The notes under the pieces are model-generated. The model saw only the letters and a list, made by a program, of their open reading frames with translations, had not been told where the DNA came from and ran no database searches. Position numbers and translations under genes: made by a program. This document shows positions 1 through 64,000 of a stretch of DNA of 64,000 nucleotides, in pieces (the stretch's first letter is position 1; each line of letters starts with the position of its first letter). The stretch comes from Cellvibrio sp. KY-YJ-3. Its GTDB lineage: Bacteria; Pseudomonadota; Gammaproteobacteria; Pseudomonadales; Cellvibrionaceae. The stretch is taken from the NCBI RefSeq assembly GCF_008806955.1, contig NZ_CP031727.1, forward strand, positions 1,936,001 to 2,000,000. The letters are read 5' to 3'.

Positions 1-1343
1 AACTTGGTCAGGTAGTCGTTGGGTTTTGTTGCATCAAATTGCACGCCGTCAATCCATACAGTTTCATCGGGGGTGCGAATACCGGTAAAGGTTTTGAAAT
101 CAGGGAAATCGCTAGCCGCCATTTTTCCTTCTTCAATCAAGTCAGCTGCGGCTTGTTGATAAATTTCCGGAGCAACAGATTTTTTTGCCATTTCCATATA
201 CCAGCTGTCGGGTTTGGCTTCAGGAATTTGACCCCAGCGACGCATTTGAGTCAGGTACCACACTGCATCTGATACATGTGGATAAGAGGCGTTGTAGCGG
301 AAAAATACGTTGAAGTCCGGTGTTGGGCGCACGTCTTTGCGCTCGTACTCAAACACCCCGGTCATGGAGTTGGCGATAACTTTATAATCGGCACCTACAT
401 AGTGAGCAGCGGAAATCATTTTTGCACCAGCAGAGCGATTGGCGTTGTTGTTTTCATCGAGCCACTTGGCGGCGCGAATCATTGCCTTCACTACGCGAAT
501 ACTGGTGTTAGGATTTTTTTCCAGGAATTCTTTTTTCATACCAAATACTTTATCGCCAATTTTGTTGTGCACGGCCATTACCGGCACACCAATACCGCGA
601 AATACGGCTTGTTGGTTCCAGGGTTCACCCACGGAATAACCTTGAATTGTGCCCGCTTCCATCGTGGCCGGCATTTGCGGCGGCGGGGTTACTGACAACA
701 AAATATCGGCATCAATTTGTCCGGTGGTGTCGCCTTTGTGCGGTGCATATAAACCGGGGTTAATTCCGCCGGCGGCAAGCCAGTAGCGCAAGCCCATGTT
801 GTGAGTGGACACTGGAAATACCACGCCCATTTGGATGGATTTACCTGCGTCTTTCATTTCATCTACAACAGGTTTTAGGGTGCTGGCGCTAATAGGATGA
901 ACTGGTTTTCCATCGGCACCCACGGGTACATTTTTTTTCATTTTTTTCCAAATTTCATTGGAAACTGTAATGGCGTAGGTGTTCTGCGTCATGGTGAATG
1001 GAAACACCAAATTCGCTTGCGTGCCGTAACCAATATTGGCGGCAACAGGTTGTGCCAGCAGCATATGAGAGCCATCCAGCTCACCGGAAATTACCCGGTC
1101 GAGTACTACTTTCCAATTCGCTTGCGCTTCCAACTCAACGGTTAAACCTTCATCGTCGAAATAACCATTTTCATAGGCAACCGCGAGGTCAGCCATGTCG
1201 GTGAGTTTAATAAATCCAAATTTCAAATCGGTTTTTTCAGCTGGGCCAGTTGCTGCTTGTGCCGCGCTGATAAGCGAAATAGTTGCTGCAAGAACAGCAG
1301 CCGTTTTTTTCAACGGTTTTAGAAAACGTGAGACTGCATGCAT
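1..1343 (-). CDS. nrtA: Periplasmic nitrate-binding protein of an NrtABD-type ABC importer (3' end beyond window)
   Basis: Reading the minus strand from ATG 1343 gives an open frame of 447 codons running off the left edge. It starts with a Sec signal peptide (MHAVSRFLKPLKKTAAV..., cleavage near AAQAA) and continues with the CmpA/NrtA fold: the opening segment LKFGFIKLTDMADLAVAYEN, then GSHMLLAQPVAANIG, FPVSTHNMGLRYWLAAGG, and SVGEPWNQQAV. These are typical of NrtA nitrate-binding proteins. Unlike cyanobacterial NrtA there is no lipobox, so it is probably a soluble periplasmic protein. A good ribosome site (CAGGAG, seven bases before the ATG) sets the start. The permease and ATPase genes would be expected downstream, left of the window. 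Family assignment is strong; nitrate as substrate is inferred from the family, and bicarbonate or cyanate relatives exist. Confidence 0.88.
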   Translation of the reverse strand, partial: MHAVSRFLKPLKKTAAVLAATISLISAAQAATGPAEKTDLKFGFIKLTDMADLAVAYENGYFDDEGLTVELEAQANWKVVLDRVISGELDGSHMLLAQPVAANIGYGTQANLVFPFTMTQNTYAITVSNEIWKKMKKNVPVGADGKPVHPISASTLKPVVDEMKDAGKSIQMGVVFPVSTHNMGLRYWLAAGGINPGLYAPHKGDTTGQIDADILLSVTPPPQMPATMEAGTIQGYSVGEPWNQQAVFRGIGVPVMAVHNKIGDKVFGMKKEFLEKNPNTSIRVVKAMIRAAKWLDENNNANRSAGAKMISAAHYVGADYKVIANSMTGVFEYERKDVRPTPDFNVFFRYNASYPHVSDAVWYLTQMRRWGQIPEAKPDSWYMEMAKKSVAPEIYQQAAADLIEEGKMAASDFPDFKTFTGIRTPDETVWIDGVQFDATKPNDYLTK

Positions 1344-1821
1344 TTTTTTGCTCCTGACTATTGGTCTAAAAAACTAAAAAAATTATTGGGAAAATCTGGT
1401 TGTTGCTGTGCAAGTACTACTAATCAAAAAAACGTTTGGTAATTAGCTCTATTCAAACACTGTGCCAATTCCAGTAATGCATTTTTATGGCGCATTAAAT
1501 TGGATTTTGATTCGTGTTTTTTTCGCTTTTGCACGCGCGCGGAACACAAAAAAATGCACTGCTTTTTTTTGGTGCCGTGAATGCACGATTTGATGGTTGT
1601 TGGCTGGTGCTTGGTTGTTGGTGTGCCGCACTTTATTGGCGCAAAATCGCACTAGTGCGGCGCAGCAGGGGAAACAGCAAACCCGAATCGGGTGAGCGGG
1701 GAGGGCGAAGTCATTTTAAAAAGTGTTTTAAGTCAATGGGCTAGCGATGGTTAGGTGTCAGCACTCGCGCTGGGCAGCGTCTATACTGGAGTGCAGATAG
1801 AACCCATGATAAGGATAAATA
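1344..1821. other. Intergenic region between divergent nrtA and the lipoprotein gene
   Basis: This stretch of 478 bases separates two divergent genes. It holds the sigma-54-like site at 1452-1467, several A/T runs, a perfect 12-base palindrome CGCACTAGTGCG at 1648-1659, and a TATACT -10-like hexamer at 1782-1787, 35 bases before the next gene. A short open frame at 1514-1744 has no ribosome site and an unconvincing composition, so I do not call it a gene. Confidence 0.5.
1452..1467 (-). promoter_or_regulatory. Possible sigma-54 promoter of nrtA
   Basis: The minus strand reads TGGCACAGTGTTTGAA, against the sigma-54 consensus TGGCACG-N4-TTGCW. The -24 GG and the spacing fit; the -12 element is GA instead of GC. 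It lies about 109 bases upstream of the nrtA ATG. Nitrogen-controlled sigma-54 transcription is common for nitrate assimilation genes, but the -12 mismatch keeps this tentative. Confidence 0.4.
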
Positions 1822-2982
1822 ATGATGAAGTTGTGGCGGTTTTTGCTGGTTTATCTCTGCGTTGGCCTCTGGGGCTGTTCCTCGGTGGTGCAAAAAGTTC
1901 CGTTTTTGGCCGAGCAGGGCCCAATTGCCAAGGCGCTCTCGGGAGAGTTGATTCTCGGGCGCCCTTATACGGCTGCAGATTTGCCTGACCACGAGCTATT
2001 TGAATTGACGCCGGAGATGGAAAACTTTGCTACCAGCACCGTCGCGGGTATTAGTGCGGCGGATAAAAAAGCCGAGGCATTGCATCGTGCACTAATGACA
2101 TCGGTGCAATTGGGCGGGCGCGGTATTACTTATTCGGCTTACACCACCAATACCGGCATCGATGCTTTTGAAAAGCGCCAGGCCAACTGTTTAAGTTATA
2201 CCTTGCTTTATGTGGCCATGGCGCGCCATCTAGGGCTGAAAGCAGAGGTTAATGAAGTGATATTGCCGCCCACCTGGGATATGCGCGAGGGGGATACCTA
2301 TCTATTTATGCGGCATGTGAATGCCAAGGTGTTTATGCCCAGTACGCCGCGCACCTGGATCAGGGCAGTGAACACGGCTGATGTGAGCGACATAGTGGTG
2401 GATTTGGAGATGCGTCGCTTTCGTGCGCACTACAAACAAAAAGTGATTGGCAAGGATCTGGTGGCAGCGCAGTTTTATTCCAACCGTGGCATGGAGTTGG
2501 CGGCAGAGGGCGATGTCCGCGCGGGATTTCTGTATTTGCGCAAAGCCTTATTGATGAGCGAGGAGCCGAGTTATATCTGGAGTAACTTTGGCAGTTTTTA
2601 CCGCCGCCAGGGTTTTATGGCGGAAGCCGAGGCGATTTATTTGCACGGGTTAAAGGTAAACCCGCGCGATTACACCATCATGCACAACCTTGCCGGCCTA
2701 TATAAGGACACGGGCAATCTGGCACAGCACCAGTATTACCAAGAACGGGTGCGCAAACATCGCAATGCCAACCCCTATTACATTTATCGCCGTGCGCTGG
2801 AGGCGAGCGAGCAACAAGACTATGTCAAGGCATTGCAGTTAATTAAAAAGGCCATAAAAAAAGAGAAAGACGAAATTCGTTTTTATCGTTTGGCGGTTAC
2901 TATTTATGATGCCTTGGGCGATAGTGAAAATGCGGAGCACATGCGCGATAAGGTGTATCAGCTCAATACTATTCGTTTCTGA
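1822..2982 (+). CDS. Lipoprotein with transglutaminase-like domain and TPR repeats
   Basis: The 386-residue product starts with a lipoprotein signal ending in the lipobox LWGC near residue 19, so it is probably attached to a membrane on the periplasmic side. Residues of about 90-180 look like a transglutaminase/cysteine-protease fold, with a candidate nucleophile in QANCLSYTLLYVAMA and a later HVNAKVF histidine. The C-terminal half consists of TPR-like helices (GFLYLRKALLM, YIWSNFGSFYRRQG, DYTIMHNLAGLYKDTGN). The ribosome site AAGGA precedes the tandem ATG ATG. It is monocistronic and its 3' end overlaps the convergent DUF3833 gene by 14 bases. No specific function is known to me; a role in envelope protein processing or assembly is only a guess. 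Confidence 0.75.
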   Translation: MMKLWRFLLVYLCVGLWGCSSVVQKVPFLAEQGPIAKALSGELILGRPYTAADLPDHELFELTPEMENFATSTVAGISAADKKAEALHRALMTSVQLGGRGITYSAYTTNTGIDAFEKRQANCLSYTLLYVAMARHLGLKAEVNEVILPPTWDMREGDTYLFMRHVNAKVFMPSTPRTWIRAVNTADVSDIVVDLEMRRFRAHYKQKVIGKDLVAAQFYSNRGMELAAEGDVRAGFLYLRKALLMSEEPSYIWSNFGSFYRRQGFMAEAEAIYLHGLKVNPRDYTIMHNLAGLYKDTGNLAQHQYYQERVRKHRNANPYYIYRRALEASEQQDYVKALQLIKKAIKKEKDEIRFYRLAVTIYDALGDSENAEHMRDKVYQLNTIRF

Positions 2983-3502
2983 CAATCACTAGCTGGATGC
3001 TGCCCACTTTGAAACCCCATTTGCGCAGGGTGGATTCGTTGAGCAGTACCTTGTTGTCCACTTGCCACATCCAGTCCTCTACCCGCAGTTGTAGTGGCGA
3101 ACCCTTGTAGGCAATTTCCAGTACATAATCCAGTTGCATCGCATTGCCGCTCACCTTGGCTTTGCCGGTGCCAATCACATCGCCTGCGGTGGCGTTGTAA
3201 CCGTCGCCGTTGGGCGTGAGTGTCCAGTTGCGAAACTGCACTTCGCCGTCATCAAATACAAACCGCTCCTCCAGTGTACCCACGCCGTTTTTCCAGTAGG
3301 CATTGATTGTTGCATTGAAATAGCGCGTGACCTTGCCGCTGCGATCCTTGAGTACACCGTGAGCGCTCAGCGAGCCATTAAAAAAAACGCGCGGATCAAG
3401 CTGCGGAGTGTTTTGGGTGTAGTCGTCGACACTGGAGGTAGAACATGAGGAGAGCATAAGTATCAGGCCTGATAAAAACAGCAATTTCCAAGGGGCGCGC
3501 AT
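2969..3502 (-). CDS. DUF3833-family lipoprotein
   Basis: I start the protein at the internal ATG (minus strand, 3502), because the product then begins with a clean lipoprotein signal, MRAPWKLLFLSGLILMLSSC; an upstream in-frame ATG at 3556 would bury this signal. The 177-residue product matches DUF3833: NGSLSAHGVLKDRSGKVTR, then the W/Y-rich beta strands TLEERFVFDDGEVQFRNW and the C-terminal DWMWQVDNKVLLNES. DUF3833 proteins are small outer-membrane-type lipoproteins of unknown function, often near cyclopropane fatty acid synthase or short-chain dehydrogenase genes; those partners are not seen here. Confidence 0.8.
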   Translation of the reverse strand: MRAPWKLLFLSGLILMLSSCSTSSVDDYTQNTPQLDPRVFFNGSLSAHGVLKDRSGKVTRYFNATINAYWKNGVGTLEERFVFDDGEVQFRNWTLTPNGDGYNATAGDVIGTGKAKVSGNAMQLDYVLEIAYKGSPLQLRVEDWMWQVDNKVLLNESTLRKWGFKVGSIQLVIVRNE

Positions 3503-3724
3503 GGAGTTGAGCCTTTCGTGAATGAGTTGTGTCCGCCGTACAAGCGGTCTTGCCATTACATACGCCGCCGTGTGCAGGGGGGATCACCGGTGCGAGTAAC
3601 AGGGTAAAAGACTGTAATTGTCCATTTGCCTATATGGACTCAGGGCAACTCAGGTACTAGTCTGCCGCTGCTCTGCTATTCCCTGCAGGGCTATAACAAC
3701 AAACGGCGACAACGAGGAATCACA

Positions 3725-4543
3725 ATGAAATTATCCCTTTTGGCATGGGCAGGTCTGGCGACTGCGCTGGTGACGAGCAGTGTGCAAGCGGCCGAATGGC
3801 GCTCACTGTTTAACGGTAAGGATCTCACCGGCTGGCAGCCTTATGTGAGTTTTCAGCCTGAAACCAATGCCTATAACCTGGTTTCCAAACACACCCCGCG
3901 CGGTATTAACAACGATCCCAAAAAAGTGTTTAGCGTGGTGGATGGCCTGTTGCGGGTATCGGGTGAAGAGTGGGGTGGTTTGACCTCGCTGGAAGAGTTC
4001 GGCGCTTTTCATTTGAAGTTTGATGTGAAGTGGGGCGAGAAGAAATGGTCGCCACGCTTGGATGCCCCGCGCGATAGCGGCCTGCTGTATTTTGCCGTAG
4101 GGCCGGAAGGCGCCCAGAGCAGCCACTGGTTGCGCAGCCACGAGTTTCAGGTGCAAGAGGGCGATAGCGGCGATTACCACAGCCTGGACGGGGTGATTAT
4201 TGACGTGCACGCCACCGACACCAACATTGGCGATTGGAAATTCTACGCCTATGACCCCAAAGCACCGCTGCGCAAAGATATCGCCGCGCGTGTATTGAAG
4301 CTTGGTCTCCACGAAAAACCCAGCGGTGAGTGGGACACCATGGAAGTGATTGCCGATGGTGAAACACTAATCCATAAAGTGAATGGTCATGAAGTATTTC
4401 GCGGCTTTAATTCCCGTCACAAGGTCGATGGTAAATACGTCCCGCTGGCGCGCGGCAAGTTGCAAATCCAATCCGAAGGGGCCGAGACTTTTTATCGCAA
4501 TATCCAGATAAAAGCACTGGATAAACCGGCGGCGGAGGATTAA
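3725..4543 (+). CDS. Secreted DUF1080 (3-keto-disaccharide hydrolase-like) protein
   Basis: The start chosen is the ATG behind the ribosome site GAGGAATCACA, which gives a 272-residue protein with a Sec signal peptide ending in VQA|AEW. The mature part opens with WRSLFNGKDLTGWQPY, the hallmark of DUF1080 (PF06439), a concanavalin-like beta sandwich named for 3-keto-disaccharide hydrolases and also found as a glycan-binding or lyase-like module. Other family features are FHLKFDVKWGEKKWSPR, DSGLLYFAVGPEG and HEFQVQEGDSGDYHS. It probably acts on sugars in the periplasm. It is followed within 63 bases by a glutathione peroxidase gene on the same strand. Exact substrate unknown. Confidence 0.82.
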   Translation: MKLSLLAWAGLATALVTSSVQAAEWRSLFNGKDLTGWQPYVSFQPETNAYNLVSKHTPRGINNDPKKVFSVVDGLLRVSGEEWGGLTSLEEFGAFHLKFDVKWGEKKWSPRLDAPRDSGLLYFAVGPEGAQSSHWLRSHEFQVQEGDSGDYHSLDGVIIDVHATDTNIGDWKFYAYDPKAPLRKDIAARVLKLGLHEKPSGEWDTMEVIADGETLIHKVNGHEVFRGFNSRHKVDGKYVPLARGKLQIQSEGAETFYRNIQIKALDKPAAED

Positions 4544-4606
4544 GTCGCGCTTGATTAAATAGCGGCGCGCGTGCAGTCTGGGCTCATTACCTCACGAGGA
4601 TTACTT

Positions 4607-5089
4607 ATGAGCCCCTTCTATTCTTTCTCCGCCGAATCCCTCACTGGTCAGCCTGTGCCCATGGCTGACTACCAAGGCAAAGTCGTGCTGGTGGTGAATA
4701 CCGCCAGCCAGTGCGGCTTTACCCCCCAGTACGCCGGTTTGGAAAAGCTGTACCAAACCTATAAAGATCAGGGTCTGGTAATCCTCGGTTTCCCCTGCAA
4801 TCAGTTTGGCGGGCAGGAGCCGGGCGATGCCGCTGAGATAGCCCAGACCTGTCAACTCAATTACGGTGTTACCTTTCCAATGTTTGCCAAGGTGGATGTA
4901 AATGGCAGCGAAGCCCATCCACTGTTTAAATGGCTCACCGATGCAGCGCCAGGTATGTTGGGCAATGCGATCAAATGGAACTTCACCAAATTTTTAATTG
5001 GCCGCGATGGTAAGGCGATTAAACGTTTTGCCCCTATCACCAAACCGGAAGCGCTTGCGGACTCCATTCGCGCGCAATTGAATCCCTGA
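4607..5089 (+). CDS. Glutathione/thioredoxin peroxidase
   Basis: This is a 160-residue member of the GPx family. The peroxidatic cysteine is Cys36 in [12 protein letters not shown], the second cysteine Cys64 lies in [12 protein letters not shown] with catalytic Gln70, and the Trp/Asn pair is in [14 protein letters not shown]. Such bacterial BtuE-like enzymes reduce hydroperoxides, usually with thioredoxin. No signal peptide, so cytoplasmic. The ATG at 4607 is preceded by CGAGGATTACTT; an in-frame upstream ATG at 4571 would add twelve residues without a family match. It sits between the DUF1080 gene and a retropepsin-like gene. Confidence 0.92.
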
Positions 5090-5115
5090 TTTTAATGAAG
5101 GCCCGGTGTTAACTT

Positions 5116-6240
5116 ATGCGTTTTGCTCCCTCGCTGGCACTGACAGTCATCGCTTTCGCAGCGGGCTTTTATGCGAGTGAATATCGCCACACAAAAGTTG
5201 CGCCCTCCGATCTTGCCCCAGCCTTAACCGAGAACCCGGCGACCAGCAGCTCCACTACCAATGCCGCGCATTCATCACCATTATTGAATGAGTCGCTTGA
5301 TAAATCGCTGGCCGCCAGTTCTGCCATCACCCAACAACCGTTTTCCAGTCTTGCCGCATTAACCCCCCTTGAGCAGGCAACGCGATGGATCGCCACCGGC
5401 AACTATGGGCAAGCGGTGCCCTTACTCGAGCAGCTACTGCAAACTGATCCGCAATTGGCGGAAGCCATGCGTTTACTGGCACGGGTGTATGAAGAGCAGG
5501 GGCAACATGAACAAGCTGTCGCGATCTGGTTTCGTTATTTCAGTGCAGAAATTGACGCGCAAAAAATCGAGGCGGGTTTGCAGTACCTCGCTAATTATTT
5601 GGTGCGCTTGGCATCTAACCCGGTGCTATTTGGCGAGCGTCAAGCGTGGTTAATGCAACAGCTAAATGACTTGATTCGCTTAACCCCGGACAATGGTGAG
5701 TTGCATTTGCGTTTGGCAAGCATGCATCTGGATGATAAAGAAAAAGAGTTGGCGCAGTACCATGCACTGATGGCGGCGAATCAGGTAGATACCCGCGCGC
5801 GCGCCGATGCGTTGTTAATTCTTATTAGTGGCGATGGTTTGAATAACGCGGCGCGCGGAGAAGAAGTCACCATTGCGCTGCAGCGTTTTGGTAAACAATT
5901 TTTAGTCCCGGTCACCATCGATGGTATTTCTGCGCGTTTGTTATTGGATACCGGCGCTTCCATCAGTGGGCTTACCGCGACTTTTGTAGAGCGCCACTAC
6001 AGTTTGGTGCGCAATACCAAACCCATCAAACTCAATACTGCCAGCGGCACGGTGGACAGTTATTTATTTGTGGTGAATAGCCTCAATATCGCCTCGCTGG
6101 AATTTACCCAGCACCTGCTCGCCCGCTTGCCGATGGATAATGCCAATCAATTTGATGGCCTGCTCGGCGTCGATATTCTCGGGCGCTTTGAGTTTGTCAT
6201 CGATCAGGAAAAAGCCGAACTGTATTTACGTAAGCGTTGA
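5116..6240 (+). CDS. Membrane-anchored retropepsin-like aspartic protease with TPR segment
   Basis: The 374-residue protein has an N-terminal hydrophobic anchor (residues 4-20), a Ser/Thr/Ala-rich linker to about residue 75, helical TPR-like repeats from about 85 to 235 (TRWIATGNYGQAVPLLEQLL, AMRLLARVYEEQGQHEQAV), and a C-terminal clan AA protease domain. The active-site motif LLLDTGAS places the catalytic aspartate at Asp278, followed by a flap-like region and GLLGVDILGRFEFVID. Bacterial retropepsin-like proteases work as homodimers, so one motif per chain is normal. The orientation of the anchor suggests a periplasmic protease. Biological substrate unknown. It ends 15 bases before the next gene, probably in one transcript. 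Confidence 0.82.
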   Translation: MRFAPSLALTVIAFAAGFYASEYRHTKVAPSDLAPALTENPATSSSTTNAAHSSPLLNESLDKSLAASSAITQQPFSSLAALTPLEQATRWIATGNYGQAVPLLEQLLQTDPQLAEAMRLLARVYEEQGQHEQAVAIWFRYFSAEIDAQKIEAGLQYLANYLVRLASNPVLFGERQAWLMQQLNDLIRLTPDNGELHLRLASMHLDDKEKELAQYHALMAANQVDTRARADALLILISGDGLNNAARGEEVTIALQRFGKQFLVPVTIDGISARLLLDTGASISGLTATFVERHYSLVRNTKPIKLNTASGTVDSYLFVVNSLNIASLEFTQHLLARLPMDNANQFDGLLGVDILGRFEFVIDQEKAELYLRKR

Positions 6241-6255
6241 TAAGGAGTTGATTTT

Positions 6256-6804
6256 ATGGGTAAACGTTTTGAGGCTATTTCAGAAGCCTTGCAGGAATTT
6301 ATTGCACAACAGAAAATATTTTTCGTGGGTACGGCAACGGATACCAGCCGGGTAAATATTTCCCCCAAGGGTATGGATTCATTGAGAGTGCTGGATGCTA
6401 ACCGGGTGATTTGGCTCAATGTCACCGGCAGTGGCAATGAAACGGCAGCGCATTTGCAAACCCACCCGCGCATGACGATTATGTTTGCGGCTTTTGAAGG
6501 TGCGCCGATGATATTGCGTTTATACGGAACCGCGCGTGCCATTCACAATGGTGACGCTGAGTGGGCAGCGCTCTATGCGCATTTCCCCGCAAATACCGGC
6601 GCGCGTCAGATTTTTGATATGCAGGTGGAGTTAGTACAAACCTCTTGTGGAATGTCGATACCATTTTTTGATTATGTAGATGAGCGCGAGCAATTGAATC
6701 AATGGGCTGTTAACAAGGGCGAGCAAGGTATTCGTGATTATTGGCAAGAAAAAAATAAACTCAGCCTGGACGGTGTGCCGACGGGAATTGATAAAGTGCT
6801 GTAA
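6256..6804 (+). CDS. Pyridoxamine 5'-phosphate oxidase family protein
   Basis: The 182-residue product has the split-barrel flavin-binding fold: QQKIFFVGTATDTSRVNISPKG near residue 20, VIWLNVTGSGNETAAHL, and MILRLYGTARAIH. Proteins of this form bind FMN or F420-like flavins and are usually not the true PdxH, which is longer and carries a different C terminus. The ribosome site AAGGAG lies 8 bases before the ATG. It is the last gene of a rightward cluster and is followed by a strong terminator. The actual substrate is unknown. Confidence 0.82.
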   Translation: MGKRFEAISEALQEFIAQQKIFFVGTATDTSRVNISPKGMDSLRVLDANRVIWLNVTGSGNETAAHLQTHPRMTIMFAAFEGAPMILRLYGTARAIHNGDAEWAALYAHFPANTGARQIFDMQVELVQTSCGMSIPFFDYVDEREQLNQWAVNKGEQGIRDYWQEKNKLSLDGVPTGIDKVL

Positions 6805-6833
6805 AAAAGTAAAAACGTAAAAAACAGATAAAT

Positions 6834-6863
6834 AAAAAGGCAGCCATGAGGGCTGCCTTTTTT
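6834..6863. terminator. Bidirectional rho-independent terminator
   Basis: A 12-base stem (AAAAAGGCAGCC pairing with GGCTGCCTTTTT) with a 5-base loop lies between two convergent genes, with A and T runs on either side. The same stem recurs at 49464-49493. Confidence 0.9.
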
Positions 6864-6877
6864 AATGAGATTTTTTG

Positions 6878-7777
6878 TTAGAAAAAAATCCAGTAAATAA
6901 GTGCGAGATACAAACTGTATTGCACTAAATAATAAAGTGTAGTGTTGAATGCCTTGAGCTTTTTGCCGAGCAAGCGAATTTTATACAGCGTGCCAAAGGC
7001 GCGGTTTAAAAAACCTACCTTGTCGCCATCCATATTCTTGGTTGCCGAGCCAGCCACCACAATGCGCGAAAAGAGTTCATTAAACCAATCGACCAGAAAG
7101 AAATTGACCGGGCGTTTAACATCCACAAATAAAATGATTCGATTTTGATCGGTTTTATTGTGTGCGTAATGAATATAGGTTTCATCAAACATTACTGCTT
7201 CGCCATCGCGCCAAAAATAGGGTTGGCCATCCACACTAATAAAACAGTCTTCGGAATTGGGGGTGGATAAACCCAGGTGGTAGCGCAGCGAACCAGCGTA
7301 GGGGTCGCGATGTTTTACCAAGCGCGCACCCGGCGGCAACATAGTAAACATAGCGCCCTTGATATTGGGAACCTGGTTGATAAGCGCTACCGTTTGTGGG
7401 CAAAGCTGTTCGGCAGATTTAAGGTTGGCGCCATACCATTTCAGGTAAAAACGCTTCCAGCCAGTTTTAAAAAAGGAGTTAAAACCCAAGTCATCCAACT
7501 TATCTGAGGCTCTAATTTTCGCCTCGGCATTCAAACTTAATGCCTCGTCGCGAATGGTTTCCCAGTTGTCCTGTAAAATTTTCAGCTCAGGGAAATCGGC
7601 AGGGTTAAGGTAGGCGGTCTTTTTATCCTTGGCAAAAATATAAAATAGGCAATTAATAGGTGCTAAAAAGTTGGCGTGGTCACTCAATTTGCGCTGCCAG
7701 CGTTCATGCTGGACAGTACCGCGATTCTGGATATAAATGGCCGAAATAATAAAAATGGCCAGTACCAAAAGTCCCAT
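6878..7777 (-). CDS. lpxO: LpxO-like lipid A / aspartyl-asparaginyl beta-hydroxylase
   Basis: The 299-residue protein has an N-terminal membrane segment (residues 2-16), a second hydrophobic stretch at the C terminus (ILLYLVQYSLYLALIYWIFF region), and between them an Fe(II)/2-oxoglutarate dioxygenase domain of the aspartyl/asparaginyl hydroxylase family. The iron-binding motif is KHRDPYAG (His156, Asp158) with distal His203 in DETYIHYAHN and the 2-oxoglutarate arginine in NRIILFVDVKRP. Length and membrane topology fit LpxO, which adds a 2-hydroxyl to a lipid A secondary acyl chain on the cytoplasmic face of the inner membrane. The start is supported by CCGGAG ahead of the ATG. Confidence 0.85.
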   Translation of the reverse strand: MGLLVLAIFIISAIYIQNRGTVQHERWQRKLSDHANFLAPINCLFYIFAKDKKTAYLNPADFPELKILQDNWETIRDEALSLNAEAKIRASDKLDDLGFNSFFKTGWKRFYLKWYGANLKSAEQLCPQTVALINQVPNIKGAMFTMLPPGARLVKHRDPYAGSLRYHLGLSTPNSEDCFISVDGQPYFWRDGEAVMFDETYIHYAHNKTDQNRIILFVDVKRPVNFFLVDWFNELFSRIVVAGSATKNMDGDKVGFLNRAFGTLYKIRLLGKKLKAFNTTLYYLVQYSLYLALIYWIFF

Positions 7778-7901
7778 TTGTTAGATCTCCGGGGGGCTGC
7801 TAAACAGGCCGCCAGAATACTGATGGGGTATGGCTATTTCAACGGACAAATGTAAGAAGTTTGTGCGGCTTGCAGCCTTAGCTGGTATAAAACGTCATTT
7901 C

Positions 7902-7921
7902 GCTGCCAGCCCTGTGGCAGC
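7902..7921. other. Small hairpin in the divergent promoter region
   Basis: GCTGCCA and TGGCAGC form a 7-base stem with a 6-base loop, about 40 bases upstream of the CPBP gene. It could be an operator or leader structure; no poly-T follows, so it is not a terminator. Confidence 0.3.
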
Positions 7922-7963
7922 ACCCCCTTCCCGCCCGGGCAAAGATGAATTGCAGAGGATTAA

Positions 7964-8563
7964 ATGGAAAAGAAATTGGGTTTTTCGGCAGTCTTGACCA
8001 GTCAGGTCACGATCCTGCTTCTGGGGCTGGGAGCACTCCAGTTTGCCGCTATCGATTGGCAGTGGTGGGGCTTTTCAGCGGGTATGGATTTGCTCCTGGC
8101 AGTTCTGGCGGCGCTTCTCACCTATGGCACTATCTACCTCATGTATCGCCATGGCGGGCGATTTGCGGCAACCTTATTGGCAGATGTGCAGAAAATAACC
8201 GTGCATTTTGCCGACTACTCCTGGGCTAAAATTGCCTGTGTTGCACTGCTTGCTGGCGTGGGTGAGGAGTTGCTGTTTCGCATTGCCTTGCAGTCCTGGT
8301 TGGCGAATCATGTTGCTATTTACCTGGCTATTTTTGCACCGGCATTAGTATTTGGGTTGTTGCATTTTTTGTCCTGGTCTTATTTTATTGCGGCAACCGT
8401 CATGGGTTTGCTGTTTGGTATTGTTTATCATCTCACCCAAAGTGCAATGCTCGTGATTGTATGGCATGCCGTTTACGACTTGATCGCCTTGGGGGTGATG
8501 ATTAAATATCCCCAACTCCTGGGGTTGCCGCCGCGCGTTACCAATAATTATTTTTTGTCCTGA
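7964..8563 (+). CDS. CPBP family intramembrane glutamic endopeptidase
   Basis: The 199-residue protein is almost wholly hydrophobic with about six membrane segments. It carries the CPBP (Rce1/Abi) signature: GVGEELLFR with Glu101, Glu102 and Arg106, FGLLHF with His134, and a final WHAVYD motif. CPBP enzymes are intramembrane proteases; in bacteria they act in bacteriocin immunity, prenylated peptide processing or regulated proteolysis. A good ribosome site (CAGAGGATTAA) precedes the ATG. No bacteriocin gene is adjacent, so the target is unknown. Confidence 0.88.
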   Translation: MEKKLGFSAVLTSQVTILLLGLGALQFAAIDWQWWGFSAGMDLLLAVLAALLTYGTIYLMYRHGGRFAATLLADVQKITVHFADYSWAKIACVALLAGVGEELLFRIALQSWLANHVAIYLAIFAPALVFGLLHFLSWSYFIAATVMGLLFGIVYHLTQSAMLVIVWHAVYDLIALGVMIKYPQLLGLPPRVTNNYFLS

Positions 8564-8612
8564 TTCTTATTGGAATTATCACCGTCTTTTATTAACACTC
8601 TTGAAACCCGAT

Positions 8613-9020
8613 ATGAAAATTATTGAAACCCTGGCGCCCCATCATCTGCCGCAATTGCATCAGCTATATTTGCAACAGTGGTGGTCAAATACCCGTACTC
8701 TGGAAGAAGTTAACGCCGTACTCGCCGGATCTTCCATTACTCTTGGCGTAATTGACGAACAGAATAATTTAATTGGTTTTACCCGGGTGTTAACCGACGG
8801 TATTTTTAAAGCTTTGATGTTTGATGTGATTGTGGGCGAAGGTTATCGCGGCCATAAAATTGGTTCGCAGTTGGTGGAGTATGTAAAAGCTCACGCCAAG
8901 GTCAAGCGGGTAAAACACATTGAACTGTATTGCCTGCCTGAATTACAAAGTTACTACCAGCAATTTGGTTTTGTCACCGATGTGGGTGGCATGCAGTTAA
9001 TGCGCCTGACAATGCGCTGA
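8613..9020 (+). CDS. GNAT family N-acetyltransferase
   Basis: The 135-residue product shows the GNAT core: LGVIDEQNNLIGFTRVLTDG, the acetyl-CoA motif VIVGEGYRGHKIGSQLVEYV near the centre, and the C-terminal LPELQSYYQQFGF. I start at ATG 8613; an in-frame TTG at 8601 is a less attractive alternative and neither has a strong ribosome site. Closest in character to small YitI-like acetyltransferases. The acetyl acceptor cannot be told from sequence. Confidence 0.82.
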   Translation: MKIIETLAPHHLPQLHQLYLQQWWSNTRTLEEVNAVLAGSSITLGVIDEQNNLIGFTRVLTDGIFKALMFDVIVGEGYRGHKIGSQLVEYVKAHAKVKRVKHIELYCLPELQSYYQQFGFVTDVGGMQLMRLTMR

Positions 9021-9057
9021 TATTGTTGGATTTATTTTTTACTAAAAGGAATCTTTT

Positions 9058-9516
9058 ATGAGCCTACTCGCAATAAAAACCGCAGGTATTGACGATATTA
9101 ATTCGGTAGCCGTTTTGTTTGATTTATATCGTCAGTTTTATCAACAAGCTCCCAGCCTTGAATTGGCGATGAGTTTTATCAAGCAGCGTATATATAATCA
9201 GGAATCAGTTATTTTATTGGCGGAAGAATACGGAGAGCCTGTTGGCTTTTGTCAGCTCTACCCCAGCTTTTGCTCAGTAATCGCCGCCCCCATTTATGTT
9301 CTTTACGATTTGTTTGTTCACCCGGCTAAACGTCGCACTGGCGCTGGTAGGGCATTGTTGCTGGCGGCGGAACAGCAGGCAGAGTTTGCTGGCGTCGCGC
9401 GTATGGATTTAACAACCGCAAGAACCAATGCATCGGCGCAGGCGCTTTACGAATCACTGGGCTGGAAAAATGACACTGTGTTTATTGCCTATAACAAAAA
9501 TATTATAACCAGCTAA
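9058..9516 (+). CDS. GNAT family N-acetyltransferase
   Basis: A 152-residue acetyltransferase, second of a tandem pair 37 bases after the first. The central strand and pyrophosphate loop read VLYDLFVHPAKRRTGAGRALLLAAEQQA, followed by MDLTTARTNASAQALYESLGW. The ribosome site AAAGGAATCTTTT supports the ATG. The pair is not closely similar to each other, so this is not a recent duplication. Substrate unknown. Confidence 0.88.
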   Translation: MSLLAIKTAGIDDINSVAVLFDLYRQFYQQAPSLELAMSFIKQRIYNQESVILLAEEYGEPVGFCQLYPSFCSVIAAPIYVLYDLFVHPAKRRTGAGRALLLAAEQQAEFAGVARMDLTTARTNASAQALYESLGWKNDTVFIAYNKNIITS

Positions 9517-9532
9517 TTGCAGGTTTTTTTTG

Positions 9533-10042
9533 TTATGGCCTTTGATTGTGTTGCGCAAACGCCGTCGTTAATTGTTCCGCGAGGCTATTCAGGTTTCTCA
9601 TTTTGCAGAGTTCAATAATGCACTCAATCGTGCATAGGCCACCTTCGGGTTGATTGCGGCGCAGGGTAAAGGTTGATGGATTTTGCGCAGTCAATACTGC
9701 CTTGGGCGCGCGTTGCAGGTAAGGGCTTTTGTTAAATATTTTTTGCGCTTCCTGCCAGGTGCTGTCGATGATAATAATGGTTTCAGCCTTATCGATAGTG
9801 CTGTGTGTGGCTTCGGTAATGGGTGAATTTTCAGCAGTGGGTGCAGCGTTATCCGCAGGGTAAAGCAGCAGCGCTTTTTCGGTAGCCAGCCAATTTAACA
9901 AGTTTTGATTGGGCTTGGTGCGCTCCCATATGACACGCTCGACATATTCACTCGCAAGATTTAACGCAATGATTCCCGTATTGGTTTTGCGCTGAACTTC
10001 GCGTTCATGGGTTAATAAAATAATGTGGAGTGGTGTTGGCAT
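9533..10042 (-). CDS. DTW domain protein (tRNA acp3U-transferase-like), short form
   Basis: The 169-residue protein carries the DTW-domain motif as IDSTWQEAQKIFNKSPYLQ (D-x-T-W) and the helix PEGGLCTIECIIEL. DTW proteins such as TapT transfer the 3-amino-3-carboxypropyl group of S-adenosylmethionine to a uridine in tRNA. Most family members begin with a Cys-rich zinc segment before the LVVLMHRRE-like strand; here the protein starts almost directly at that strand (LHIILLTHEREVQRKTNTG), so the zinc segment is missing. No obvious ribosome site precedes the ATG. It may be a distinct short subfamily. Confidence 0.75.
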   Translation of the reverse strand: MPTPLHIILLTHEREVQRKTNTGIIALNLASEYVERVIWERTKPNQNLLNWLATEKALLLYPADNAAPTAENSPITEATHSTIDKAETIIIIDSTWQEAQKIFNKSPYLQRAPKAVLTAQNPSTFTLRRNQPEGGLCTIECIIELCKMRNLNSLAEQLTTAFAQHNQRP

Positions 10043-10224
10043 TAACGTCAGGTCACTTGTTGGGCAGTGGTCGGTTAATGTAAATGAAGTTCACCGGCAA
10101 TTACAGTAGTTAATTATTGTTAAGCTAAAAGCAACAACGCCGCACAACAGCGCGACGTTGTTGTTTTAACCCTTTTTTGTTTAAGGCCTGACTGTTTAAG
10201 AATTGGCCGTTTAAATATGGATTG

Positions 10225-10773
10225 TCAGTTTTTCTTTCTGCGTGCGATAAGCAAACCGAATAAACCCAGACCTAAGAGTGCAATGGATGAGGATTCAGGC
10301 ACGCTGCTGGTGCGGCTATCGCGAACGTACCAGGTATCCCAAGCCTCTTCCAGTGAACCGATATCAAGACCGTTAGTAATTAACCCCATGGATGCATCGC
10401 TTAAATCAATGTGATTAAAGTTGCTCCAATATTCCGAAGCAAAGCGATACAGCGAATGATCACCAAAACCGGAATCAGGATTGATGCTTGCATCGCCAAT
10501 AATAAAGTCAGTCCAGTCAGGGCGCATGGTCCATTCCATTGCTGTTGCATAACGCCAACCTTCACTGGCGCGATATTCGGGCGCTTCAATATTGCCCTCG
10601 CCCCACTCACCAGTCCCAATAGGGCCAGCGTAAACCCAATCAAGGCCATTAAAGTTCAATAAAATATTTGCATCCGGAATCGCGGTGGAGACGTCGATGA
10701 TTACGGCGTTTGCCTGAGTGCTGAGCAACAGGCTGGCGGTGATTGCAAAAGTAGAAATTATTTTTTTCATCAT
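10225..10773 (-). CDS. PEP-CTERM sorting-domain protein
   Basis: The 182-residue product has a signal peptide (MMKKIISTFAITASLLL..., cleavage near ANA|VI) and a C-terminal tripartite sorting signal: VPESS, a hydrophobic helix, and the basic tail ARRKKN. This is the PEP-CTERM signal that exosortase EpsH-type enzymes process in exopolysaccharide-producing Gram-negative bacteria. The middle part is rich in Asp, Ser and Trp and I do not recognise a domain. It lies just downstream of, and in the same direction as, the GH81 laminarinase gene, from which a hairpin separates it. Confidence 0.85.
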   Translation of the reverse strand: MMKKIISTFAITASLLLSTQANAVIIDVSTAIPDANILLNFNGLDWVYAGPIGTGEWGEGNIEAPEYRASEGWRYATAMEWTMRPDWTDFIIGDASINPDSGFGDHSLYRFASEYWSNFNHIDLSDASMGLITNGLDIGSLEEAWDTWYVRDSRTSSVPESSSIALLGLGLFGLLIARRKKN

Positions 10774-10800
10774 AAATATCCATTTTGGTTCAAGTTAACC

Positions 10801-10842
10801 ATGCCACTGCCACGCTACTAACTAATAGCTGTGCAGTGGCAT
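10801..10842. terminator. Hairpin between the GH81 and PEP-CTERM genes
   Basis: A perfect 10-base inverted repeat (ATGCCACTGC and GCAGTGGCAT, 22-base loop) lies 21 bases past the end of the GH81 gene. There is no T-run, so termination or mRNA 3'-end protection is likely but not certain. Confidence 0.5.
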
Positions 10843-10863
10843 GGCGGATTAAGTAGTTAATTG

Positions 10864-13800
10864 TCAGAGTTTGGTAATGCGCAACCAGTTAATACTCCAG
10901 CCACCTTGCTGTGCATAAATACCAACATTGAATGTTCCCGCGTTGATATTCACTGTGTGGCTGATGGTGGTGAAGTTGCCCCAATCACCGGTTGCTGGAA
11001 TCGCAGCGCTGCCCAATACAATCGAGCCGCCATTCAAATCCAGCGATAACATTCCACCGCTGGGGCTGGCAACGCGGTACTCCACTAAATAACTGCCGGA
11101 TGATGGAAAGTTGATATTGGTAAACGCCATCCAATCGCCACTATCAATCGCGCCCACCACTTGCCCGCCGCCAACATCAGTGGTGGGAAATAATTCCAGG
11201 CCAGACATAAACGCAAAACTTTCTGCCTCAATAAACTGACTAAAGCTGGCAACCGAACTGCTGCTGGATGAGCTGCTTGCCGGTGTACTGGATGCACCGC
11301 CGCCACTCATCACCAGTTCAACCCATGCAGTATCGATGGCGCCAATGTCCTGCGCGATAGTCATAAAGTAGCGAACCGTTGCACCCGCGGGAATGCCCGT
11401 TAATTCATAAAAATTTGAATTATCGCTGCTGTGTGTCATGCGGAAATTTTGTTGCGGCCCACCATTCACCGTGAAATGAATATCCGCCCAGGCAGCGTTG
11501 TTGGCAAAAAAGCGCAGGCTGTCACCACTCAAAACTGTGTGACCATATTGATTGTTATTGGCTGCACTCGAACCCTGCGCGCTGCTCGATGACATTGCAC
11601 TTGAGCTTGCAATGGCACTCGATGTTGTCGCTGATGTTGCTGCAGAAGTTGCAACCGAGGTTGCCACCGAGCTGCTGGCTTTTGATGAGGTCACACTGTT
11701 AGTCACCGAGCTTGCCACACTGCTGTTGCTGCTCCCGGTTGCCGGTGTACAACTGGTTGAGGTGGGCAATGCATCAGGCGTTTCACCGGTGCGTTTTATG
11801 CGAAAACTATTTGCCGGAACATTCAGTGTCATCCCATCGGAAAAACGCACGTACTGTGGGCTGCAACCAAAGTTGTAGGCGATGTAAGTCAGCAAACCAT
11901 TTTTATTAAACGCAACGGCGCTGGGGCTGGACGCGGTTAAGGCACCAGTGCCTGTGGCTAAATGACCGAGTTGTTTGAGTGTGTGCACCCAGTGATAAGT
12001 GTGTGCTTTGGTTTCGCCCGCTTCGGGTGTGTAATTAAAATTGTAGGCGAGCATATCTTCCACGGCGGCTTCGCCATTGCTCATCGCCCAAATATTCCAC
12101 CAGACATCGCGCCACTGATCATCAATTAAACCCGAGGGTTTGCCATTGCTGGATTGGCTCAAACCTAATTCAACGTAGTTATCCAAATAATCTGCATGTT
12201 GGCCAATGTGAAATACCAATGGGCTTAGGGGCAAACCTTGAATACCTAAAATGTGTGCGTAAGCACCGCTAAACCAGGTGGAAAATACATGGCCATTGCC
12301 CCAAATAATGGAGGTGGTCATTTTGGGGTAGGCGGAATCGAAGTTGTCGTAGTCGCCACCTAAACCACGGAAGCGATCAATGTTATTCCAGTATTCCCAA
12401 TAGGCAGCGGTGGACGATGCGTGCAAATACATACCGCGATCTGTGATGGCTTTATTGCGTGTGATTTGTCCGTAAAGCACCATCGCGCCATAAGCATTCG
12501 CCGCTTCCGAGGTGGATTCGTTATTGTTGCCCAAGACAAAATTCGCATGGCCCGATGCCCAGGAAAAACCATTGGCGGGGTCAAAATTGCGCAAGTAGGG
12601 AAACAAATTGTCGTCGCGGGCGGCCGCGTAATCGCGAATTAATAATTCCACCATTGGCCCGTATTGGGTTGCACTACACCAGCTGGCTTCCACGCGACAA
12701 ATTTCTGCAGCAGCGCGCACAAAATAGCCGTAGTGAAAATGGTGATCGTTTAATTGCTGTTGTGAACCGAAGGATTCGTCAAAACCAAGCAGCGTGTTCC
12801 AGTTGCTGTCGTAGGCAAAATATTTGGTGGTGTCCAAACTGCCGTTGGTATTTGCACGGAACCAATCTTCCAATTCGGCTTTCAGCCACGCAATTAATTG
12901 ATCGGCTTCCACCGTCATACCAATTGAACGCGCAATTGCAGCGAGTTCAGCAACTTTTCCGTAATTTTTTCCTGCCCAATAGGTATCGGTAAAAGTGTTC
13001 CAACTGGCGGGATCCTGACTAATAAATTCATTCACTAATTGGCGTAAACGGGTTTCATCGTAGTCGCCAATATTTTCCGGCAAGTAGGGCAGCACACCCA
13101 CAAACGGAATGGTGTAACTGAAATTTTTAGTCGCCGCAAACTTGGTAACGCCGCGTGCACTGCGTACTTTATAAGGTGTAAATGCTTGTTGCGTTGCATT
13201 TTTCCAGGCCATGGGCAGCAGGCCCGCCATAGTCGTTACCGGCGCGCCATTAAATTGATAAGTGTGAGTGACAGTCACTTTATTGCTGTTGCGATTAACT
13301 GCGTAGGTGATGTTGACCTTGTCCACCCGCTGGGTCGCGTGTTGGGCGAAATCCTGAATCATCGCGGTGGAAGGCATGCCGGATATTTGCGGAAGCAAGG
13401 TCACTGTCATGCGTTTACTGGCATTGTTCACACCAATCGTTGCGGTATTCGGGTTGCTGAAACTGGTGGCGTCGTGACCGGTAATTAAAAAATTATTGTG
13501 ATTACCCGCAACGTTCGTCCATACCCCCAAGCTATTTCCCGCTTGATAAAACACTCCCTTTTCGCCGCCGTCGCCCGCTTTGGTGCGCAGTTGTAAATTA
13601 CCTTTTAACGCCGTGAAATAAGCGTAAGGCGAGCCGTGTACAAAGGTGGCTTCCATTACCGCCGTGCCCGCACTTTGCCACTGCACGGTCACCGAACCAT
13701 CGCTATAGTCTTTTAAATAAGCTTCAAGGTTGCTGTAATCGCTGTTACCAACGGCGATACCATCAAACACTTCATTAAATGGATCGGGAATGGAATATTG

Positions 13801-14271
13801 CGTCGCGGTTGGATTGGTGCGCAACCCGCCGGGTATTCCCAAAATACGCACGCCGCGATCGGTAATGCGTGCGGTCATTGGGTCTGGTGTGATGTAGCCA
13901 GCGCCGTTGGGATCGCCCACTTTCATCTCGCCCATAAATGAAATAGAGCCCCACCAGCGATGGGTCATGGTGTGTTTATCGGCAGCCGGTGAAACCAGTT
14001 GCGGGTAAATCGGGGTGGGCGAGCCAATCGGGTTGCAGCTACTCACGCCGGGTTTTACCAGCCCGGCGTTGTAAATCCAGTAGCCATAATCGGTTGCGCA
14101 TTTATACCCGGCGGGGTTTGGACCATTAGCAATATTGCCCGCACCGTAGGGCGTTACATTGGCAAATGCACTCGGGGCAAGGGCGATGGGAGAAAGCGCG
14201 ATAGAGGTAAAGGCAAGGGGCGCGATCACACCAGCCCCCCACGCACGTAGGGTTTGTCGTAACTGTTTCAT
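10864..14271 (-). CDS. Secreted GH81 endo-beta-1,3-glucanase (laminarinase) with CBM56-like and CBM6 modules
   Basis: Starting at the ATG behind AGGAAATAAC (14271), the protein has 1135 residues. A signal peptide (about 1-37) is followed by a GH81 domain to about 830, with the catalytic region NDHHFHYGYFVRAA (Asp509) and GNNNESTSEAANAYGAM (Glu585, Glu589). A long Ser/Ala/Thr linker (845-905) leads to a beta-1,3-glucan-binding module resembling CBM56 (908-988), then a poly-Ser linker and a C-terminal CBM6 (1010-1135, FIEAESFAFMSG...GDWMAF). It should hydrolyse laminarin or curdlan outside the cell. Poly-Ser linkers are typical of Cellvibrio and Saccharophagus carbohydrases. An in-frame ATG at 14412 lacks a signal and is rejected. 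Confidence 0.93.
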   Translation of the reverse strand: MKQLRQTLRAWGAGVIAPLAFTSIALSPIALAPSAFANVTPYGAGNIANGPNPAGYKCATDYGYWIYNAGLVKPGVSSCNPIGSPTPIYPQLVSPAADKHTMTHRWWGSISFMGEMKVGDPNGAGYITPDPMTARITDRGVRILGIPGGLRTNPTATQYSIPDPFNEVFDGIAVGNSDYSNLEAYLKDYSDGSVTVQWQSAGTAVMEATFVHGSPYAYFTALKGNLQLRTKAGDGGEKGVFYQAGNSLGVWTNVAGNHNNFLITGHDATSFSNPNTATIGVNNASKRMTVTLLPQISGMPSTAMIQDFAQHATQRVDKVNITYAVNRNSNKVTVTHTYQFNGAPVTTMAGLLPMAWKNATQQAFTPYKVRSARGVTKFAATKNFSYTIPFVGVLPYLPENIGDYDETRLRQLVNEFISQDPASWNTFTDTYWAGKNYGKVAELAAIARSIGMTVEADQLIAWLKAELEDWFRANTNGSLDTTKYFAYDSNWNTLLGFDESFGSQQQLNDHHFHYGYFVRAAAEICRVEASWCSATQYGPMVELLIRDYAAARDDNLFPYLRNFDPANGFSWASGHANFVLGNNNESTSEAANAYGAMVLYGQITRNKAITDRGMYLHASSTAAYWEYWNNIDRFRGLGGDYDNFDSAYPKMTTSIIWGNGHVFSTWFSGAYAHILGIQGLPLSPLVFHIGQHADYLDNYVELGLSQSSNGKPSGLIDDQWRDVWWNIWAMSNGEAAVEDMLAYNFNYTPEAGETKAHTYHWVHTLKQLGHLATGTGALTASSPSAVAFNKNGLLTYIAYNFGCSPQYVRFSDGMTLNVPANSFRIKRTGETPDALPTSTSCTPATGSSNSSVASSVTNSVTSSKASSSVATSVATSAATSATTSSAIASSSAMSSSSAQGSSAANNNQYGHTVLSGDSLRFFANNAAWADIHFTVNGGPQQNFRMTHSSDNSNFYELTGIPAGATVRYFMTIAQDIGAIDTAWVELVMSGGGASSTPASSSSSSSSVASFSQFIEAESFAFMSGLELFPTTDVGGGQVVGAIDSGDWMAFTNINFPSSGSYLVEYRVASPSGGMLSLDLNGGSIVLGSAAIPATGDWGNFTTISHTVNINAGTFNVGIYAQQGGWSINWLRITKL

Positions 14272-14455
14272 GTTATTTCCTATTAGATGACCGTAATTAT
14301 TGTTAGAAAATGGTGCCGCTTTTATCCTGACGCGAGCGGTGTCCCAATGTAGGTAGCTGAGCCGATGAAATCGTCCCAAATTGGCGGAGGAATGAAGGTG
14401 GGACGGTTCCACTTTGCGGAAAATGTGGCGGAATTCTGGGACAGGCGCGATGATG

Positions 14456-14472
14456 TGCGTTGTTGCAACGCA
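14456..14472. promoter_or_regulatory. Palindrome in the GH81 / GNAT divergent region
   Basis: TGCGTTGTTGCAACGCA has 7-base perfect arms and a 3-base spacer, about 185 bases upstream of the GH81 start. It looks like a binding site for a dimeric regulator; which one is unknown. Nothing else notable was seen in 14272-14545. Confidence 0.4.
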
Positions 14473-14545
14473 TTCGATCTGAGAAAAAATCTGCTTATTC
14501 GTAACGGCGGATTATGGTGAGAGCAAGAACGACGGAGGCTAACCA

Positions 14546-15007
14546 TTGAAAATAATTAATTTACGCTCAGCACCTGAGCATATTCCCACCATCGCGCAGT
14601 GGCATCACGCGCAGTGGGGCTATTTAAACCCCGGCGGCACAGTCGCAACGCGCATTGAAAAAATGCAGCGTTACCTTTCGGCGACGGCAATACCAAGTAT
14701 GTATATCTGTGTAGATGGCGATAAGGTATTGGGCACGGCAGCCTTGGTAGAAAGCGATATGGACAGCCACCCGGAATTATCGCCCTGGCTGGCAAGCGTG
14801 TATGTGCATGCGGATTATCGTAAGCAGGGCATAGGCGCGTTGTTGGTGAACAAGGTAGTCGCCGTCGCAAAAACGCTCGGCTATAGCCCCATCTATTTAT
14901 TCACCCCCGATCAGGCGCATTTTTATGAAAGTCTGGGTTGGCAATTTATTGCACAAGAATCGTATCGCGGTGGCGAGGCGACCTTGATGAAAATTGAGTT
15001 GGCTTAA
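14546..15007 (+). CDS. GNAT family N-acetyltransferase (TTG start)
   Basis: The 153-residue protein begins with TTG, placed 7 bases after a strong ribosome site CGGAGG; no ATG is available upstream. GNAT features are LGTAALVESDMDS, the acetyl-CoA loop YVHADYRKQGIGALLVNKVV and the end PDQAHFYESLGWQ. It resembles small amino-group acetyltransferases that act on diverse metabolites. It is divergent from the GH81 gene and starts the accessory stretch. Confidence 0.85.
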   Translation: MKIINLRSAPEHIPTIAQWHHAQWGYLNPGGTVATRIEKMQRYLSATAIPSMYICVDGDKVLGTAALVESDMDSHPELSPWLASVYVHADYRKQGIGALLVNKVVAVAKTLGYSPIYLFTPDQAHFYESLGWQFIAQESYRGGEATLMKIELA

Positions 15008-15048
15008 AAACCTACAGGAAAATACCTAAATGCAAGGTGGCGATAAAA

Positions 15049-15543
15049 ATGCTAGCGCTAAGGCAATTTGAAAAAACAGACGAGGATTTGCTGGTTTCAT
15101 ATTTGAATGACACCGCCCAAACACATTTTCTCTCCGCAAGAATCCCGCAGCCCTATACACCTGAAGCAGCACGCTGGTGGGTAGAAACAGGCAGCAAGCT
15201 TGGCATTACCCGCGCCATAGTCAGCAATGGTATTTTTGTAGGCTCAATAGGTGCCATTCCCGGTGAATTTGAAAAACAAAAAACAGCAGAAATAGGTTAT
15301 TGGGTGGCAAGGCCATATTGGGGGCAAGGTATTGCCTCAGAAGCCTTGCAAAAGTTCACCCATTTACTCTTTGAAAGCACAGACCTAATTCGGCTCTATG
15401 CTTCCGTTATGGAAGGAAATGTAGCCTCTGCAACAGTTTTACAAAAAAGCGGATACAAACTAGAAGCTGTTTTGCAAAAAGCTATTTACAAAAATGGCTC
15501 TGTGTTTAATGAGCTGCATTACAGTAGGGTGCGGGATGAATAA
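15049..15543 (+). CDS. RimJ/RimL-type GNAT acetyltransferase
   Basis: The 164-residue product has the RimJ/RimL layout: LALRQFEKTDEDLLVSYLND at the N terminus, GSIGAIPGEFEKQKTAEIGYW, the CoA loop ARPYWGQGIASEALQKF and the ASATVLQKSGYKLEAVLQKA helix. Relatives acetylate protein N termini or act on small substrates. ATG 15049 is preceded by AAGGTGG with eight-base spacing; GTG 15037 overlaps that ribosome site and is less likely. From here to about 19.4 kb the DNA is visibly richer in A and T than its flanks. Confidence 0.87.
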   Translation: MLALRQFEKTDEDLLVSYLNDTAQTHFLSARIPQPYTPEAARWWVETGSKLGITRAIVSNGIFVGSIGAIPGEFEKQKTAEIGYWVARPYWGQGIASEALQKFTHLLFESTDLIRLYASVMEGNVASATVLQKSGYKLEAVLQKAIYKNGSVFNELHYSRVRDE

Positions 15544-15590
15544 GCTTGCTAATACTATTTTCTTAAAATGCTAACGATTCAAGGATTTTT

Positions 15591-16277
15591 ATGATCAACT
15601 TCAAATGCTGTGGTTTATTTTTAGGCACATTTTTACTGTCGATATCCTCTTTCGCTGCGGAGGATTCGAAAACTATAAAGTTAATTACAATAAAATCTGT
15701 ACCTTACGAAATGCGTATAGATAACCAGCTTGGCGAAGTGAAAGTGAATGCTGGGAATATTGAAATAACAGCCTTAAAAGGTACTGATTTATTTACCGAT
15801 ACAACAGGTGCAAAAAACGCAGATAATACACCAAGGCTACTGTTTGTACCTGAAGGTGATTTTATTTTTTCTGCCAAGGTTTCAGCTGAATTCGGCGAAA
15901 CGCCCTATGATGGCGGAGCATTAATTGTTTATGCTGATTCAAAAAATTGGGGAAAACTACTCTTTGAGCGTTTTAAGTCAGGAAAAATTGGCATAGCTAC
16001 AACCGTTACAAAGGGCAGCGGGGATGACGCCTATCATGGCACCACAGATTCTAATCACCAATACTTGAAGATCGTTAGGCATGACTCCTCTTACATTTTT
16101 TATACATCACAAGATGGCAAGGATTGGAATTTTGTACGTCACTTCGAGTTGAAATCCACAGTGCCAGTACATATCGGTTTTACTGCCCAGGCACCTTTGG
16201 CTGAAAATTTTATTGCGACCTTTTCCAATGTGAAATATCGTGCAGGAAAATTTACCAATTTCTGGCAGGGCGAATAG
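15591..16277 (+). CDS. Secreted DUF1349 (concanavalin-like) protein
   Basis: The 228-residue product has a signal peptide (cleavage near SFA|AED) and the DUF1349 beta-sandwich seen in YesU-like proteins: TDLFTDTTGAKNADNTPRLL, FIFSAKVSAEFGETPYDGGAL, KLLFERFKSGKIGIATTV and IGFTAQAPLAENFIATFSNV. These lectin-like folds often bind or act on sugars. The gene is followed by a sugar isomerase-like gene after an unremarkable gap of 234 bases. Enzymatic activity is unproven. Confidence 0.82.
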   Translation: MINFKCCGLFLGTFLLSISSFAAEDSKTIKLITIKSVPYEMRIDNQLGEVKVNAGNIEITALKGTDLFTDTTGAKNADNTPRLLFVPEGDFIFSAKVSAEFGETPYDGGALIVYADSKNWGKLLFERFKSGKIGIATTVTKGSGDDAYHGTTDSNHQYLKIVRHDSSYIFYTSQDGKDWNFVRHFELKSTVPVHIGFTAQAPLAENFIATFSNVKYRAGKFTNFWQGE

Positions 16278-16511
16278 TCCCATTTTTCTGTTACCTTTCT
16301 AAATACAAAAAGGGCAGTTGGAAGGCGGGCGATGCATGGTGGGTAACGCCATAAATTCTATACTTCTTGAATCGCAGGGGTTCAAGTGTTCAAAAATTTG
16401 AAGTTTTGCTGAGAAAATTTAACCTCTACCTTCAATCGAGTTTGGCTTTTTTTGGCCGAGCTCGGTAAATATAGATAATAAAAATTGCAGCGTTTCACTG
16501 AGGAAGTAAAA

Positions 16512-17405
16512 ATGAATCGAAGGAAATTTATAGAAACGATGGGGATATTAGGCGCGGTAGCCGTATTGCCGATGTCTGGCTATTTGGCGGCTAAAAAACC
16601 AAAATACAAAATGGGTCTTCAGCTTTTCTCTGTCAACGAAGATATGACTAAAGACCCCATCGGCACATTGAAAGCTGTAACTGCTATGGGCTACGAGGAT
16701 TTTGAAACGTTTGGATTTGATGGCAAAAAAGGAACTTTCTACGGATATAAGTCTTCTGAATTCAAGAATATATTGGAGGATTTTCAGGGCACTGCTTCAA
16801 GTGGGCATTTTGGGTTTTCTGCTTATCTCGCAAAGCCCGAGGATGAACTTATGCGTTTCGTAGATCAGTGCATAGAGGGTGCCCGAGTTTTGGATATGAA
16901 ATATATCACTTGGCCATGGCTAGCCCCAGAGCAGAGGACGATCGACAACTATAAATTAATGTCGAGAAAGCTAAACCTAATCGGTGAACGGGTAAATGCG
17001 GCAGGGCTTGGGTTTGCCTACCATAATCACGGTTTTGAATTTGAGGATCACGGTGGTGAAAACGGTTTCGATATCATTTTGAAAGAAACAGATCCTGCAC
17101 TGGTAAAGCTTCAAATGGATATCTACTGGATAATGCATTCTTCCAAACGGTCCCCGAGAACTCTGATCAAAGAGCAGCCAGGGAGATACGTGATGTGGCA
17201 CATAAAAGATATGGATAAAATTACAAAGGACTATACCGAACTGGGTAAGGGTTCTATTGATTATGCCGACATTCTTCCACATCACACCGAATCGGGACTA
17301 GAGTTCTATTTTCTGGAACAAGGCGGAAACTACGCCCACAGCCCGATGAGAAGTGCAGCGGACAGCGCTAGTTATTTTGTAAAGCATTTGCAAAATATTT
17401 TTTAA
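16512..17405 (+). CDS. Secreted xylose isomerase-like TIM barrel (sugar phosphate isomerase/epimerase family)
   Basis: Starting at ATG 16512 (after TGAGGAAGTAAAA) gives 297 residues with a Tat-like leader, NRRKFIETMGILGAVAVLP. The mature part is an AP endonuclease 2/xylose isomerase-type barrel: YKMGLQLFSVNEDM, AMGYEDFETFGFDG, GLGFAYHNHGFEFED with the metal-site histidines, VKLQMDIYWI and the late WHIKDMDK motif. Related proteins act on sugars or keto-sugars and are often found with DUF1080 proteins; one lies 12 kb away but not adjacent. Export of a folded metalloenzyme by Tat would fit. Confidence 0.85.
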   Translation: MNRRKFIETMGILGAVAVLPMSGYLAAKKPKYKMGLQLFSVNEDMTKDPIGTLKAVTAMGYEDFETFGFDGKKGTFYGYKSSEFKNILEDFQGTASSGHFGFSAYLAKPEDELMRFVDQCIEGARVLDMKYITWPWLAPEQRTIDNYKLMSRKLNLIGERVNAAGLGFAYHNHGFEFEDHGGENGFDIILKETDPALVKLQMDIYWIMHSSKRSPRTLIKEQPGRYVMWHIKDMDKITKDYTELGKGSIDYADILPHHTESGLEFYFLEQGGNYAHSPMRSAADSASYFVKHLQNIF

Positions 17406-17574
17406 GGCACCCTAAAGACTCGACAATTATGAGAGGGAGACGTTTGTCTGCGTAGTTGTGCATCGATTCAGAAAATGAAAAATTATTTGGTAAACAATGG
17501 TTGAAAGTCTGTTTTAAAATTTTAGTACGGCTCCCAGTTTTTGGCATTCTAATAAATCGATAAAAGGACGCTTC

Positions 17575-18501
17575 ATGTTAAAAAAATCCGCAATAATTCT
17601 AGTAACTATTTTAAGCGGATTTATTATTCTTGGTCTTGTGAGTGAACCGGAACTGCGAGAATCAGGCCAATTAGTCGCGTACCGAGGCGGCGGACAAATT
17701 ATCGATTACCAAAAGCTTGGAGCGGACGGTTGTTCCGCTAGATCAATCGTTCAATCAGAAAATGTTCACATCGAAAATACAGCTGAGTCCATCAAGGATG
17801 CTGATAGTGCTGGGTTCAACGTAATCCATATCAATATTCATCGTTCAAAAGATAATAATTTTGTTCTATTCCATGATTGGACTTTAGATTGTGCTACGAA
17901 TGGCAAGGGTGAAGTAAGGGATAGTACGGTCAGTCTGCTATCAGAGCTGGATGCGGGTTACGGCTATACTTTTGATAATGGCTTGCATTTTCCTTTTAGG
18001 GAAAAAGGATATCGCATTGACAATTTAACAGCGGTTTTAGATGCGTATCCAGACAAAACATTCTGGTTGAACCTCAAAAATAATGATGAGGAATCCTTTG
18101 TCGCTCTGAATGAGCTAATTAGTTCCAGTTATGGGAATCGATTATCGAAGTTTGTTATTTTTTCTAGCGAAAATGGAGTGAGTTGGTTTCGACGCGAAGC
18201 CCCGGCACTAAAGGCAATCAGTGTGGAATCGACCAAAGAATGCGTTAAAAAATATATGTTATATGGGTGGAGTGGGGTATTTCCAGAAGCGTGCTCGAAC
18301 CGCCCTATACTGATTCCACCTGACAAAGCGAAATATCTTTGGGGCTATCCGAGACGCTTCGCAGCACTAGCTCAAGAGAATGGAAGTCGTGTCTATCTGT
18401 GGGCAGAACATACACCGTTGCGAAACCACAAGCTGGAAATTGAAAATGGTATCGGTGTGGTAACTGGTGATATCCATGGAGCTAAAGCTGTTTTTCGTTA
18501 A
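17575..18501 (+). CDS. GDPD-fold protein with substituted active site (probable pseudoenzyme)
   Basis: The 308-residue protein has an N-terminal membrane anchor or signal (residues 5-22) and aligns by eye with glycerophosphodiester phosphodiesterases: VAYRGGG for the usual HRG motif, HIENTAESI for PENT, then FNVIHINIHRSKDNNFVLFHD for the iExD..TkDg..vv.HD block. The first catalytic His is Tyr36, and the two acidic metal ligands are His85 and Asn87; only His100 is kept. Later, FWLNLKN replaces the usual Glu-Lys strand. It therefore probably lacks classical diesterase activity, and might bind a ligand instead. AT-rich like its neighbours. Confidence 0.72.
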   Translation: MLKKSAIILVTILSGFIILGLVSEPELRESGQLVAYRGGGQIIDYQKLGADGCSARSIVQSENVHIENTAESIKDADSAGFNVIHINIHRSKDNNFVLFHDWTLDCATNGKGEVRDSTVSLLSELDAGYGYTFDNGLHFPFREKGYRIDNLTAVLDAYPDKTFWLNLKNNDEESFVALNELISSSYGNRLSKFVIFSSENGVSWFRREAPALKAISVESTKECVKKYMLYGWSGVFPEACSNRPILIPPDKAKYLWGYPRRFAALAQENGSRVYLWAEHTPLRNHKLEIENGIGVVTGDIHGAKAVFR

Positions 18502-18763
18502 TAAATCGTGCTGTTTTGCTTTATATCCAAATCTGAATAGCTGCACTTGATTAAGTAAGTCTGGTAAAGCCAGATAAAAGTAATATGCTGCCAGTGATGT
18601 GAAGCGCCAACCGGATTACTAATTTTTTAAAACACCAAATCAATTTTAACTATTTTATGTTTATGCAATTATAGGTCACCACAAACTTGCATCAGGAATG
18701 ATGTGCGGCGTGAGGATATACGGCTTAGCTATCCAATAAACTGTTATGCAATGGGAGTTAATA

Positions 18764-19231
18764 GTGCATTTTGATCCAGAATTAGATGATGATGTACGAA
18801 AGGCTAGAGAGCGCTTTATCGAAAGTAGAGAGCGCCAGTTGCAATCTATCACCACAGAATCTGTAGAGCGGGCTCTCACATTTTTGTTTTCGGCTAATAC
18901 GGGAAGCGCGGTAGCGCTTTTGGCATACATGGGGGCAATATCTTCTAATCCAGACATTGTTGAGTTTAAGGTTGCTTTAGCATTGTTCTTCTTAGGGGTA
19001 ATGTTTATCGGAATATTTAGAGCCTTTGTCACCGAAATGTACGGTTCTATTTTTTGGAAGTACAAAAAATCAGTCGATAACTATCTCCAAGAAAGACAAG
19101 AGTGGGAAGATTTTTTTAGTGAGGTGAGCGCTCAAGTTGTGAAAAATAATATACCTAGGATATTCGTATATACATCATTTGTATGTTTTTTTCTTGGCTG
19201 TGTATTCGGTGTGTTCGGTCTATATGCATAA
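18764..19231 (+). CDS. Small membrane protein of unknown function in a cassette-like unit
   Basis: I do not recognise this protein. The most likely start is GTG 18764, six bases after GGGAG; an in-frame ATG at 18746 overlaps the sequence GTTATGC and would place the ribosome site inside the gene. The 155-residue product has a charged N-terminal helix (residues 10-35), hydrophobic segments at about 48-66, 72-95 and 130-152, and an acidic loop containing the heptad-like QERQEWEDFFSEVSAQV. It is flanked by the motifs GTTATGC and GCATAAC...GTTATGC, as in integron gene cassettes. Confidence 0.65.
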   Translation: MHFDPELDDDVRKARERFIESRERQLQSITTESVERALTFLFSANTGSAVALLAYMGAISSNPDIVEFKVALALFFLGVMFIGIFRAFVTEMYGSIFWKYKKSVDNYLQERQEWEDFFSEVSAQVVKNNIPRIFVYTSFVCFFLGCVFGVFGLYA

Positions 19232-19436
19232 CAAAGAAAGCCAAAATACTGGTTCAGAGCTCGTAGTTTGGGCGGCCATGTCCAACCTACATAAATGACA
19301 ACTTCCCCTTCTTTTCGATAGCCGAAACGTGGCGGCTTGCTTCGCGAAGCGCTCCCTACGAAATAAATATTTGAGGCGACATAGAAAGCACCCGCATTGG
19401 ACGCTCCTACCAAGTCTGTAAAAGTGTGCGTTATGC
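19226..19436. repeat. attC-like element (tentative)
   Basis: GCATAAC at 19226-19232 overlaps the stop codon of the preceding gene, and its exact complement GTTATGC occurs at 19430-19436; a further GTTATGC is at 18743-18749 just before the same gene. This matches the outer R boxes of integron attC sites (RYYYAAC and GTTRRRY). The inside contains a 12-base palindrome GCTTCGCGAAGC and TCCAA/TTGGA pairs, but I could not line up clear inner L boxes, and 211 bases is longer than usual attC sites. The remainder up to 19588 shows no gene. Confidence 0.35.
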
Positions 19437-19588
19437 TGCGTAATCTATTTCAATGAAATAAACATGTTATTCATGCTGGTAAGGCGTGTTTAGCGAAGCG
19501 CGACGGTATGGGGTTGGAGATGGGATTTATGGCTGCAGTCCTTTGCAACCTATAATTCTTTTAATTATTTATTATTAATAACGAGTTT

Positions 19589-21643
19589 TTAATCGAAGGT
19601 TAATTGTGCTTTTAACCAGTAAGTTCTTCCTGGTTCATTGATGCGGGTGGTTTGGTCGTAACCTGCGATCATGGCGCCTGCTTTGCTGATGTGCTCTGCA
19701 TAAGTTTCATTAAGCAGGTTATCAATACCGGTAGTGAGCAACAGATTTTTGTGCGCGCGCCAGCCAGCGTTAAGCGAGAGCACATTGAAATCTTCGCTTG
19801 CGCCTATGTCTTGTCCTGCGATATTGCCTTTGTTGATATCGACTCGTGTCTGTTCATCCGCAACGCGCCAGAATACACCGGCAGACCAAGTTGGGTTGTT
19901 GTAGTAGAGGCCGAGGCGAAGTTCGATCGGCGGGATTTGTGACAGGTGGGTATTATCTGTTTCGTTAGTGCCGCGCACACTTGCTACCGATGCTTCTGTG
20001 CGCCATGTGTCGGTCAATGCGTAGCTAAGGTCGGCTTCCATTCCCCAAGTTGTTGCATCTACATTGCGGGTGACAGTGGTACTTCTAGTGCTCGTTGGCC
20101 CCGTTGGTTTGTTCACGCGCGATTGGATCAGCAGGTAATTATCAATTTCGTTGTAGAACATAGAGACACTGCTTTTCAGGCGATGCTTGCTGTAAATCGC
20201 ACCTATATCTAACTGGGTTGTTTCTTCCGCTTTAGCGTTGAAGGCACTAATAGAATCCAGCGATTCTTTGCTAATTAATTCCCAGTAGTCGGGAAAACGT
20301 TCGCTGTGGCCAATGCCGGTATAGACCGTAACCCTACGCCAATCTTTTTCGTAGCGTAGAAAGCCGCTGGATAAATTTTCATTGCGTTCTTCGCCTGCAG
20401 TGGGATTGACGTGTTGGGTATTGCCGATCATGCGAGTTGCTGCGCGTTGATCTTCTGCGCTCCAGTCGTCAACGCGTACCCCACCAATTACTCGCTGCTG
20501 CGCTGTTATGGTTTGCGTCCATTCACCAAAGACACCGAGTTGTTGGAAATGCGCATCACCAACGCGCGGCATATCCTGATAGGGCATCATCATTTGGTTT
20601 GAGGTGGAGCGGTTGGTGTGATCGTTCTTCTGGGTATCTGCACCGACTATCAGCTCGGCGGATGAGGTTGGGGTGAAAGTAGCTAGTAGGCGCGCGCCCT
20701 CGGTTTGACGATCGGGGTTGGAGGCCATTTGCATCGTCGTTCCAGTGCGTTCACGCAAAGTGTAATTATCCATCACGTGATCGACATAGTTGTAATAGAC
20801 CTGAGTCTCCAGTTTTTTCCAGAAGGGAGTCAGGTTTTTCACAATCACTTTGGCGCTCAGGTTGTCACGCGCAAATTTTGAGCCGTCCATGCTGCGATCC
20901 GCATAGGCTGCTTCTGCATCGCTTTGGCTGCCGTTGATTTCGATAGTCAGGTCGTCGCTGGGTGTCCAGCCCAAGGCAAGGTTGGTATTCCAGCGGTCGT
21001 ATTGGGAGTGGACTTCGTTACCGTCGCCATCCTGGTAATTATCTTGTTGTGAATGGCTGGCCATTGCGCGGAGATAAAAATCCGGGGTGCCGCCCTGGAG
21101 ATCCATAACTTCATCATTGCGACCAAAACTGCCACCCAAAAGGCTGCTATAGAATTTCCAGCTGGGTTGGGCCATACGCTCCCGGTCGCGTTCAAAAAGA
21201 ACGACACCGGCAGAGTTACCGGGGCCATGAATAACGGTTTGCGGCCCTTTGACCAAGCGAATACGGTCATAAGTTTCCGGGAATACATATGCAGTGGGCG
21301 GATCCATGCGGCTACCGCAGCCGCCCAATACCAGATCACCATCTAATAATAGCGACAGTCGCGATCCGGCCATTCCGCGAAATACCGGATCGCCGCTGGT
21401 TCCGCCTTTGCGGATTACGGAAAAGCCTGGAATTGTTTTAAGGTAATCCGCCCCATCTTGCGCGGGTAGTGGTTGTCTTGGCGCTTTGGGGTCGGTCTCG
21501 ATGGTGAGTGGAGTTTCAGTTTTTACGCCAGTGATGACCATTTCTTCAGGCTTGGATTCATCCTTCGTGTCGGTATCGCCGTAAACAGTCGGGGCAAGCA
21601 ATGTGCAAATAGCCAGACTAATCAGGCGGGATTTACTAGTCAT
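19589..21643 (-). CDS. TonB-dependent outer-membrane copper receptor (OprC/NosA type)
   Basis: The 684-residue protein has a signal peptide (cleavage near VYG|DTD), a short TonB-box-like segment EEMVITG, and a plug domain with the OprC/NosA signature: DGADYLKTIPGFSVIRKGG, GDPVFRGMAGSRLSLLLDG, LGGCGSRMDPPTAYVFPE and LVKGPQTVIHGPGNSAG. The Cys and Met in GGCGSRMD correspond to the region that binds copper in this family. The rest is a 22-strand barrel ending in aromatic ...LKAQLTFD. NosA supports copper supply to nitrous oxide reductase and OprC imports copper. It is divergent from an ABC operon with two copper proteins. Confidence 0.92.
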   Translation of the reverse strand: MTSKSRLISLAICTLLAPTVYGDTDTKDESKPEEMVITGVKTETPLTIETDPKAPRQPLPAQDGADYLKTIPGFSVIRKGGTSGDPVFRGMAGSRLSLLLDGDLVLGGCGSRMDPPTAYVFPETYDRIRLVKGPQTVIHGPGNSAGVVLFERDRERMAQPSWKFYSSLLGGSFGRNDEVMDLQGGTPDFYLRAMASHSQQDNYQDGDGNEVHSQYDRWNTNLALGWTPSDDLTIEINGSQSDAEAAYADRSMDGSKFARDNLSAKVIVKNLTPFWKKLETQVYYNYVDHVMDNYTLRERTGTTMQMASNPDRQTEGARLLATFTPTSSAELIVGADTQKNDHTNRSTSNQMMMPYQDMPRVGDAHFQQLGVFGEWTQTITAQQRVIGGVRVDDWSAEDQRAATRMIGNTQHVNPTAGEERNENLSSGFLRYEKDWRRVTVYTGIGHSERFPDYWELISKESLDSISAFNAKAEETTQLDIGAIYSKHRLKSSVSMFYNEIDNYLLIQSRVNKPTGPTSTRSTTVTRNVDATTWGMEADLSYALTDTWRTEASVASVRGTNETDNTHLSQIPPIELRLGLYYNNPTWSAGVFWRVADEQTRVDINKGNIAGQDIGASEDFNVLSLNAGWRAHKNLLLTTGIDNLLNETYAEHISKAGAMIAGYDQTTRINEPGRTYWLKAQLTFD

Positions 21644-21783
21644 AGTGTTCTCGGTCTTATTTATTAGTTGATTGAGAGAATGGAAAGTGAGCGGCGTTAT
21701 AGAGGATGTCCCAGGCTTGCCACAATGCGCGCCCTATAGATTTTGGCTATGAACTATTGGGAGTGAGGTGGGGGAGGATCGAT

Positions 21784-21813
21784 TTTTGGGGGCGACAATT
21801 TGCATCCCCAAAA
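21784..21813. promoter_or_regulatory. Dyad between the copper receptor and the ABC operon
   Basis: TTTTGGGG and CCCCAAAA form a perfect 8-base inverted repeat around a 14-base spacer in the 279-base divergent region. It lies 110 bases upstream of the lipoprotein start. It is a reasonable operator for joint control of both transcripts; it does not match CueR or FNR sites that I know. Confidence 0.45.
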
Positions 21814-21922
21814 TACGATAGGCTTTATCTATGGTAATTCTGTAGATTGTGCGGAGCCGATCATCAATACTCGCGCGGCACATTTTGTTGATTGGCATGA
21901 CACTACCTTAAAAAGGCATCAA

Positions 21923-22954
21923 ATGAACACCCACGACCCTCTATCTACGTTTTCCCAGCAGCGCCGAAAGCTATTATTAGGCATGACTGCCGCGACCCTC
22001 CCTTTAGGTGTTGCGTCCTGCTCGCGCACCGAAGATAGCAATCTACTGGTGGTGGGTGGATTACCTGTTACCTGCAATCTGACCTTACCCATTGCCTGTG
22101 TTGGTAAGGCGGCGGCGGGTACAGGGGGCGTGGGGTTCCAGTACAGCAAATACAGTGGCTGGCCAGAGATCAAAGAGTCGCTTATGACCGGGCGCATTCA
22201 GGCGGCCTATATGTTGGCGCCTCTGGTGATGGATCTCACCACCAAAAAAATACCACTTAAGATTATTTCCCTCGGGCATAGATCCGGCGCCGTGATAATG
22301 GTGCGCACGGATTCTGACTACAAAACCTTCAGCCAATTGAAAGGTAAACGCATCGCAATCCCAAGCCGTTTTGCGGTGGACTTTTTATTCCTGCGCAAGA
22401 TGCTCGCGCAGGAAAACATGACGCATACCGACATTGAAATTGTAGAAATGCCACCGCCGGATATGCCCGCCGCACTCTACGCCAACGCGGTGGATGCTTA
22501 CTGTACCGGCGAGCCATTTGGTGCCGCCGCACAAAAGGCGGGTTATGCGCGCCCTTTACGCATGACCCGCGATGAATGGCGCAATTACATCTGCTGTGTG
22601 CTGACGGTGCGTGAAGAATTAATTCAGGAGCAACCGGAAGTAGTACAGGATTTGGTTAACCACGTGATGGGGGCGGGTGCATGGTTGGATCAGAATATGG
22701 TGAATCGCGAGAAGGCCGTGCAGATCGCCGCCGGGCGCCAGTTCTTTAATCAGGACCCGAATATTATTCGCTTCGTGATGGAAAATCCTGAAGATCGTGT
22801 GACCTATGGTGATATGCGTATGATCAAGGACGAATTCAATGAGCTGATGGAATTGTCCATTGCTGCAGGAACCCTGACTAGTCCCGTTGCGTATGAAAGC
22901 TATGTTGATGAAACCTTTGTTCGCAATGCTAAACCTGTTGCCATTACAGTTTAA
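21923..22954 (+). CDS. NrtA/SsuA-like substrate-binding lipoprotein of a copper-linked ABC system
   Basis: Start at ATG 21923 (after AAAAGGCATCAA) gives 343 residues. The N terminus RRKLLLGMTAATLPLGVASC combines a twin-Arg-like motif and a lipobox with Cys33. The mature part is a type II periplasmic binding fold of the NrtA/SsuA/TauA class: LVVGGLPVTCNLTLPIACVG, GWPEIKESLMTGRIQAAYMLAP, FSQLKGKRIAIPSRFAVDF and AVDAYCTGEPFG. Cysteines at 51 and 59 and the MPPPDMP stretch are unusual for nitrate or sulfonate binders and could coordinate metal, though this is inference. First gene of a five-gene operon with SCO, cupredoxin, permease and ATPase genes. Confidence 0.85.
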   Translation: MNTHDPLSTFSQQRRKLLLGMTAATLPLGVASCSRTEDSNLLVVGGLPVTCNLTLPIACVGKAAAGTGGVGFQYSKYSGWPEIKESLMTGRIQAAYMLAPLVMDLTTKKIPLKIISLGHRSGAVIMVRTDSDYKTFSQLKGKRIAIPSRFAVDFLFLRKMLAQENMTHTDIEIVEMPPPDMPAALYANAVDAYCTGEPFGAAAQKAGYARPLRMTRDEWRNYICCVLTVREELIQEQPEVVQDLVNHVMGAGAWLDQNMVNREKAVQIAAGRQFFNQDPNIIRFVMENPEDRVTYGDMRMIKDEFNELMELSIAAGTLTSPVAYESYVDETFVRNAKPVAITV

Positions 22955-22966
22955 TAGCAGGATCTG

Positions 22967-23602
22967 ATGATGATTCGATTGATAATGGTGTTTGCGTTTT
23001 GCATAAGTGTTGTAGGAAATGTTGCGGCAGAAAATGTTGCAACAGAAAGCACTGCAACAAAAAGTACTGCATTGAAATCCGGCGTGTTTGATCCACCGCG
23101 CATGGCTCCGGATTTTTCCCTGCCCAGCTCCCGTGACAACCAATTCACGCTGAGCGAACAGCGTGGCAAACTTCTGGTATTGGGTTTTGGTTTTACCAAT
23201 TGCCCTAATGTCTGCCCCATGACACTCGCTAATCTTGCGCAGGTCTTTAAAAATCTTGGTGCGTTAGCTGGGCAAGTACAAGTGGTTTATATGACTGTCG
23301 ATCCTGAGCGCGATACTCCGGCGCGCTTGCGTGAATATTTAACCAATTTCAATTCGCATTTTGTTGGTGTCACCGGTTCTGCCGATGAGTTGGCGGCTGT
23401 GCGCCAGGCTTATGGCATCATCGCGAAAAAAGAAGTGCACAAAAATGGCGGAAATTATGAAGTGCACCACTCTTCGTATATTTATTTGATTGATCGCGAC
23501 GGTTTATTGCGCGCGCTGGTGCCGTTTGGAAAAAGTGCAGACGACATAACCCACGACATCAAAATATTGTTGCAAGAAAAAACGCAACAGGCTGCGTTAT
23601 GA
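22967..23602 (+). CDS. SCO1/SenC family copper chaperone / thiol-disulfide protein
   Basis: The 211-residue product has a signal peptide (cleavage near VAA|EN), a thioredoxin fold starting at APDFSLPSSRDNQFTLSEQ, and the SCO copper site: TNCPNVCPMT (Cys79 and Cys83, CxxxC) plus His167 in YEVHHSSYIYLID. VDPERDTPARL is also typical. SCO proteins deliver copper to CuA centres or keep thiols reduced in the periplasm. It lies 12 bases after the lipoprotein gene, has an AGGATCTG ribosome site before ATG ATG, and overlaps the cupredoxin gene by 4 bases (ATGA), so co-translation is likely. Confidence 0.92.
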   Translation: MMIRLIMVFAFCISVVGNVAAENVATESTATKSTALKSGVFDPPRMAPDFSLPSSRDNQFTLSEQRGKLLVLGFGFTNCPNVCPMTLANLAQVFKNLGALAGQVQVVYMTVDPERDTPARLREYLTNFNSHFVGVTGSADELAAVRQAYGIIAKKEVHKNGGNYEVHHSSYIYLIDRDGLLRALVPFGKSADDITHDIKILLQEKTQQAAL

Positions 23603-24024
23603 AAGTAAGTGTTGGTTATGCCCGGTTGCTGTCGGCTGTAATTTTCGTGGTGAGTACCGCGGCCTTACTGCTTGCCTTTTATCCCCTTCGTTTTGATTCC
23701 CGTGAAGAAGTATTTGAAATTCCCAAGGGTACTTGGGCGCAGCGTATGGCGGGTAATCCGGTCAGCATTCTACCTGACCAGATTTACTTGGCGCTGGGCG
23801 TGCGCGATCTATTAGTGTTGCGCAATCTGGATGATGTGCCGCAAATGTTTGGGCCGACACTGATTATGCCCGGTCAAAGTTTCAAATTGCCGTTTGAACT
23901 GGCTTCTGAGTATGAATTTGCCTGCACTGCCCATGCGAGCGGGCAAATGATCGTAGTAGTTGACCCTGAGCCCACGGCGGGGTGGAATCGTTTGCTGTGG
24001 CGAGTTAAAAATGTGTTTCGTTAG
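23599..24024 (+). CDS. Membrane-anchored cupredoxin-like protein
   Basis: This 141-residue protein has one N-terminal membrane helix (residues 8-29) and a cupredoxin-like barrel. The C-terminal copper loop is FACTAHASGQM: Cys109, His112 and Met117 in the C-x2-H-x4-M spacing of type 1 or related centres. The upstream ligand, usually a His near the middle strand, seems replaced: the equivalent stretch reads DDVPQMFGP, with Met83 as the nearest candidate. It probably passes copper or electrons on the outer face of the inner membrane. It is coupled to the SCO gene by a 4-base overlap. Confidence 0.78.
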   Translation: MKVSVGYARLLSAVIFVVSTAALLLAFYPLRFDSREEVFEIPKGTWAQRMAGNPVSILPDQIYLALGVRDLLVLRNLDDVPQMFGPTLIMPGQSFKLPFELASEYEFACTAHASGQMIVVVDPEPTAGWNRLLWRVKNVFR

Positions 24025-24060
24025 TCGTTGTAAAATTTCAAATAACAAAAGGTAGTTTCT

Positions 24061-24819
24061 GTGATAAAACTCAAAAAAATATTACCGCCGCTAGCGCTAA
24101 TCACGGTGCTAATTGCGGTTTGGTGGATTGTGGTGGTGCAAACTAAAAGCGTGATTTTCCCCACTCCGTTGCAAGTAGTGACTGGTGCAATGGAGTTGAT
24201 TGAAGATGGCACGTTATGGGAGCACATCAGCTCGTCATTAATGCGCGTAGGTACTGGTTTTTTACTGGCGGTACTTATTGCGATCCCGCTGGGCCTATGG
24301 ATGGGGCGTGTCGATAGTGCTTACGCCACGTTAAATCCGGTCTTTCAAATTATGCGGCCCATTTCACCAATCGCCTGGATTCCACTGGCGATTCTCTGGT
24401 TTGGAGTAGGCAATGCATCGCCGATTTTCTTAATTTTTATTGCTGCGGTATTTCCGTTGATTGTGCAAACCGCGGCAGGCGTTCATACCATTGAACCGCG
24501 TTACTTAAATGCGGCCGAAAACTTTGGTGTGTCGCGTTACAAGCTGTATCGGCAAGTAGTCATTCCGGCGGTACTGCCCGATTTAATCGTGGGCATGCGC
24601 ATTTCTTTGGGTGTTGCCTGGTTGGTAGTGGTGGCGGCAGAAATGATTGCCCTACGCTCCGGCCTTGGCTACATGATTATGGATTCACGTAATGCGGGTA
24701 ATCGCTATGATTTGGTGATTGCAGGTATGATTATTATTGGCGTCATCGGACTTTTGTTGGACGGCTTGATGCGACTAATGGAAGGACATAAATCAGTAAG
24801 GTGGCGTTATGACCGATAA
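24061..24819 (+). CDS. ABC transporter permease, NrtB/SsuC/TauC class
   Basis: The 252-residue protein starts with GTG at 24061 after AAAGGTAGTTTCT. It has six membrane segments and the BPD-transport EAA loop: AAENFGVSRYKLYRQVVIPA. IRPISPIAWIPLAILWFG-like sequence (MRPISPIAWIPLAILWFGVG) is typical for permeases of nitrate, sulfonate and taurine importers. It pairs with the downstream ATPase, whose gene it overlaps by 11 bases. Substrate not determined by sequence; the operon context points to copper or a copper-related compound. Confidence 0.9.
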   Translation: MIKLKKILPPLALITVLIAVWWIVVVQTKSVIFPTPLQVVTGAMELIEDGTLWEHISSSLMRVGTGFLLAVLIAIPLGLWMGRVDSAYATLNPVFQIMRPISPIAWIPLAILWFGVGNASPIFLIFIAAVFPLIVQTAAGVHTIEPRYLNAAENFGVSRYKLYRQVVIPAVLPDLIVGMRISLGVAWLVVVAAEMIALRSGLGYMIMDSRNAGNRYDLVIAGMIIIGVIGLLLDGLMRLMEGHKSVRWRYDR

Positions 24820-25552
24820 GATTGTTATTCAAAATATTAAAAAAAGTTTTTCCTCCGGCAGCGAATCAAAATCAGTAATTGACGGTATCAATCTCACAAT
24901 TGCTGATGGGGAATTTATTGCGATTGTCGGCCCATCTGGCTGCGGTAAATCCACACTGATGAAAATGATCGCCGGTTTTTTACAGCCGGATGAAGGCAGT
25001 ATCGCGGTTGATGGCGTAGAGCGCAAAGGCCCCAATGCCAACGGTATTTTGATTTCCCAACACGGCTCGGTATTCCCTTGGTTAACCGTGCAGCAAAATT
25101 TGATGTTTGGTTTAAATGATGAACATGTCGACAAAACGGCGGTTGCTGACCACTATGCGGATTTGGTGGGTTTAAAAGGCTTTGAGCAACACTATCCGCG
25201 TGAGTTGTCGGGCGGTATGTTAAAGCGTGCAGAAATTGCGCGCGCGCTCGCAGTTAAACCGGAAATCCTGTATATGGATGAGCCTTTTTCTGCACTGGAT
25301 GCATTAATGAGCTTGCGTATTCGCACTGAGTTATTGCGAATTTTGGAGGAGGAGCGACACACCGTTATATTGATTACCCACGACGTGGAAGAAGCCGTTC
25401 ATTTGGCTAATCGTGTAGTGGTGTTATCAAACCGTCCGGCAACCATCCAAACAATTTTTGATGTACCTTTTGCACACCCGCGCAAATTATCTGACCCCGC
25501 TTTACAACAATTGCGCGACGATATTTTGCGTGAACTGGGCATTGAGTGTTAG
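24809..25552 (+). CDS. ABC transporter ATPase, NrtD/SsuB/TauB class
   Basis: The 247-residue ATPase has Walker A GPSGCGKST (residues 41-49), Q-loop ILISQHGSVFPWLTV, a signature LSGGMLKRAEIARAL in which the usual Gln is Met, Walker B ILYMDEPFSALD and the switch histidine in LITHDVEEAV. It energises the preceding permease. Last gene of the operon, followed by a bidirectional terminator. Confidence 0.92.
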   Translation: MTDKIVIQNIKKSFSSGSESKSVIDGINLTIADGEFIAIVGPSGCGKSTLMKMIAGFLQPDEGSIAVDGVERKGPNANGILISQHGSVFPWLTVQQNLMFGLNDEHVDKTAVADHYADLVGLKGFEQHYPRELSGGMLKRAEIARALAVKPEILYMDEPFSALDALMSLRIRTELLRILEEERHTVILITHDVEEAVHLANRVVVLSNRPATIQTIFDVPFAHPRKLSDPALQQLRDDILRELGIEC

Positions 25553-25556
25553 TAAA

Positions 25557-25579
25557 AAAGCCGGTGTTTCACCGGCTTT
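25557..25579. terminator. Bidirectional terminator between convergent operons
   Basis: AAAGCCGGTG and CACCGGCTTT form a 10-base stem with a 3-base loop, flanked by A and T residues, between the ABC ATPase gene and the convergent response regulator gene. Confidence 0.88.
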
Positions 25580-25605
25580 AATCTACTTCACAAGGTAACT
25601 GGATT

Positions 25606-26517
25606 TCACCCCCGCGCCAAAGACCTGATAGCAATTGCTGCGGCCGACGTCCTGTTTTCCACACCTAATTTTTTAAATATCTGCTCCAAATGTTTGTTCA
25701 CTGTGCGTGGGCTCATTTCTAAAATCTGGCCGATTTCGCGATTGGTTTTTCCGTTGGCGATCCACAATAATACATCGGCTTCGCGGCCGGTTACGGCGAA
25801 TTGTTGTTTGAGGGATTGGGTGTCGTCGGCGGGTTTGTGGGCGGGCGTTAAACGCAGCAAATATTCTTTACCGTCAATCAGGTTGAGCATTTCTACCGAT
25901 AACTCGGTGCTTAGTTGCTGCAATAATAATTGCCGCCCCGTTTCGGGTTTGTGGCTAATCCAGTCGCGCAGTTGCTGGGTTATCGATGGTGTGAGTGCAA
26001 TGGAGTCCTGGGTTGCGCCGGAATTATCGAGTAATTGATAGACCTGCGGTGTGGCCCACACTAAATTTCCCAGGGCATTAATAGTTAATAGATATTGACC
26101 GGCGGTATCCAGTGCGGCGCGTGCACTTTGGGTGATGCGTGCATTGGCTAAATGCACTTGCATGCGTGCAATTAATTCGTCGGCTTTAATTGGCTTGGTA
26201 ATGTAGTCCACACCGCCTGCGCCCAAACCCATCACAATATGTTCAGTATCACTTAGCCCTGTCATAAAAATAATGGGCACATCGGCCAGCTGCGGGTTTT
26301 GTTTCAGACGTTTGCAGGTTTCAAAACCATCCATGTTGGGCATTATGGCATCGAGCAAAATAATATCCGGGCGAATATTTTGGGTGATGGTCAGTGCTTG
26401 GGTGCCTTCCAACGCTACGAGCACGGTAAATTTTGCATCCTCCAATACATCGTTCAGCATGTGAATGCTATCGATGGAGTCATCAACCACGAGTACCACA
26501 TTGCTATTGCTGATCAT
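25606..26517 (-). CDS. LuxR/NarL-type response regulator of the NCS1-fused sensor kinase
   Basis: The 303-residue protein has an N-terminal receiver domain (VVLVVDDS, phospho-acceptor Asp56 in IILLDAIMPNMDG, and the Lys in DYITKPIKADE), a middle stretch resembling a PAS-like sensor (residues about 150-225), and a C-terminal LuxR helix-turn-helix (TGREADVLLWIANGKTNREI, RTVNKHLEQIFKKLGV). It is 12 bases downstream of the hybrid kinase gene on the same strand and should be its output. It faces the urea transporter operon across the kinase gene, and probably controls it. Confidence 0.9.
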   Translation of the reverse strand: MISNSNVVLVVDDSIDSIHMLNDVLEDAKFTVLVALEGTQALTITQNIRPDIILLDAIMPNMDGFETCKRLKQNPQLADVPIIFMTGLSDTEHIVMGLGAGGVDYITKPIKADELIARMQVHLANARITQSARAALDTAGQYLLTINALGNLVWATPQVYQLLDNSGATQDSIALTPSITQQLRDWISHKPETGRQLLLQQLSTELSVEMLNLIDGKEYLLRLTPAHKPADDTQSLKQQFAVTGREADVLLWIANGKTNREIGQILEMSPRTVNKHLEQIFKKLGVENRTSAAAIAIRSLARG

Positions 26518-26529
26518 TTTGGTCTCCGT

Positions 26530-29500
26530 TTAGTGAGTGGGTTCGTGTGCGCAGTAATCATCAATCAGTTCAATCACTTTTTCGAACTGGAAGTTAGCGC
26601 TGAGTTGTTGTAATTCTTGTAACCATTGGGTGTCATCGCCATTACTTGCCAGCTGTTGTAGTTGCGCAATGGCTTCGAGCAGGCCCTTTTTATGACCTAT
26701 GGCTGCCAGATTTTTTAGTTGCTGCAGTGTGTTGTTGTTAGCTAAATTTTTTATCTGGCCATCAGGCGATTCTGTTTTGTCACTGACAATAATATTGTTT
26801 GGGCTTTTATTTTTCTCTTTGGTTGTGTGTAGTGTGTTTGTGTGCGACCTGTTTGTTTGTGGTGTAGATGCGGAAGCTGTATTTTCATAACACCAGGTTA
26901 GTTTTAATAAATTGCCGATATGATCCAGCAGCAGCGGCAAACGTACGGGTTTAATGACATAGGCATTGTGCAGCGCGTGCTCTGGTGCATCGCTATGGTT
27001 TTTGCCTTCGCTGGCATCTGCTGAGACCATGATGATCGGCCCGTGAAATAGCTGCGCGCGCAATTGTTCCGCCAGTTGCCAGCCGCTCATCTCCGGCATA
27101 GAGACATCCAGCATAATTAACTCCGGTGGAGTACCTTGCGCTATTTCGTACTGCAAACGCGGCACAACTTCCAAAGGGTTATCCATATCGATAATTTCAA
27201 AACCCAACGGGCTGAGCATGGCGCGCATCAATTGACGATGGCTCGCGTCGTCATCCACCAATAACAAGCGACGCACCGGGCCGCGATAGCCATAAATAGT
27301 TTGCACCGGCGCGGTAATGGATTCGCGCTGCGGGTTGGTAATACTCGCGAGCATTAAACTGGCTTTAAATTGGCTGCCCTCACCGAGCTTACTGCTCACG
27401 GCAATATCGCCACCCATAATTTCACACAATAACCGCGTAATGGTTAAACCCAGCCCTGTTCCCGTAGCGGTAGAGCCGGGGCGATGCACACGTTCAAAGG
27501 GGCGGAAAATGCGTTCAATATTTTCGGTGGCGATTCCTTCACCAGTATCGGTAACGGTAAATTCCGCAACCTGACTGCGAAAGCGCAATTTAAAAATGAT
27601 CTTGCCCTTATTGGTGTATTTCACCGCGTTAGATAACAAATTAATTAAAATTTGCCGCAGGCGTTTTTCATCGGTGCGCACTAACTCCGGCAGACGATCC
27701 TTGCATTCGTAAATAAATTCCAACCCTTTTGCCTCAGCTTGCAAGCGGAACATATGTACCAGTTGTTCAATGAGTAATGACAAGCGCACTTGATCTTGAT
27801 GTAAATCCAAACGGCCCGCTTCAATTTTGGATAGATCCAGCAGCCCTTCAATTAAATCGGCTAGATGTTCGCCACTGCGACGGATTACACCGAGCGCATC
27901 TTTGCGGCCGGCGGGAATATCGCTGGCTTTTTCCAACAGCTGCGCATAACCCAACACCGCATTCAGTGGTGAGCGCAATTCGTGGCTGATGCCGGTTAAG
28001 TAACGACTTTTGGCCAGGTTGGCAGCTTCGGCTTGTTCTTTGGCGGTTTGCAATGCGCGGTCGGTGCGTTCGTGGGCTTCAATTTCTTCCATCAATAACC
28101 GTGTTTGCCGTTGTGATTCCTCTTGCGCCACCACGCGGCTCTCGTGAGCTAATACAAACAGCCAGCTCACCACACCGGTAATAATCACCAGCAGAAAAAA
28201 TACTTTCCACAGTGTGGCTTCCAACAGTGCTGCAGTTTCCGGCGCGTCTATCGGGGTTTGAAAATAAATAAGCGATAATAAAATTGCTGACAGGCCATTA
28301 ATCACCGCCACCAAAATAATAAAATGTCCAACCCGTGAATTGATATTGGCGCTAATGGATGCCGGTAAAAAACGGGTAAAAAAATTGCTCAGCTGATGGG
28401 TATAGTTCGCCTCGGGTTTGCAATAGTCATTGCAGCGTGCATCCAGCGAACAACAGAGTGAGCAGATATCACCCGCGTAGGCAGGGCAGTAGGTCATATC
28501 TTCATATTCAAATTTGTGTTCGCAAATACAGCAGGAGACGGTCGCATTTTTTTGCGGCTCATAATAACGGTACTCAGGCGAATTTATTCCGGTAACTGGC
28601 CGCGCGAGGTAATAGCGCCCACGCGTGGCAAGGGCAATTAGCGGCGCACAGATTAAGGCCAAACCCAAAGCGATAAAATGCGATAGCGCTTGTGCAATAT
28701 CACCCAGCACTCCGGCGTGACAGACTATGCCCATCACTGAGGCGATGAGCATGGAGCCAACACCGACTGGATTGATGTCGTACAGGTGAGCGCGTTTAAA
28801 TTCGATATGTTTCGGGCTGAGGCCGAGCGGTTTATTAATGACTAAATCGGCCACCAGCGAACCTAACCAGGCCACAGCGACTATGCCGTAAAAACCGAGC
28901 GTTTGTTCCAGTGCGCGGTAAACCCCCAGCTCCATTAATAACAGCGCAATCGCCACATTAAATACTAACCACACTACGCGGCCGGGGTGGCTATGGGTTA
29001 AGCGGGAGAAAAAGTTTGACCAGGCAATCGAACCGGCGTAAGCGTTAGTCACATTAATTTTTAACTGACTTAAAATGACAAAAATTCCTGCTACCGACAG
29101 CGCAACCTCCGGGGAACTGGTGATATAGGTAAACGCCACCATATACATGCGGGTTGGGTCGGCGGCTTCTTCCATACCGATGCCGTGATTTAATGCCAGC
29201 ACCGCCAGGAATGAACCCGCCAAAATTTTTATTGCGCCAATCACAATCCAACCCGGCCCACCGGCAATTAATGCTACCCACCAGCGCCAACGTGTTGCGG
29301 GTTTTGGCTCGGGTAAAAAACGCAAAAAATCCACCTGTTCACCAATTTGTGCAATCAGCGAAAAAATAACGGCAGAAGCTGCACCAAACAGTAAAACGTT
29401 TACTCCTGCCGTTGCCCCATTATTTTCATTGGGTAAACCGCCGGAAAATTCAGTCCAACTTTCCACCGCGCTAGCATCGGCATAAATAATAAAAACAAAG

Positions 29501-30066
29501 GGCAGGAGTTGCAGAATTAACCACAGCGGCTGGGTCCATAATTGGAAGCGACTTATAAAAGTAATGCCGTGGGTGACTAGCGGAATAATCACCACCGAGC
29601 TAATCAAATAACCCCAGGCCAGGGGAATGCCAAATAACAAGTCTAACGCCATGGCCATAATGGCCGCTTCCAACGCGAAAAAAATAAAAGTAAACGAGGC
29701 GTAAATTAGCGAGGTAATGGTGGAGCCAATATAACCAAAGCCAGCGCCACGGGTGAGCAAATCTATATCTACACCGTATTTTGCGGCGTAGTAGCTAATA
29801 GGAATTGCGGTGAGAAAAATAATCGCGCTTACCGCAAGAATGGCTGCAACGGCGTTATTAAAACCGTAGTGCAAGGTAATCGCACCACCTATTGCTTCCA
29901 GCGCGAGAAACGAAATCGCCCCTAATGCAGTCGTGGCTACACGGGCCGCAGACCAGCGTCGCGCACTTTTGGCGGTAAAACGCAGCGCGTAGTCTTCCAG
30001 TGTTTGGTTGGCCACCCACTGGTTGTAATTGCGGCGCACGCGAAATATATGTTGTTTGGCGGTCAT
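26530..30066 (-). CDS. Hybrid histidine kinase fused to an NCS1 permease-like domain and a Cys-rich module
   Basis: The 1178-residue protein begins with an NCS1 purine/cytosine permease-like domain (residues about 1-490, twelve membrane segments, e.g. YGVDIDLLTRGAGFGYIGST). A Cys-rich stretch (512-549, nine cysteines, with CCIC, CSLCC and CNDYC) follows, then two more membrane helices (about 580-640), a coiled-coil linker, HisKA with His695 in GISHELRSPLNAV, HATPase with TDTGEGIA and GTGLGLTI, and a receiver with Asp987 in LIMLDVSMPEMSG. The last 120 residues are low-complexity and helical, without an Hpt motif. The design recalls CbrA and MxtR, where a sodium-solute symporter is joined to a kinase. 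It likely senses a small nitrogen compound such as urea or an amide. Confidence 0.9.
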   Translation of the reverse strand: MTAKQHIFRVRRNYNQWVANQTLEDYALRFTAKSARRWSAARVATTALGAISFLALEAIGGAITLHYGFNNAVAAILAVSAIIFLTAIPISYYAAKYGVDIDLLTRGAGFGYIGSTITSLIYASFTFIFFALEAAIMAMALDLLFGIPLAWGYLISSVVIIPLVTHGITFISRFQLWTQPLWLILQLLPFVFIIYADASAVESWTEFSGGLPNENNGATAGVNVLLFGAASAVIFSLIAQIGEQVDFLRFLPEPKPATRWRWWVALIAGGPGWIVIGAIKILAGSFLAVLALNHGIGMEEAADPTRMYMVAFTYITSSPEVALSVAGIFVILSQLKINVTNAYAGSIAWSNFFSRLTHSHPGRVVWLVFNVAIALLLMELGVYRALEQTLGFYGIVAVAWLGSLVADLVINKPLGLSPKHIEFKRAHLYDINPVGVGSMLIASVMGIVCHAGVLGDIAQALSHFIALGLALICAPLIALATRGRYYLARPVTGINSPEYRYYEPQKNATVSCCICEHKFEYEDMTYCPAYAGDICSLCCSLDARCNDYCKPEANYTHQLSNFFTRFLPASISANINSRVGHFIILVAVINGLSAILLSLIYFQTPIDAPETAALLEATLWKVFFLLVIITGVVSWLFVLAHESRVVAQEESQRQTRLLMEEIEAHERTDRALQTAKEQAEAANLAKSRYLTGISHELRSPLNAVLGYAQLLEKASDIPAGRKDALGVIRRSGEHLADLIEGLLDLSKIEAGRLDLHQDQVRLSLLIEQLVHMFRLQAEAKGLEFIYECKDRLPELVRTDEKRLRQILINLLSNAVKYTNKGKIIFKLRFRSQVAEFTVTDTGEGIATENIERIFRPFERVHRPGSTATGTGLGLTITRLLCEIMGGDIAVSSKLGEGSQFKASLMLASITNPQRESITAPVQTIYGYRGPVRRLLLVDDDASHRQLMRAMLSPLGFEIIDMDNPLEVVPRLQYEIAQGTPPELIMLDVSMPEMSGWQLAEQLRAQLFHGPIIMVSADASEGKNHSDAPEHALHNAYVIKPVRLPLLLDHIGNLLKLTWCYENTASASTPQTNRSHTNTLHTTKEKNKSPNNIIVSDKTESPDGQIKNLANNNTLQQLKNLAAIGHKKGLLEAIAQLQQLASNGDDTQWLQELQQLSANFQFEKVIELIDDYCAHEPTH

Positions 30067-30507
30067 AGTTTACCCGTTAAACAATTTGTTCGTCCGGGAA
30101 CAAAGCGCTGGTGAATGAAATACTCGGGTTATTGGCTGCTGTCATTTATCGCTGCATTATTTTCATGCGCACCACTGCAATGGTGATCGCTTGTGGTGCG
30201 TTTACTGTTGTTTTTATTGTCTTCTGTGACTCGTTGAACTTTTTATCCCCGCTTTGCTGTTGTCCTTCAATTGCTGTACCAACTTTAACGATTGGCTATG
30301 CGTCAAATGACGTAGCGGCCTGTGTCATTTATCGAATGGTGATACCCCCTCCCCAGACTTACATTGAGCCACGTAGAGATTGCTCCCGCTTCAGGGCAAT
30401 GTCTCGGTGGTAAATACGCGCTCAGTGGACTCACGCTACAAACATCAACAAAACGTTTTTTATGCATTTGTGTGACCAGACAATGTTTAATTACCTGAGG
30501 AACGACC
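30067..30507. other. Divergent region between the sensor kinase and urtA
   Basis: No gene was found in these 441 bases. It contains the dyad at 30296-30334 described separately. A stretch with CACG and TTGC (30371-30383) looks at first like sigma-54 but has the wrong spacing. An open frame at 30111-30413 is not supported by a ribosome site. Confidence 0.6.
30296..30334. promoter_or_regulatory. Dyad operator upstream of urtA (copy A)
   Basis: CTATGCGTCAAATGACGTAG begins a motif whose halves CGTCAAAT (30301-30308) and ATTTATCG (30327-30334) are near inverted repeats separated by 18 bases. The same arrangement with the same spacing lies upstream of fmdA at 37512-37550, with 17 of the first 20 bases identical. 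The match and the shared spacing argue for a binding site of one regulator. Confidence 0.65.
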
Positions 30508-31755
30508 ATGAACAAGACCATACAACCCTCTGCGCTGGTTAAGGGCGCAGGTTCAAAAACCTGGAAGAAGTGTTTATTAACACTCGCGGCCTCGCTGGCA
30601 TTTGGCAGTGTTCACGCCGAGGTAAATACCACGGGCCTTGCAGTGACCGATACCACAGTAAAAGTCGGTATTTTGCATTCAGTAACCGGCACCATGGCGA
30701 TTAGTGAAACGGGTTCGGTGCAAGCGGAAAAATTGGCAATTGAACAAATCAATGCGATGGGCGGTGTGCTCGGTCGCAAGATTGAATACATTCAGGAAGA
30801 TGGTGCCAGCGACTGGCCCACCTTTGCAGAGAAATCCAAAAAATTATTGGTGAACGATAAAGTAGCCGCAGTATTTGGTTGTTGGACTTCCGCATCGCGC
30901 AAAGCAGTATTGCCGATTTTTGAACAATACAACGGCATGTTGTATTACCCCACCTTTTATGAAGGTTTGGAGCAATCGCCCAACGTTATTTATACCGGGC
31001 AAGAAGCAACCCAACAAATTATTGCCGGTATCGATTGGGTAACCAAAACCAAAGGCGCCAAATCATTCTACTTGCTCGGTTCAGATTATATTTGGCCGCG
31101 CACCTCCAACAAAATTGCCCGCAAACATATTGAAAAATTAGGCTTGAGTGTAGTGGGTGAAGAGTATTACCCATTGGGTCACACCCAATTCAACTCGGTC
31201 ATTAACAAAATCAAACTGAAAAAACCTGACGTGATTTACGCAATTGTTGTGGGTGGTTCTAACGTGGCCTTCTACAAACAATTAAAAGCGGCGGGTATTG
31301 ATATGACCAAAGAAAAACCGCTGGTATTAACCATTTCAGTGACTGAGGACGAAATTCTCGGTATTGGTGGTGACAACATGCAAGGCGCTTATGCGGCGAT
31401 GAAATATTTCCAAAGCTTGCCGAACGACAACAACAAAAAATTCGTAGCGGATTTCAAAGCTATGTGGGGCAAAGACACAGTAATCGGCGATGTGACCCAA
31501 GCGGCTTACCTTGGCCCCTGGTTGTGGAAAGCGGCGGTGGAAAAGGCCGGTTCGTTTGATATCGATAAAGTGCGCGCGGCATCGCCGGGTATTGAGTTGA
31601 CCACTGCACCGGAAGGTTATGTAAAAGTTCACCCCAATCATCACCTTTGGTCAAAAACCCGTATCGGTCACGCACGTCCTGATGGTCAATACGATGTGGT
31701 ATTTGAAACCACCGACCTGATCGAGCCGGATCCATTCCCGAAAGGTTATCAATAA
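30508..31755 (+). CDS. urtA: Urea ABC transporter substrate-binding protein
   Basis: The 415-residue protein has a long signal peptide (cleavage near VHA|EVN) and the type I binding fold of UrtA/FmdD: VKVGILHSVTGTMAISETGS, EYIQEDGASDWPTFAEKS, VFGCWTSASRKAVLPIFEQ, LYYPTFYEGLEQSPNVIYTG. The conserved C-terminal TAPEGYVKVHPNHHLWSKT confirms it. It binds urea, or short-chain amides in the FmdD variant, in the periplasm. Ribosome site TGAGGAACGACC precedes the ATG. First gene of urtABCDE; separated from urtB by 208 bases containing two inverted repeats, which could let urtA mRNA accumulate above the rest. Confidence 0.95.
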   Translation: MNKTIQPSALVKGAGSKTWKKCLLTLAASLAFGSVHAEVNTTGLAVTDTTVKVGILHSVTGTMAISETGSVQAEKLAIEQINAMGGVLGRKIEYIQEDGASDWPTFAEKSKKLLVNDKVAAVFGCWTSASRKAVLPIFEQYNGMLYYPTFYEGLEQSPNVIYTGQEATQQIIAGIDWVTKTKGAKSFYLLGSDYIWPRTSNKIARKHIEKLGLSVVGEEYYPLGHTQFNSVINKIKLKKPDVIYAIVVGGSNVAFYKQLKAAGIDMTKEKPLVLTISVTEDEILGIGGDNMQGAYAAMKYFQSLPNDNNKKFVADFKAMWGKDTVIGDVTQAAYLGPWLWKAAVEKAGSFDIDKVRAASPGIELTTAPEGYVKVHPNHHLWSKTRIGHARPDGQYDVVFETTDLIEPDPFPKGYQ

Positions 31756-31762
31756 CTGTTAA

Positions 31763-31790
31763 TTGCAGCCAGCCATTGTGCTGGCTGCAA
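31763..31790 (+). other. Hairpin after urtA
   Basis: TTGCAGCCAGC and GCTGGCTGCAA form a perfect 11-base stem with a 6-base loop, eight bases after the urtA stop. It has no T-run, so it is likelier an mRNA stabiliser or partial terminator than a full one. Confidence 0.6.
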
Positions 31791-31815
31791 GTATTAAAAA
31801 TTGGCCAGTGTGAGC

Positions 31816-31914
31816 GAGGAATAGTGTTCAATTTAAAACGCGCCGTAAATACATCCATGTAGGCTCGAATCGGCATCCATGCCTCATACGGTTTTAAATC
31901 AAACACTATTCCTC
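31816..31914. repeat. Imperfect inverted-repeat element in the urtA-urtB gap
   Basis: The left arm (31816-31847, starting GAGGAATAGTGTT) and the right arm (31887-31914, ending AACACTATTCCTC) are near-perfect reverse complements with a few mismatches and a 39-base centre that includes ACATCCATGTA. The layout resembles a REP- or MITE-like mobile repeat inserted between genes of one operon. Confidence 0.7.
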
Positions 31915-31963
31915 ACTTCCGGGTTCATCAGTAATTTCTTATGCGAGATGATGAGGTGCAGCT

Positions 31964-32890
31964 ATGTTTGCTGAATACAGTAGCTCGGAATTAATGTCGA
32001 TCTTTGCGATGCAAGGTGTAGCAGGATTGATTTTATTTTCGGTGTTTGTGCTCATGGCCTTGGGGCTTGCCATTATTTTTGGGCAGATGGGTGTAATTAA
32101 CATGGCGCACGGTGAGTTTATGATTCTCGGTGCCTATGTCACTTATTTAACGTCCAATGTGTTTTCTACCTACCTGCCAGATTTTTTCAGCATCTATTTT
32201 ATTCTCGCGATGATTCTCGCCTTTGTCGCCGCTGCCGCACTAGGTGCGCTGGTGGAATGGTCGATGATTCGCCATCTCTACAATCGCCCACTGGATACGT
32301 TGCTTGCGACCTGGGGCTTGAGTTTAATTCTGCAACAACTTTATCGCACCGTATTTGGCGCGCGCGAAGTGGGTGTGACTTTGCCCGATTGGCTAATGGG
32401 TTCCTATCAATTAACAGACACCATTGAATTACCGATTAACGGTTTATTTGTAATGTGTTTGGCGCTCGGCATTTCGCTTGCCGTTGCATTATTAATGTAT
32501 CGCTCGCGCTGGGGCACACAGGTGCGCGCCGTAGTACAAAATCGCCCTATGGCGGGTGCGGTGGGTATTAATACGGCGAAGGTGGATCGTATTACCTTTG
32601 CGCTGGGTTGTGGTATTGCCGGTGTGGCAGGCAGTGCATTTACCATGATTGGCTCCACAGGCCCAACCTCAGGCCAACTATATATTGTGGATACCTTTTT
32701 GGTTGTTGTATTCGGCGGCGCATCCAGTTTGCTCGGCACTATTGCATCGGCATTCAGTATTTCGCAGGCGCAATCCACCATGGAATTTTTTATGAGTGGC
32801 TCTATGTCCAAAGTATTAACGCTGTTATTTGTGGTGGTGATTCTGATGCTGCGCCCGCAAGGTTTGTTCACACTCAAAGTGCGTCGTTAA
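31964..32890 (+). CDS. urtB: Urea ABC transporter permease UrtB
   Basis: The 308-residue inner-membrane protein is a LivH-type permease with about eight membrane segments: ALGLAIIFGQMGVINMAHGEFMILGAY is diagnostic of the branched-chain/urea class, followed by DTLLATWGLSLILQQLYRTVFG and VQNRPMAGAVGINTAKVDRITF. It forms the channel with UrtC. The ribosome site GATGAGGTGCAGCT precedes the ATG; urtC follows after 15 bases. Confidence 0.95.
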   Translation: MFAEYSSSELMSIFAMQGVAGLILFSVFVLMALGLAIIFGQMGVINMAHGEFMILGAYVTYLTSNVFSTYLPDFFSIYFILAMILAFVAAAALGALVEWSMIRHLYNRPLDTLLATWGLSLILQQLYRTVFGAREVGVTLPDWLMGSYQLTDTIELPINGLFVMCLALGISLAVALLMYRSRWGTQVRAVVQNRPMAGAVGINTAKVDRITFALGCGIAGVAGSAFTMIGSTGPTSGQLYIVDTFLVVVFGGASSLLGTIASAFSISQAQSTMEFFMSGSMSKVLTLLFVVVILMLRPQGLFTLKVRR

Positions 32891-32905
32891 GGGGAGTCGA
32901 TCATT

Positions 32906-34150
32906 ATGTCGCGTTTATTATCGAGTCATGCTACGGCGTCGTTTCTGCCCAAAAAAGATTTGCTCAGTTTTTTGGTGCTCGCGGTAATTCTGGTGATTGT
33001 ATTGCCGCTGTCGCTGGATATTTTTCGTCTCAATTTAGTTGGCAAATATTTAACCTATGCGTTTGTGGCGGTGGGTTTGGTGTTGTGTTGGGGGTACGGC
33101 GGTATTTTGAGTTTGGGGCAGGGGGTATTTTTTGGCTTGGGCGGTTATGCCATGGCGATGTTTTTAAAGCTGGAAGCCTCTGACCCGGAGAGCACAAAAA
33201 TTCAATCCACACCGGGTATTCCCGATTTTATGGATTGGAACCAAATTACCGAGTTGCCGTTTTTCTGGCAGCCGTTCCACAGTTTTGGTTTTACCCTGCT
33301 CGCGATTATTGTGGTGCCGACCATTCTCGGCTACATCATTGGTGTTGCCATGTTTAAACGCCGGGTGGGTGGTGTTTATTTTGCGATTATCACCCAAGCT
33401 TTTGCGGCCATTCTCACGATTTTAATTATCGGCCAGCAGGGTTATACCGGCGGTGTAAATGGCATGACTGATTTACGTACTTTGCATGGCTGGGATATTC
33501 GCACCGACAATGCGAAATACATCTTTTATTTTGTGTGTGTATTTATGTTATTCGTGTGTTTGTTTATCGCGCAGTATATTCGTAAAAGTAAATTGGGCCG
33601 TTTGCTGGTAGCCATGCGCGATAAAGAGGATCGTGTACGCTTTTCCGGTTATGACGTATCCAACTTTAAAATATTTGTGTTCTGTATCGGCGCCATTTTC
33701 GCGGCGATTGGCGGGGCACTGTTTACCTTGCAGGTGGGATTTATGTCGCCGACTTTGGTGGGCATAGTGCCTTCCATTGAAATGGTAATTTTCTGTGCGG
33801 TAGGTGGGCGGTTATCCATCGTTGGTGCAGTGTACGGCGCGCTAGTGGTGAACTTTGCCAAAACGTCTTTTTCAGAAAGCTTTCCCGAGCTGTGGTTGTT
33901 TGCCATGGGCGGTTTATTTATCGCGGTGGTAATGGCCTTTCCGAATGGGTTGGCAGGTATTTATAACACCTATGCGGCCCCCAAAGTAGACGCTCTGTTG
34001 GAGAAGTTTTTCAACAAGAAAACGGTAGCTGTAGTCGCCGCAGATACGGCCTCCAGCGAAAGTGCAAAGCCCAGTGACATTAAAAAAACCTCAACAGTAG
34101 CTGCTGAACCCCGATCTATTCCACAAGGAGCAATCCATGAGCCCCAGTAA
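32906..34150 (+). CDS. urtC: Urea ABC transporter permease UrtC
   Basis: This LivM-type permease has 414 residues and about ten membrane segments, with LCWGYGGILSLGQGVFFGLGGYAMAMFLK, GGVNGMTDLRTLHGW and MRDKEDRVRFSGYDVSNFK as family landmarks. The last 45 residues form a hydrophilic Ala/Ser/Lys-rich tail that is not part of the core; its final 14 bases overlap urtD. GGGGAG lies upstream of the ATG. Confidence 0.94.
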   Translation: MSRLLSSHATASFLPKKDLLSFLVLAVILVIVLPLSLDIFRLNLVGKYLTYAFVAVGLVLCWGYGGILSLGQGVFFGLGGYAMAMFLKLEASDPESTKIQSTPGIPDFMDWNQITELPFFWQPFHSFGFTLLAIIVVPTILGYIIGVAMFKRRVGGVYFAIITQAFAAILTILIIGQQGYTGGVNGMTDLRTLHGWDIRTDNAKYIFYFVCVFMLFVCLFIAQYIRKSKLGRLLVAMRDKEDRVRFSGYDVSNFKIFVFCIGAIFAAIGGALFTLQVGFMSPTLVGIVPSIEMVIFCAVGGRLSIVGAVYGALVVNFAKTSFSESFPELWLFAMGGLFIAVVMAFPNGLAGIYNTYAAPKVDALLEKFFNKKTVAVVAADTASSESAKPSDIKKTSTVAAEPRSIPQGAIHEPQ

Positions 34151-34886
34151 TACTGACTTTGTATTAGCGGTGGAAGGTCTCACCGTCTCCTTTGATGGTT
34201 TTAAAGCAGTGAATGATTTGAGTTTTTATGTGGATGAAAATGAAATCCGCGTAATCATTGGCCCTAATGGTGCTGGTAAAACCACGGTGTTGGATTTAAT
34301 TTGTGGTCGCACCAAAGCCACTGAAGGTTCTATTAAATTCCGCAATAAAGAGCTCACCAAAATGAAAGAGCACGACATAGTGAAAGCCGGTGTCGGGCGC
34401 AAATTTCAAACGCCGTCGATTTATGGCGATTTGACGGTGTTTGAAAATTTGGAGATTTCGTTTCCGCGCGGTCGCTCGGTATTTGGTGCGCTGGTATTCA
34501 AACGCGATGAAGAGGTAGTTAATAAAGTTCATGAAGTGGCGGAGATGATATTTTTAGGCGATCAGTTGGATCGGCAGGCAGAGCTACTGAGTCACGGACA
34601 AAAACAATGGCTGGAAATTGGCATGTTATTAATGCAAGACCCGGACTTGTTAATGCTGGATGAACCCGTAGCGGGCATGTCAGTGGGTGAACGCCAGCAA
34701 ACCGCCGAATTGTTGCGCAGCATTATTAAAGACCGCTCGGTGATTGTGATTGAACACGATATGCAATTTGTGGCGCAAATTGCGGACAAGGTAACGGTGT
34801 TGCATCAAGGAAAAATTCTGGCGGAAGGTTCCGTGGACAAGGTTAAAAATGATCCCAAGGTGATTGAAGTATATCTAGGACATTAA
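34137..34886 (+). CDS. urtD: Urea ABC transporter ATPase UrtD
   Basis: The 249-residue ATPase has Walker A GPNGAGKTT, the LivG-type insertion with GVGRKFQTPSIYGDLTVFENLE, the signature LSHGQKQWLEIGMLL (typical urea-type wording), Walker B LLMLDEPVAGMSVGER and HDMQFV. It drives urea uptake with UrtE. Ribosome site ACAAGGAGCAATCC sits within the end of urtC. Confidence 0.95.
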   Translation: MSPSNTDFVLAVEGLTVSFDGFKAVNDLSFYVDENEIRVIIGPNGAGKTTVLDLICGRTKATEGSIKFRNKELTKMKEHDIVKAGVGRKFQTPSIYGDLTVFENLEISFPRGRSVFGALVFKRDEEVVNKVHEVAEMIFLGDQLDRQAELLSHGQKQWLEIGMLLMQDPDLLMLDEPVAGMSVGERQQTAELLRSIIKDRSVIVIEHDMQFVAQIADKVTVLHQGKILAEGSVDKVKNDPKVIEVYLGH

Positions 34887-34929
34887 ATGCGGGCATTAAT
34901 AAACAGCGTCTACCCAATAGTTATTGTCA

Positions 34930-34982
34930 TACCCGCGTACGCGGGTATCCAGAGTAATTCATACACGAAGAGTGCTCTGGAT
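34930..34982. repeat. Palindromic genomic repeat in the urtD-urtE gap
   Basis: TACCCGCGTACGCGGGTA is a perfect 18-base palindrome, directly followed by a second stem, ATCCAGAG and CTCTGGAT around 20 bases. Repeats of this type, beginning TCATACCCGCG, are widespread in proteobacterial intergenic DNA. It lies inside the urt operon, 122 bases separating urtD and urtE. Confidence 0.75.
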
Positions 34983-35008
34983 TAGCTGCATAACACGAGG
35001 AATTAATT

Positions 35009-35698
35009 ATGTTATCTGTATCAGATTACCGGGTAAGTTATGGCCAGAGTGAAGTGCTGCACGGGCTGAACTTTGAAGTAAAACCGCGCGAAATTGTCGC
35101 CGTGATGGGGCGCAATGGCATGGGTAAAACCACCTTGATGAAATCGCTGATGGGCGTTATTCCCAGCAATAGCGGCAGCGTAACACTCGATGGCAAAGAA
35201 GTGAGCCAGTTAAAAAGTTATCAGCGTGTTGCTAGCGGTTTTGGTTTTGTTCCCCAGGGGCGCATGATTTTTTCCAGTATGACCGTAAAAGAAAATATTG
35301 AAACCGGCTTGACTACTACCAAGCGTCGCACCGTGCCCAAAGAACTTTACGATATGTTTCCGGTATTGTTGGAAATGCGCAATCGCCGCGGGGGTAATTT
35401 ATCGGGCGGGCAACAGCAACAATTGGCCATTGCCCGCGCACTGGCCAGCGACCCCAAAATGTTATTTCTGGATGAACCGACTGAGGGTATTCAGCCATCG
35501 ATTATCCGCGAGATGGGGCGCACATTAAAAATGATTCGCGATCAGCGTGGTTTATCGATTGTGGTATCGGAACAAGTATTAAGTTTTGCGTTGGATATTG
35601 CCGACCGTATTTTGGTGATTGAAAAAGGTGAGATAGTGCACGAAGAACTGCGTTCAACCATTAATGAAGCCAAAGTGGCGGCTTATTTATCCGTATAA
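35009..35698 (+). CDS. urtE: Urea ABC transporter ATPase UrtE
   Basis: The 229-residue LivF-type ATPase has Walker A GRNGMGKTT, GFGFVPQGRMIFSSMTVKEN, signature LSGGQQQQLAIARAL, Walker B MLFLDEPTEGIQPSII and VVSEQVLSFAL. It completes the importer. Ribosome site CACGAGGAATTAATT gives the start; a terminator follows. Confidence 0.95.
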   Translation: MLSVSDYRVSYGQSEVLHGLNFEVKPREIVAVMGRNGMGKTTLMKSLMGVIPSNSGSVTLDGKEVSQLKSYQRVASGFGFVPQGRMIFSSMTVKENIETGLTTTKRRTVPKELYDMFPVLLEMRNRRGGNLSGGQQQQLAIARALASDPKMLFLDEPTEGIQPSIIREMGRTLKMIRDQRGLSIVVSEQVLSFALDIADRILVIEKGEIVHEELRSTINEAKVAAYLSV

Positions 35699-35723
35699 TT
35701 TTTTTAACAACTAAAAAAGTTTC

Positions 35724-35764
35724 AGCCAGCTTTTGTCACGTCTCGGGCAACTGCTGGCTTTTTT
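35724..35764. terminator. Terminator after urtE
   Basis: AGCCAGC and GCTGGCT form a 7-base stem with a long 22-base loop, followed by a run of T residues. It lies between urtE and a convergent small gene. Confidence 0.65.
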
Positions 35765-35784
35765 CATTTGTCTATTTTGTGTTA

Positions 35785-36099
35785 CTAATCCTCACGGTTT
35801 GGTGGCGGCTCCATATTAGCGTGTTCGGGCATATGGTCGGGCTTGCAGGCGAGCACTGTGTTATCCGCCTGTGTTGGGGGTAGGGAACAAATTCCATTAA
35901 TCATTTCATCATTGCGCCCCGCAAATGCGCAGGCGTCATTTTCAGTTAAACCTTTGCAGGCCAGCAGTGCTTCCTCCGGTGGTCCGAAGTGGCGTTCATC
36001 GCGCAGCGGGCGTTGTTTATCTGCCGCGTATACGGGTTGGGCGATAGTGTGCAATAAAATTCCAATAATGCCGGCCATTTTTAATAGTTTAATAATCAT
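35785..36099 (-). CDS. Small secreted cysteine-containing protein
   Basis: The 104-residue product has a signal peptide (cleavage near VYA|ADK) and a compact domain with four cysteines: ACKGLTENDACAFAGRN, MINGICSLPPT and VLACKPD. Small proteins with this pattern (ACxGK..GDxCxF..GR.G....GxC.....LxCxP) are common in proteobacteria, but I know no function. The pattern suggests two disulfides in the periplasm. It is convergent with the urt operon. Confidence 0.75.
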   Translation of the reverse strand: MIIKLLKMAGIIGILLHTIAQPVYAADKQRPLRDERHFGPPEEALLACKGLTENDACAFAGRNDEMINGICSLPPTQADNTVLACKPDHMPEHANMEPPPNRED

Positions 36100-36299
36100 A
36101 TTAATTACCTCAGGTTGTTGCGCTTAACTAAGTGATAGTGAGACGCAACAACTCTTAATTTGTTCTCTGACGCAATTAACAATCACAGTATTTGCACAAT
36201 CCGGATTTTTGCAGACCGCGAATAAACCCCGTATATTGTTTAGCAGACGGCAATGCTGTTAACAGCGAATAAATTCCAATAAAAATAGAGAGATCAACC

Positions 36300-37490
36300 G
36301 TGGATAAACTTGTCTTTAGCTTTAATGACGTTCCTGTCATTTTGATTATTTTTCAGTCGCTATTGTTTGCCATCTTGTTATTGATCGTCAAAGTGGGCAA
36401 ACGTCAGGCTAATATTTTCCTCGCATTTTTCTTGCTCGCCATTGGCCTGGACGCGCTGGATGCGATGATTTATTGGAGCCCCAGCATCAAACATGTTTAC
36501 CTCTATGATCATATACATATTTTTTATTGCCTGAAGTTCAGTGTTTATCTCGCCGCGCCCACCCTGTATTTTTACGTCAAGTCCCTGCTTTATGCCGATT
36601 ACGTTTTTAGTCGCAAGGATGTAGTGCACTTTATTCCGCTCTTTTTGTTTCCGGTAATGATTGCCGCGCTCTATGCCAGTTTGGGGGAAGAGGGGCGCGA
36701 GTTGGGCATTACCCAATTTGGCTTGCTCTATGGCAACCCGGTGTATCAAGTGCATTTGTGGGTGCGCAATATTTTGTATGTGGGCTACGGCGTGGCCTGT
36801 TTAATATTGTTGCTTCGTTATAAAGAAGAGCTAAAACAGCGTTATTCGAATATAGAAAAAATCGATATGTTCTGGCTGATGATGTTGGTCGGCGGTTTTT
36901 TAATGATTTGGGTGTGGGTGTTTATTTCCTACTTGATTACCCTGTTTAGTTCGTCCATGTGGCTGGGCAATGTGATTGGTATTTCGGGCAATATTTTCAA
37001 TGCGATTTTTGTTAATGCTCTGGTGGTGTACAGCATGGCACATGTCACTATTGGGTATGTGTTGCAGCCGGTTGAGGATAAAACCGAGGTAAAAGAACCA
37101 GAGAGTATCGACCCCGGCATTATGGATAAATTGAACCACATCATGCTGGAGCGGGAATTGTTCCTGGACCCTGACCTCACCCTGGAACAATTGGCGGAAA
37201 TTACCGGTATTTCTGCGCGCAAAATTTCATCGGCGATTAATCGCACTGGCAAACAAAACTTTTTTGATTACATCAATAATTTCCGCGTGAAAAAAGCGGT
37301 GGATATTCTTACCCGGAGCTTTGCTCAGAATGCCAGTAAGAGCAGCGCCAAACTTTCCATGTTGGATGTCATGGCAGATGCCGGTTTCAACAGCAAATCC
37401 ACCTTTTATCGCGCCTTTAAAAAGATGACCAATATGACGCCGACGGAATATCAGGATCAGGCGGCACGTGCAGCCAAACCCGCGCCTTAG
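36300..37490 (+). CDS. Membrane-embedded AraC-family regulator
   Basis: The 396-residue protein starts with GTG at 36300 (no ATG in reach; AGAGAG lies ten bases upstream). Residues 1-265 hold about seven membrane segments (FQSLLFAILLLIVKVG, FHIPLFLFPVMIAAL region, MLVGGFLMIWVWVFISYL). The C terminus is an AraC double helix-turn-helix: LTLEQLAEITGISARKISSAI and LDVMADAGFNSKSTFYRAFKK followed by MTPTEYQ. Such regulators sense a signal at the membrane and bind DNA from there. Located 140 bases upstream of fmdA, it is a plausible regulator of fmdA and perhaps urt. Confidence 0.85.
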   Translation: MDKLVFSFNDVPVILIIFQSLLFAILLLIVKVGKRQANIFLAFFLLAIGLDALDAMIYWSPSIKHVYLYDHIHIFYCLKFSVYLAAPTLYFYVKSLLYADYVFSRKDVVHFIPLFLFPVMIAALYASLGEEGRELGITQFGLLYGNPVYQVHLWVRNILYVGYGVACLILLLRYKEELKQRYSNIEKIDMFWLMMLVGGFLMIWVWVFISYLITLFSSSMWLGNVIGISGNIFNAIFVNALVVYSMAHVTIGYVLQPVEDKTEVKEPESIDPGIMDKLNHIMLERELFLDPDLTLEQLAEITGISARKISSAINRTGKQNFFDYINNFRVKKAVDILTRSFAQNASKSSAKLSMLDVMADAGFNSKSTFYRAFKKMTNMTPTEYQDQAARAAKPAP

Positions 37491-37511
37491 TCATCGCTCC
37501 CACACCAAAGT

Positions 37512-37550
37512 CTATACGTCAAATAGCGTAGTCATGCGCGCTATTTGTCG
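37512..37550. promoter_or_regulatory. Dyad operator upstream of fmdA (copy B)
   Basis: CTATACGTCAAATAGCGTAG starts a motif with halves CGTCAAAT (37517-37524) and ATTTGTCG (37543-37550), 18 bases apart, the same layout as the urtA site at 30296-30334. A C-rich patch follows both copies. It ends 80 bases before the fmdA ATG. Confidence 0.65.
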
Positions 37551-37630
37551 TATTGTTGCTCGCCCCCCGCAATTGGATACTGAACCAGTCACGCGACACT
37601 CGTTTGTCCAACCCTACTGGAGTCAGAACC

Positions 37631-38860
37631 ATGGCCGAAACTATTATCAAAATAGATCTGAAAAAATCCCCCTACGAAAATGAAATGATTCACAACCGCT
37701 GGCACCCGGATATTCCGATGGTGAAAACGGTAAAACCGGGCGACGATTTTATTATCGAATGTTATGACTGGACAGGCGGACAGATTGCCAACAACGATAA
37801 CGCTGACGATGTGCGCGATGTGGATTTAACCCAAGTGCATTTTTTGTCCGGCCCAGTTGGTGTAGAAGGTGCCGAGCCAGGTGATTTATTGGTGGTGGAT
37901 ATTCTTGATATAGGCGCTTTTCAGGAGAGCCTGTGGGGGTTCAACGGTTTCTTCTCCAAACAAAATGGCGGCGGGTTTTTAACAGAGCATTTTCCGGAAG
38001 CGCAGAAATCCATTTGGGATTTCAATGGCATGTTTACCAAATCGCGCCATGTGCCGAATGTAGAATTTGCAGGCTTAATGCACCCCGGTTTGATTGGCTG
38101 TTTGCCCTCCAAAGAAATGTTGCTGGAGTGGAATAAACGCGAAAAAGAACTTTACGATACCGAACCTGAGCGCGTGCCTGCGCTGGCAACCCTGCCTTAT
38201 GCCGATACTGCGCACATGGGCCGCATGGCTCCTGATGCGGCCAAAGCGGCGGCGGCAGAAGGCGCGCGCACAGTGCCACCGCGTGAACATGGTGGAAATT
38301 GTGACATCAAAGATTTGTCACGCGGTTCCAAAATTTATTTTCCAGTCTATGTAAAAGGCGGTGGGCTATCGGTTGGCGATTTGCACTTCAGTCAGGGCGA
38401 TGGCGAGATCACTTTTTGTGGTGCGATTGAGATGGCGGGCTGGATTCATTTACGCGTGAATTTAATTAAAGACGGCATGGCCAAATACGCGATTAAAAAT
38501 CCCATTTTCAAACCCAGCCCGATTGCGCCCAAGTATGACGACTATTTAATTTTTGAAGGCATTTCGGTGGATGAATATGGCGAGCAGCATTATTTGGATG
38601 TGCATGTCGCGTATCGCCAGGCTTGTTTGAATGCGATTAATTACCTGACCAAATTTGGCTACTCCAAAGCGCAGGCCTATTCGATATTAGGCTGTGCACC
38701 GGTACAGGGGCATATCTCGGGAGTGGTGGATATTCCCAATGCTTGCGCAACACTCTGGCTGCCGACGGATATTTTTGATTTTGATATTAATCCATCGGCG
38801 GAAGGCCCGAGCAAAAAAGTATCACCGGGAATGGATGTGCCTTTGTCGAAAGACAAATAA
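37631..38860 (+). CDS. fmdA: Formamidase
   Basis: Starting at the ATG after CTGGAGTCAGAACC, the protein has 409 residues and matches the FmdA/AmdA acetamidase-formamidase family throughout: RWHPDIPMVKTVKPGDDFIIE, TGGQIANNDNADDVRDVDL, HFLSGPVGVEGAEPGDLL, GFNGFFSKQNGGGFLTEHFP, HPGLIGCLPSKEML and PREHGGNCDIKDLSRGSK. It hydrolyses formamide to formate and ammonia in the cytoplasm. Its place beside urtABCDE matches the Methylophilus amide/urea uptake arrangement, so the transporter may carry short-chain amides as well as urea. Confidence 0.94.
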   Translation: MAETIIKIDLKKSPYENEMIHNRWHPDIPMVKTVKPGDDFIIECYDWTGGQIANNDNADDVRDVDLTQVHFLSGPVGVEGAEPGDLLVVDILDIGAFQESLWGFNGFFSKQNGGGFLTEHFPEAQKSIWDFNGMFTKSRHVPNVEFAGLMHPGLIGCLPSKEMLLEWNKREKELYDTEPERVPALATLPYADTAHMGRMAPDAAKAAAAEGARTVPPREHGGNCDIKDLSRGSKIYFPVYVKGGGLSVGDLHFSQGDGEITFCGAIEMAGWIHLRVNLIKDGMAKYAIKNPIFKPSPIAPKYDDYLIFEGISVDEYGEQHYLDVHVAYRQACLNAINYLTKFGYSKAQAYSILGCAPVQGHISGVVDIPNACATLWLPTDIFDFDINPSAEGPSKKVSPGMDVPLSKDK

Positions 38861-38875
38861 CAGACCCCTCCCAAC

Positions 38876-38896
38876 CTCCCCCTTATTCAGGGGGAG
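38876..38896. repeat. C/G-rich hairpin between fmdA and fmdB
   Basis: CTCCCCCT and AGGGGGAG form an 8-base stem with a 5-base loop in the 70-base gap after fmdA, bordered by AACCTC/GAGGTT-like flanks. This looks like a dispersed genomic repeat rather than a terminator. Confidence 0.55.
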
Positions 38897-38930
38897 CGTT
38901 AGGGTGAGGTTAAAAAACGTGGAGATTAAA

Positions 38931-39299
38931 ATGCCTGTTTACGACTATAAATGCCCCGAGCATGGTTTGTTTTATGAATTGGCGGCGATGGATGAATCCA
39001 GCCAGCCAAAAAATTGCCCGACCTGTGCGACTTTGAGTGCGCGGGTATTGATGGTTGCGCCGGAATTTTTGGATATGAAACAGGAGAATCGTGCGGCGCA
39101 TACACGCAATGAAAATGCGATGCACAGCCCGGTATTGTCAACGCCGGATTATCGCGCGGAGCAATTGGCGCGGCGCGAACATAAACACGGTAAAGGTTGT
39201 GGGTGTGGCGACAAGCCGATTCGCAAATCGAATCTGCTGTACACGGCGGAGGGTAATAAAATGTTTCCTGCTATGCGGCCCTGGATGATCAGCCATTAA
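38931..39299 (+). CDS. fmdB: FmdB-like zinc ribbon protein
   Basis: The 122-residue product starts MPVYDYKCPEHGLFYELAA and has a zinc ribbon of the FmdB family (YKCPEHG and NCPTCATLSARVL). A His/Lys-rich stretch near the end contains KHGKGCGCGDK. FmdB proteins are often encoded next to formamidase and have been proposed as regulators; no proven mechanism. The ATG follows GTGGAGATTAAA. Its last four bases overlap the convergent TetR gene. Confidence 0.85.
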   Translation: MPVYDYKCPEHGLFYELAAMDESSQPKNCPTCATLSARVLMVAPEFLDMKQENRAAHTRNENAMHSPVLSTPDYRAEQLARREHKHGKGCGCGDKPIRKSNLLYTAEGNKMFPAMRPWMISH

Positions 39300-39913
39300 T
39301 GGGGCTGATCGGGAGTGCGCAAGGTGTCGATGTAATCGTTCAACGTACTAAATAAATCGCTCAATAATTCTGGCGCTTGCATACATTTTGCGGCGCCCAT
39401 AATGCCTTGGTAACTGGCCATAATAAACATCGCAATGCGCGTTGGATTAATGTCGGCGCGCACATCCCCTTGCTGTTGTCCCAATTCCAGCGCTTGCACT
39501 ATCGCTTGATAAATAGCCTCCATCACCATTTCCAGACGCGCGTGAAAGCCTGCATCAATCGCTGCCATTTCCTGATTTAAATTATTTAAAGGGCAGCCTT
39601 TAAAACACTGCTCATCGCGGTACTTTTCTGCCTTCCACAAAAACAATTGCTGCATGGCGGTGAGTGGGTCGGGATATTGCTGGCGAAACTCATTCCAGTT
39701 GTTATGAAAGTGCTCCATTAAAATTTCATCAACAACCGCATAACCCAGCGCCAGTTTATTGGGGAAGTGGTGGTAGAGCGCGCCTTTGGCGAGATTAGTT
39801 TTTTGCAAAATGGCTTCAATGCGCATTCCCTGATAGCCGTTTTGATAAATCTCCTCGTGGGCGGCTTCCAGAATCCGGGTGCGGGTTTGTTCGGCGTTGC
39901 GTTCAGTGGCCAT
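39296..39913 (-). CDS. TetR/AcrR family regulator (NemR/AcuR-like C terminus)
   Basis: The 205-residue protein has the TetR N-terminal helix-turn-helix (RILEAAHEEIYQNGYQGMRI, NLAKGALYHHFPNKLALGY). Its C-terminal domain contains CFKGCPLNNLNQEMA, a Cys-bearing motif typical of the NemR/AcuR subgroup, which senses electrophiles through cysteines. Two palindromes with TetR-like shape lie 320-370 bases upstream, beyond a small membrane-protein gene on the same strand. Confidence 0.9.
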   Translation of the reverse strand: MATERNAEQTRTRILEAAHEEIYQNGYQGMRIEAILQKTNLAKGALYHHFPNKLALGYAVVDEILMEHFHNNWNEFRQQYPDPLTAMQQLFLWKAEKYRDEQCFKGCPLNNLNQEMAAIDAGFHARLEMVMEAIYQAIVQALELGQQQGDVRADINPTRIAMFIMASYQGIMGAAKCMQAPELLSDLFSTLNDYIDTLRTPDQPH

Positions 39914-39989
39914 GAGGGTCTCTAGGGTTATTAAGTGAAATTCTTATGGTTATGCGATTGTGTGTGATTGCGTGGCAGTGCGCCCCAGG

Positions 39990-40187
39990 TTATTGGACTT
40001 GACACAGATATTGATAACTCATTGCACCGCTGATTAACAACAATCCGAGCAGTACGAATCCGTATCCCAATAGGCGCAGCACACGGATATGGCTCTGCAG
40101 CCCGAGTGAAAATTCGGGGTATCCGAGCAGTGGAAGTTGGTCGAGTGACGAAACGGATTGACTGGCTGAGGGGGGCAATTGGTTCAT
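39990..40187 (-). CDS. Small single-span membrane protein
   Basis: A 65-residue product follows the excellent ribosome site AAGGAGAACCAAGGG before its ATG. The N-terminal half is Ser/Pro/Leu rich, then basic (SHIRVLRL), then one membrane helix (GYGFVLLGLLLISGAM). I do not recognise the family. It precedes the TetR gene by 76 bases on the same strand and may share its operators. Confidence 0.6.
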   Translation of the reverse strand: MNQLPPSASQSVSSLDQLPLLGYPEFSLGLQSHIRVLRLLGYGFVLLGLLLISGAMSYQYLCQVQ

Positions 40188-40235
40188 CCCTTGGTTCTCC
40201 TTGCATGCAGTGGTATCTGATGACGAGCGTTGCTA

Positions 40236-40283
40236 ACCGACCAGTTGGTCTGTTGGCATTTAATAACAGACCGTGTGGTCTGT
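40236..40283. promoter_or_regulatory. Twin TetR-type operators
   Basis: Two palindromic sites, ACCGACCAGTTGGTCTGT (40236-40253) and ACAGACCGTGTGGTCTGT (40266-40283), share 14 of 18 positions and are centred 30 bases apart, about three helical turns. They resemble NemR-type boxes with GACC and GGTC half sites. They lie between the leftward small gene/TetR unit and the rightward DUF3465 gene. Confidence 0.7.
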
Positions 40284-40368
40284 CAAACGACTTGTCGTGT
40301 AAAAGTGTGCGTCTTTTGGGTGCACAAGGTATGCTGCGCGACCAGGCTTTAGTGGAGATAAATGAGCG

Positions 40369-40842
40369 ATGCATTGGCCCCGAAAAACCGGTCATTTAGT
40401 TGGTTTGGTGATTTTTGCGCTGCTATTGGTGTTGGTAAACAGTGCCAATAAAGCGCAGTTGCTCAGTCACGGCAGTGAGCAACTGGATCTGCCGCTGGAT
40501 ATCAGTGGCCGCGATTTATTGATTGCCGAGGCGTTTGCCAATCGCCAGTCAGATCTGATGTTGGCGGGCGAGGGGCGAGTAGTGCGTGTGTTGCCCGACG
40601 ATAACAAAGGCAGTCGCCATCAAAAATTTTTGCTGCAGCTGGAGTCAGGTCATTCGCTGCTGATTTCTCACAATATAGACTTGGCGCCGCGTATTGAAAC
40701 CTTGCGCGAGGGCGAGATGATTGAGTTTTACGGCGAGTACGAGTGGAACGATAAAGGCGGTGTTATCCACTGGACTCATCACGACCCTAAGGGCAAACAC
40801 GCTGGTGGATGGTTGAGATATCGAGGAAAACTTTATCGCTAG
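40369..40842 (+). CDS. DUF3465 family protein, membrane anchored
   Basis: The 157-residue product has an N-terminal membrane helix (residues 9-25) and the DUF3465 domain: AEAFANRQSDLMLAGEGRVV, GSRHQKFLLQLESGHSLLIS, NIDLAPRIETLREGEMIEFY, and the end GGVIHWTHHDPKGKHAGGWL. The fold is probably an OB-type beta barrel in the periplasm; function unknown. The start fits with GGAG 11 bases upstream. It is followed by a cytochrome b561 gene. Confidence 0.85.
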   Translation: MHWPRKTGHLVGLVIFALLLVLVNSANKAQLLSHGSEQLDLPLDISGRDLLIAEAFANRQSDLMLAGEGRVVRVLPDDNKGSRHQKFLLQLESGHSLLISHNIDLAPRIETLREGEMIEFYGEYEWNDKGGVIHWTHHDPKGKHAGGWLRYRGKLYR

Positions 40843-40932
40843 TCGCCCGTTTTTTAGCAAAATTTTCTCCGCAAGCTTCAGCAGGCAGAGTTTTAACACA
40901 AGGTTTTAACACAACAAAAACGAGGATCTTTT

Positions 40933-41484
40933 ATGACCAGTTTGTCCAGCCCCAACCGTTACAGCCCGATTTTGATTGCCTTGCATTGGTTTATGTTTGT
41001 GCTGCTGGTGGCGGTGTTCGTCACTATTGAAATACGCGGTCAATTTCCGCGCGGCAGCGAGCCACGTGAATTGGTAAAGGCGCTGCACTTTATGTTGGGC
41101 ATGGGCGTATTGCTATTAGTGGTGGTTCGGTTGGCGCTGCGCCTTTCCAGTAAAACCCCGGCAATTGTGCCTGAGCCCAAATTATGGGAGAACCTCTTGT
41201 CCAAGGTGGTTCATATCACCCTTTATGCGTTTATGATTTTTATGCCTATTGCCGGCTGGATTATTTTGAGCGCTGAAGGGCATGGTGTGCCTTTCTTTGG
41301 TTTGGAATTACCGCCACTGTTAGATGAAAACGCGGCATTGGCTGAGCAAGTAGAAGAGCTGCACAAACAAGTCGGCACCTTTGGTTATTACCTGATCTCG
41401 CTGCATATTGTCGCTGCCTTATTTCATCACTACGTAAAACGCGACAATACCCTGCGCCGTATTTCGCCTTTCAAGGCGGAATAA
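40933..41484 (+). CDS. Cytochrome b561
   Basis: The 183-residue protein has four membrane helices of the CybB-type cytochrome b561 family with haem-ligand histidines in LIALHWFMFVLL, ALHFMLGMGVL and SLHIVAALFHHYVKRD. It transfers electrons between quinone and periplasmic acceptors, and relatives oxidise superoxide. Ribosome site ACGAGGATCTTTT supports the start. It lies between DUF3465 and VIT-family genes. Confidence 0.9.
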   Translation: MTSLSSPNRYSPILIALHWFMFVLLVAVFVTIEIRGQFPRGSEPRELVKALHFMLGMGVLLLVVVRLALRLSSKTPAIVPEPKLWENLLSKVVHITLYAFMIFMPIAGWIILSAEGHGVPFFGLELPPLLDENAALAEQVEELHKQVGTFGYYLISLHIVAALFHHYVKRDNTLRRISPFKAE

Positions 41485-41516
41485 AACCCCTGTTGTTTTT
41501 TTGGCTGGAGAGCCCT

Positions 41517-42206
41517 ATGCGTCATCGCGAAGTTCATCGTTCACATCATTCGGGCTGGCTGCGTGCAGCGGTTCTGGGGGCCAATGACGGGATTATTTCC
41601 ACCGCCAGCTTGATGATGGGCATCGCGGCTGCCGCCAGCGATAGTGCCGCAATTCTGCTCGCGGGTGTCGCAGGTTTAGTGGCGGGTGCAATGAGCATGG
41701 CGGCGGGTGAATATGTATCGGTGCGCTCCCAGGCCGATACCGAAGCCGCTGATTTGGCGCGTGAGACTCATGAGCTGGCCACCGATAGCGTCGGTGAACA
41801 CCGCGAATTGCAAGAGATATATGTCGCGCGGGGGTTGGAACGTGAACTCGCGCGCGAAGTTGCCAAACAATTAATGCAGCACGACGCGCTGGGTGCTCAC
41901 GCGCGCGACGAGCTGGGTATCACCGAGGCGATGAGCGCGCGCCCACTGCAGGCAGCGCTCACTTCGGCCGCCACTTTTGCGGTGGGGGCTTTTATTCCTC
42001 TGTTAGTTGTCCTGCTGGCACCGGCAACTCAGTTAACCCCTGCCATTGCGTTGGTTTCACTAGTCGCCCTGGTATTACTGGGTGGGCTTGCCGCCAAAGT
42101 GGGTGGCGCCAATATGCTGCTCGGCAGCCTGCGGGTGGGTTTTTGGGGCGCCGCCGCGATGGCCCTGACGTTTGCGGCCGGTCATCTATTTGGCGCGCTG
42201 CTCTGA
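41517..42206 (+). CDS. VIT family (CCC1-like) iron/manganese transporter
   Basis: I start at ATG 41517 (GGAG six bases upstream); the in-frame TTG at 41493 has no support. The 229-residue protein has the VIT1/CCC1 motifs LRAAVLGANDGIISTASLMMG and AMSMAAGEYVSVRSQADTE, a helical cytoplasmic metal-binding arm (ELQEIYVARGLERELAREV), and then three membrane helices. Members move Fe2+ or Mn2+ out of the cytoplasm, usually by proton antiport. It overlaps the convergent GATase gene by 21 bases. Confidence 0.9.
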   Translation: MRHREVHRSHHSGWLRAAVLGANDGIISTASLMMGIAAAASDSAAILLAGVAGLVAGAMSMAAGEYVSVRSQADTEAADLARETHELATDSVGEHRELQEIYVARGLERELAREVAKQLMQHDALGAHARDELGITEAMSARPLQAALTSAATFAVGAFIPLLVVLLAPATQLTPAIALVSLVALVLLGGLAAKVGGANMLLGSLRVGFWGAAAMALTFAAGHLFGALL

Positions 42207-42893
42207 GCCAAAAACCAGTGCAATTACCTCGCTCATGGCGCGATTGATCTGCTCAAATTTTTCATTGCTTGCGAGTATCGCCTGCGCGGTTTGGGTGTAG
42301 CGCGACCCATCAATATCTTCTGCACAATGTTCAATTAACGCCCGCGCCGAAGTGGGTGTGGTTTCCAAATGGAACTGGAAACCGTATACCTTATCCCCGT
42401 AACAAAATGCCTGATTACTGCAGCCTTCACTGCGTGCAAGATGTACCGCACCCGGCGGTAGTGCAAAGGTATCGCCATGCCAGTGAAATACATCTGCGTA
42501 GCGTGTGAATACTTGAGCGATAGGGTGAGTTGCCGCTGCGGGATTAATGCTAATCGGCAGCCAGCCAATTTCTTTGTGCGGGTTGCGTGTGACTTTGCCG
42601 CCCAATACATCGGCAATTAACTGCGCTCCCAAACAAATGCCCAGCACAATTTTTCCGGCGGTTATCGCCGCTTTAATCAGCGCTTTTTCATCCGCCAGCC
42701 AGGGGTAAATCGCCTCGTCATAAATACCCATGGGGCCGCCCATGACAATCAGCGCATCAAAATCATTCAGGGCTGGTGCTGTATCGCCGTTGTACCAATG
42801 GGTGGTGGAAAGTGCATAACCGCGCGCGCGAAAGTCATTGGCCATACTGCCAATATCTTCAAAGGGGACGTGCTGCAGGCTGTGAATTCTCAT
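42186..42893 (-). CDS. Type 1 glutamine amidotransferase-like protein
   Basis: The 235-residue protein starts at the ATG after AAGGAACACACC. It shows the class I GATase triad: nucleophile in LGICLGAQLIADVLGGKV and His in YGFQFHLETTP with the nearby Glu. The opening MRIHSLQHVPFEDIGSM and VMGGPMGIYDEAIYPWL are usual for free-standing GATases resembling GMP synthase glutaminase or gamma-glutamyl hydrolase-type proteins. The partner or substrate is unknown. Confidence 0.87.
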   Translation of the reverse strand: MRIHSLQHVPFEDIGSMANDFRARGYALSTTHWYNGDTAPALNDFDALIVMGGPMGIYDEAIYPWLADEKALIKAAITAGKIVLGICLGAQLIADVLGGKVTRNPHKEIGWLPISINPAAATHPIAQVFTRYADVFHWHGDTFALPPGAVHLARSEGCSNQAFCYGDKVYGFQFHLETTPTSARALIEHCAEDIDGSRYTQTAQAILASNEKFEQINRAMSEVIALVFGSEQRAK

Positions 42894-43188
42894 GGTGTGT
42901 TCCTTCTGTTGTATTTTAATTGCCACAGGAATGAGTGAAACTCTGCCGCTGATTATGCAGAGATCCTGCCAATTCGGGTGTATTAATTCCATACAATTGG
43001 CGTCAAACCCGCTGATTGTCTGACGATTGGTGTATACTCGGGCACAGTTTGTGCGTGCAATTCACAGTCATTGTGCGCACTTCTTTTGCTGTTTCGCGCC
43101 GGGTTTAATGCCCTGTGATAAAAGCGAAACAGCATTTACATAGGCACGTCTGCGTGACTGCCACTCAAGCCGTTGGCTGTAATAACTT
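42894..43188. other. Divergent region and long leader of rhlB
   Basis: These 295 bases contain a TATACT hexamer at 43033-43038 that could be the -10 of rhlB, implying a leader of about 145 bases. Within that leader GCTGTTTCGC (43088-43097) pairs perfectly with GCGAAACAGC (43124-43133) around an inner CGGG/CCCTG pair. The structure is next to the start and could act in regulation. Confidence 0.5.
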
Positions 43189-44811
43189 TTGGTGAATAGA
43201 TTGATCGGAAAACTTTTTAAAAAATTGATTGGTTCAGGTGCGGATAAACCTGAAAAGAATGAGGCTAACCTAAAGCCTGCCAGTGACAAAACAACTGCCA
43301 GTGACAGATCTGGCGCAAAAAAACACCCCCGCGAGCGCAGCGGCCAACAGCAAAATAGTCGCGGTAATCGCAATAGCCGCGACCAACGCCCCGGCCAAAA
43401 AACCGAACAGCAAACCCCCGCCGTTCAGCGCGATCACTCCGCTAAACCTCCGCGCCATTCAGCTGCACCACGTCCCAAAAAAGCGCTAAAAGTGGATCAC
43501 GGCCCGTGGGATATTGCCCAGTTTGACGTTGAAGAAGTAGAGGGCAAGAGCCGCTTTCACGATTTTGATCTGGAATTGCCAATCATGCGGGCGATTGCCG
43601 ATTTAGGCTTCAAATACTGCTCGCCCATTCAAGCGCAATCCCTGCCTTATGCATTGCAAGGTAAGGATGTGGTGGGCAAGGCGCAAACCGGTACCGGTAA
43701 AACCGCCGCGTTTTTGACTGCGATTATTGATGACCTGTTAAAAAATCCCATCACCGAAAAACGCTATGCCGGTGAGGCGCGCGCGCTCATTATCGCCCCT
43801 ACGCGCGAACTGGTTATCCAGATTGCCGAAGATGCCAAAGGCCTGTGCAAATACACCGATCTGAAAATCCACACGCTGGTAGGCGGTATGGATTACGTCA
43901 AACAACAGCGCCATTTACACGATGATCTGGTGGATATCCTGGTGGCGACACCCGGTCGTTTGCTCGATTTCTGCGGCAACAAAGACGTGTACCTGGATCA
44001 ACTGGAAATCCTGGTTATCGATGAAGCCGACCGCATGTTGGACATGGGTTTTATCCCGCAAGTGCGTCAAATTGTGCGTCAAACGCCCAAACGTGAAGAT
44101 CGCCAAACCCTGTTTTTCTCCGCGACTTTTACCGATGAAGTGCGCACCTTGGTAGAGCAGTGGACTTACAAACCCGTCACCATTGATATCGAACCCGAGT
44201 CGGTAGCGAATGAGCGGGTGGATCAGCATGTGTATCTGGTTTCGACTGAAGAAAAATACACGCTGCTGTATAACCTGATTCAACAAGAACACGCCGAGAG
44301 CATGATTGTGTTTGCCAATCGCCGCGATGAATGCCGCGACTTGCAGGAAAAATTAGAGCGTCACGGTATCAAAGCCGGCTTGCTCTCCGGGGAAATTGCA
44401 CAGAATAAACGTGTATCTACGCTCGATGCGTTTAAGTCCGGCGAAATTAAAGTGTTGGTGGCAACCGATGTTGCCGGGCGCGGTATTCATATCAGCGGTA
44501 TCAGCCACGTGGTGAATTTCACCCTGCCAGAAGAGCCGGAAGATTATGTTCATCGCATTGGGCGCACCGGCCGCGCCGGTAAGAACGGCACTTCGATCAG
44601 TTTTGCCTGTGAAGACGATGCGCAGTTGTTGGAGCCGATTGGCACGCTATTGGGTAAACCCATTAAGTGCGAACAACCGCCGGAGTATTTAATGTTGGCG
44701 CCGCCGGAAAGCTTGCCCGCACCGGCCCGTGCGCGTAACAACGACAGACACAGTAATCGCTCTGTGGGCAATCGCCCCGGCGGTAATCGCAGTCGCCGTC
44801 CGCGTCACTGA
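43189..44811 (+). CDS. rhlB: DEAD-box RNA helicase RhlB
   Basis: The 540-residue protein has a charged low-complexity N-terminal tail (residues 15-100, rich in Arg, Asn, Gln and Lys), then the helicase core: [19 protein letters not shown] (Q motif region), [12 protein letters not shown] (Walker A), [52 protein letters not shown] and [13 protein letters not shown]. Its middle resembles RhlB, the RNA degradosome helicase. Start choice is unclear: TTG 43189, GTG 43192 and TTG 43201 are in frame and none has a strong ribosome site (GGTGA precedes 43201). Confidence 0.9.
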
Positions 44812-44894
44812 TTAGCGCTAGCACCTTTTTTATCCGTATCCTTAATTGACGTCGCCCGGCCTTGTGCCGGGCAGTGCCATCGCCCGGAATGGTT

Positions 44895-45779
44895 ATGTCT
44901 TCAGCCAAGTCAGCCCTGTTAAGCCTGCATCTGGGCGCCTTTTTGATGGGGGCTACAGGGCTCTTCTCCAAAATCATCGAATTGCCTGCGTGGGATATCA
45001 CCGGTTATCGCACCTGGATCGCTGCCTTTATTTTATTTGCCTGGGTATGGTGGCGCGAGCGCAATGTCGCACTGCGCTCAGCCCGTGATTATGGCCGCAT
45101 GTTGATCCTCGGCGTGTTGCTGGCGCTGCATTGGGTAACATTTTTTTATTCGATGCAGGTCGCCAATATTGCCGTCGGTATGATTTCCCTTTACGCCTAT
45201 CCGGTGGTCACGGTTTTTCTGGAGCCATGGCTCAAGCGCACCAAGCTCGATTGGCGCGATGTGGTCAGCGGTTGTTTGGTGCTGTTTGGTATTTATTGGC
45301 TGGTGCCGGAATTTAATATCGACAACAACATGACCCAAGGGGTGATTTGGGGAGTGATTTCAGCGGTGACTTTTGCAGTGCGTAACTTGTTGCTGAGTTA
45401 CTGGTTCAGCAACCAAACTGCGGCGCGCTCGATGAGCTATCAAGTGTTGATTGTCGCCTTGTTAATGACGCCAGTGCTTATTCTCTCTCCGCATCAACCA
45501 TCTACCCACGACTGGTGGCTGCTTTTGTGTTTAGGCGTTTTTTTTACCGCATTCACCCACACACTACTGGGTTATTCGCTGCGCTACTTAAAGGCTAAAA
45601 CCGTTGGTTTGGTGGCGTGTTTGCAGCCCGTCTATGCCGTGGGTTATGAGATTGCGGTGCTGCACACCTATCCCGATTGGAGTACGCTGTTTGGCGGCAG
45701 CATTATTATGGCCGCGGCGATTTACGAGTCGGTGCGCGAACATAATAAAGCGGCGGCTACGGCAGCCGTTAACCTCTAG
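44895..45779 (+). CDS. EamA/DMT family transporter
   Basis: The 294-residue inner-membrane protein has ten predicted helices in two EamA halves: GAFLMGATGLFSKIIELPAW, YRTWIAAFILFAWVWW, ALHWVTFFYSMQVANIAVG, YAYPVVTVFLEPWL, and the second half GVIWGVISAVTFAVRNLLLS. The ATG at 44895 has GGA eight bases upstream; ATG 44889 is an alternative. DMT proteins export metabolites or amino acids; substrate unknown. Stop and next start are 29 bases apart. Confidence 0.88.
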   Translation: MSSAKSALLSLHLGAFLMGATGLFSKIIELPAWDITGYRTWIAAFILFAWVWWRERNVALRSARDYGRMLILGVLLALHWVTFFYSMQVANIAVGMISLYAYPVVTVFLEPWLKRTKLDWRDVVSGCLVLFGIYWLVPEFNIDNNMTQGVIWGVISAVTFAVRNLLLSYWFSNQTAARSMSYQVLIVALLMTPVLILSPHQPSTHDWWLLLCLGVFFTAFTHTLLGYSLRYLKAKTVGLVACLQPVYAVGYEIAVLHTYPDWSTLFGGSIIMAAAIYESVREHNKAAATAAVNL

Positions 45780-45807
45780 TTCTGCATCACACGCTATTGG
45801 GAGTTTC

Positions 45808-46617
45808 ATGATGAGTGCATTAATGCCTGTTGTGTTTGTACCCCATGGCGGTGGCCCTATGCCGCTGTTGGGCGATATAAACCACCGCGAACTGACGCAT
45901 TTTATGCAATCACTGGCGGCGGATTTGCCGCGCCCAACGGCGATTGTGGTGATTACCGCCCACTGGGAAGAAGAGCAAGTCAGTATCAGCAACTCCCCCG
46001 CGCCGGGCATGATGTACGACTACTACGGTTTCCCGCCCGAGAGCTATGAATTCAGTTATCCGGCGCCGGGTAATCCCGCACTCGCCAAACACATCCAACA
46101 GCTATTACAGCAGCAAAATATTGATGCGCGCCTAGATAATCAGCGTGCCTATGATCACGGGACTTTTGTGCCGCTGATGTTGATCTACCCCGCCGCCGAT
46201 ATCCCGGTGGTGCAATTGTCGCTACTCGCCTCGCTCGACCCCGCAGCCCATATCGCCATAGGCAAAGCGCTCGCCCCGCTGCGTGAGCAGGGCGTATTGA
46301 TTGTTGGCTCGGGCATGTCATTCCACAATATGCGCGCGTTTTTCTCCAACGATCCGGCGGTGCGCGGCAAAAGTGAAACCTTTGATCACTGGCTCACGGA
46401 AACGCTCACCGCCGACACCCTCACCAATGCCCAGCGCGAGCAGAACTTGAGTCAGTGGGCCGTTGCACCACAAGGGCGTTTTTGCCACCCGCGCGAGGAA
46501 CACCTGCTGCCACTGCATGTGTGTTTTGGTGCAGCACTGCAAGCCGCGACACCCGCCCGGCAAAATTTTAGTGGGCTGCTGTTCAACACCGCTATTTCCG
46601 GTTTTATCTGGCGCTAA
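45808..46617 (+). CDS. Class III extradiol dioxygenase, DODA/YgiD type
   Basis: The 269-residue protein begins at the ATG ATG after TTGGGAG. It has the LigB fold with metal histidines in FVPHGGGPMPLL and VITAHWEEEQVSI, and the acid-base histidine in QRAYDHGTFVPLMLIYP. GSGMSFHNMRAF is also typical. E. coli YgiD opens the ring of 4,5-DOPA; plant homologues make betalamic acid. An upstream in-frame segment from 45604 lies inside the DMT gene and is not part of this one. Confidence 0.88.
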   Translation: MMSALMPVVFVPHGGGPMPLLGDINHRELTHFMQSLAADLPRPTAIVVITAHWEEEQVSISNSPAPGMMYDYYGFPPESYEFSYPAPGNPALAKHIQQLLQQQNIDARLDNQRAYDHGTFVPLMLIYPAADIPVVQLSLLASLDPAAHIAIGKALAPLREQGVLIVGSGMSFHNMRAFFSNDPAVRGKSETFDHWLTETLTADTLTNAQREQNLSQWAVAPQGRFCHPREEHLLPLHVCFGAALQAATPARQNFSGLLFNTAISGFIWR

Positions 46618-46665
46618 AGATCCAGCTATTTCATAGGCTTGGCGCATTTTCCTAAAACTTGTCTA

Positions 46666-46696
46666 CACTCAATGGATATTTAAGCGTCATTGAGTG
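46666..46696 (+). promoter_or_regulatory. Hairpin over the ribosome site of the PleD-like gene
   Basis: CACTCAATG and CATTGAGTG form a perfect 9-base stem around a 13-base loop. The right arm contains GAGTG, the only ribosome-site-like sequence before the ATG at 46704, so folding could block translation. Confidence 0.5.
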
Positions 46697-46703
46697 ATCT
46701 GCT

Positions 46704-47960
46704 ATGAAAAAAATTCTAATTGTGGAAGACAGCGATATGGTGATGAAAATCCTGCGCCATTTGGTGCAGGCATCATCGCTCCCCTATGAACCGGTTTACG
46801 CGATCAGCCTTGCGCAGGCGGTTGCGCTCTACGATGAATCGCCCGCTGATTTTTTTGCTGCGCTGGTGGATCTCAATCTGCCCGATGCCCCCGATGGTGA
46901 GGTGGTGGATTTCACTCTCAGTAAAAAAATTCCCACCATAGTGCTCACCGGCTCCTACGACGAAAAACGGCGCGAGCAGTTGTTCAACAAAGGCATTGTG
47001 GATTACGTGACCAAAGAAGGTCGCTATGCCTACAGCAAAGCTATCGCGATGATTCATCGGCTGGAAAAAAATCAGCACATCAAAGTATTGGTGGTGGACG
47101 ATTCGGATATGTCGCGCAAACATATGGCGAATTTATTTCGCCGCCATTTATTTCAAGTGGTTGAAGCAGTTGATGGTGTGGATGCGATCAAAGTGCTGTT
47201 GGAAAATCCGGATATAAAATTATTAATCACCGACTACAACATGCCCAAAATGGACGGCTTTGAGCTGGTGCGTAACCTGCGCTACAAATACGACAAAACC
47301 GATTTGATTATGATTGGTGTGTCGGGCGAGAGCAGCGAGGCGCTTTCAGCCAAGTTCATTAAACACGGTGCCAATGATTTTTTGCGCAAGCCGTTTCACC
47401 CGGAAGAGTTTTACTGCCGCATTATCCACAACATTGAATATCTGGAGTTGGTTGAGCAAATTACCAACAGTGCCCAGCGCGATCATCTCACCGGCCTCTA
47501 CCATCGTTCTTATTTCTTTAATGCCGCGCGTGAGCTATACAAAACCGCGCAAGAGAAATCATCGCCTTTGTCTATGGCAATAATCAATATCGATAACTTT
47601 AGCGAAATCAATCAGCAACACGGTAATGCCTGGGGCGATGAAGCATTGAAACAAATCGCCAGCAGCTTGCAAACCATGTTGGGGCGGTTTTTATTGGCGC
47701 GTGCCGACAGCGATGATTTTTATGTGATGCTGCCGGGGCTGGATCATGAAAAAGCCGCAGCGTTTTTGAGCAAAGTGAAACAATTATTGGCCGCGGAGCA
47801 ATTTGTTATCAATGGGCAAAATATAGGTGTCTATTTTAGTGCTGGTGTGACTAGCCAGCTGCATAATAGTTTGGATCAACAGATCGCCAAGGCAAACGAA
47901 TATTTGCGCCGCGCCAAAGACGCGGGTGGCAATATGATTGTGGATGATGGCGACGAATAA
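46704..47960 (+). CDS. PleD-like response regulator with two receivers and a degenerate GGDEF domain
   Basis: The 418-residue protein has a first receiver (VEDSDMVMKIL; Asp56 in ALVDLNLPDAPDG), a second (VVDDSDMSRKHM; Asp177 in LITDYNMPKMDG) and a GGDEF-fold domain (DHLTGLYHRSYFFNAARELY, IDNFSEINQQHGNAWGDEAL). The signature loop reads RADSDDFYVMLP, so GGDEF has become DSDDF, with Glu replaced by Asp and both Gly lost. It is probably not an active diguanylate cyclase and may bind GTP or act by receiver signalling. A hairpin precedes it and a strong terminator follows. Confidence 0.88.
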   Translation: MKKILIVEDSDMVMKILRHLVQASSLPYEPVYAISLAQAVALYDESPADFFAALVDLNLPDAPDGEVVDFTLSKKIPTIVLTGSYDEKRREQLFNKGIVDYVTKEGRYAYSKAIAMIHRLEKNQHIKVLVVDDSDMSRKHMANLFRRHLFQVVEAVDGVDAIKVLLENPDIKLLITDYNMPKMDGFELVRNLRYKYDKTDLIMIGVSGESSEALSAKFIKHGANDFLRKPFHPEEFYCRIIHNIEYLELVEQITNSAQRDHLTGLYHRSYFFNAARELYKTAQEKSSPLSMAIINIDNFSEINQQHGNAWGDEALKQIASSLQTMLGRFLLARADSDDFYVMLPGLDHEKAAAFLSKVKQLLAAEQFVINGQNIGVYFSAGVTSQLHNSLDQQIAKANEYLRRAKDAGGNMIVDDGDE

Positions 47961-47983
47961 ATACACGCAGTTTTTAATGGTAG

Positions 47984-48008
47984 GGGCGCGATTTATCGCG
48001 CCCTTTTT
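47984..48008. terminator. Terminator after the PleD-like gene
   Basis: GGGCGCGAT and ATCGCGCCC form a 9-base stem with a 2-base loop, followed by a run of five T residues, between convergent genes. Confidence 0.85.
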
Positions 48009-48039
48009 ATGTTGAATGGCTTTTCAAAGACCGCGAGCT

Positions 48040-48774
48040 TCAAAGATGGCGCACTTCCTTAACCCAATAAATTGTCGCGCCTGCTACCGCAATCGGTGTA
48101 ACAAAAATATTCAATACTGGCACCATACTACCGAGCAAAATAATTCCACCGTAAGAATAGCTGGTTAATTGCTGGCTATTTAAACGGCGGCGCAACTCGC
48201 GGAATTCCAATTGGTGGTTGTCTGCCGGATAGTCAGAGTACTGTACTGCCATGCTCCAACAGCCCCAGAGTGCGCCAATAATCACTGCGACTAAATTCAG
48301 GCCGGGAATAAAAAAACAAACCACCAAAATAAGTAATACCAGTAAACCCCGGCTGACAAAATACCAAAGCTTAATCAGTTCGCGCTGCAAAGTGCGCGGA
48401 ATCAATTGCCCCCAAGGTTCGTCGGGTGGTGGCGTTCCGGTTAAATGGGCTTCAATTTTTTCGGCGAGTAAACCAAAAAAAGGCGCCGCAATAAAATTGG
48501 TAATAATGTTAAAGCTATAACCGTAGATCACTAAAAAAATAAACGCGACCAAGGGCCATAACAACCAGGCCAGCCAGTCTAACCAGCCCGGTGACCACTC
48601 CAGGATTTGGTAAAAAAAATCACTGAACATATTAAACAGTGTGGCGGTCACTAGCACAAAAATAACCAGATTAATCAGCAGCGGAATTAAAATAAACCGG
48701 CGAAAACCGGGTTGCACAATCAGCTTGCCACCTGCCATAAAGTAATCAATTGCTTTCCCGGGAGAACCTTGCAT
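48040..48774 (-). CDS. cysZ: CysZ sulfate transporter
   Basis: The 244-residue membrane protein matches CysZ: GSPGKAIDYFMAGGKLI, FRRFILIPLLINLVIF, FNIITNFIAAPFFGLLAEKIE, and SMAVQYSDYPADNHQLEF. It imports sulfate for cysteine synthesis. Its ATG directly follows the TAG of the rhombosortase gene (TAGATG), and the ribosome site AAGGAAGCTATAG lies inside that upstream gene. Confidence 0.92.
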   Translation of the reverse strand: MQGSPGKAIDYFMAGGKLIVQPGFRRFILIPLLINLVIFVLVTATLFNMFSDFFYQILEWSPGWLDWLAWLLWPLVAFIFLVIYGYSFNIITNFIAAPFFGLLAEKIEAHLTGTPPPDEPWGQLIPRTLQRELIKLWYFVSRGLLVLLILVVCFFIPGLNLVAVIIGALWGCWSMAVQYSDYPADNHQLEFRELRRRLNSQQLTSYSYGGIILLGSMVPVLNIFVTPIAVAGATIYWVKEVRHL

Positions 48775-49368
48775 CTATAGCTTCCTTTTTAATTGAGTGA
48801 TCAGCCAGTCACCACCTACAAAAACGATTCCGGCAATTGCTCCGTATAAGTGTGACTCCACCGCAACCGCTGCAGGAATCAGTTGTTGTAAATCTGTCGC
48901 TTCATAACCAGCACTATTTTCCTGCACCAGCTTGGCGGTTACTAATACTAAGGCCACAACACGAATCCACACCGGGTATGCGCGCGTTTGTAACAGCCCA
49001 GCCACAATTAATCCATGAATCGTCCCGGACAATCCCGCATAAGGGGAGTATTCAGGGTTAAAAAAATAAATCCCTACACCTACGCTTGCTCCGCACCACA
49101 ACAACAAGAGCGAGAATTTTTTTAGTGATACATCGGTAAAAAAAGCCAGTGTACACAACACCAGCGCGGCGACATTCATCAAGCTATGTGCCCAACCGAA
49201 ATGTACAAGATTGGCGGTGAGTAAGCGCCAGGCTTCACCAGCACTAACCTTGTCGGGGTAAAGGCTGAGTTCGTCGAAAATACTGCCTTGAAACCCCGTT
49301 AGGGTAAACATCACTGCGCTCAATAAGACACACAAGATAATGTTTGGATTAACAGTGAAATTTGTCAT
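48775..49368 (-). CDS. rrtA: Rhombosortase (rhomboid-type serine protease)
   Basis: The 197-residue protein has six membrane helices. Rhombosortase/rhomboid landmarks are HFGWAHSLMN (His61, Asn65), the catalytic GLSGTIHG (Ser114) and ESHLYGAIAG with His173, giving the Ser/His dyad. Rhombosortases cleave proteins with a GlyGly-CTERM tail during export. No such tail is in the window, so the targets lie elsewhere in the genome. Confidence 0.85.
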   Translation of the reverse strand: MTNFTVNPNIILCVLLSAVMFTLTGFQGSIFDELSLYPDKVSAGEAWRLLTANLVHFGWAHSLMNVAALVLCTLAFFTDVSLKKFSLLLLWCGASVGVGIYFFNPEYSPYAGLSGTIHGLIVAGLLQTRAYPVWIRVVALVLVTAKLVQENSAGYEATDLQQLIPAAVAVESHLYGAIAGIVFVGGDWLITQLKRKL

Positions 49369-49463
49369 ATGCGGTACTTTTAAGTTTTTGAACTGATCCA
49401 GTCAAAGTGTATAAGTCCGCCCGGACAGGTAGTGACTTGCTGTAGTCTATATTTACTAAAAGT

Positions 49464-49493
49464 AAAAAGGCAGCCGGTGAGGGCTGCCTTTTT
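49464..49493. terminator. Rho-independent terminator
   Basis: AAAAAGGCAGCC and GGCTGCCTTTTT form a 12-base stem with a 6-base loop, nearly the same as the terminator at 6834-6863. It ends the leftward PA4642-family/gat transcripts. Confidence 0.85.
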
Positions 49494-49514
49494 ATTTTGC
49501 ATGCGGTGTTTTAT

Positions 49515-49811
49515 TTACTTCGCGCCAGCAGCTTCCAAAGCAACGGCATATTCTTCGCCGTTGCGATGGGCTTTTACCACTTGCAGGAAGGTTTTACCTT
49601 CCGGGCCGATTGCGTTGAGGTCTTTGCCGGCTTCGATAAATAATTTGACGAAGGTGCCAAAGTTTTCGCCGCGCATGCCGCGATAGGCTTTTTCCAATAA
49701 ATGGTAATCGGCGTTGATGCCAGCAGGTGCCGGATATTCCAAGAAGGTGGCGATGCGCGCTTCGTCGAATATTTCGCCGAGAACTTTTTCTTTGTCTTTA
49801 CGTTGGCTCAT
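49515..49811 (-). CDS. PA4642-family protein
   Basis: This 98-residue protein matches a family named for Pseudomonas aeruginosa PA4642: RKDKEKVLGEIFDEARIATF, PAPAGINADYHLLEKAYRGM, and NFGTFVKLFIEAGKDLNAIG. The function is unknown; the predicted structure is helical. It follows gatB on the same strand after 48 bases. Confidence 0.85.
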   Translation of the reverse strand: MSQRKDKEKVLGEIFDEARIATFLEYPAPAGINADYHLLEKAYRGMRGENFGTFVKLFIEAGKDLNAIGPEGKTFLQVVKAHRNGEEYAVALEAAGAK

Positions 49812-49859
49812 GTGGACTCTCTATTTTTGACGCCCTCTCGGGGGAGAGGGCTTGGGCTC

Positions 49860-51305
49860 TTAACCGTTTAATTTCTTAACTAACAGTTCATTCAACACTT
49901 GCGGGTTGGCTTGACCCTTGGATGCTTTCATCGCTTGGCCGACAAAGAAACCGAGCATTTTTGCGCGTTTGTCTTCGGCGGCGGCGCGGTAGCCTTCAAC
50001 CTGTGCCGTGTTGGCGGCGATGATGTCATCGATAATTTTTTCCAGCGCGCCGGTATCGGAAACCTGTTTCAAACCTTTGGTTTCGATAATAGTGTCGGCA
50101 TCGCCTTCGCCGTTGCAAATCGCTTCAAAAACCTGTTTGGCGATTTTGCTGGAGAGAGTGCCGTCTTTCACGCGCACCACCAAACCAGCAAGCAGTTCTG
50201 GTGTTACTGGCGATTGGTCAATGCGCTGTTCGGTGCGATTTAAATAAGCGCCCAGGTCAGCCATGATCCAGTTAGCGGTGAGTTTGGCTTCACCGGAAAT
50301 TGCCGCTGAAGCTTCAAAAAATGCCGCCGTAAATTTATCCATGGTGATTTGACCTGCATCATAGCTGCTCAAACCATATTGCTCGACAAAGCGCGCGCGT
50401 TTGGCTTCTGGCAGCTCTGGCATTTGCTGGCGTACAGATTCGATGTAGGCATCATCCAGAATTACCGGCAACAGGTCAGGGCAGGGGAAGTAGCGGTAGT
50501 CGTTGCTGTCTTCTTTGCTGCGCATGGAGCGGGCTTTTTTGGTGTCGCCGTTGTAGAGGCGAGTTTCCTGAATGATTTTTCCACCGTCTTCGAGGACATC
50601 AATTTGACGCTCAACTTCGAGCGCAATTGCCTCTTCCATAAATTTAAATGAGTTTAAATTTTTGGTTTCTGTGCGGGTGCCGAGTTTCTCAGAACCTTTC
50701 GGGCGCACGGAAATATTGACGTCAAAACGCATGGAGCCCTGGCTCATTTCACCATCGCAAATTTCCAGCGAGGTAACGATGGAATGCAATTTTTTGGCAA
50801 AGGCAACGGCTTCTTCGGCACTGCGCATATCGGGTTCGGTAACCACTTCAATCAGTGGCGTGCCTGCACGGTTTAAGTCGATACCGCTCATGCCGGCGAA
50901 ATCTTCGTGCAGGGATTTACCTGCATCTTCCTCCAGATGCGCGTGGTGAATGCGAACGCGTTTGGTGCGGCCTTCGCCCAATTCCAAATCCACAAAACCC
51001 GCGCCGACAATTGGCTCTGCCAGTTGTGTGGTTTGATAACCTTTGGGCAAATCGGGATAAAAATAATTTTTGCGCTCAAACACTGAGCGCTTGCCGATTT
51101 CTGCGTTCACCGCCAAACCAAACATAGTGGCGAAGCGAAAGGCTTGTTCGTTAGCGACGGGCAGGGTGCCGGGCAGTGCCAAGTCGATAGCACAGGCTTG
51201 GGTATTTGGCTCAGCGCCGAATGCAGTGCTGGCGCCGGAGAAAATTTTGGTTTTGGTGGCGAGCTGTACGTGAACTTCCAACCCGATTACGGTTTCCCAT
51301 TGCAT
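49860..51305 (-). CDS. gatB: Asp/Glu-tRNA amidotransferase subunit B
   Basis: The 481-residue GatB starts at ATG behind AGAGGAGCACAAAAA. Landmarks are [68 protein letters not shown] and the C-terminal YqeY-like domain ending [16 protein letters not shown]. With GatA and GatC it amidates Glu-tRNA(Gln) or Asp-tRNA(Asn). Last of gatCAB. Confidence 0.97.
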
Positions 51306-51323
51306 TTTTTGTGCTCCTCTTTC

Positions 51324-52778
51324 TTATTCAATGCCAGGGGCGGTTTGTTGGTGGAAGTTGGTTGCTTGCTGGAATTGATGTGCGGCATTAAGCAGCGGCC
51401 CTTCAGCGAAGAAGTTGCCAATCAATTGCAGACCAACCGGTTTGTTATCTACCAAGCCGCAGGGAATTGACAGCGCGGGCAAGCCAGCGAGGTTAGTGGC
51501 GATGGTGTAGATGTCTTCCAGATACATGGCGACTGGGTCTTTGGTTTTGGAGCCAAATTGGAATGCCGGTGAAGGCGAGGTTGGGCCAATAATCAAATCG
51601 ACTTTTTGGAAAGCATCCATAAAATCCTGTTTGATCAAGCGGCGAATTTTTTGCGCTTTGCTGTAATAGGCATCGTAATAGCCAGCCGACAAGGCATAGG
51701 TGCCTACCAAAATACGGCGTTTCACTTCATTGCCAAAACCTTCACTGCGCGAACGCATATACAGGTCGTTTAAATCGGTTGGGTTTTCACAGCGATGGCC
51801 GTAGCGCACGCCGTCAAAACGCGAGAGGTTAGCAGAGCATTCTGCCGGTGCAATCACGTAGTAGGCAGGTACGGCGAGATGAGTGTGCGGCAAGCTGACG
51901 CTGTGCAGTGTTGCGCCCAAACTTTCGTAGACTTTAATCGCCGCTTCAACCAGCGCCGCCGTTTCTGGATTCAAACCTTCACCAAAATACTCTTTGGGTA
52001 CGCCAATCCGCATGCCGGTTAATGGCTTGTTTAAATCGGCGGTGTAATCCGGTACGTCGCGCTCAACACAGGTTGAATCTTTGGCGTCGTAGCTGGCCAT
52101 GTCGTTTAACAAAATCGCAGCGTCTTCAGCGGTGCGCGACAAAATGCCCGCTTGATCCAAACTAGAGGCAAACGCAATCATGCCCCAGCGCGATACGCGA
52201 CCATAAGTCGGTTTAATACCGGTTAATCCGCACAGGGCGGCGGGTTGGCGAATGGAGCCGCCAGTATCGGATGCGGTTGCCGCCGGTGCTAAATGTGCGG
52301 CTACTGCTGCAGCAGAACCGCCCGATGATCCACCGGGAACACAATCAGTCGCCCAAGGGTTTTTTACCGGGCCGTACCAGCTGGTTTCGTTGGATGAACC
52401 CATGGCAAATTCATCCATGTTGGTTTTACCCAACATCACCACACCGGAATTCAAATAATTTTCAACGATAGTGGCGTTGTAGGGCGCGATAAATTTATCG
52501 AGCATTTTGGAGGCGCAGGAGGTGCGCACACCGGTGGTACAAAAAATATCTTTGTGTGCGATGGGTACACCGCAGAGTGCCGGTGCGTTGCCTGCGGCTA
52601 AACGTGCATCGGCAGCAGCGGCTTGTTGCAGCGCCAGCTCAGGCGTCACGGTGATATAGCTGTTGTAGGTTTGGTCCAGACGCACAATGCGGTCGAGATA
52701 ATGTTGGGTCACTTCGGTACTGGAGAAGTCCTTGTTGCGCAGGCCTTTTACCAGTTCGGCAATGGTGAATTGATGCAT
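51324..52778 (-). CDS. gatA: Asp/Glu-tRNA amidotransferase subunit A
   Basis: The 484-residue amidase-signature enzyme has the Ser-cisSer-Lys triad: Lys in [19 protein letters not shown], the serines in [13 protein letters not shown] and [18 protein letters not shown], and [19 protein letters not shown]. It liberates ammonia from glutamine for the transamidation. Between gatC and gatB, with gaps of 56 and 18 bases. Confidence 0.97.
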
Positions 52779-52834
52779 TGCAAATTCCTGAGATTTTTTT
52801 GTAAGAGGGAGCGAGCTATTTCTTTGCTTGGTCG

Positions 52835-53122
52835 CTACTCGATAACCTGTGGCACCAGATACAAGCCATCTTGTGTGGCTGGTGCAATCGCCTGAAAGGT
52901 TTCGCGCTGATTGGGTTCGGTCACTATGTCGGCGCGCAGGCGCTGAACGGCGTCCAGTGGGTGGGCCATGGGCAGAACGCCATCGGTATTGACGGCTTGC
53001 AATTGATCGACCAGAGCCAGCACGTCGGAAATACTTTTTGCCGCTTCATCGGCGGCCTCATCGGTAATCTGGATACGCGCCAGCTTGGCCAGCTTGGCGA
53101 TATCGGAACGGTCTACAGCCAT
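52835..53122 (-). CDS. gatC: Asp/Glu-tRNA amidotransferase subunit C
   Basis: The 95-residue protein has [42 protein letters not shown] and [19 protein letters not shown]-like end ([16 protein letters not shown]). GatC ties the GatA and GatB subunits together. First gene of gatCAB; its promoter lies in the mreB divergent region. GGAGC precedes the ATG. Confidence 0.96.
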
Positions 53123-54628
<1,506 letters not shown>

Positions 54629-54688
54629 TAACAGCGGGGCGACTGGCGCAGTTGGCGCTAGCGCTCCACTTGCACAGGAGATATCGCC

Positions 54689-55567
54689 ATTAAACCGCTC
54701 TTTAATCGAGACTCTTCTGCCGCTGGTCGCGCCTTTCTGTTCATTGTGATCATGATGGTGCTGGTGGTGGTAGGGCTTTATACCGATCGCCTTGAACCCT
54801 TGCGCGAAAAACTCGCGCAATTGGTTACTCCTTTTTATCAGCTCACCGATGTGCCCAGCCGTGTCAATGATTGGCGCAAAGACACCTTTGTCTCCCAGAT
54901 TGACCTTAAACTGGAAAACGAGGCACTGAAAACCGAGCTGCTTATTCATCAGCGCAAACTTCAGCAGCTGGCTTCGCTCGCTGCCGAAAACGTGCGCTTG
55001 CGTCAATTGCTCAATGCCAGCGAAACCCTGCAAGATACAGTGCTGATTACCGAACTGATCGGGGTGTCGCCCAACCCGCTCAGCCATAAAGTGATTATCA
55101 ACCGCGGCAGCAAAGACGGCGCCTTTAAAGGCCAGCCGGTACTGGATGCCTTTGGTTTGATGGGGCAGGTAACCGAAGTGGCCGAGCATTCCAGCACCGT
55201 ATTGCTGATTTCTGACTCTACCCACGCGATTCCGGTGCAGGTGAATCGCAACGGTGTGCGTGTCATTGCCGAAGGCACCGGCGATCTCAACAGCCTGAGC
55301 TTGCGCCATGTGTCGGCCAATACCGATATTCGCGCTGGCGATTTGCTGGTTAGCTCCGGTTTGGGGGATCGCTTCCCTGTTGGCTACCCGGTGGCTGAAG
55401 TATTAGATGTAGTGCGCGACCCAGGCAAAGCCTTCTTAACGGTTGTCGCCAAACCCATGGCGCGGTTGGATCGCAGCCGTCACTTATTACTGGTATTTGC
55501 AGACCGCGACCGTGCCACTGTCCCTGGTGCTTTATCTCTCCCGGAAGATGAGGGTGGAGCGCGCTGA
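54689..55567 (+). CDS. mreC: Rod shape-determining protein MreC (ATT start)
   Basis: The frame opens cleanly at ATT 54689, eight bases after AGGAG, giving IKPLFNRDSSAAGRAFLFIV, which is the expected cytoplasmic start and membrane helix of MreC. No ATG, GTG or TTG exists in frame between the ribosome site and GTG 54746; starting there would remove the cytoplasmic residues and cut into the helix. The rest is standard: a coiled coil (LENEALKTELLIHQRKLQQL), then the beta-domain with NPLSHKVIINRGSKDGAFKG and VSSGLGDRFPVGYPVAEV. Total 292 residues. MreC links MreB to wall enzymes. Confidence 0.93.
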   Translation: MKPLFNRDSSAAGRAFLFIVIMMVLVVVGLYTDRLEPLREKLAQLVTPFYQLTDVPSRVNDWRKDTFVSQIDLKLENEALKTELLIHQRKLQQLASLAAENVRLRQLLNASETLQDTVLITELIGVSPNPLSHKVIINRGSKDGAFKGQPVLDAFGLMGQVTEVAEHSSTVLLISDSTHAIPVQVNRNGVRVIAEGTGDLNSLSLRHVSANTDIRAGDLLVSSGLGDRFPVGYPVAEVLDVVRDPGKAFLTVVAKPMARLDRSRHLLLVFADRDRATVPGALSLPEDEGGAR

Positions 55568-56052
55568 TGCCTGCTTCACGCGTCAATTTGTACCTGGCTA
55601 TCGGCATCAGTTTTCTGGTTGCCCTGGTGTTGTCGGTTTACCCCTTGCCGATGAACCTGCGTTGGCTGCGCCCGGAGTTTGTGCTGCTGGTAGCGATTTA
55701 CTGGATTTTTTTCATGCCGCTCACCGTGAGTTTTTCGCTGCTGTGTTTGCTCGGCCTATTCCAGGATTTACTTGAAGGTGTACCTTTTGGCCAGCACAGT
55801 TTGGGGCTGGTGATTGTCGCCTACATTTGTATTTTGTCTTACCAGCGGGTGCGCAACTTTTCTATCTGGCGCCAATCCACCTGGATTTTCGTATTGGTTG
55901 GTATCGCCCAGCTCACCGATAATTGGGTGCAGGGCATGGCCGGTCGCCCACTTTCCGGTATTCAGTTTTTATATCCCGCCATCACCAGCGCGCTGATGTG
56001 GCCGCTGTGTTATGGCGCCCTGAGCCGCTGGACGCATCGCTATCATCACTAG
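55567..56052 (+). CDS. mreD: Rod shape-determining protein MreD
   Basis: The 161-residue protein has about five membrane helices and typical MreD wording (MNLRWLRPEFVLLVAIYW, GLFQDLLEGVPFGQHSLG). Its ATG overlaps the mreC stop by one base (TGATG), so translation is coupled. It acts with MreC in the elongasome. Confidence 0.95.
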   Translation: MPASRVNLYLAIGISFLVALVLSVYPLPMNLRWLRPEFVLLVAIYWIFFMPLTVSFSLLCLLGLFQDLLEGVPFGQHSLGLVIVAYICILSYQRVRNFSIWRQSTWIFVLVGIAQLTDNWVQGMAGRPLSGIQFLYPAITSALMWPLCYGALSRWTHRYHH

Positions 56053-56118
56053 CTGCCAAGGCTGCCGGTTAACGAATAATTTATATCACCCACGACGGTG
56101 ATAGCAGGAGAATTCAGG

Positions 56119-56742
56119 GTGAATGCAGTTGTTCCCTCCTTGTATCTGGCATCCCAATCGCCCCGTCGGCGTGAGCTATTGCAGCAGATTGGTGTTGTTC
56201 ATGCGGTGATTAATGCCTCTATTCCTGAGCAGCCCGCTCCGGGTGAAACGGCGCTGGATTATGTGCAGCGCTTGGCGCGTGAAAAAGCCGCTGCCGGTTT
56301 TGCCCAGTTGCTCCAGCAGCAACTTCCACTGGCCCCTGTGCTGGGCGCCGATACCCTCGGCTTGCTCGATGGCAAAATTTTGGAAAAGCCTCTCAATCAA
56401 GATCATGCCCAGACAATGTTGCGTCAGCTTTCTGGCCGCACCCATCAAGTGATTACCGCTGTAGCCCTCCATTCGTCCACCCGACAAGCGCTCCGTGTGT
56501 CCACCACCGATGTAACTTTTCGCGAACTTAGCGATAGTGAGATTGCCGCCTATTGGGAAACCGGTGAGCCGCAGGACAAGGCCGGTAGTTATGCCATCCA
56601 GGGGTTGGGTGCGGTATTTGTGCAGGAAATCCGCGGTAGTTATTCCTGTGTGGTGGGCTTACCAATTGAGGCTACCTGCGAGCTGTTGCGTGAATTTGCG
56701 GTGCCTTGGTGGACACCAGCAGTGGCGGAGTGCGGATCATGA
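56119..56742 (+). CDS. maf: Maf family nucleotide pyrophosphatase
   Basis: The best start is GTG 56119, eight bases after AGGAG; GTG 56098 in the same frame lies before that site. The 207-residue product has LYLASQSPRRRELLQQIG, VLGADTLGLLDGKILEKP and DKAGSYAIQGLGAVFVQEI, which place it in the Maf family; the YhdE subgroup hydrolyses dTTP and UTP. It overlaps rng by 4 bases (ATGA). Confidence 0.93.
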   Translation: MNAVVPSLYLASQSPRRRELLQQIGVVHAVINASIPEQPAPGETALDYVQRLAREKAAAGFAQLLQQQLPLAPVLGADTLGLLDGKILEKPLNQDHAQTMLRQLSGRTHQVITAVALHSSTRQALRVSTTDVTFRELSDSEIAAYWETGEPQDKAGSYAIQGLGAVFVQEIRGSYSCVVGLPIEATCELLREFAVPWWTPAVAECGS

Positions 56743-58208
56743 GCGAAGAAATTCTGATTAACGTCTCCCCGGTAGAGACCCGGGTCGCGCTGGTCGAAAA
56801 CGGCGTAGTGCAGGAGTTCTACATCGAACGCAGCCACGGCGAAACTTACGTTGGCAACATCTATAAAGGCAAAGTCGTGCGGGTACTGCCGGGTATGCAG
56901 GCGGCGTTTGTGGATATTGGCCTTGAACGCACCGGTTTTATCCATGCCGCGGACATGATGCCTGAGCCGCCCGAAGGTGAAGTGCGGCGCGGTGAAGTGC
57001 CTGATATTCGCACTCTGGTGCGCGAGGGGCAGACACTTCTGGTACAGGTGGCCAAAGATCCGATCAGTACCAAAGGCGCGCGTTTAACCACCCATTTGAC
57101 CCTCTCGTCGCGCTACTTGGTGTACATGCCCAACTCCTCTCATATTGGTGTGTCTACCCGTATAGAGGATGAACCCGAACGCGAGCGTTTGCGCCAGGCA
57201 GTCGAAACGGCGGTGAGCGGGCAGGGCATTAGTGGCGGCTTTATTGTGCGCACCGTTGCTGAGGGCGCGGATGCCGATGCCATCAATGCCGATATTCCGT
57301 TTTTATGTCAGCTTTGGCAGGATTTAAGTGCAAAGTTGCCCGGTTTGGGGGTGCCAGCGGAACTCCATCGCGATATGCCGCTCTATCTGCGCGCCCTGCG
57401 CGATATGGCGCGCGCGCCTATCGACCGGGTGCGGGTGGATTCGCGCCTGACCTGGCAGCAAATGCAGGAGTTTGCCGCCAAATACGCACCCCAGTTAGTG
57501 GAGTTGATCGAGCTTTACAGTGGCGATCGCCCGCTGCTGGAACTTTACGGTGTGGAAGAGGAGATTCGGCGTGCACTGGAGCCGCGGGTTGCGCTCAAAT
57601 CCAACGGCTATTTGATTATCGAACAGACTGAGGCCATGACCACGGTGGATGTCAACACCGGTGCGTTTGTCGGGCATCGCAACCTGGAAGAGACGATTTT
57701 CAAAACCAATCTGGAAGCGGCGACCGCGATTGCGCGCCAGCTGCGCTTGCGCAACCTGGGCGGCATTATCATTCTCGATTTTATTGATATGAAGGATGCC
57801 GAACACCAGCGGCAGGTATTGCGTACCTTGGAAAAGGCGCTGGAAAAAGATCACGCCAAAACCCGTATTACCGGAGTCTCGGAGTTGGGCTTGGTGGAGA
57901 TGGCGCGCAAGCGCACCCGCGAGTCACTCGGGCAGCTGTTGTGTGAGCCTTGCCCGGTATGTCAGGGGCGCGGTCAGGTTAAGTCGGCGGAAACTGTGTG
58001 TTATGAGATTTTCCGCGAAATTTTGCGCATGGCGCGCACTTATGACAATCAGAAGTTTTTGGTGTTGGCGTCGCAGTTGGTGGTGGATCGCCTACTCGAC
58101 GAACAAGCCACTTACGTGGCGGATTTGGAAGCCTTTATTAACCGTACTATCGAATTCAGGGTTGAGGCGCTCTTCCATCAGGAGCAGTACGATATTGTGT
58201 TGGTGTGA
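56739..58208 (+). CDS. rng: Ribonuclease G
   Basis: Start at ATG 56739 in the ATGA overlap with maf gives 489 residues. The N terminus has an S1 RNA-binding domain (ETYVGNIYKGKVVRVLPGMQ AAFVDIGL region), and the catalytic part contains TTVDVNTGAFVGHRNLEET, GGIIILDFIDMKD and the zinc-link CEPCPVCQGRG. It processes 16S rRNA 5' ends and some mRNAs in the cytoplasm. Confidence 0.97.
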   Translation: MSEEILINVSPVETRVALVENGVVQEFYIERSHGETYVGNIYKGKVVRVLPGMQAAFVDIGLERTGFIHAADMMPEPPEGEVRRGEVPDIRTLVREGQTLLVQVAKDPISTKGARLTTHLTLSSRYLVYMPNSSHIGVSTRIEDEPERERLRQAVETAVSGQGISGGFIVRTVAEGADADAINADIPFLCQLWQDLSAKLPGLGVPAELHRDMPLYLRALRDMARAPIDRVRVDSRLTWQQMQEFAAKYAPQLVELIELYSGDRPLLELYGVEEEIRRALEPRVALKSNGYLIIEQTEAMTTVDVNTGAFVGHRNLEETIFKTNLEAATAIARQLRLRNLGGIIILDFIDMKDAEHQRQVLRTLEKALEKDHAKTRITGVSELGLVEMARKRTRESLGQLLCEPCPVCQGRGQVKSAETVCYEIFREILRMARTYDNQKFLVLASQLVVDRLLDEQATYVADLEAFINRTIEFRVEALFHQEQYDIVLV

Positions 58209-58272
58209 CCTGTTCCACTAGCGCTTTTACCTGTCCCTTACCCTGGTTTTTACCCTGAGAAACATCGCTGTA

Positions 58273-61200
58273 ATGAAACGCACCTTACATAAATTGGTGA
58301 AATGGTGTTACCTGCTGATTGCCCTGGCGCTGATTCTATTAGCGGTAGTGGTGCAGTCCGGGCGCAGCTTTTCCCATTTGTTGGGTGACTACAATCAGGG
58401 GATTGCCGGTTATCTGTCCGATAAGCTCAATGCCCAGGTAGAGATTGGTAGTATCCAGGCCGAATGGAACGGGCTGAAACCCAGTCTGGTAGTAGACAAC
58501 TTCCGCATGCAAAGCCATGGCGGCCTGCCCATAGTGGCGGTTGCTGAAGCGCGGATGCGCTTTGATATCCTCAAATCCCTGCGCAATGCCCGGTTGGTTT
58601 GGAGCAATCTCAGCCTCAATCAGGTTGATATGGACTTTGTCCAGACCGATTCGGGATTCTGGCGCATTGCCGGTTTACCAGAGGTTAAGGATGACGAGGC
58701 CAAGGGCACGGATCTCAATAGTCTGGTCGATATGCTGCTGCTCTCCACGCGCATTGAATTGCAGAGCAGTCGCCTTCGTTTTGCCTTTGCCAGCGGACAA
58801 CAAATGCTGCTGGACTCACCTTATGTACTGCTTGAAAGTGCGGGCGATTTTCATCGTCTGGCGCTGCAGATTGATGTGGATGAGCAGCCGCGCAGTGTGT
58901 ATCTGGTGGTAGAAGGGCAGGGCGATCCACGCCAGTCCAAACGTTTTCGCAGCAAGGGTTATTTACAGCTCAACCGCTTTCCTACCGGCGAGCCCGTTGC
59001 TGCAGCAACTGCTTTTCTACTCGGCGGTGCCGGCAAATCGGTACTGCAAAGCGAGGGCAGTTTGGATGCCAATATCTGGTTTGAAAGCCGCGCCAAGGGG
59101 GCGGGTTATGACCTGAGTGGGCGTCTTGCCTTGCAGCGGCTGTCAGTGCCGCTCGCTGAGCGCCGTTTGGCACTGGATGATTTCAGCACCGAGCTGACGG
59201 GCCACTGGCTGCCGGGCGGTACTTGGCGTTTGGGCCTGCAGGCGCTCAAAGCCGTGGTGCAGGATCAGCAAATCGACGGTGCCAATATCGCTTTCTCGTC
59301 CAGCGGGTTCAAGCAACCCCTGACGATGAATATGGATCGTCTGGATTTGGCGCGGCTCAACCAATTATTTGCTCGCTCCGGGGTACTGCCCCAAGGTGTG
59401 TTGGCCGATGCCTTGACCAGCCTTGCTCCGCGTGGCGAGTTGCGCAATATCCAGCTGAGTTTGCCTATTCACACTCCCGCCGAATGGCAACTGCGCGCCA
59501 ATTTGCATCAGGTCGCCATGGGGGCCTGGCGTGGAATGCCAGCGCTGGTCGGGGTCGATGGTTACCTGCAAACGGGGCAAAAAACCGGTTTTGTAGCGCT
59601 CGATAGTCGCTCCGGTTTTTCCATGCATTATTCACCTACCTTTGCCGAGCCCATGGATTATGACCGCGCACGCGGCCACATCGCCTGGCATTTACAGCGC
59701 GACAAGAATCAGATTTACGTCAACAGTGGGCTGTTGGAGTTTCAAAAGGGCGACGAACTGGCCCATGGTTACATGTGGTTGGGGTTGCCCTGGAAACGTA
59801 ATACCGGCGATATCGACCTGTATCTGCAAGTGGGTGGCCAGAACGTCAGTGCCAGCCGCTATAAAACCTATCTACCGCAAACCCTGCCGGAGTCGCTGCG
59901 CAAATGGTTGGCAGAGAGTTTGGGCGAGAGCAATCCTGGCATCGCCAGCCGGGTTGGCTTTATGTATCGCGGCACGCTCAATACTCGCAATGCCCAGGCG
60001 CGCACTGCCCAACTGGCGTTGAACCTGAGCGGCGTCGCGCTCGATTATCATCCCGGCTGGCCAGCCCTGAGCGAGGTGAATGGGCAGCTGTCGGTGAGTG
60101 ATGTTCATGTGGATGCGAGGGTGGACAGCGCCAAGGTGCTGGATAGCCGGGTTGAGCATGGGGTAATTAAAGTGAACCCGCGTGTGCAGGGGCGCGGCTC
60201 CCTGTTGCAAGTGGATGGACAAATCAGCGGTTTGGCCAGCGATGGCATTCGTGTGCTGCGCGAGGGTCAGTTGCGCCAATACCTGGGCAGCAGCATGGAT
60301 TCCTGGTCGATGCAGGGCGACATGCTCGCCCGTCTGGATTTGGATATCCCACTCGGCAGCGGCGAGGATAAACCCGCCGATGCCCGCCAACAGGTGGATG
60401 TAGATCTGCAGGCGCCGCTGTTTGAGCTGCAGAATCTCAATTTGAGTGTCAATGATTTACGTGGCCACATCAGCTACAGCAGCACCAGTGGTATTGCCAG
60501 TAAAGACTTGCAAGGCGTGTTTTTTGGTGAGCCGCTGCAACTAAGTCTGGCGAGCGACAAAACCAAAGGCGCCAATAAAACCCTCATCGACCTGCAAGGC
60601 AAGGTGGATAGTGAGCAGCTGGCACTGTGGAGTAAACGCCCTGAAGCGTTGTTTTTTGAAGGGCTAATGCCCTACGAGGCGCGGGTAGAGTTGAACCACT
60701 TGGTTCGCCCCGGCGTGGCCGACGATAACCCGCTGAATACCTTGAGCCCGCGTGAATTTGCAGCCCAGTCCTTTGCGCGCGTGACCCTTAGCTCCAACCT
60801 GGCGGGTGTTGGCATTGATTTACCCGCACCCTATGGCAAGCGCGCGCGCGATGAGCGCCCCTTTAAATTCTCCCTCTGGTTACAGGAAAAACAGTCGCAA
60901 ATTCGCGTCGATTACAATCAGGATGTGCAAGCCCTGTTGCGCATGGACAGAGGGAATAACAATCAACTGCTCAATGCCAATATCGCGTTGGCGGCCGATG
61001 CCCGCTTGGGTGACAAGGCGCAGTTTCTGGTTTCCGGCTTCTTACCGGGCATAGATCTGGATGCCTGGAAAGCAGTACAGGCTCGCTACCTCGCCTATGC
61101 CGAGCGCCTCACGCCGGTTGTGGTTCGCCCGCTATCAACTCCCTCCTACGGTGACAGCGAGTCACTTGCCAGTGCTGCCGATGCGGTAGGCAAAATCGCC

Positions 61201-62442
61201 GGTTTACCTTTTTTGCTGGAGTTGGTGCTGGGGGAGTACGAGCTTGGGCCCATGACGCTGGAAAATCTGGCGGTTACCGCCATGCCAGTGCAAGCCGGTT
61301 GGCAATTGGCAGTTAAGAATCCGGTCGTAGAGGGTGATGTATTTGTACCGACCAGTACGTTTGTACCCATCGACGTAAATCTGCGCCGGCTTTCGCTTAA
61401 TTCGGTGGAGCTGGGTTTGAGCAAACCCGTGGTTGCCACCGATGCTGAGGCACCGGCTCAAGCAGCGGAAGTACCGGCGGAGGTTGTAAAAGTCATAGAT
61501 CCACGCAAGTTGCCGCTGGCGAATATCAGCGTGCAGTCCCTGTTGCTGGACGATAAAGATTACGGCACCTGGTCGCTGCAGTTGCGCCCGGACCAGCGTG
61601 GGGTGGTGATCGACAATATTCGCGGCACCATTCGCGGCGTTACCGTCAGCAGTATCGACGACAACCCGGCGGAGCCGGAATCTGCCGGTGCGCGGTTGAT
61701 TTGGCAAAACACAGACGTTGGCGTGCAGACCCGTTTCATCGGCCGTTTGAGTGCGGGTGATATAGGGGCGGTACTGCGCGATTGGCAAAAACCCGACATG
61801 CTGGACAGCACCAAAGCCAGCTATGAGGCCGACCTGTTTTGGCCTGGATCACCACAGGATTTCAGCTTGTTGAATCTCGGTGGTGAAATGAGCATCGCCA
61901 TGGAGAATGGCCGCTTTAAACGCGATGCCAGTGCGGGCGAAGGTATTTTACGCCTGATGTCGGTGCTCAATTTTGACTCCCTTGCACGCCGCTTGCGCCT
62001 GGATTTTTCGGATCTGTATAAAAGTGGCTTGGCCTACGACGAAATCACCGGCAAAGTGCGTTTTAATCAGGGCACCCTGGTATTTGAAGAGCCGCTGGTA
62101 GTGACAACGCCATCCAGTGGTATGCAGATGGCGGGCACCATCGACCTGCGCCGCGAGCGGCTCAACACCCGCTTGATTGCCGCCTTACCGGTAGCGGGTA
62201 ATGTGACTTTTTATGCGGCACTGGCGACCGGTTTGCCGGCGGCGGCGGGGATTTATCTGGTCAGTAAACTCTTTAAGAAACAGGTAGATCAAGCCACCAG
62301 TGTCAGTTACACCATCAAAGGCAGTTGGGATAATCCCAAAATGCGCTTTGATCGCCTGTTTGAAAGTGAACAGAGCCTGCGCGACAGCGTAAAGAAAAAT
62401 GCAGCCGAGAAAAAACAGCGGCGACGGCAAACGGAACAGTAG
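58273..62442 (+). CDS. yhdP: AsmA-like phospholipid transport protein YhdP
   Basis: The 1389-residue protein has one N-terminal membrane helix (residues 10-28) and a long repeating beta domain of the YhdP/AsmA/TamB superfamily (DUF3971 in the middle, AsmA-like C terminus with GEGILRLMSVLNFDSLARRL and KVRFNQGTLVFEEPLVV). Such proteins bridge the periplasm and carry phospholipids to the outer membrane. The C-terminal tail is Lys/Arg/Gln-rich. It ends the group; tldD, often next in gammaproteobacteria, is not there. No close ribosome site before the ATG. Confidence 0.93.
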   Translation: MKRTLHKLVKWCYLLIALALILLAVVVQSGRSFSHLLGDYNQGIAGYLSDKLNAQVEIGSIQAEWNGLKPSLVVDNFRMQSHGGLPIVAVAEARMRFDILKSLRNARLVWSNLSLNQVDMDFVQTDSGFWRIAGLPEVKDDEAKGTDLNSLVDMLLLSTRIELQSSRLRFAFASGQQMLLDSPYVLLESAGDFHRLALQIDVDEQPRSVYLVVEGQGDPRQSKRFRSKGYLQLNRFPTGEPVAAATAFLLGGAGKSVLQSEGSLDANIWFESRAKGAGYDLSGRLALQRLSVPLAERRLALDDFSTELTGHWLPGGTWRLGLQALKAVVQDQQIDGANIAFSSSGFKQPLTMNMDRLDLARLNQLFARSGVLPQGVLADALTSLAPRGELRNIQLSLPIHTPAEWQLRANLHQVAMGAWRGMPALVGVDGYLQTGQKTGFVALDSRSGFSMHYSPTFAEPMDYDRARGHIAWHLQRDKNQIYVNSGLLEFQKGDELAHGYMWLGLPWKRNTGDIDLYLQVGGQNVSASRYKTYLPQTLPESLRKWLAESLGESNPGIASRVGFMYRGTLNTRNAQARTAQLALNLSGVALDYHPGWPALSEVNGQLSVSDVHVDARVDSAKVLDSRVEHGVIKVNPRVQGRGSLLQVDGQISGLASDGIRVLREGQLRQYLGSSMDSWSMQGDMLARLDLDIPLGSGEDKPADARQQVDVDLQAPLFELQNLNLSVNDLRGHISYSSTSGIASKDLQGVFFGEPLQLSLASDKTKGANKTLIDLQGKVDSEQLALWSKRPEALFFEGLMPYEARVELNHLVRPGVADDNPLNTLSPREFAAQSFARVTLSSNLAGVGIDLPAPYGKRARDERPFKFSLWLQEKQSQIRVDYNQDVQALLRMDRGNNNQLLNANIALAADARLGDKAQFLVSGFLPGIDLDAWKAVQARYLAYAERLTPVVVRPLSTPSYGDSESLASAADAVGKIAGLPFLLELVLGEYELGPMTLENLAVTAMPVQAGWQLAVKNPVVEGDVFVPTSTFVPIDVNLRRLSLNSVELGLSKPVVATDAEAPAQAAEVPAEVVKVIDPRKLPLANISVQSLLLDDKDYGTWSLQLRPDQRGVVIDNIRGTIRGVTVSSIDDNPAEPESAGARLIWQNTDVGVQTRFIGRLSAGDIGAVLRDWQKPDMLDSTKASYEADLFWPGSPQDFSLLNLGGEMSIAMENGRFKRDASAGEGILRLMSVLNFDSLARRLRLDFSDLYKSGLAYDEITGKVRFNQGTLVFEEPLVVTTPSSGMQMAGTIDLRRERLNTRLIAALPVAGNVTFYAALATGLPAAAGIYLVSKLFKKQVDQATSVSYTIKGSWDNPKMRFDRLFESEQSLRDSVKKNAAEKKQRRRQTEQ

Positions 62443-62491
62443 TAACAGCTCGGTGTTTATTTTCGCAGGTTAAAAAACACCCAAATCAAAC

Positions 62492-62515
62492 AAGCAGCTT
62501 CGGCTGCTTTTTTAT
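62492..62515 (+). terminator. Terminator after yhdP
   Basis: AAGCAGC and GCTGCTT around a TTCG tetraloop, followed by six T residues, 50 bases after yhdP. Confidence 0.92.
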
Positions 62516-62600
62516 TATCTGGCGTTTGTGTAAACGCCATGGTTGCTTAAAAAATATGCTTTCTTCGGCTTGTATTTTTATACTGTGCGGCGCATAGTAA

Positions 62601-62621
62601 TTACTGTGTATCACACAGTAA
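62601..62621. promoter_or_regulatory. PadR-type operator
   Basis: TTACTGTG and CACAGTAA form a perfect 8-base inverted repeat with a TATCA spacer, ending 13 bases before the PadR start. A TATACT hexamer lies just upstream (62579-62584). Position and symmetry fit autorepression. Confidence 0.65.
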
Positions 62622-62633
62622 TGGTGAGTTGTT

Positions 62634-62978
62634 ATGGCTGAAGAACATTTGGAAAAGTTGCGACAGGAGTTGCGGCGGGGAATTTTGGTGCTAGCTGTGT
62701 TGGGTTCCCTGCGCCAATCCCACTATGGCTACTCGCTGCGCAAACAATTGCAGGAGGCGGGCATTGATATAGACGAGGGCACGCTTTACCCACTGGTGCG
62801 CCGCTTGGCCGAGCAGGGCCTGCTGACCAGCGAGTGGCAACAGGGGGAAGGACGCGAGCGCCGCTATTACCAGCTTTCGCCCGAGGGTGCTGAGTTGCTG
62901 GCAAGTTTGGGCGCCGAGTGGCAGGAATTGAATCAACATCTGGCTAAGATTTTGGAGGTGCAACATGGAACTGATTGA
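62634..62978 (+). CDS. PadR family transcriptional regulator
   Basis: The 114-residue winged-helix protein has ELRRGILVLAVLGSLRQSHYGYSL, IDIDEGTLYPLVRRLAEQGL and the dimer helix. PadR proteins repress genes, often for phenolic stress or membrane proteins. Here the next gene overlaps by 14 bases and encodes a HAAS-domain membrane protein, a common PadR partner. Confidence 0.92.
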   Translation: MAEEHLEKLRQELRRGILVLAVLGSLRQSHYGYSLRKQLQEAGIDIDEGTLYPLVRRLAEQGLLTSEWQQGEGRERRYYQLSPEGAELLASLGAEWQELNQHLAKILEVQHGTD

Positions 62979-63912
62979 TCGCTATATGGGCGCGGTAGCG
63001 CAAGCCCTGCCACAGAGTCGCCGCGAGGAGATTACCCGTGAGTTGCGCGCGAATGTGCTCGATAGTTTGGAATCGCTGCGCGAGCAGTTGGGGCGCGAAC
63101 CGACAGCGGCAGAAGTCTCTGGTGTTTTGGTTGCGCTGGGGCATCCACAGCAAGTGGCGGCCAGTTTTCTACCACCGCAACAGCTGGTTACCACCGCCCT
63201 GTTTCCCCTGTACAAACAAGCGCTGCATTACGGGCTGATTTTGGTGTTTATGCTCGGTTTGATTCAATTCGGTATTGGTTTTCTCAGCTCGGGACAAATC
63301 AATATTGTTGGTTTTTTGCATGGATTAGTGATGAAAGGATTGATCACATTTGCGGTGATTACCGGGGTATTTTATGTCTTCAGCAATCCACCCGGTGGCA
63401 AACCCTTGTTTAAGCCCTACCAGTGTTGGTCGCCCGAGAAATTGCCACCGGTGAGCCGCCCTTGGCAGCGTATTAGCAGCTGTGAGCAAAGCGTGGATTT
63501 CACCAGCGACCTGTTCTTTTTGTTACTGCTGAATTACACCTTGTGGCTTCCCTCCGCACAGCTTGCCGGGCTCACCATCGGTTTTACCCCGGAAGTACAA
63601 ACCGCGATTCCACTGCTGTCACTGGCGATGATCGCCTCGCTCGGTTTTGGCCTGTGGAATTTGCTCTACCCTTATTGGACTGTGCCGAAGTTGATAATTG
63701 ATGCGCTCATTAACCTTGTCATCGCGGCTTTGTTATTCGGGCTGAGCCGGTTGGAGACGATTGTGGTGGATACCCATAACCCATTAACAGAGCGGCTGGA
63801 GTTTCTCGGCCTCGCCAATCACATTATTAGCGGGGGATTATTCTGGGTAGGTATGTGGCTATTGTTTATGGCGGGTTGGAGTGGGTATCGCGCCTGGCAA
63901 TTATCGCGTTAG
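62965..63912 (+). CDS. HAAS-domain membrane protein paired with PadR
   Basis: The 315-residue protein starts with a HAAS domain (MELIDRYMGAVAQALPQSRR, ALGHPQQVAASFLP; residues 1-70) and continues with about six membrane segments (LVFMLGLIQFGIGFL, LFFLLLLNYTLWLP, WVGMWLLFMAGW). HAAS domains occur in partners of PadR regulators and are thought to relay envelope signals. Function unknown. Confidence 0.85.
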   Translation: MELIDRYMGAVAQALPQSRREEITRELRANVLDSLESLREQLGREPTAAEVSGVLVALGHPQQVAASFLPPQQLVTTALFPLYKQALHYGLILVFMLGLIQFGIGFLSSGQINIVGFLHGLVMKGLITFAVITGVFYVFSNPPGGKPLFKPYQCWSPEKLPPVSRPWQRISSCEQSVDFTSDLFFLLLLNYTLWLPSAQLAGLTIGFTPEVQTAIPLLSLAMIASLGFGLWNLLYPYWTVPKLIIDALINLVIAALLFGLSRLETIVVDTHNPLTERLEFLGLANHIISGGLFWVGMWLLFMAGWSGYRAWQLSR

Positions 63913-63926
63913 CTGCAGCGTCAAGA

Positions 63927-63954
63927 GTGCTGGTTCGGGCAGTCGAACCAGCAC
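63927..63954. terminator. Hairpin at the right edge
   Basis: GTGCTGGTTCG and CGAACCAGCAC form a perfect 11-base stem with a 6-base loop between the HAAS gene and a possible convergent gene. No T-run on the plus side; it may serve the minus strand. Confidence 0.6.
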
Positions 63955-63963
63955 CGGTTGGGG

Positions 63964-64000
63964 TTAGTGGCTGGGCGAGGTAATGGTTTTGCCCATCCGT
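63964..64000 (-). CDS. Possible 3' end of a leftward gene
   Basis: On the minus strand the last bases read ...RMGKTITSPSH followed by TAA at 63964-63966. This could be the C terminus of a gene entering from the right, in keeping with the hairpin beside it. Too short to identify. Confidence 0.25.
   Translation of the reverse strand, partial: RMGKTITSPSH

Follow-up and report, generated by a model that had tools for sequence, protein, structure and literature searches.

A conserved operon combining an NrtA-like ABC transporter with SCO and cupredoxin genes: a probable copper uptake system of an undescribed type

What is carried by an ABC importer of the nitrate and sulfonate class when its genes form one operon with those of an SCO protein and a cupredoxin, and does the copper receptor encoded beside it belong to the same system? 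These questions are raised by a locus of Cellvibrio sp. KY-YJ-3 (contig NZ_CP031727.1), contained in the window analysed here, i.e. the whole stretch of 64,000 nucleotides within which all positions are given. An initial annotation had described a receptor gene divergent from a tight five-gene operon with overlaps of 4 and 11 bases, and gene calls and coordinates agree with this description: the six genes are confirmed, the receptor on the minus strand and the operon at 21923-25552 on the plus strand.

19589..21643, minus strand: OprC/NosA-type TonB-dependent copper receptor, divergent neighbour (TIGR01778)
21923..22954, plus strand: substrate-binding protein (SBP), NMT1_2/NrtA-like (PF13379 and PF09084 matches)
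22967..23602, plus strand: SCO1/SenC protein (PF02630, 141.1 bits)
23599..24024, plus strand: membrane-anchored single-domain cupredoxin (predicted-structure fold matches)
24061..24819, plus strand: ABC permease, NitT/TauT type (BPD_transp_1)
24809..25552, plus strand: ABC ATPase (ABC_tran)

The overlaps are found between the SCO and cupredoxin genes (4 bases, 23599-23602) and between the permease and ATPase genes (11 bases, 24809-24819). A start codon allowing the latter is present in 66 of the 67 related loci with both genes, and one allowing the former in 44 of 76. The SBP reading frame opens at a TTG at 21800, from which the residues of this protein are numbered below, and its likely start is the ATG at 21923. 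The occurrence of SBP (PF13379/PF09084), permease (PF00528) and ATPase (PF00005) domains in a single operon identifies the transporter as a member of the NitT/TauT importers.

One scan kept 80 related loci, with SBP identities of 55-97%, from Cellvibrio, Steroidobacter, Duganella/Massilia, Roseateles, sphingomonads, Acidobacteriota and others. For 68 loci, the sequence extends 2.7 kb or more beyond the SBP gene, and 61 of these have all five genes in the same order and on one strand; the genome search suggested in the initial annotation has revealed a real, conserved unit, present with almost no change in distant soil and water bacteria. In five Acidobacteriota loci, the SBP, SCO and cupredoxin genes occur without an adjoining permease or ATPase gene, a related permease-ATPase-permease unit being sited elsewhere. 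No relatives were found in the viral contigs scanned, and a plasmid search returned 40 records, with identities of 24-27% among the matches listed (20 of 40). SBP relatives encoded next to chemotaxis-receptor-like genes (L052-L054) or next to a sensor kinase gene (L055) were judged by eye to be other uses of the fold and left aside.

The receptor itself belongs to the OprC/NosA family. It scores 729.2 bits against the TonB-dependent copper receptor model TIGR01778 (cut-off 472.45), matches Pseudomonas aeruginosa OprC (6fok) at E 2.1e-182, and carries C109/M113 and H289/M291 at the places of the OprC ligands, CxxxM and HxM, as given in a passage of PMC8610252. Receptor and operon had been proposed to form one route, which as a general system is not supported: the receptor gene adjoins the operon in one of the 80 loci (L058, 94.9% identical; tblastn over whole loci), 66 of which have at least 2.4 kb upstream, enough to show it. 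The receptor is absent beside the operon in L057 from Cellvibrio, in L056 (1.28 kb upstream) and in G537 of the same genus. Of the genomes with the operon, 50 entered the co-occurrence count (50 of the 80 loci), and two of these 50 encode a receptor that exceeds the family cut-off; within the genus, one of four genomes does. Adjacency and genome counts thus rule out the receptor as an obligate partner; it is a local neighbour, not a standard part of the conserved operon. As for nos genes, NosZ exceeds the cut-off of the single model used (TIGR04244) in 5 of 48 genomes with the operon and in none of the four of the genus, and a NosZ link was rejected on this one model.

The case for copper is carried by the two extra proteins of the operon. 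By its domain, CxxxC motif and distal His, the first is an SCO1/SenC chaperone, and its ligands C79, C83 and H168 are present in 80 of 80 aligned loci. Because a second SCO gene is found in the same genome, within a cox cluster (CtaG/Cox11, COX3, CtaA and UbiA-type genes), the SCO protein of the operon is an extra one. The cupredoxin gene matched no Pfam or NCBIfam model. Its predicted structure (pLDDT 95.4, N-terminal helix 5-27) has a cupredoxin fold: cupredoxins rank first among PDB matches, 41 of which reach E 0.001 or better, although the scores are modest (best E 4.3e-5; TM 0.65 by target), and the matches include copper-loaded Cupredoxin_1, amicyanin and the copper chaperone CupA. C109 and H112 are conserved in 79 of 79 sequences and M117 in 66 of 79. 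At the first copper-ligand position, 73 of the 79 sequences have Gln, 5 have His and 1 has Ala, i.e. the type 1 set of His, Cys, His and Met lacks its first His in 74. The ligands of the SCO protein and the fold, Cys and His of the cupredoxin support the initial view of both as copper proteins.

Because these extra proteins of a conserved operon are copper proteins, an importer for copper or a copper-binding small molecule, as initially suggested, is the best reading. Judging from sequence, we lean slightly towards ABC-type import of copper, most likely as Cu(I), or of a small copper complex, with SCO and cupredoxin as its own periplasmic loading proteins. The same proteins could, however, serve the assembly of periplasmic copper sites. 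In that case SBP, SCO and cupredoxin would metallate a cuproprotein, e.g. an oxidase at its CuA site, and something else would be supplied by the ABC unit, loosely by analogy with NosDFY, which acts in NosZ maturation. The five Acidobacteriota operons fit such a role, since SBP, SCO and cupredoxin are accompanied there by a CxxCH protein (CxxCH by eye) followed by a second cupredoxin gene (Cupredoxin_1) and the permease-ATPase-permease unit is elsewhere, and passages of PMC3603459 and PMC12914433 connect SCO and PCuAC with CuA loading. We nevertheless consider site assembly quite unlikely, as the permease and ATPase genes come straight after the other three in 61 of 68 loci, the genome already has its cox-cluster SCO, and NosZ (TIGR04244) is found in so few operon genomes.

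The SBP has an NrtA/CmpA-like fold and family, a twin-arginine leader, a lipobox-like VASC, and the residues C92, C100, H160, C235, C265 and C266. Leaders being judged by eye, the RR is kept in at least 95% of relatives; the initial assignment as a lipoprotein stands for the window SBP, which has the Cys, but does not extend to some relatives without it, e.g. L063 and L069. Cys92 is specific to this clade: all 79 of the 79 aligned rows that have a residue at this position carry Cys, as do 7 of 7 binding proteins of a paralogous system (SBP2), versus 5 of 43 distant relatives, of which 32 have Asp. C235 is replaced by Ala in 2 of 82. The CC motif (C265/C266) was ruled out as copper-specific, being also present in 18 of the 43 distant SBPs. 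Closest in both sequence and fold is an S. aureus SBP, 3un6 (E 1.2e-27, TM 0.92 by target, rmsd 2.0), which shares the CC motif and has, in the alignment, a His where the window SBP has Cys92; its title ends 'with Zin', and by that title it is zinc-bound.

NrtABCD, CmpABCD, SsuABC and TauABC share with the operon the SBP fold and family (PF13379) and the permease and ATPase families, but the operon adds SCO and cupredoxin, and its SBP has Cys92 in place of the common Asp. Scores remain under the SsuA, NtrB, NtrCD and TauA/TauC cut-offs (118.3/163.5, 153/209.05, 208.3/291.8 bits and lower). The nearest characterised SBP relatives bind nitrate, bicarbonate or sulfonates, which counts against copper. 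With NrtA, CmpA, SsuA and TauA as its characterised relatives, the transporter might import a small anion or organic nutrient, with SCO and cupredoxin as a redox pair keeping the SBP cysteines reduced or as electron carriers for an unseen reaction. SCO proteins are thioredoxin-like, the present one also matches PF00578 and Thioredoxin_8, and the cysteines of the SBP are conserved. What makes nutrient import unlikely is the conservation of the SCO copper ligands in all loci, together with the gene neighbourhood.

Among 127 neighbour genes (25 commonest families of each scan listed), no recurring metabolic, catabolic or assimilation gene was found, nor the pattern of nitrate- or sulfonate-type neighbours that the initial annotation had named as evidence against its reading. 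A PCuAC gene sits inside the operon of one locus (L134; 114.8 bits, cut-off 29.4) and another is divergent from, and adjoins, that of L125 (107.5 bits); a tyrosinase gene is divergent beside L093 (108.2 bits). Our confidence in the importer, evenly balanced before, rose to slightly above even because of the second PCuAC neighbour. In the paralogous system, SBP2 is followed in 3 of 10 loci by an HMA protein, for which a leader was recognised by eye; the other 7 lack it. These copper-related neighbours, together with the second cupredoxin gene of the five Acidobacteriota operons, the Cys92 pattern and the zinc-bound nearest fold, are counted in favour of the importer. No strict-pattern FNR, CueR-like, CsoR, Fur or CRP site was detected in 76 upstream regions, and no shared motif in the 76 loci (few strict patterns and 8-mers), both weak tests; at gathering thresholds, no Rfam RNA was found in the whole window. 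Further points counted against a copper importer are the unspecific CC motif, the Ala at C235, the missing first His of the cupredoxin, the Acidobacteriota loci without adjoining ABC genes, the SBP2 loci without HMA, a majority of neighbours unconnected with copper, and the lack of sites in the upstream regions (by that weak test).

The ABC subunits are also related to those of the SAO system (SaoP, SaoA, SaoX and SaoB), kinship with which would suggest transport of another soft metal or organometal (mercury, silver, organometallic compounds). SaoP is the best NCBIfam model for the permease, while the ATPase and the SBP have SaoA and SaoX, respectively, as their second-best. A passage of PMC13188914 names SaoB and SaoX as selenoproteins within a Sec-assisted organometallic system, and the CCVLT of the window SBP resembles as a motif the CUxxT listed there for SaoB. 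The HMA protein beside SBP2 in L160 resembles MerP as well as CopZ. All three Sao scores, however, are under the curated cut-offs (189.5/295, 202.4/360 and 53.5/300 bits), the window operon differs by its SCO and cupredoxin, and these, like PCuAC, are copper proteins; we regard such a substrate as very unlikely.

A literature search (titles, abstract openings and passages of some papers) brought up no characterised system with such a set of genes, in keeping with the initial annotation, which knew of none. In passages of the papers examined, 'copper ABC transporter' most commonly designates Nos genes (PMC5359404, PMC13024080, PMC7784907), elsewhere CtaA (PMC3487460) or an unspecified component (PMC5987163, PMC4295147), and a passage of PMC5695207 describes a P. 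aeruginosa island that encodes CopZ, CopA and CopB along with two cupredoxins and a copper ABC ATPase. Compared by description, NosDFY, like the operon, links an ABC unit with copper proteins (passages of PMC5359404, PMC13024080 and PMC7784907), but is encoded with nosZ, to which the operon has no tie (TIGR04244). CrtA operons, which comprise a TonB copper transporter and in a few cases SCO and PCuAC, likewise group copper uptake with chaperones (passages of PMC12914433); CrtA is, however, an outer-membrane protein, and 'ABC transporter' is absent from the main text of that paper. Passages of a 2020 review (PMC7558416) present CcoA, a carrier of the MFS type, as the prototype for inner-membrane copper import; in those passages, the one ABC transporter with an import role is that suggested for copper-yersiniabactin. 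CcoA/CalT, with a proposed copper passage across the inner membrane as for the operon, has neither binding protein nor ATPase, unlike the latter.

From the established gene order and its conservation, the SCO and cupredoxin identities, the ABC family and the SBP fold, we infer substrate, direction of hand-over, site geometry and physiological role as follows. Copper would reach the periplasm, in this strain perhaps by way of OprC and elsewhere by other routes, and the SCO protein and the cupredoxin anchored in the membrane would bind it there. It would then be passed to a soft, Cys-containing site of the NrtA-like SBP, and permease and ATPase would move it into the cytoplasm, probably to supply the assembly of cuproenzymes under copper scarcity. 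More tentatively, the operon may represent a family of ATP-driven copper importers, in which a dedicated SCO protein, together with a membrane-anchored cupredoxin, feeds an NrtA-fold SBP with a Cys site. This inner-membrane route would be distinct from CcoA and from the uptake of metallophores, and a paralogous branch in Acidobacteriota would in part use an exported HMA chaperone. The passage of copper across the bacterial inner membrane is poorly known, and the SCO-cupredoxin-ABC operon would, if so, be another route, tying SCO hand-over to copper import; the nitrate, sulfonate or taurine transporter names nearest in score to its genes would need correcting. All five operon genes are small, so that the idea is open to direct test.

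The six genes of the initial annotation were confirmed at the positions it gave them, in a genome of 4.49 Mb assembled as a single contig. A profile search of genome contigs, using an alignment of four substrate-binding proteins (SBPs) as query, yielded 285 SBP relatives, the best 80 of which were analysed as loci. Operon genes were called by phmmer with the window proteins as queries, applying a threshold of 90 bits for the SCO protein. Of these loci, 68 extend 2.7 kb or more beyond the SBP gene, and 61 of the 68 keep the order SBP, SCO, cupredoxin (CUP), permease (PERM) and ATPase (ATP) on a single strand, bearing out the proposal of one operon and establishing it as a conserved unit. Five of the seven exceptions were Acidobacteriota, in which SBP-SCO-CUP is not adjoined by PERM/ATP. 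The others were L132, with no cupredoxin detected and a broken SBP frame as well, and L071, with SCO matches of 70 and 79 bits, below the threshold. The operon is thus real and conserved, and apparently undescribed: none of such composition was found in the literature searched by title and start of abstract, which does not prove absence from print.

Its distribution among the sampled genomes is patchy. Of 145 genomes of the order, the window's own was the one with an SBP ortholog, the remaining matches having E values of 5.4e-30 or weaker. Of 61 genomes of the family, two had one: G000 and G537, the latter from the window's genus (a third match was 28% identical). One of 398 genomes of the phylum gave an SBP match better than E 1e-50, and among 369 genomes of the class the cupredoxin was detected in two, in one of them as a weak match (E 3.2e-4) interrupted by stops. 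Cellvibrio were the closest named relatives of the window genome in the SBP tree.

The divergent outer-membrane receptor, rightly typed by the initial annotation, is a true member of the OprC/NosA family (729.2 bits against a cut-off of 472.45). Aligned to Pseudomonas aeruginosa OprC, it has GGCGSRM (C109, M113) and DHVMD (H289, M291) where OprC has its CxxxM and HxM ligands, C143, M147, H323 and M325 (PMC8610252). Nevertheless, the single route from receptor to operon that had been proposed did not hold as a general system, and a receptor belonging to the conserved unit is ruled out. By tblastn over all 80 loci it was found at L058 only (94.9% identical), while 66 of the 80 had at least 2.4 kb upstream in which it could have appeared; the family exceeded its cut-off in 2 of 50 operon-bearing genomes and, within the window's genus, in one genome of four. 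The divergent neighbour was instead moeA-like in G537 (by eye) and L059 (Pfam). OprC may feed the operon in the window strain, as a chance or local link rather than a rule; the outer-membrane part of the earlier account is not general. NosZ was infrequent as well: a set of 50 genomes, 48 of them operon-bearing, included 5 in which the model TIGR04244 exceeded its cut-off.

The upstream gene was co-directional in 48 of 74 loci. Among the 45 of these scanned (L080, L123 and L131, with gaps of 1.6-2.7 kb, were left out, and L135 was kept despite a 1.9 kb gap), MsrA occurred 6 times, glutamate dehydrogenase, EAL and response regulator 5 times each and BrkB 4 times; other families were single, one being a TonB-dependent receptor (among 25 of 68 families listed). 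The scan of divergent upstream genes covered all 26 and gave two TonB-dependent receptors (that of L058 and one without OprC relationship by tblastn) and two TPR proteins, the remaining families, PCuAC and tyrosinase included, being single (among 25 of 60 listed). Downstream, 56 of 63 genes were scanned, leaving out L083 (contig end), L097 (an ATPase piece) and five Acidobacteriota; alpha/beta hydrolases (5) and GST (3) were followed by families seen once or twice, including one DctP and one Peripla_BP_4 (among 25 of 69 listed). Neighbours pointing to nitrate or sulfonate use, which the initial annotation would have counted against its reading, or to other catabolism formed no recurring pattern in these 45, 26 and 56 genes, within the 25 commonest families per set.

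Most operon neighbours are unrelated to copper. A PCuAC copper chaperone gene (L125:9310-9762) and a tyrosinase gene (L093:8076-9449) are divergent neighbours of the operon, their products being copper proteins, and another PCuAC gene lies within the L134 operon. Among the possible roles of the operon, copper import has the best support; we rate it slightly above an even chance, raised from even because of the PCuAC gene beside L125.

In Oxalobacteraceae loci, among them L084, L087, L089, L095, L103 and L110, the operon is preceded by MsrA genes and, by eye in clusters of 7 loci, by MsrB-like and DsbD-like genes. The position of such thiol and methionine repair genes next to a copper system could be significant or reflect no more than synteny.

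The SBPs of the five Acidobacteriota (L122, L123, L126, L127, L128) formed a single clade (support 100/99). In all five, SBP-SCO-CUP is followed by a gene for a small CxxCH protein (by eye), which in L123 had no match in Pfam or NCBIfam, and by a Cupredoxin_1 protein gene. The same bacteria carry permease-ATPase-permease units elsewhere. Acidobacteriota genomes hold a paralogous PERM-ATP-PERM-SBP2 system (L144-L148, L159-L164) with the motif PVTC[HQ]L[TA]CPVTD, whose binding protein is referred to as SBP2:

L144-L146, L148, L159-L164: SBP2 loci, ten seen

Two permeases were present in 8 of the 10 (one in L163 and L164), and a heavy-metal-associated (HMA) domain protein followed SBP2 in L146, L159 and L160. 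In L147 it followed the second permease, SBP2 not being found before the contig end. Against the Pfam cut-off of 24.8, L160 (25.8) was the sole pass; L159 scored 21.9, L146 20.5 and L147 none.

The SBP model (pLDDT 86.9) best matched 3un6, followed by NrtA, a CmpABCD domain and SsuA. In the alignment, Cys is kept at C92 in 79 of the 79 rows without a gap at that position, at C100 in 76 of 80, at C235 in 80 of 82 and at both C265 and C266 in 82 of 82; H160 and M217 are likewise present in 82 of 82. Of 43 distant relatives compared with 35 operon SBPs, 5 have Cys and 32 have Asp at the C92 position, and 18 have the CC pair. In SBP2 (n=7) the C92 and C266 positions are invariably Cys, the C100 position Asp and the C265 position Ser. 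With Cys in operon SBPs and SBP2 and mostly Asp in distant relatives, the C92 position stands out as the likeliest soft-metal ligand specific to this clade, and may line the SBP pocket.

The membrane-anchored cupredoxin had no Pfam match and a confidently predicted structure. Its Cys, His and M90 occur in 79 of 79 rows and M117 in 66; at the place of the usual first His, 73 rows have Gln, 5 keep His and 1 has Ala, so that the site resembles a type 1 site in altered form. The SCO Cys, Cys and His are kept in 80 of 80 aligned rows. This SCO is an additional copy, since the window genome has another in a cox cluster, alongside genes for CtaG/Cox11, COX3, COX15-CtaA and a protein of UbiA type. In G537 the operon SCO was the only one found at E 1e-10, and the cox-cluster SCO of its relatives may be missing.

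The closest NCBIfam model for the permease was SaoP (189.5 against a cut-off of 295), while SaoA and SaoX ranked second for ATPase and SBP, both below cut-off. These belong to SAO, described as a Sec-assisted organometallic system (PMC13188914). On a Ruminococcus albus plasmid (L191:4998-10118), a distant SBP, permease and ATPase lie beside cooS, a CO dehydrogenase gene. Likeness to the organometallic system and the cooS neighbour faintly hint that this NitT/TauT branch handles metals.

Other distant SBP relatives (L052, L053, L054) directly adjoin a methyl-accepting chemotaxis protein-like gene, with no adjoining ABC genes seen (both by eye), which suggests solute sensing. In L055:2670-6266 an SBP relative is directly followed by a sensor kinase-like gene with a receiver domain; 18 of 24 matching genomes came from one family, f246. 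In the window (25606-31755), genes for a LuxR-type response regulator and for a hybrid histidine kinase, whose long membrane region is transporter-like and lacks a Pfam match, are divergent from urea (urt) ABC operon-like genes starting at 30508. Also in the window, 10864-14412 encodes a GH81 glycoside hydrolase that carries CBM6, CBM56 and CBM35 modules.
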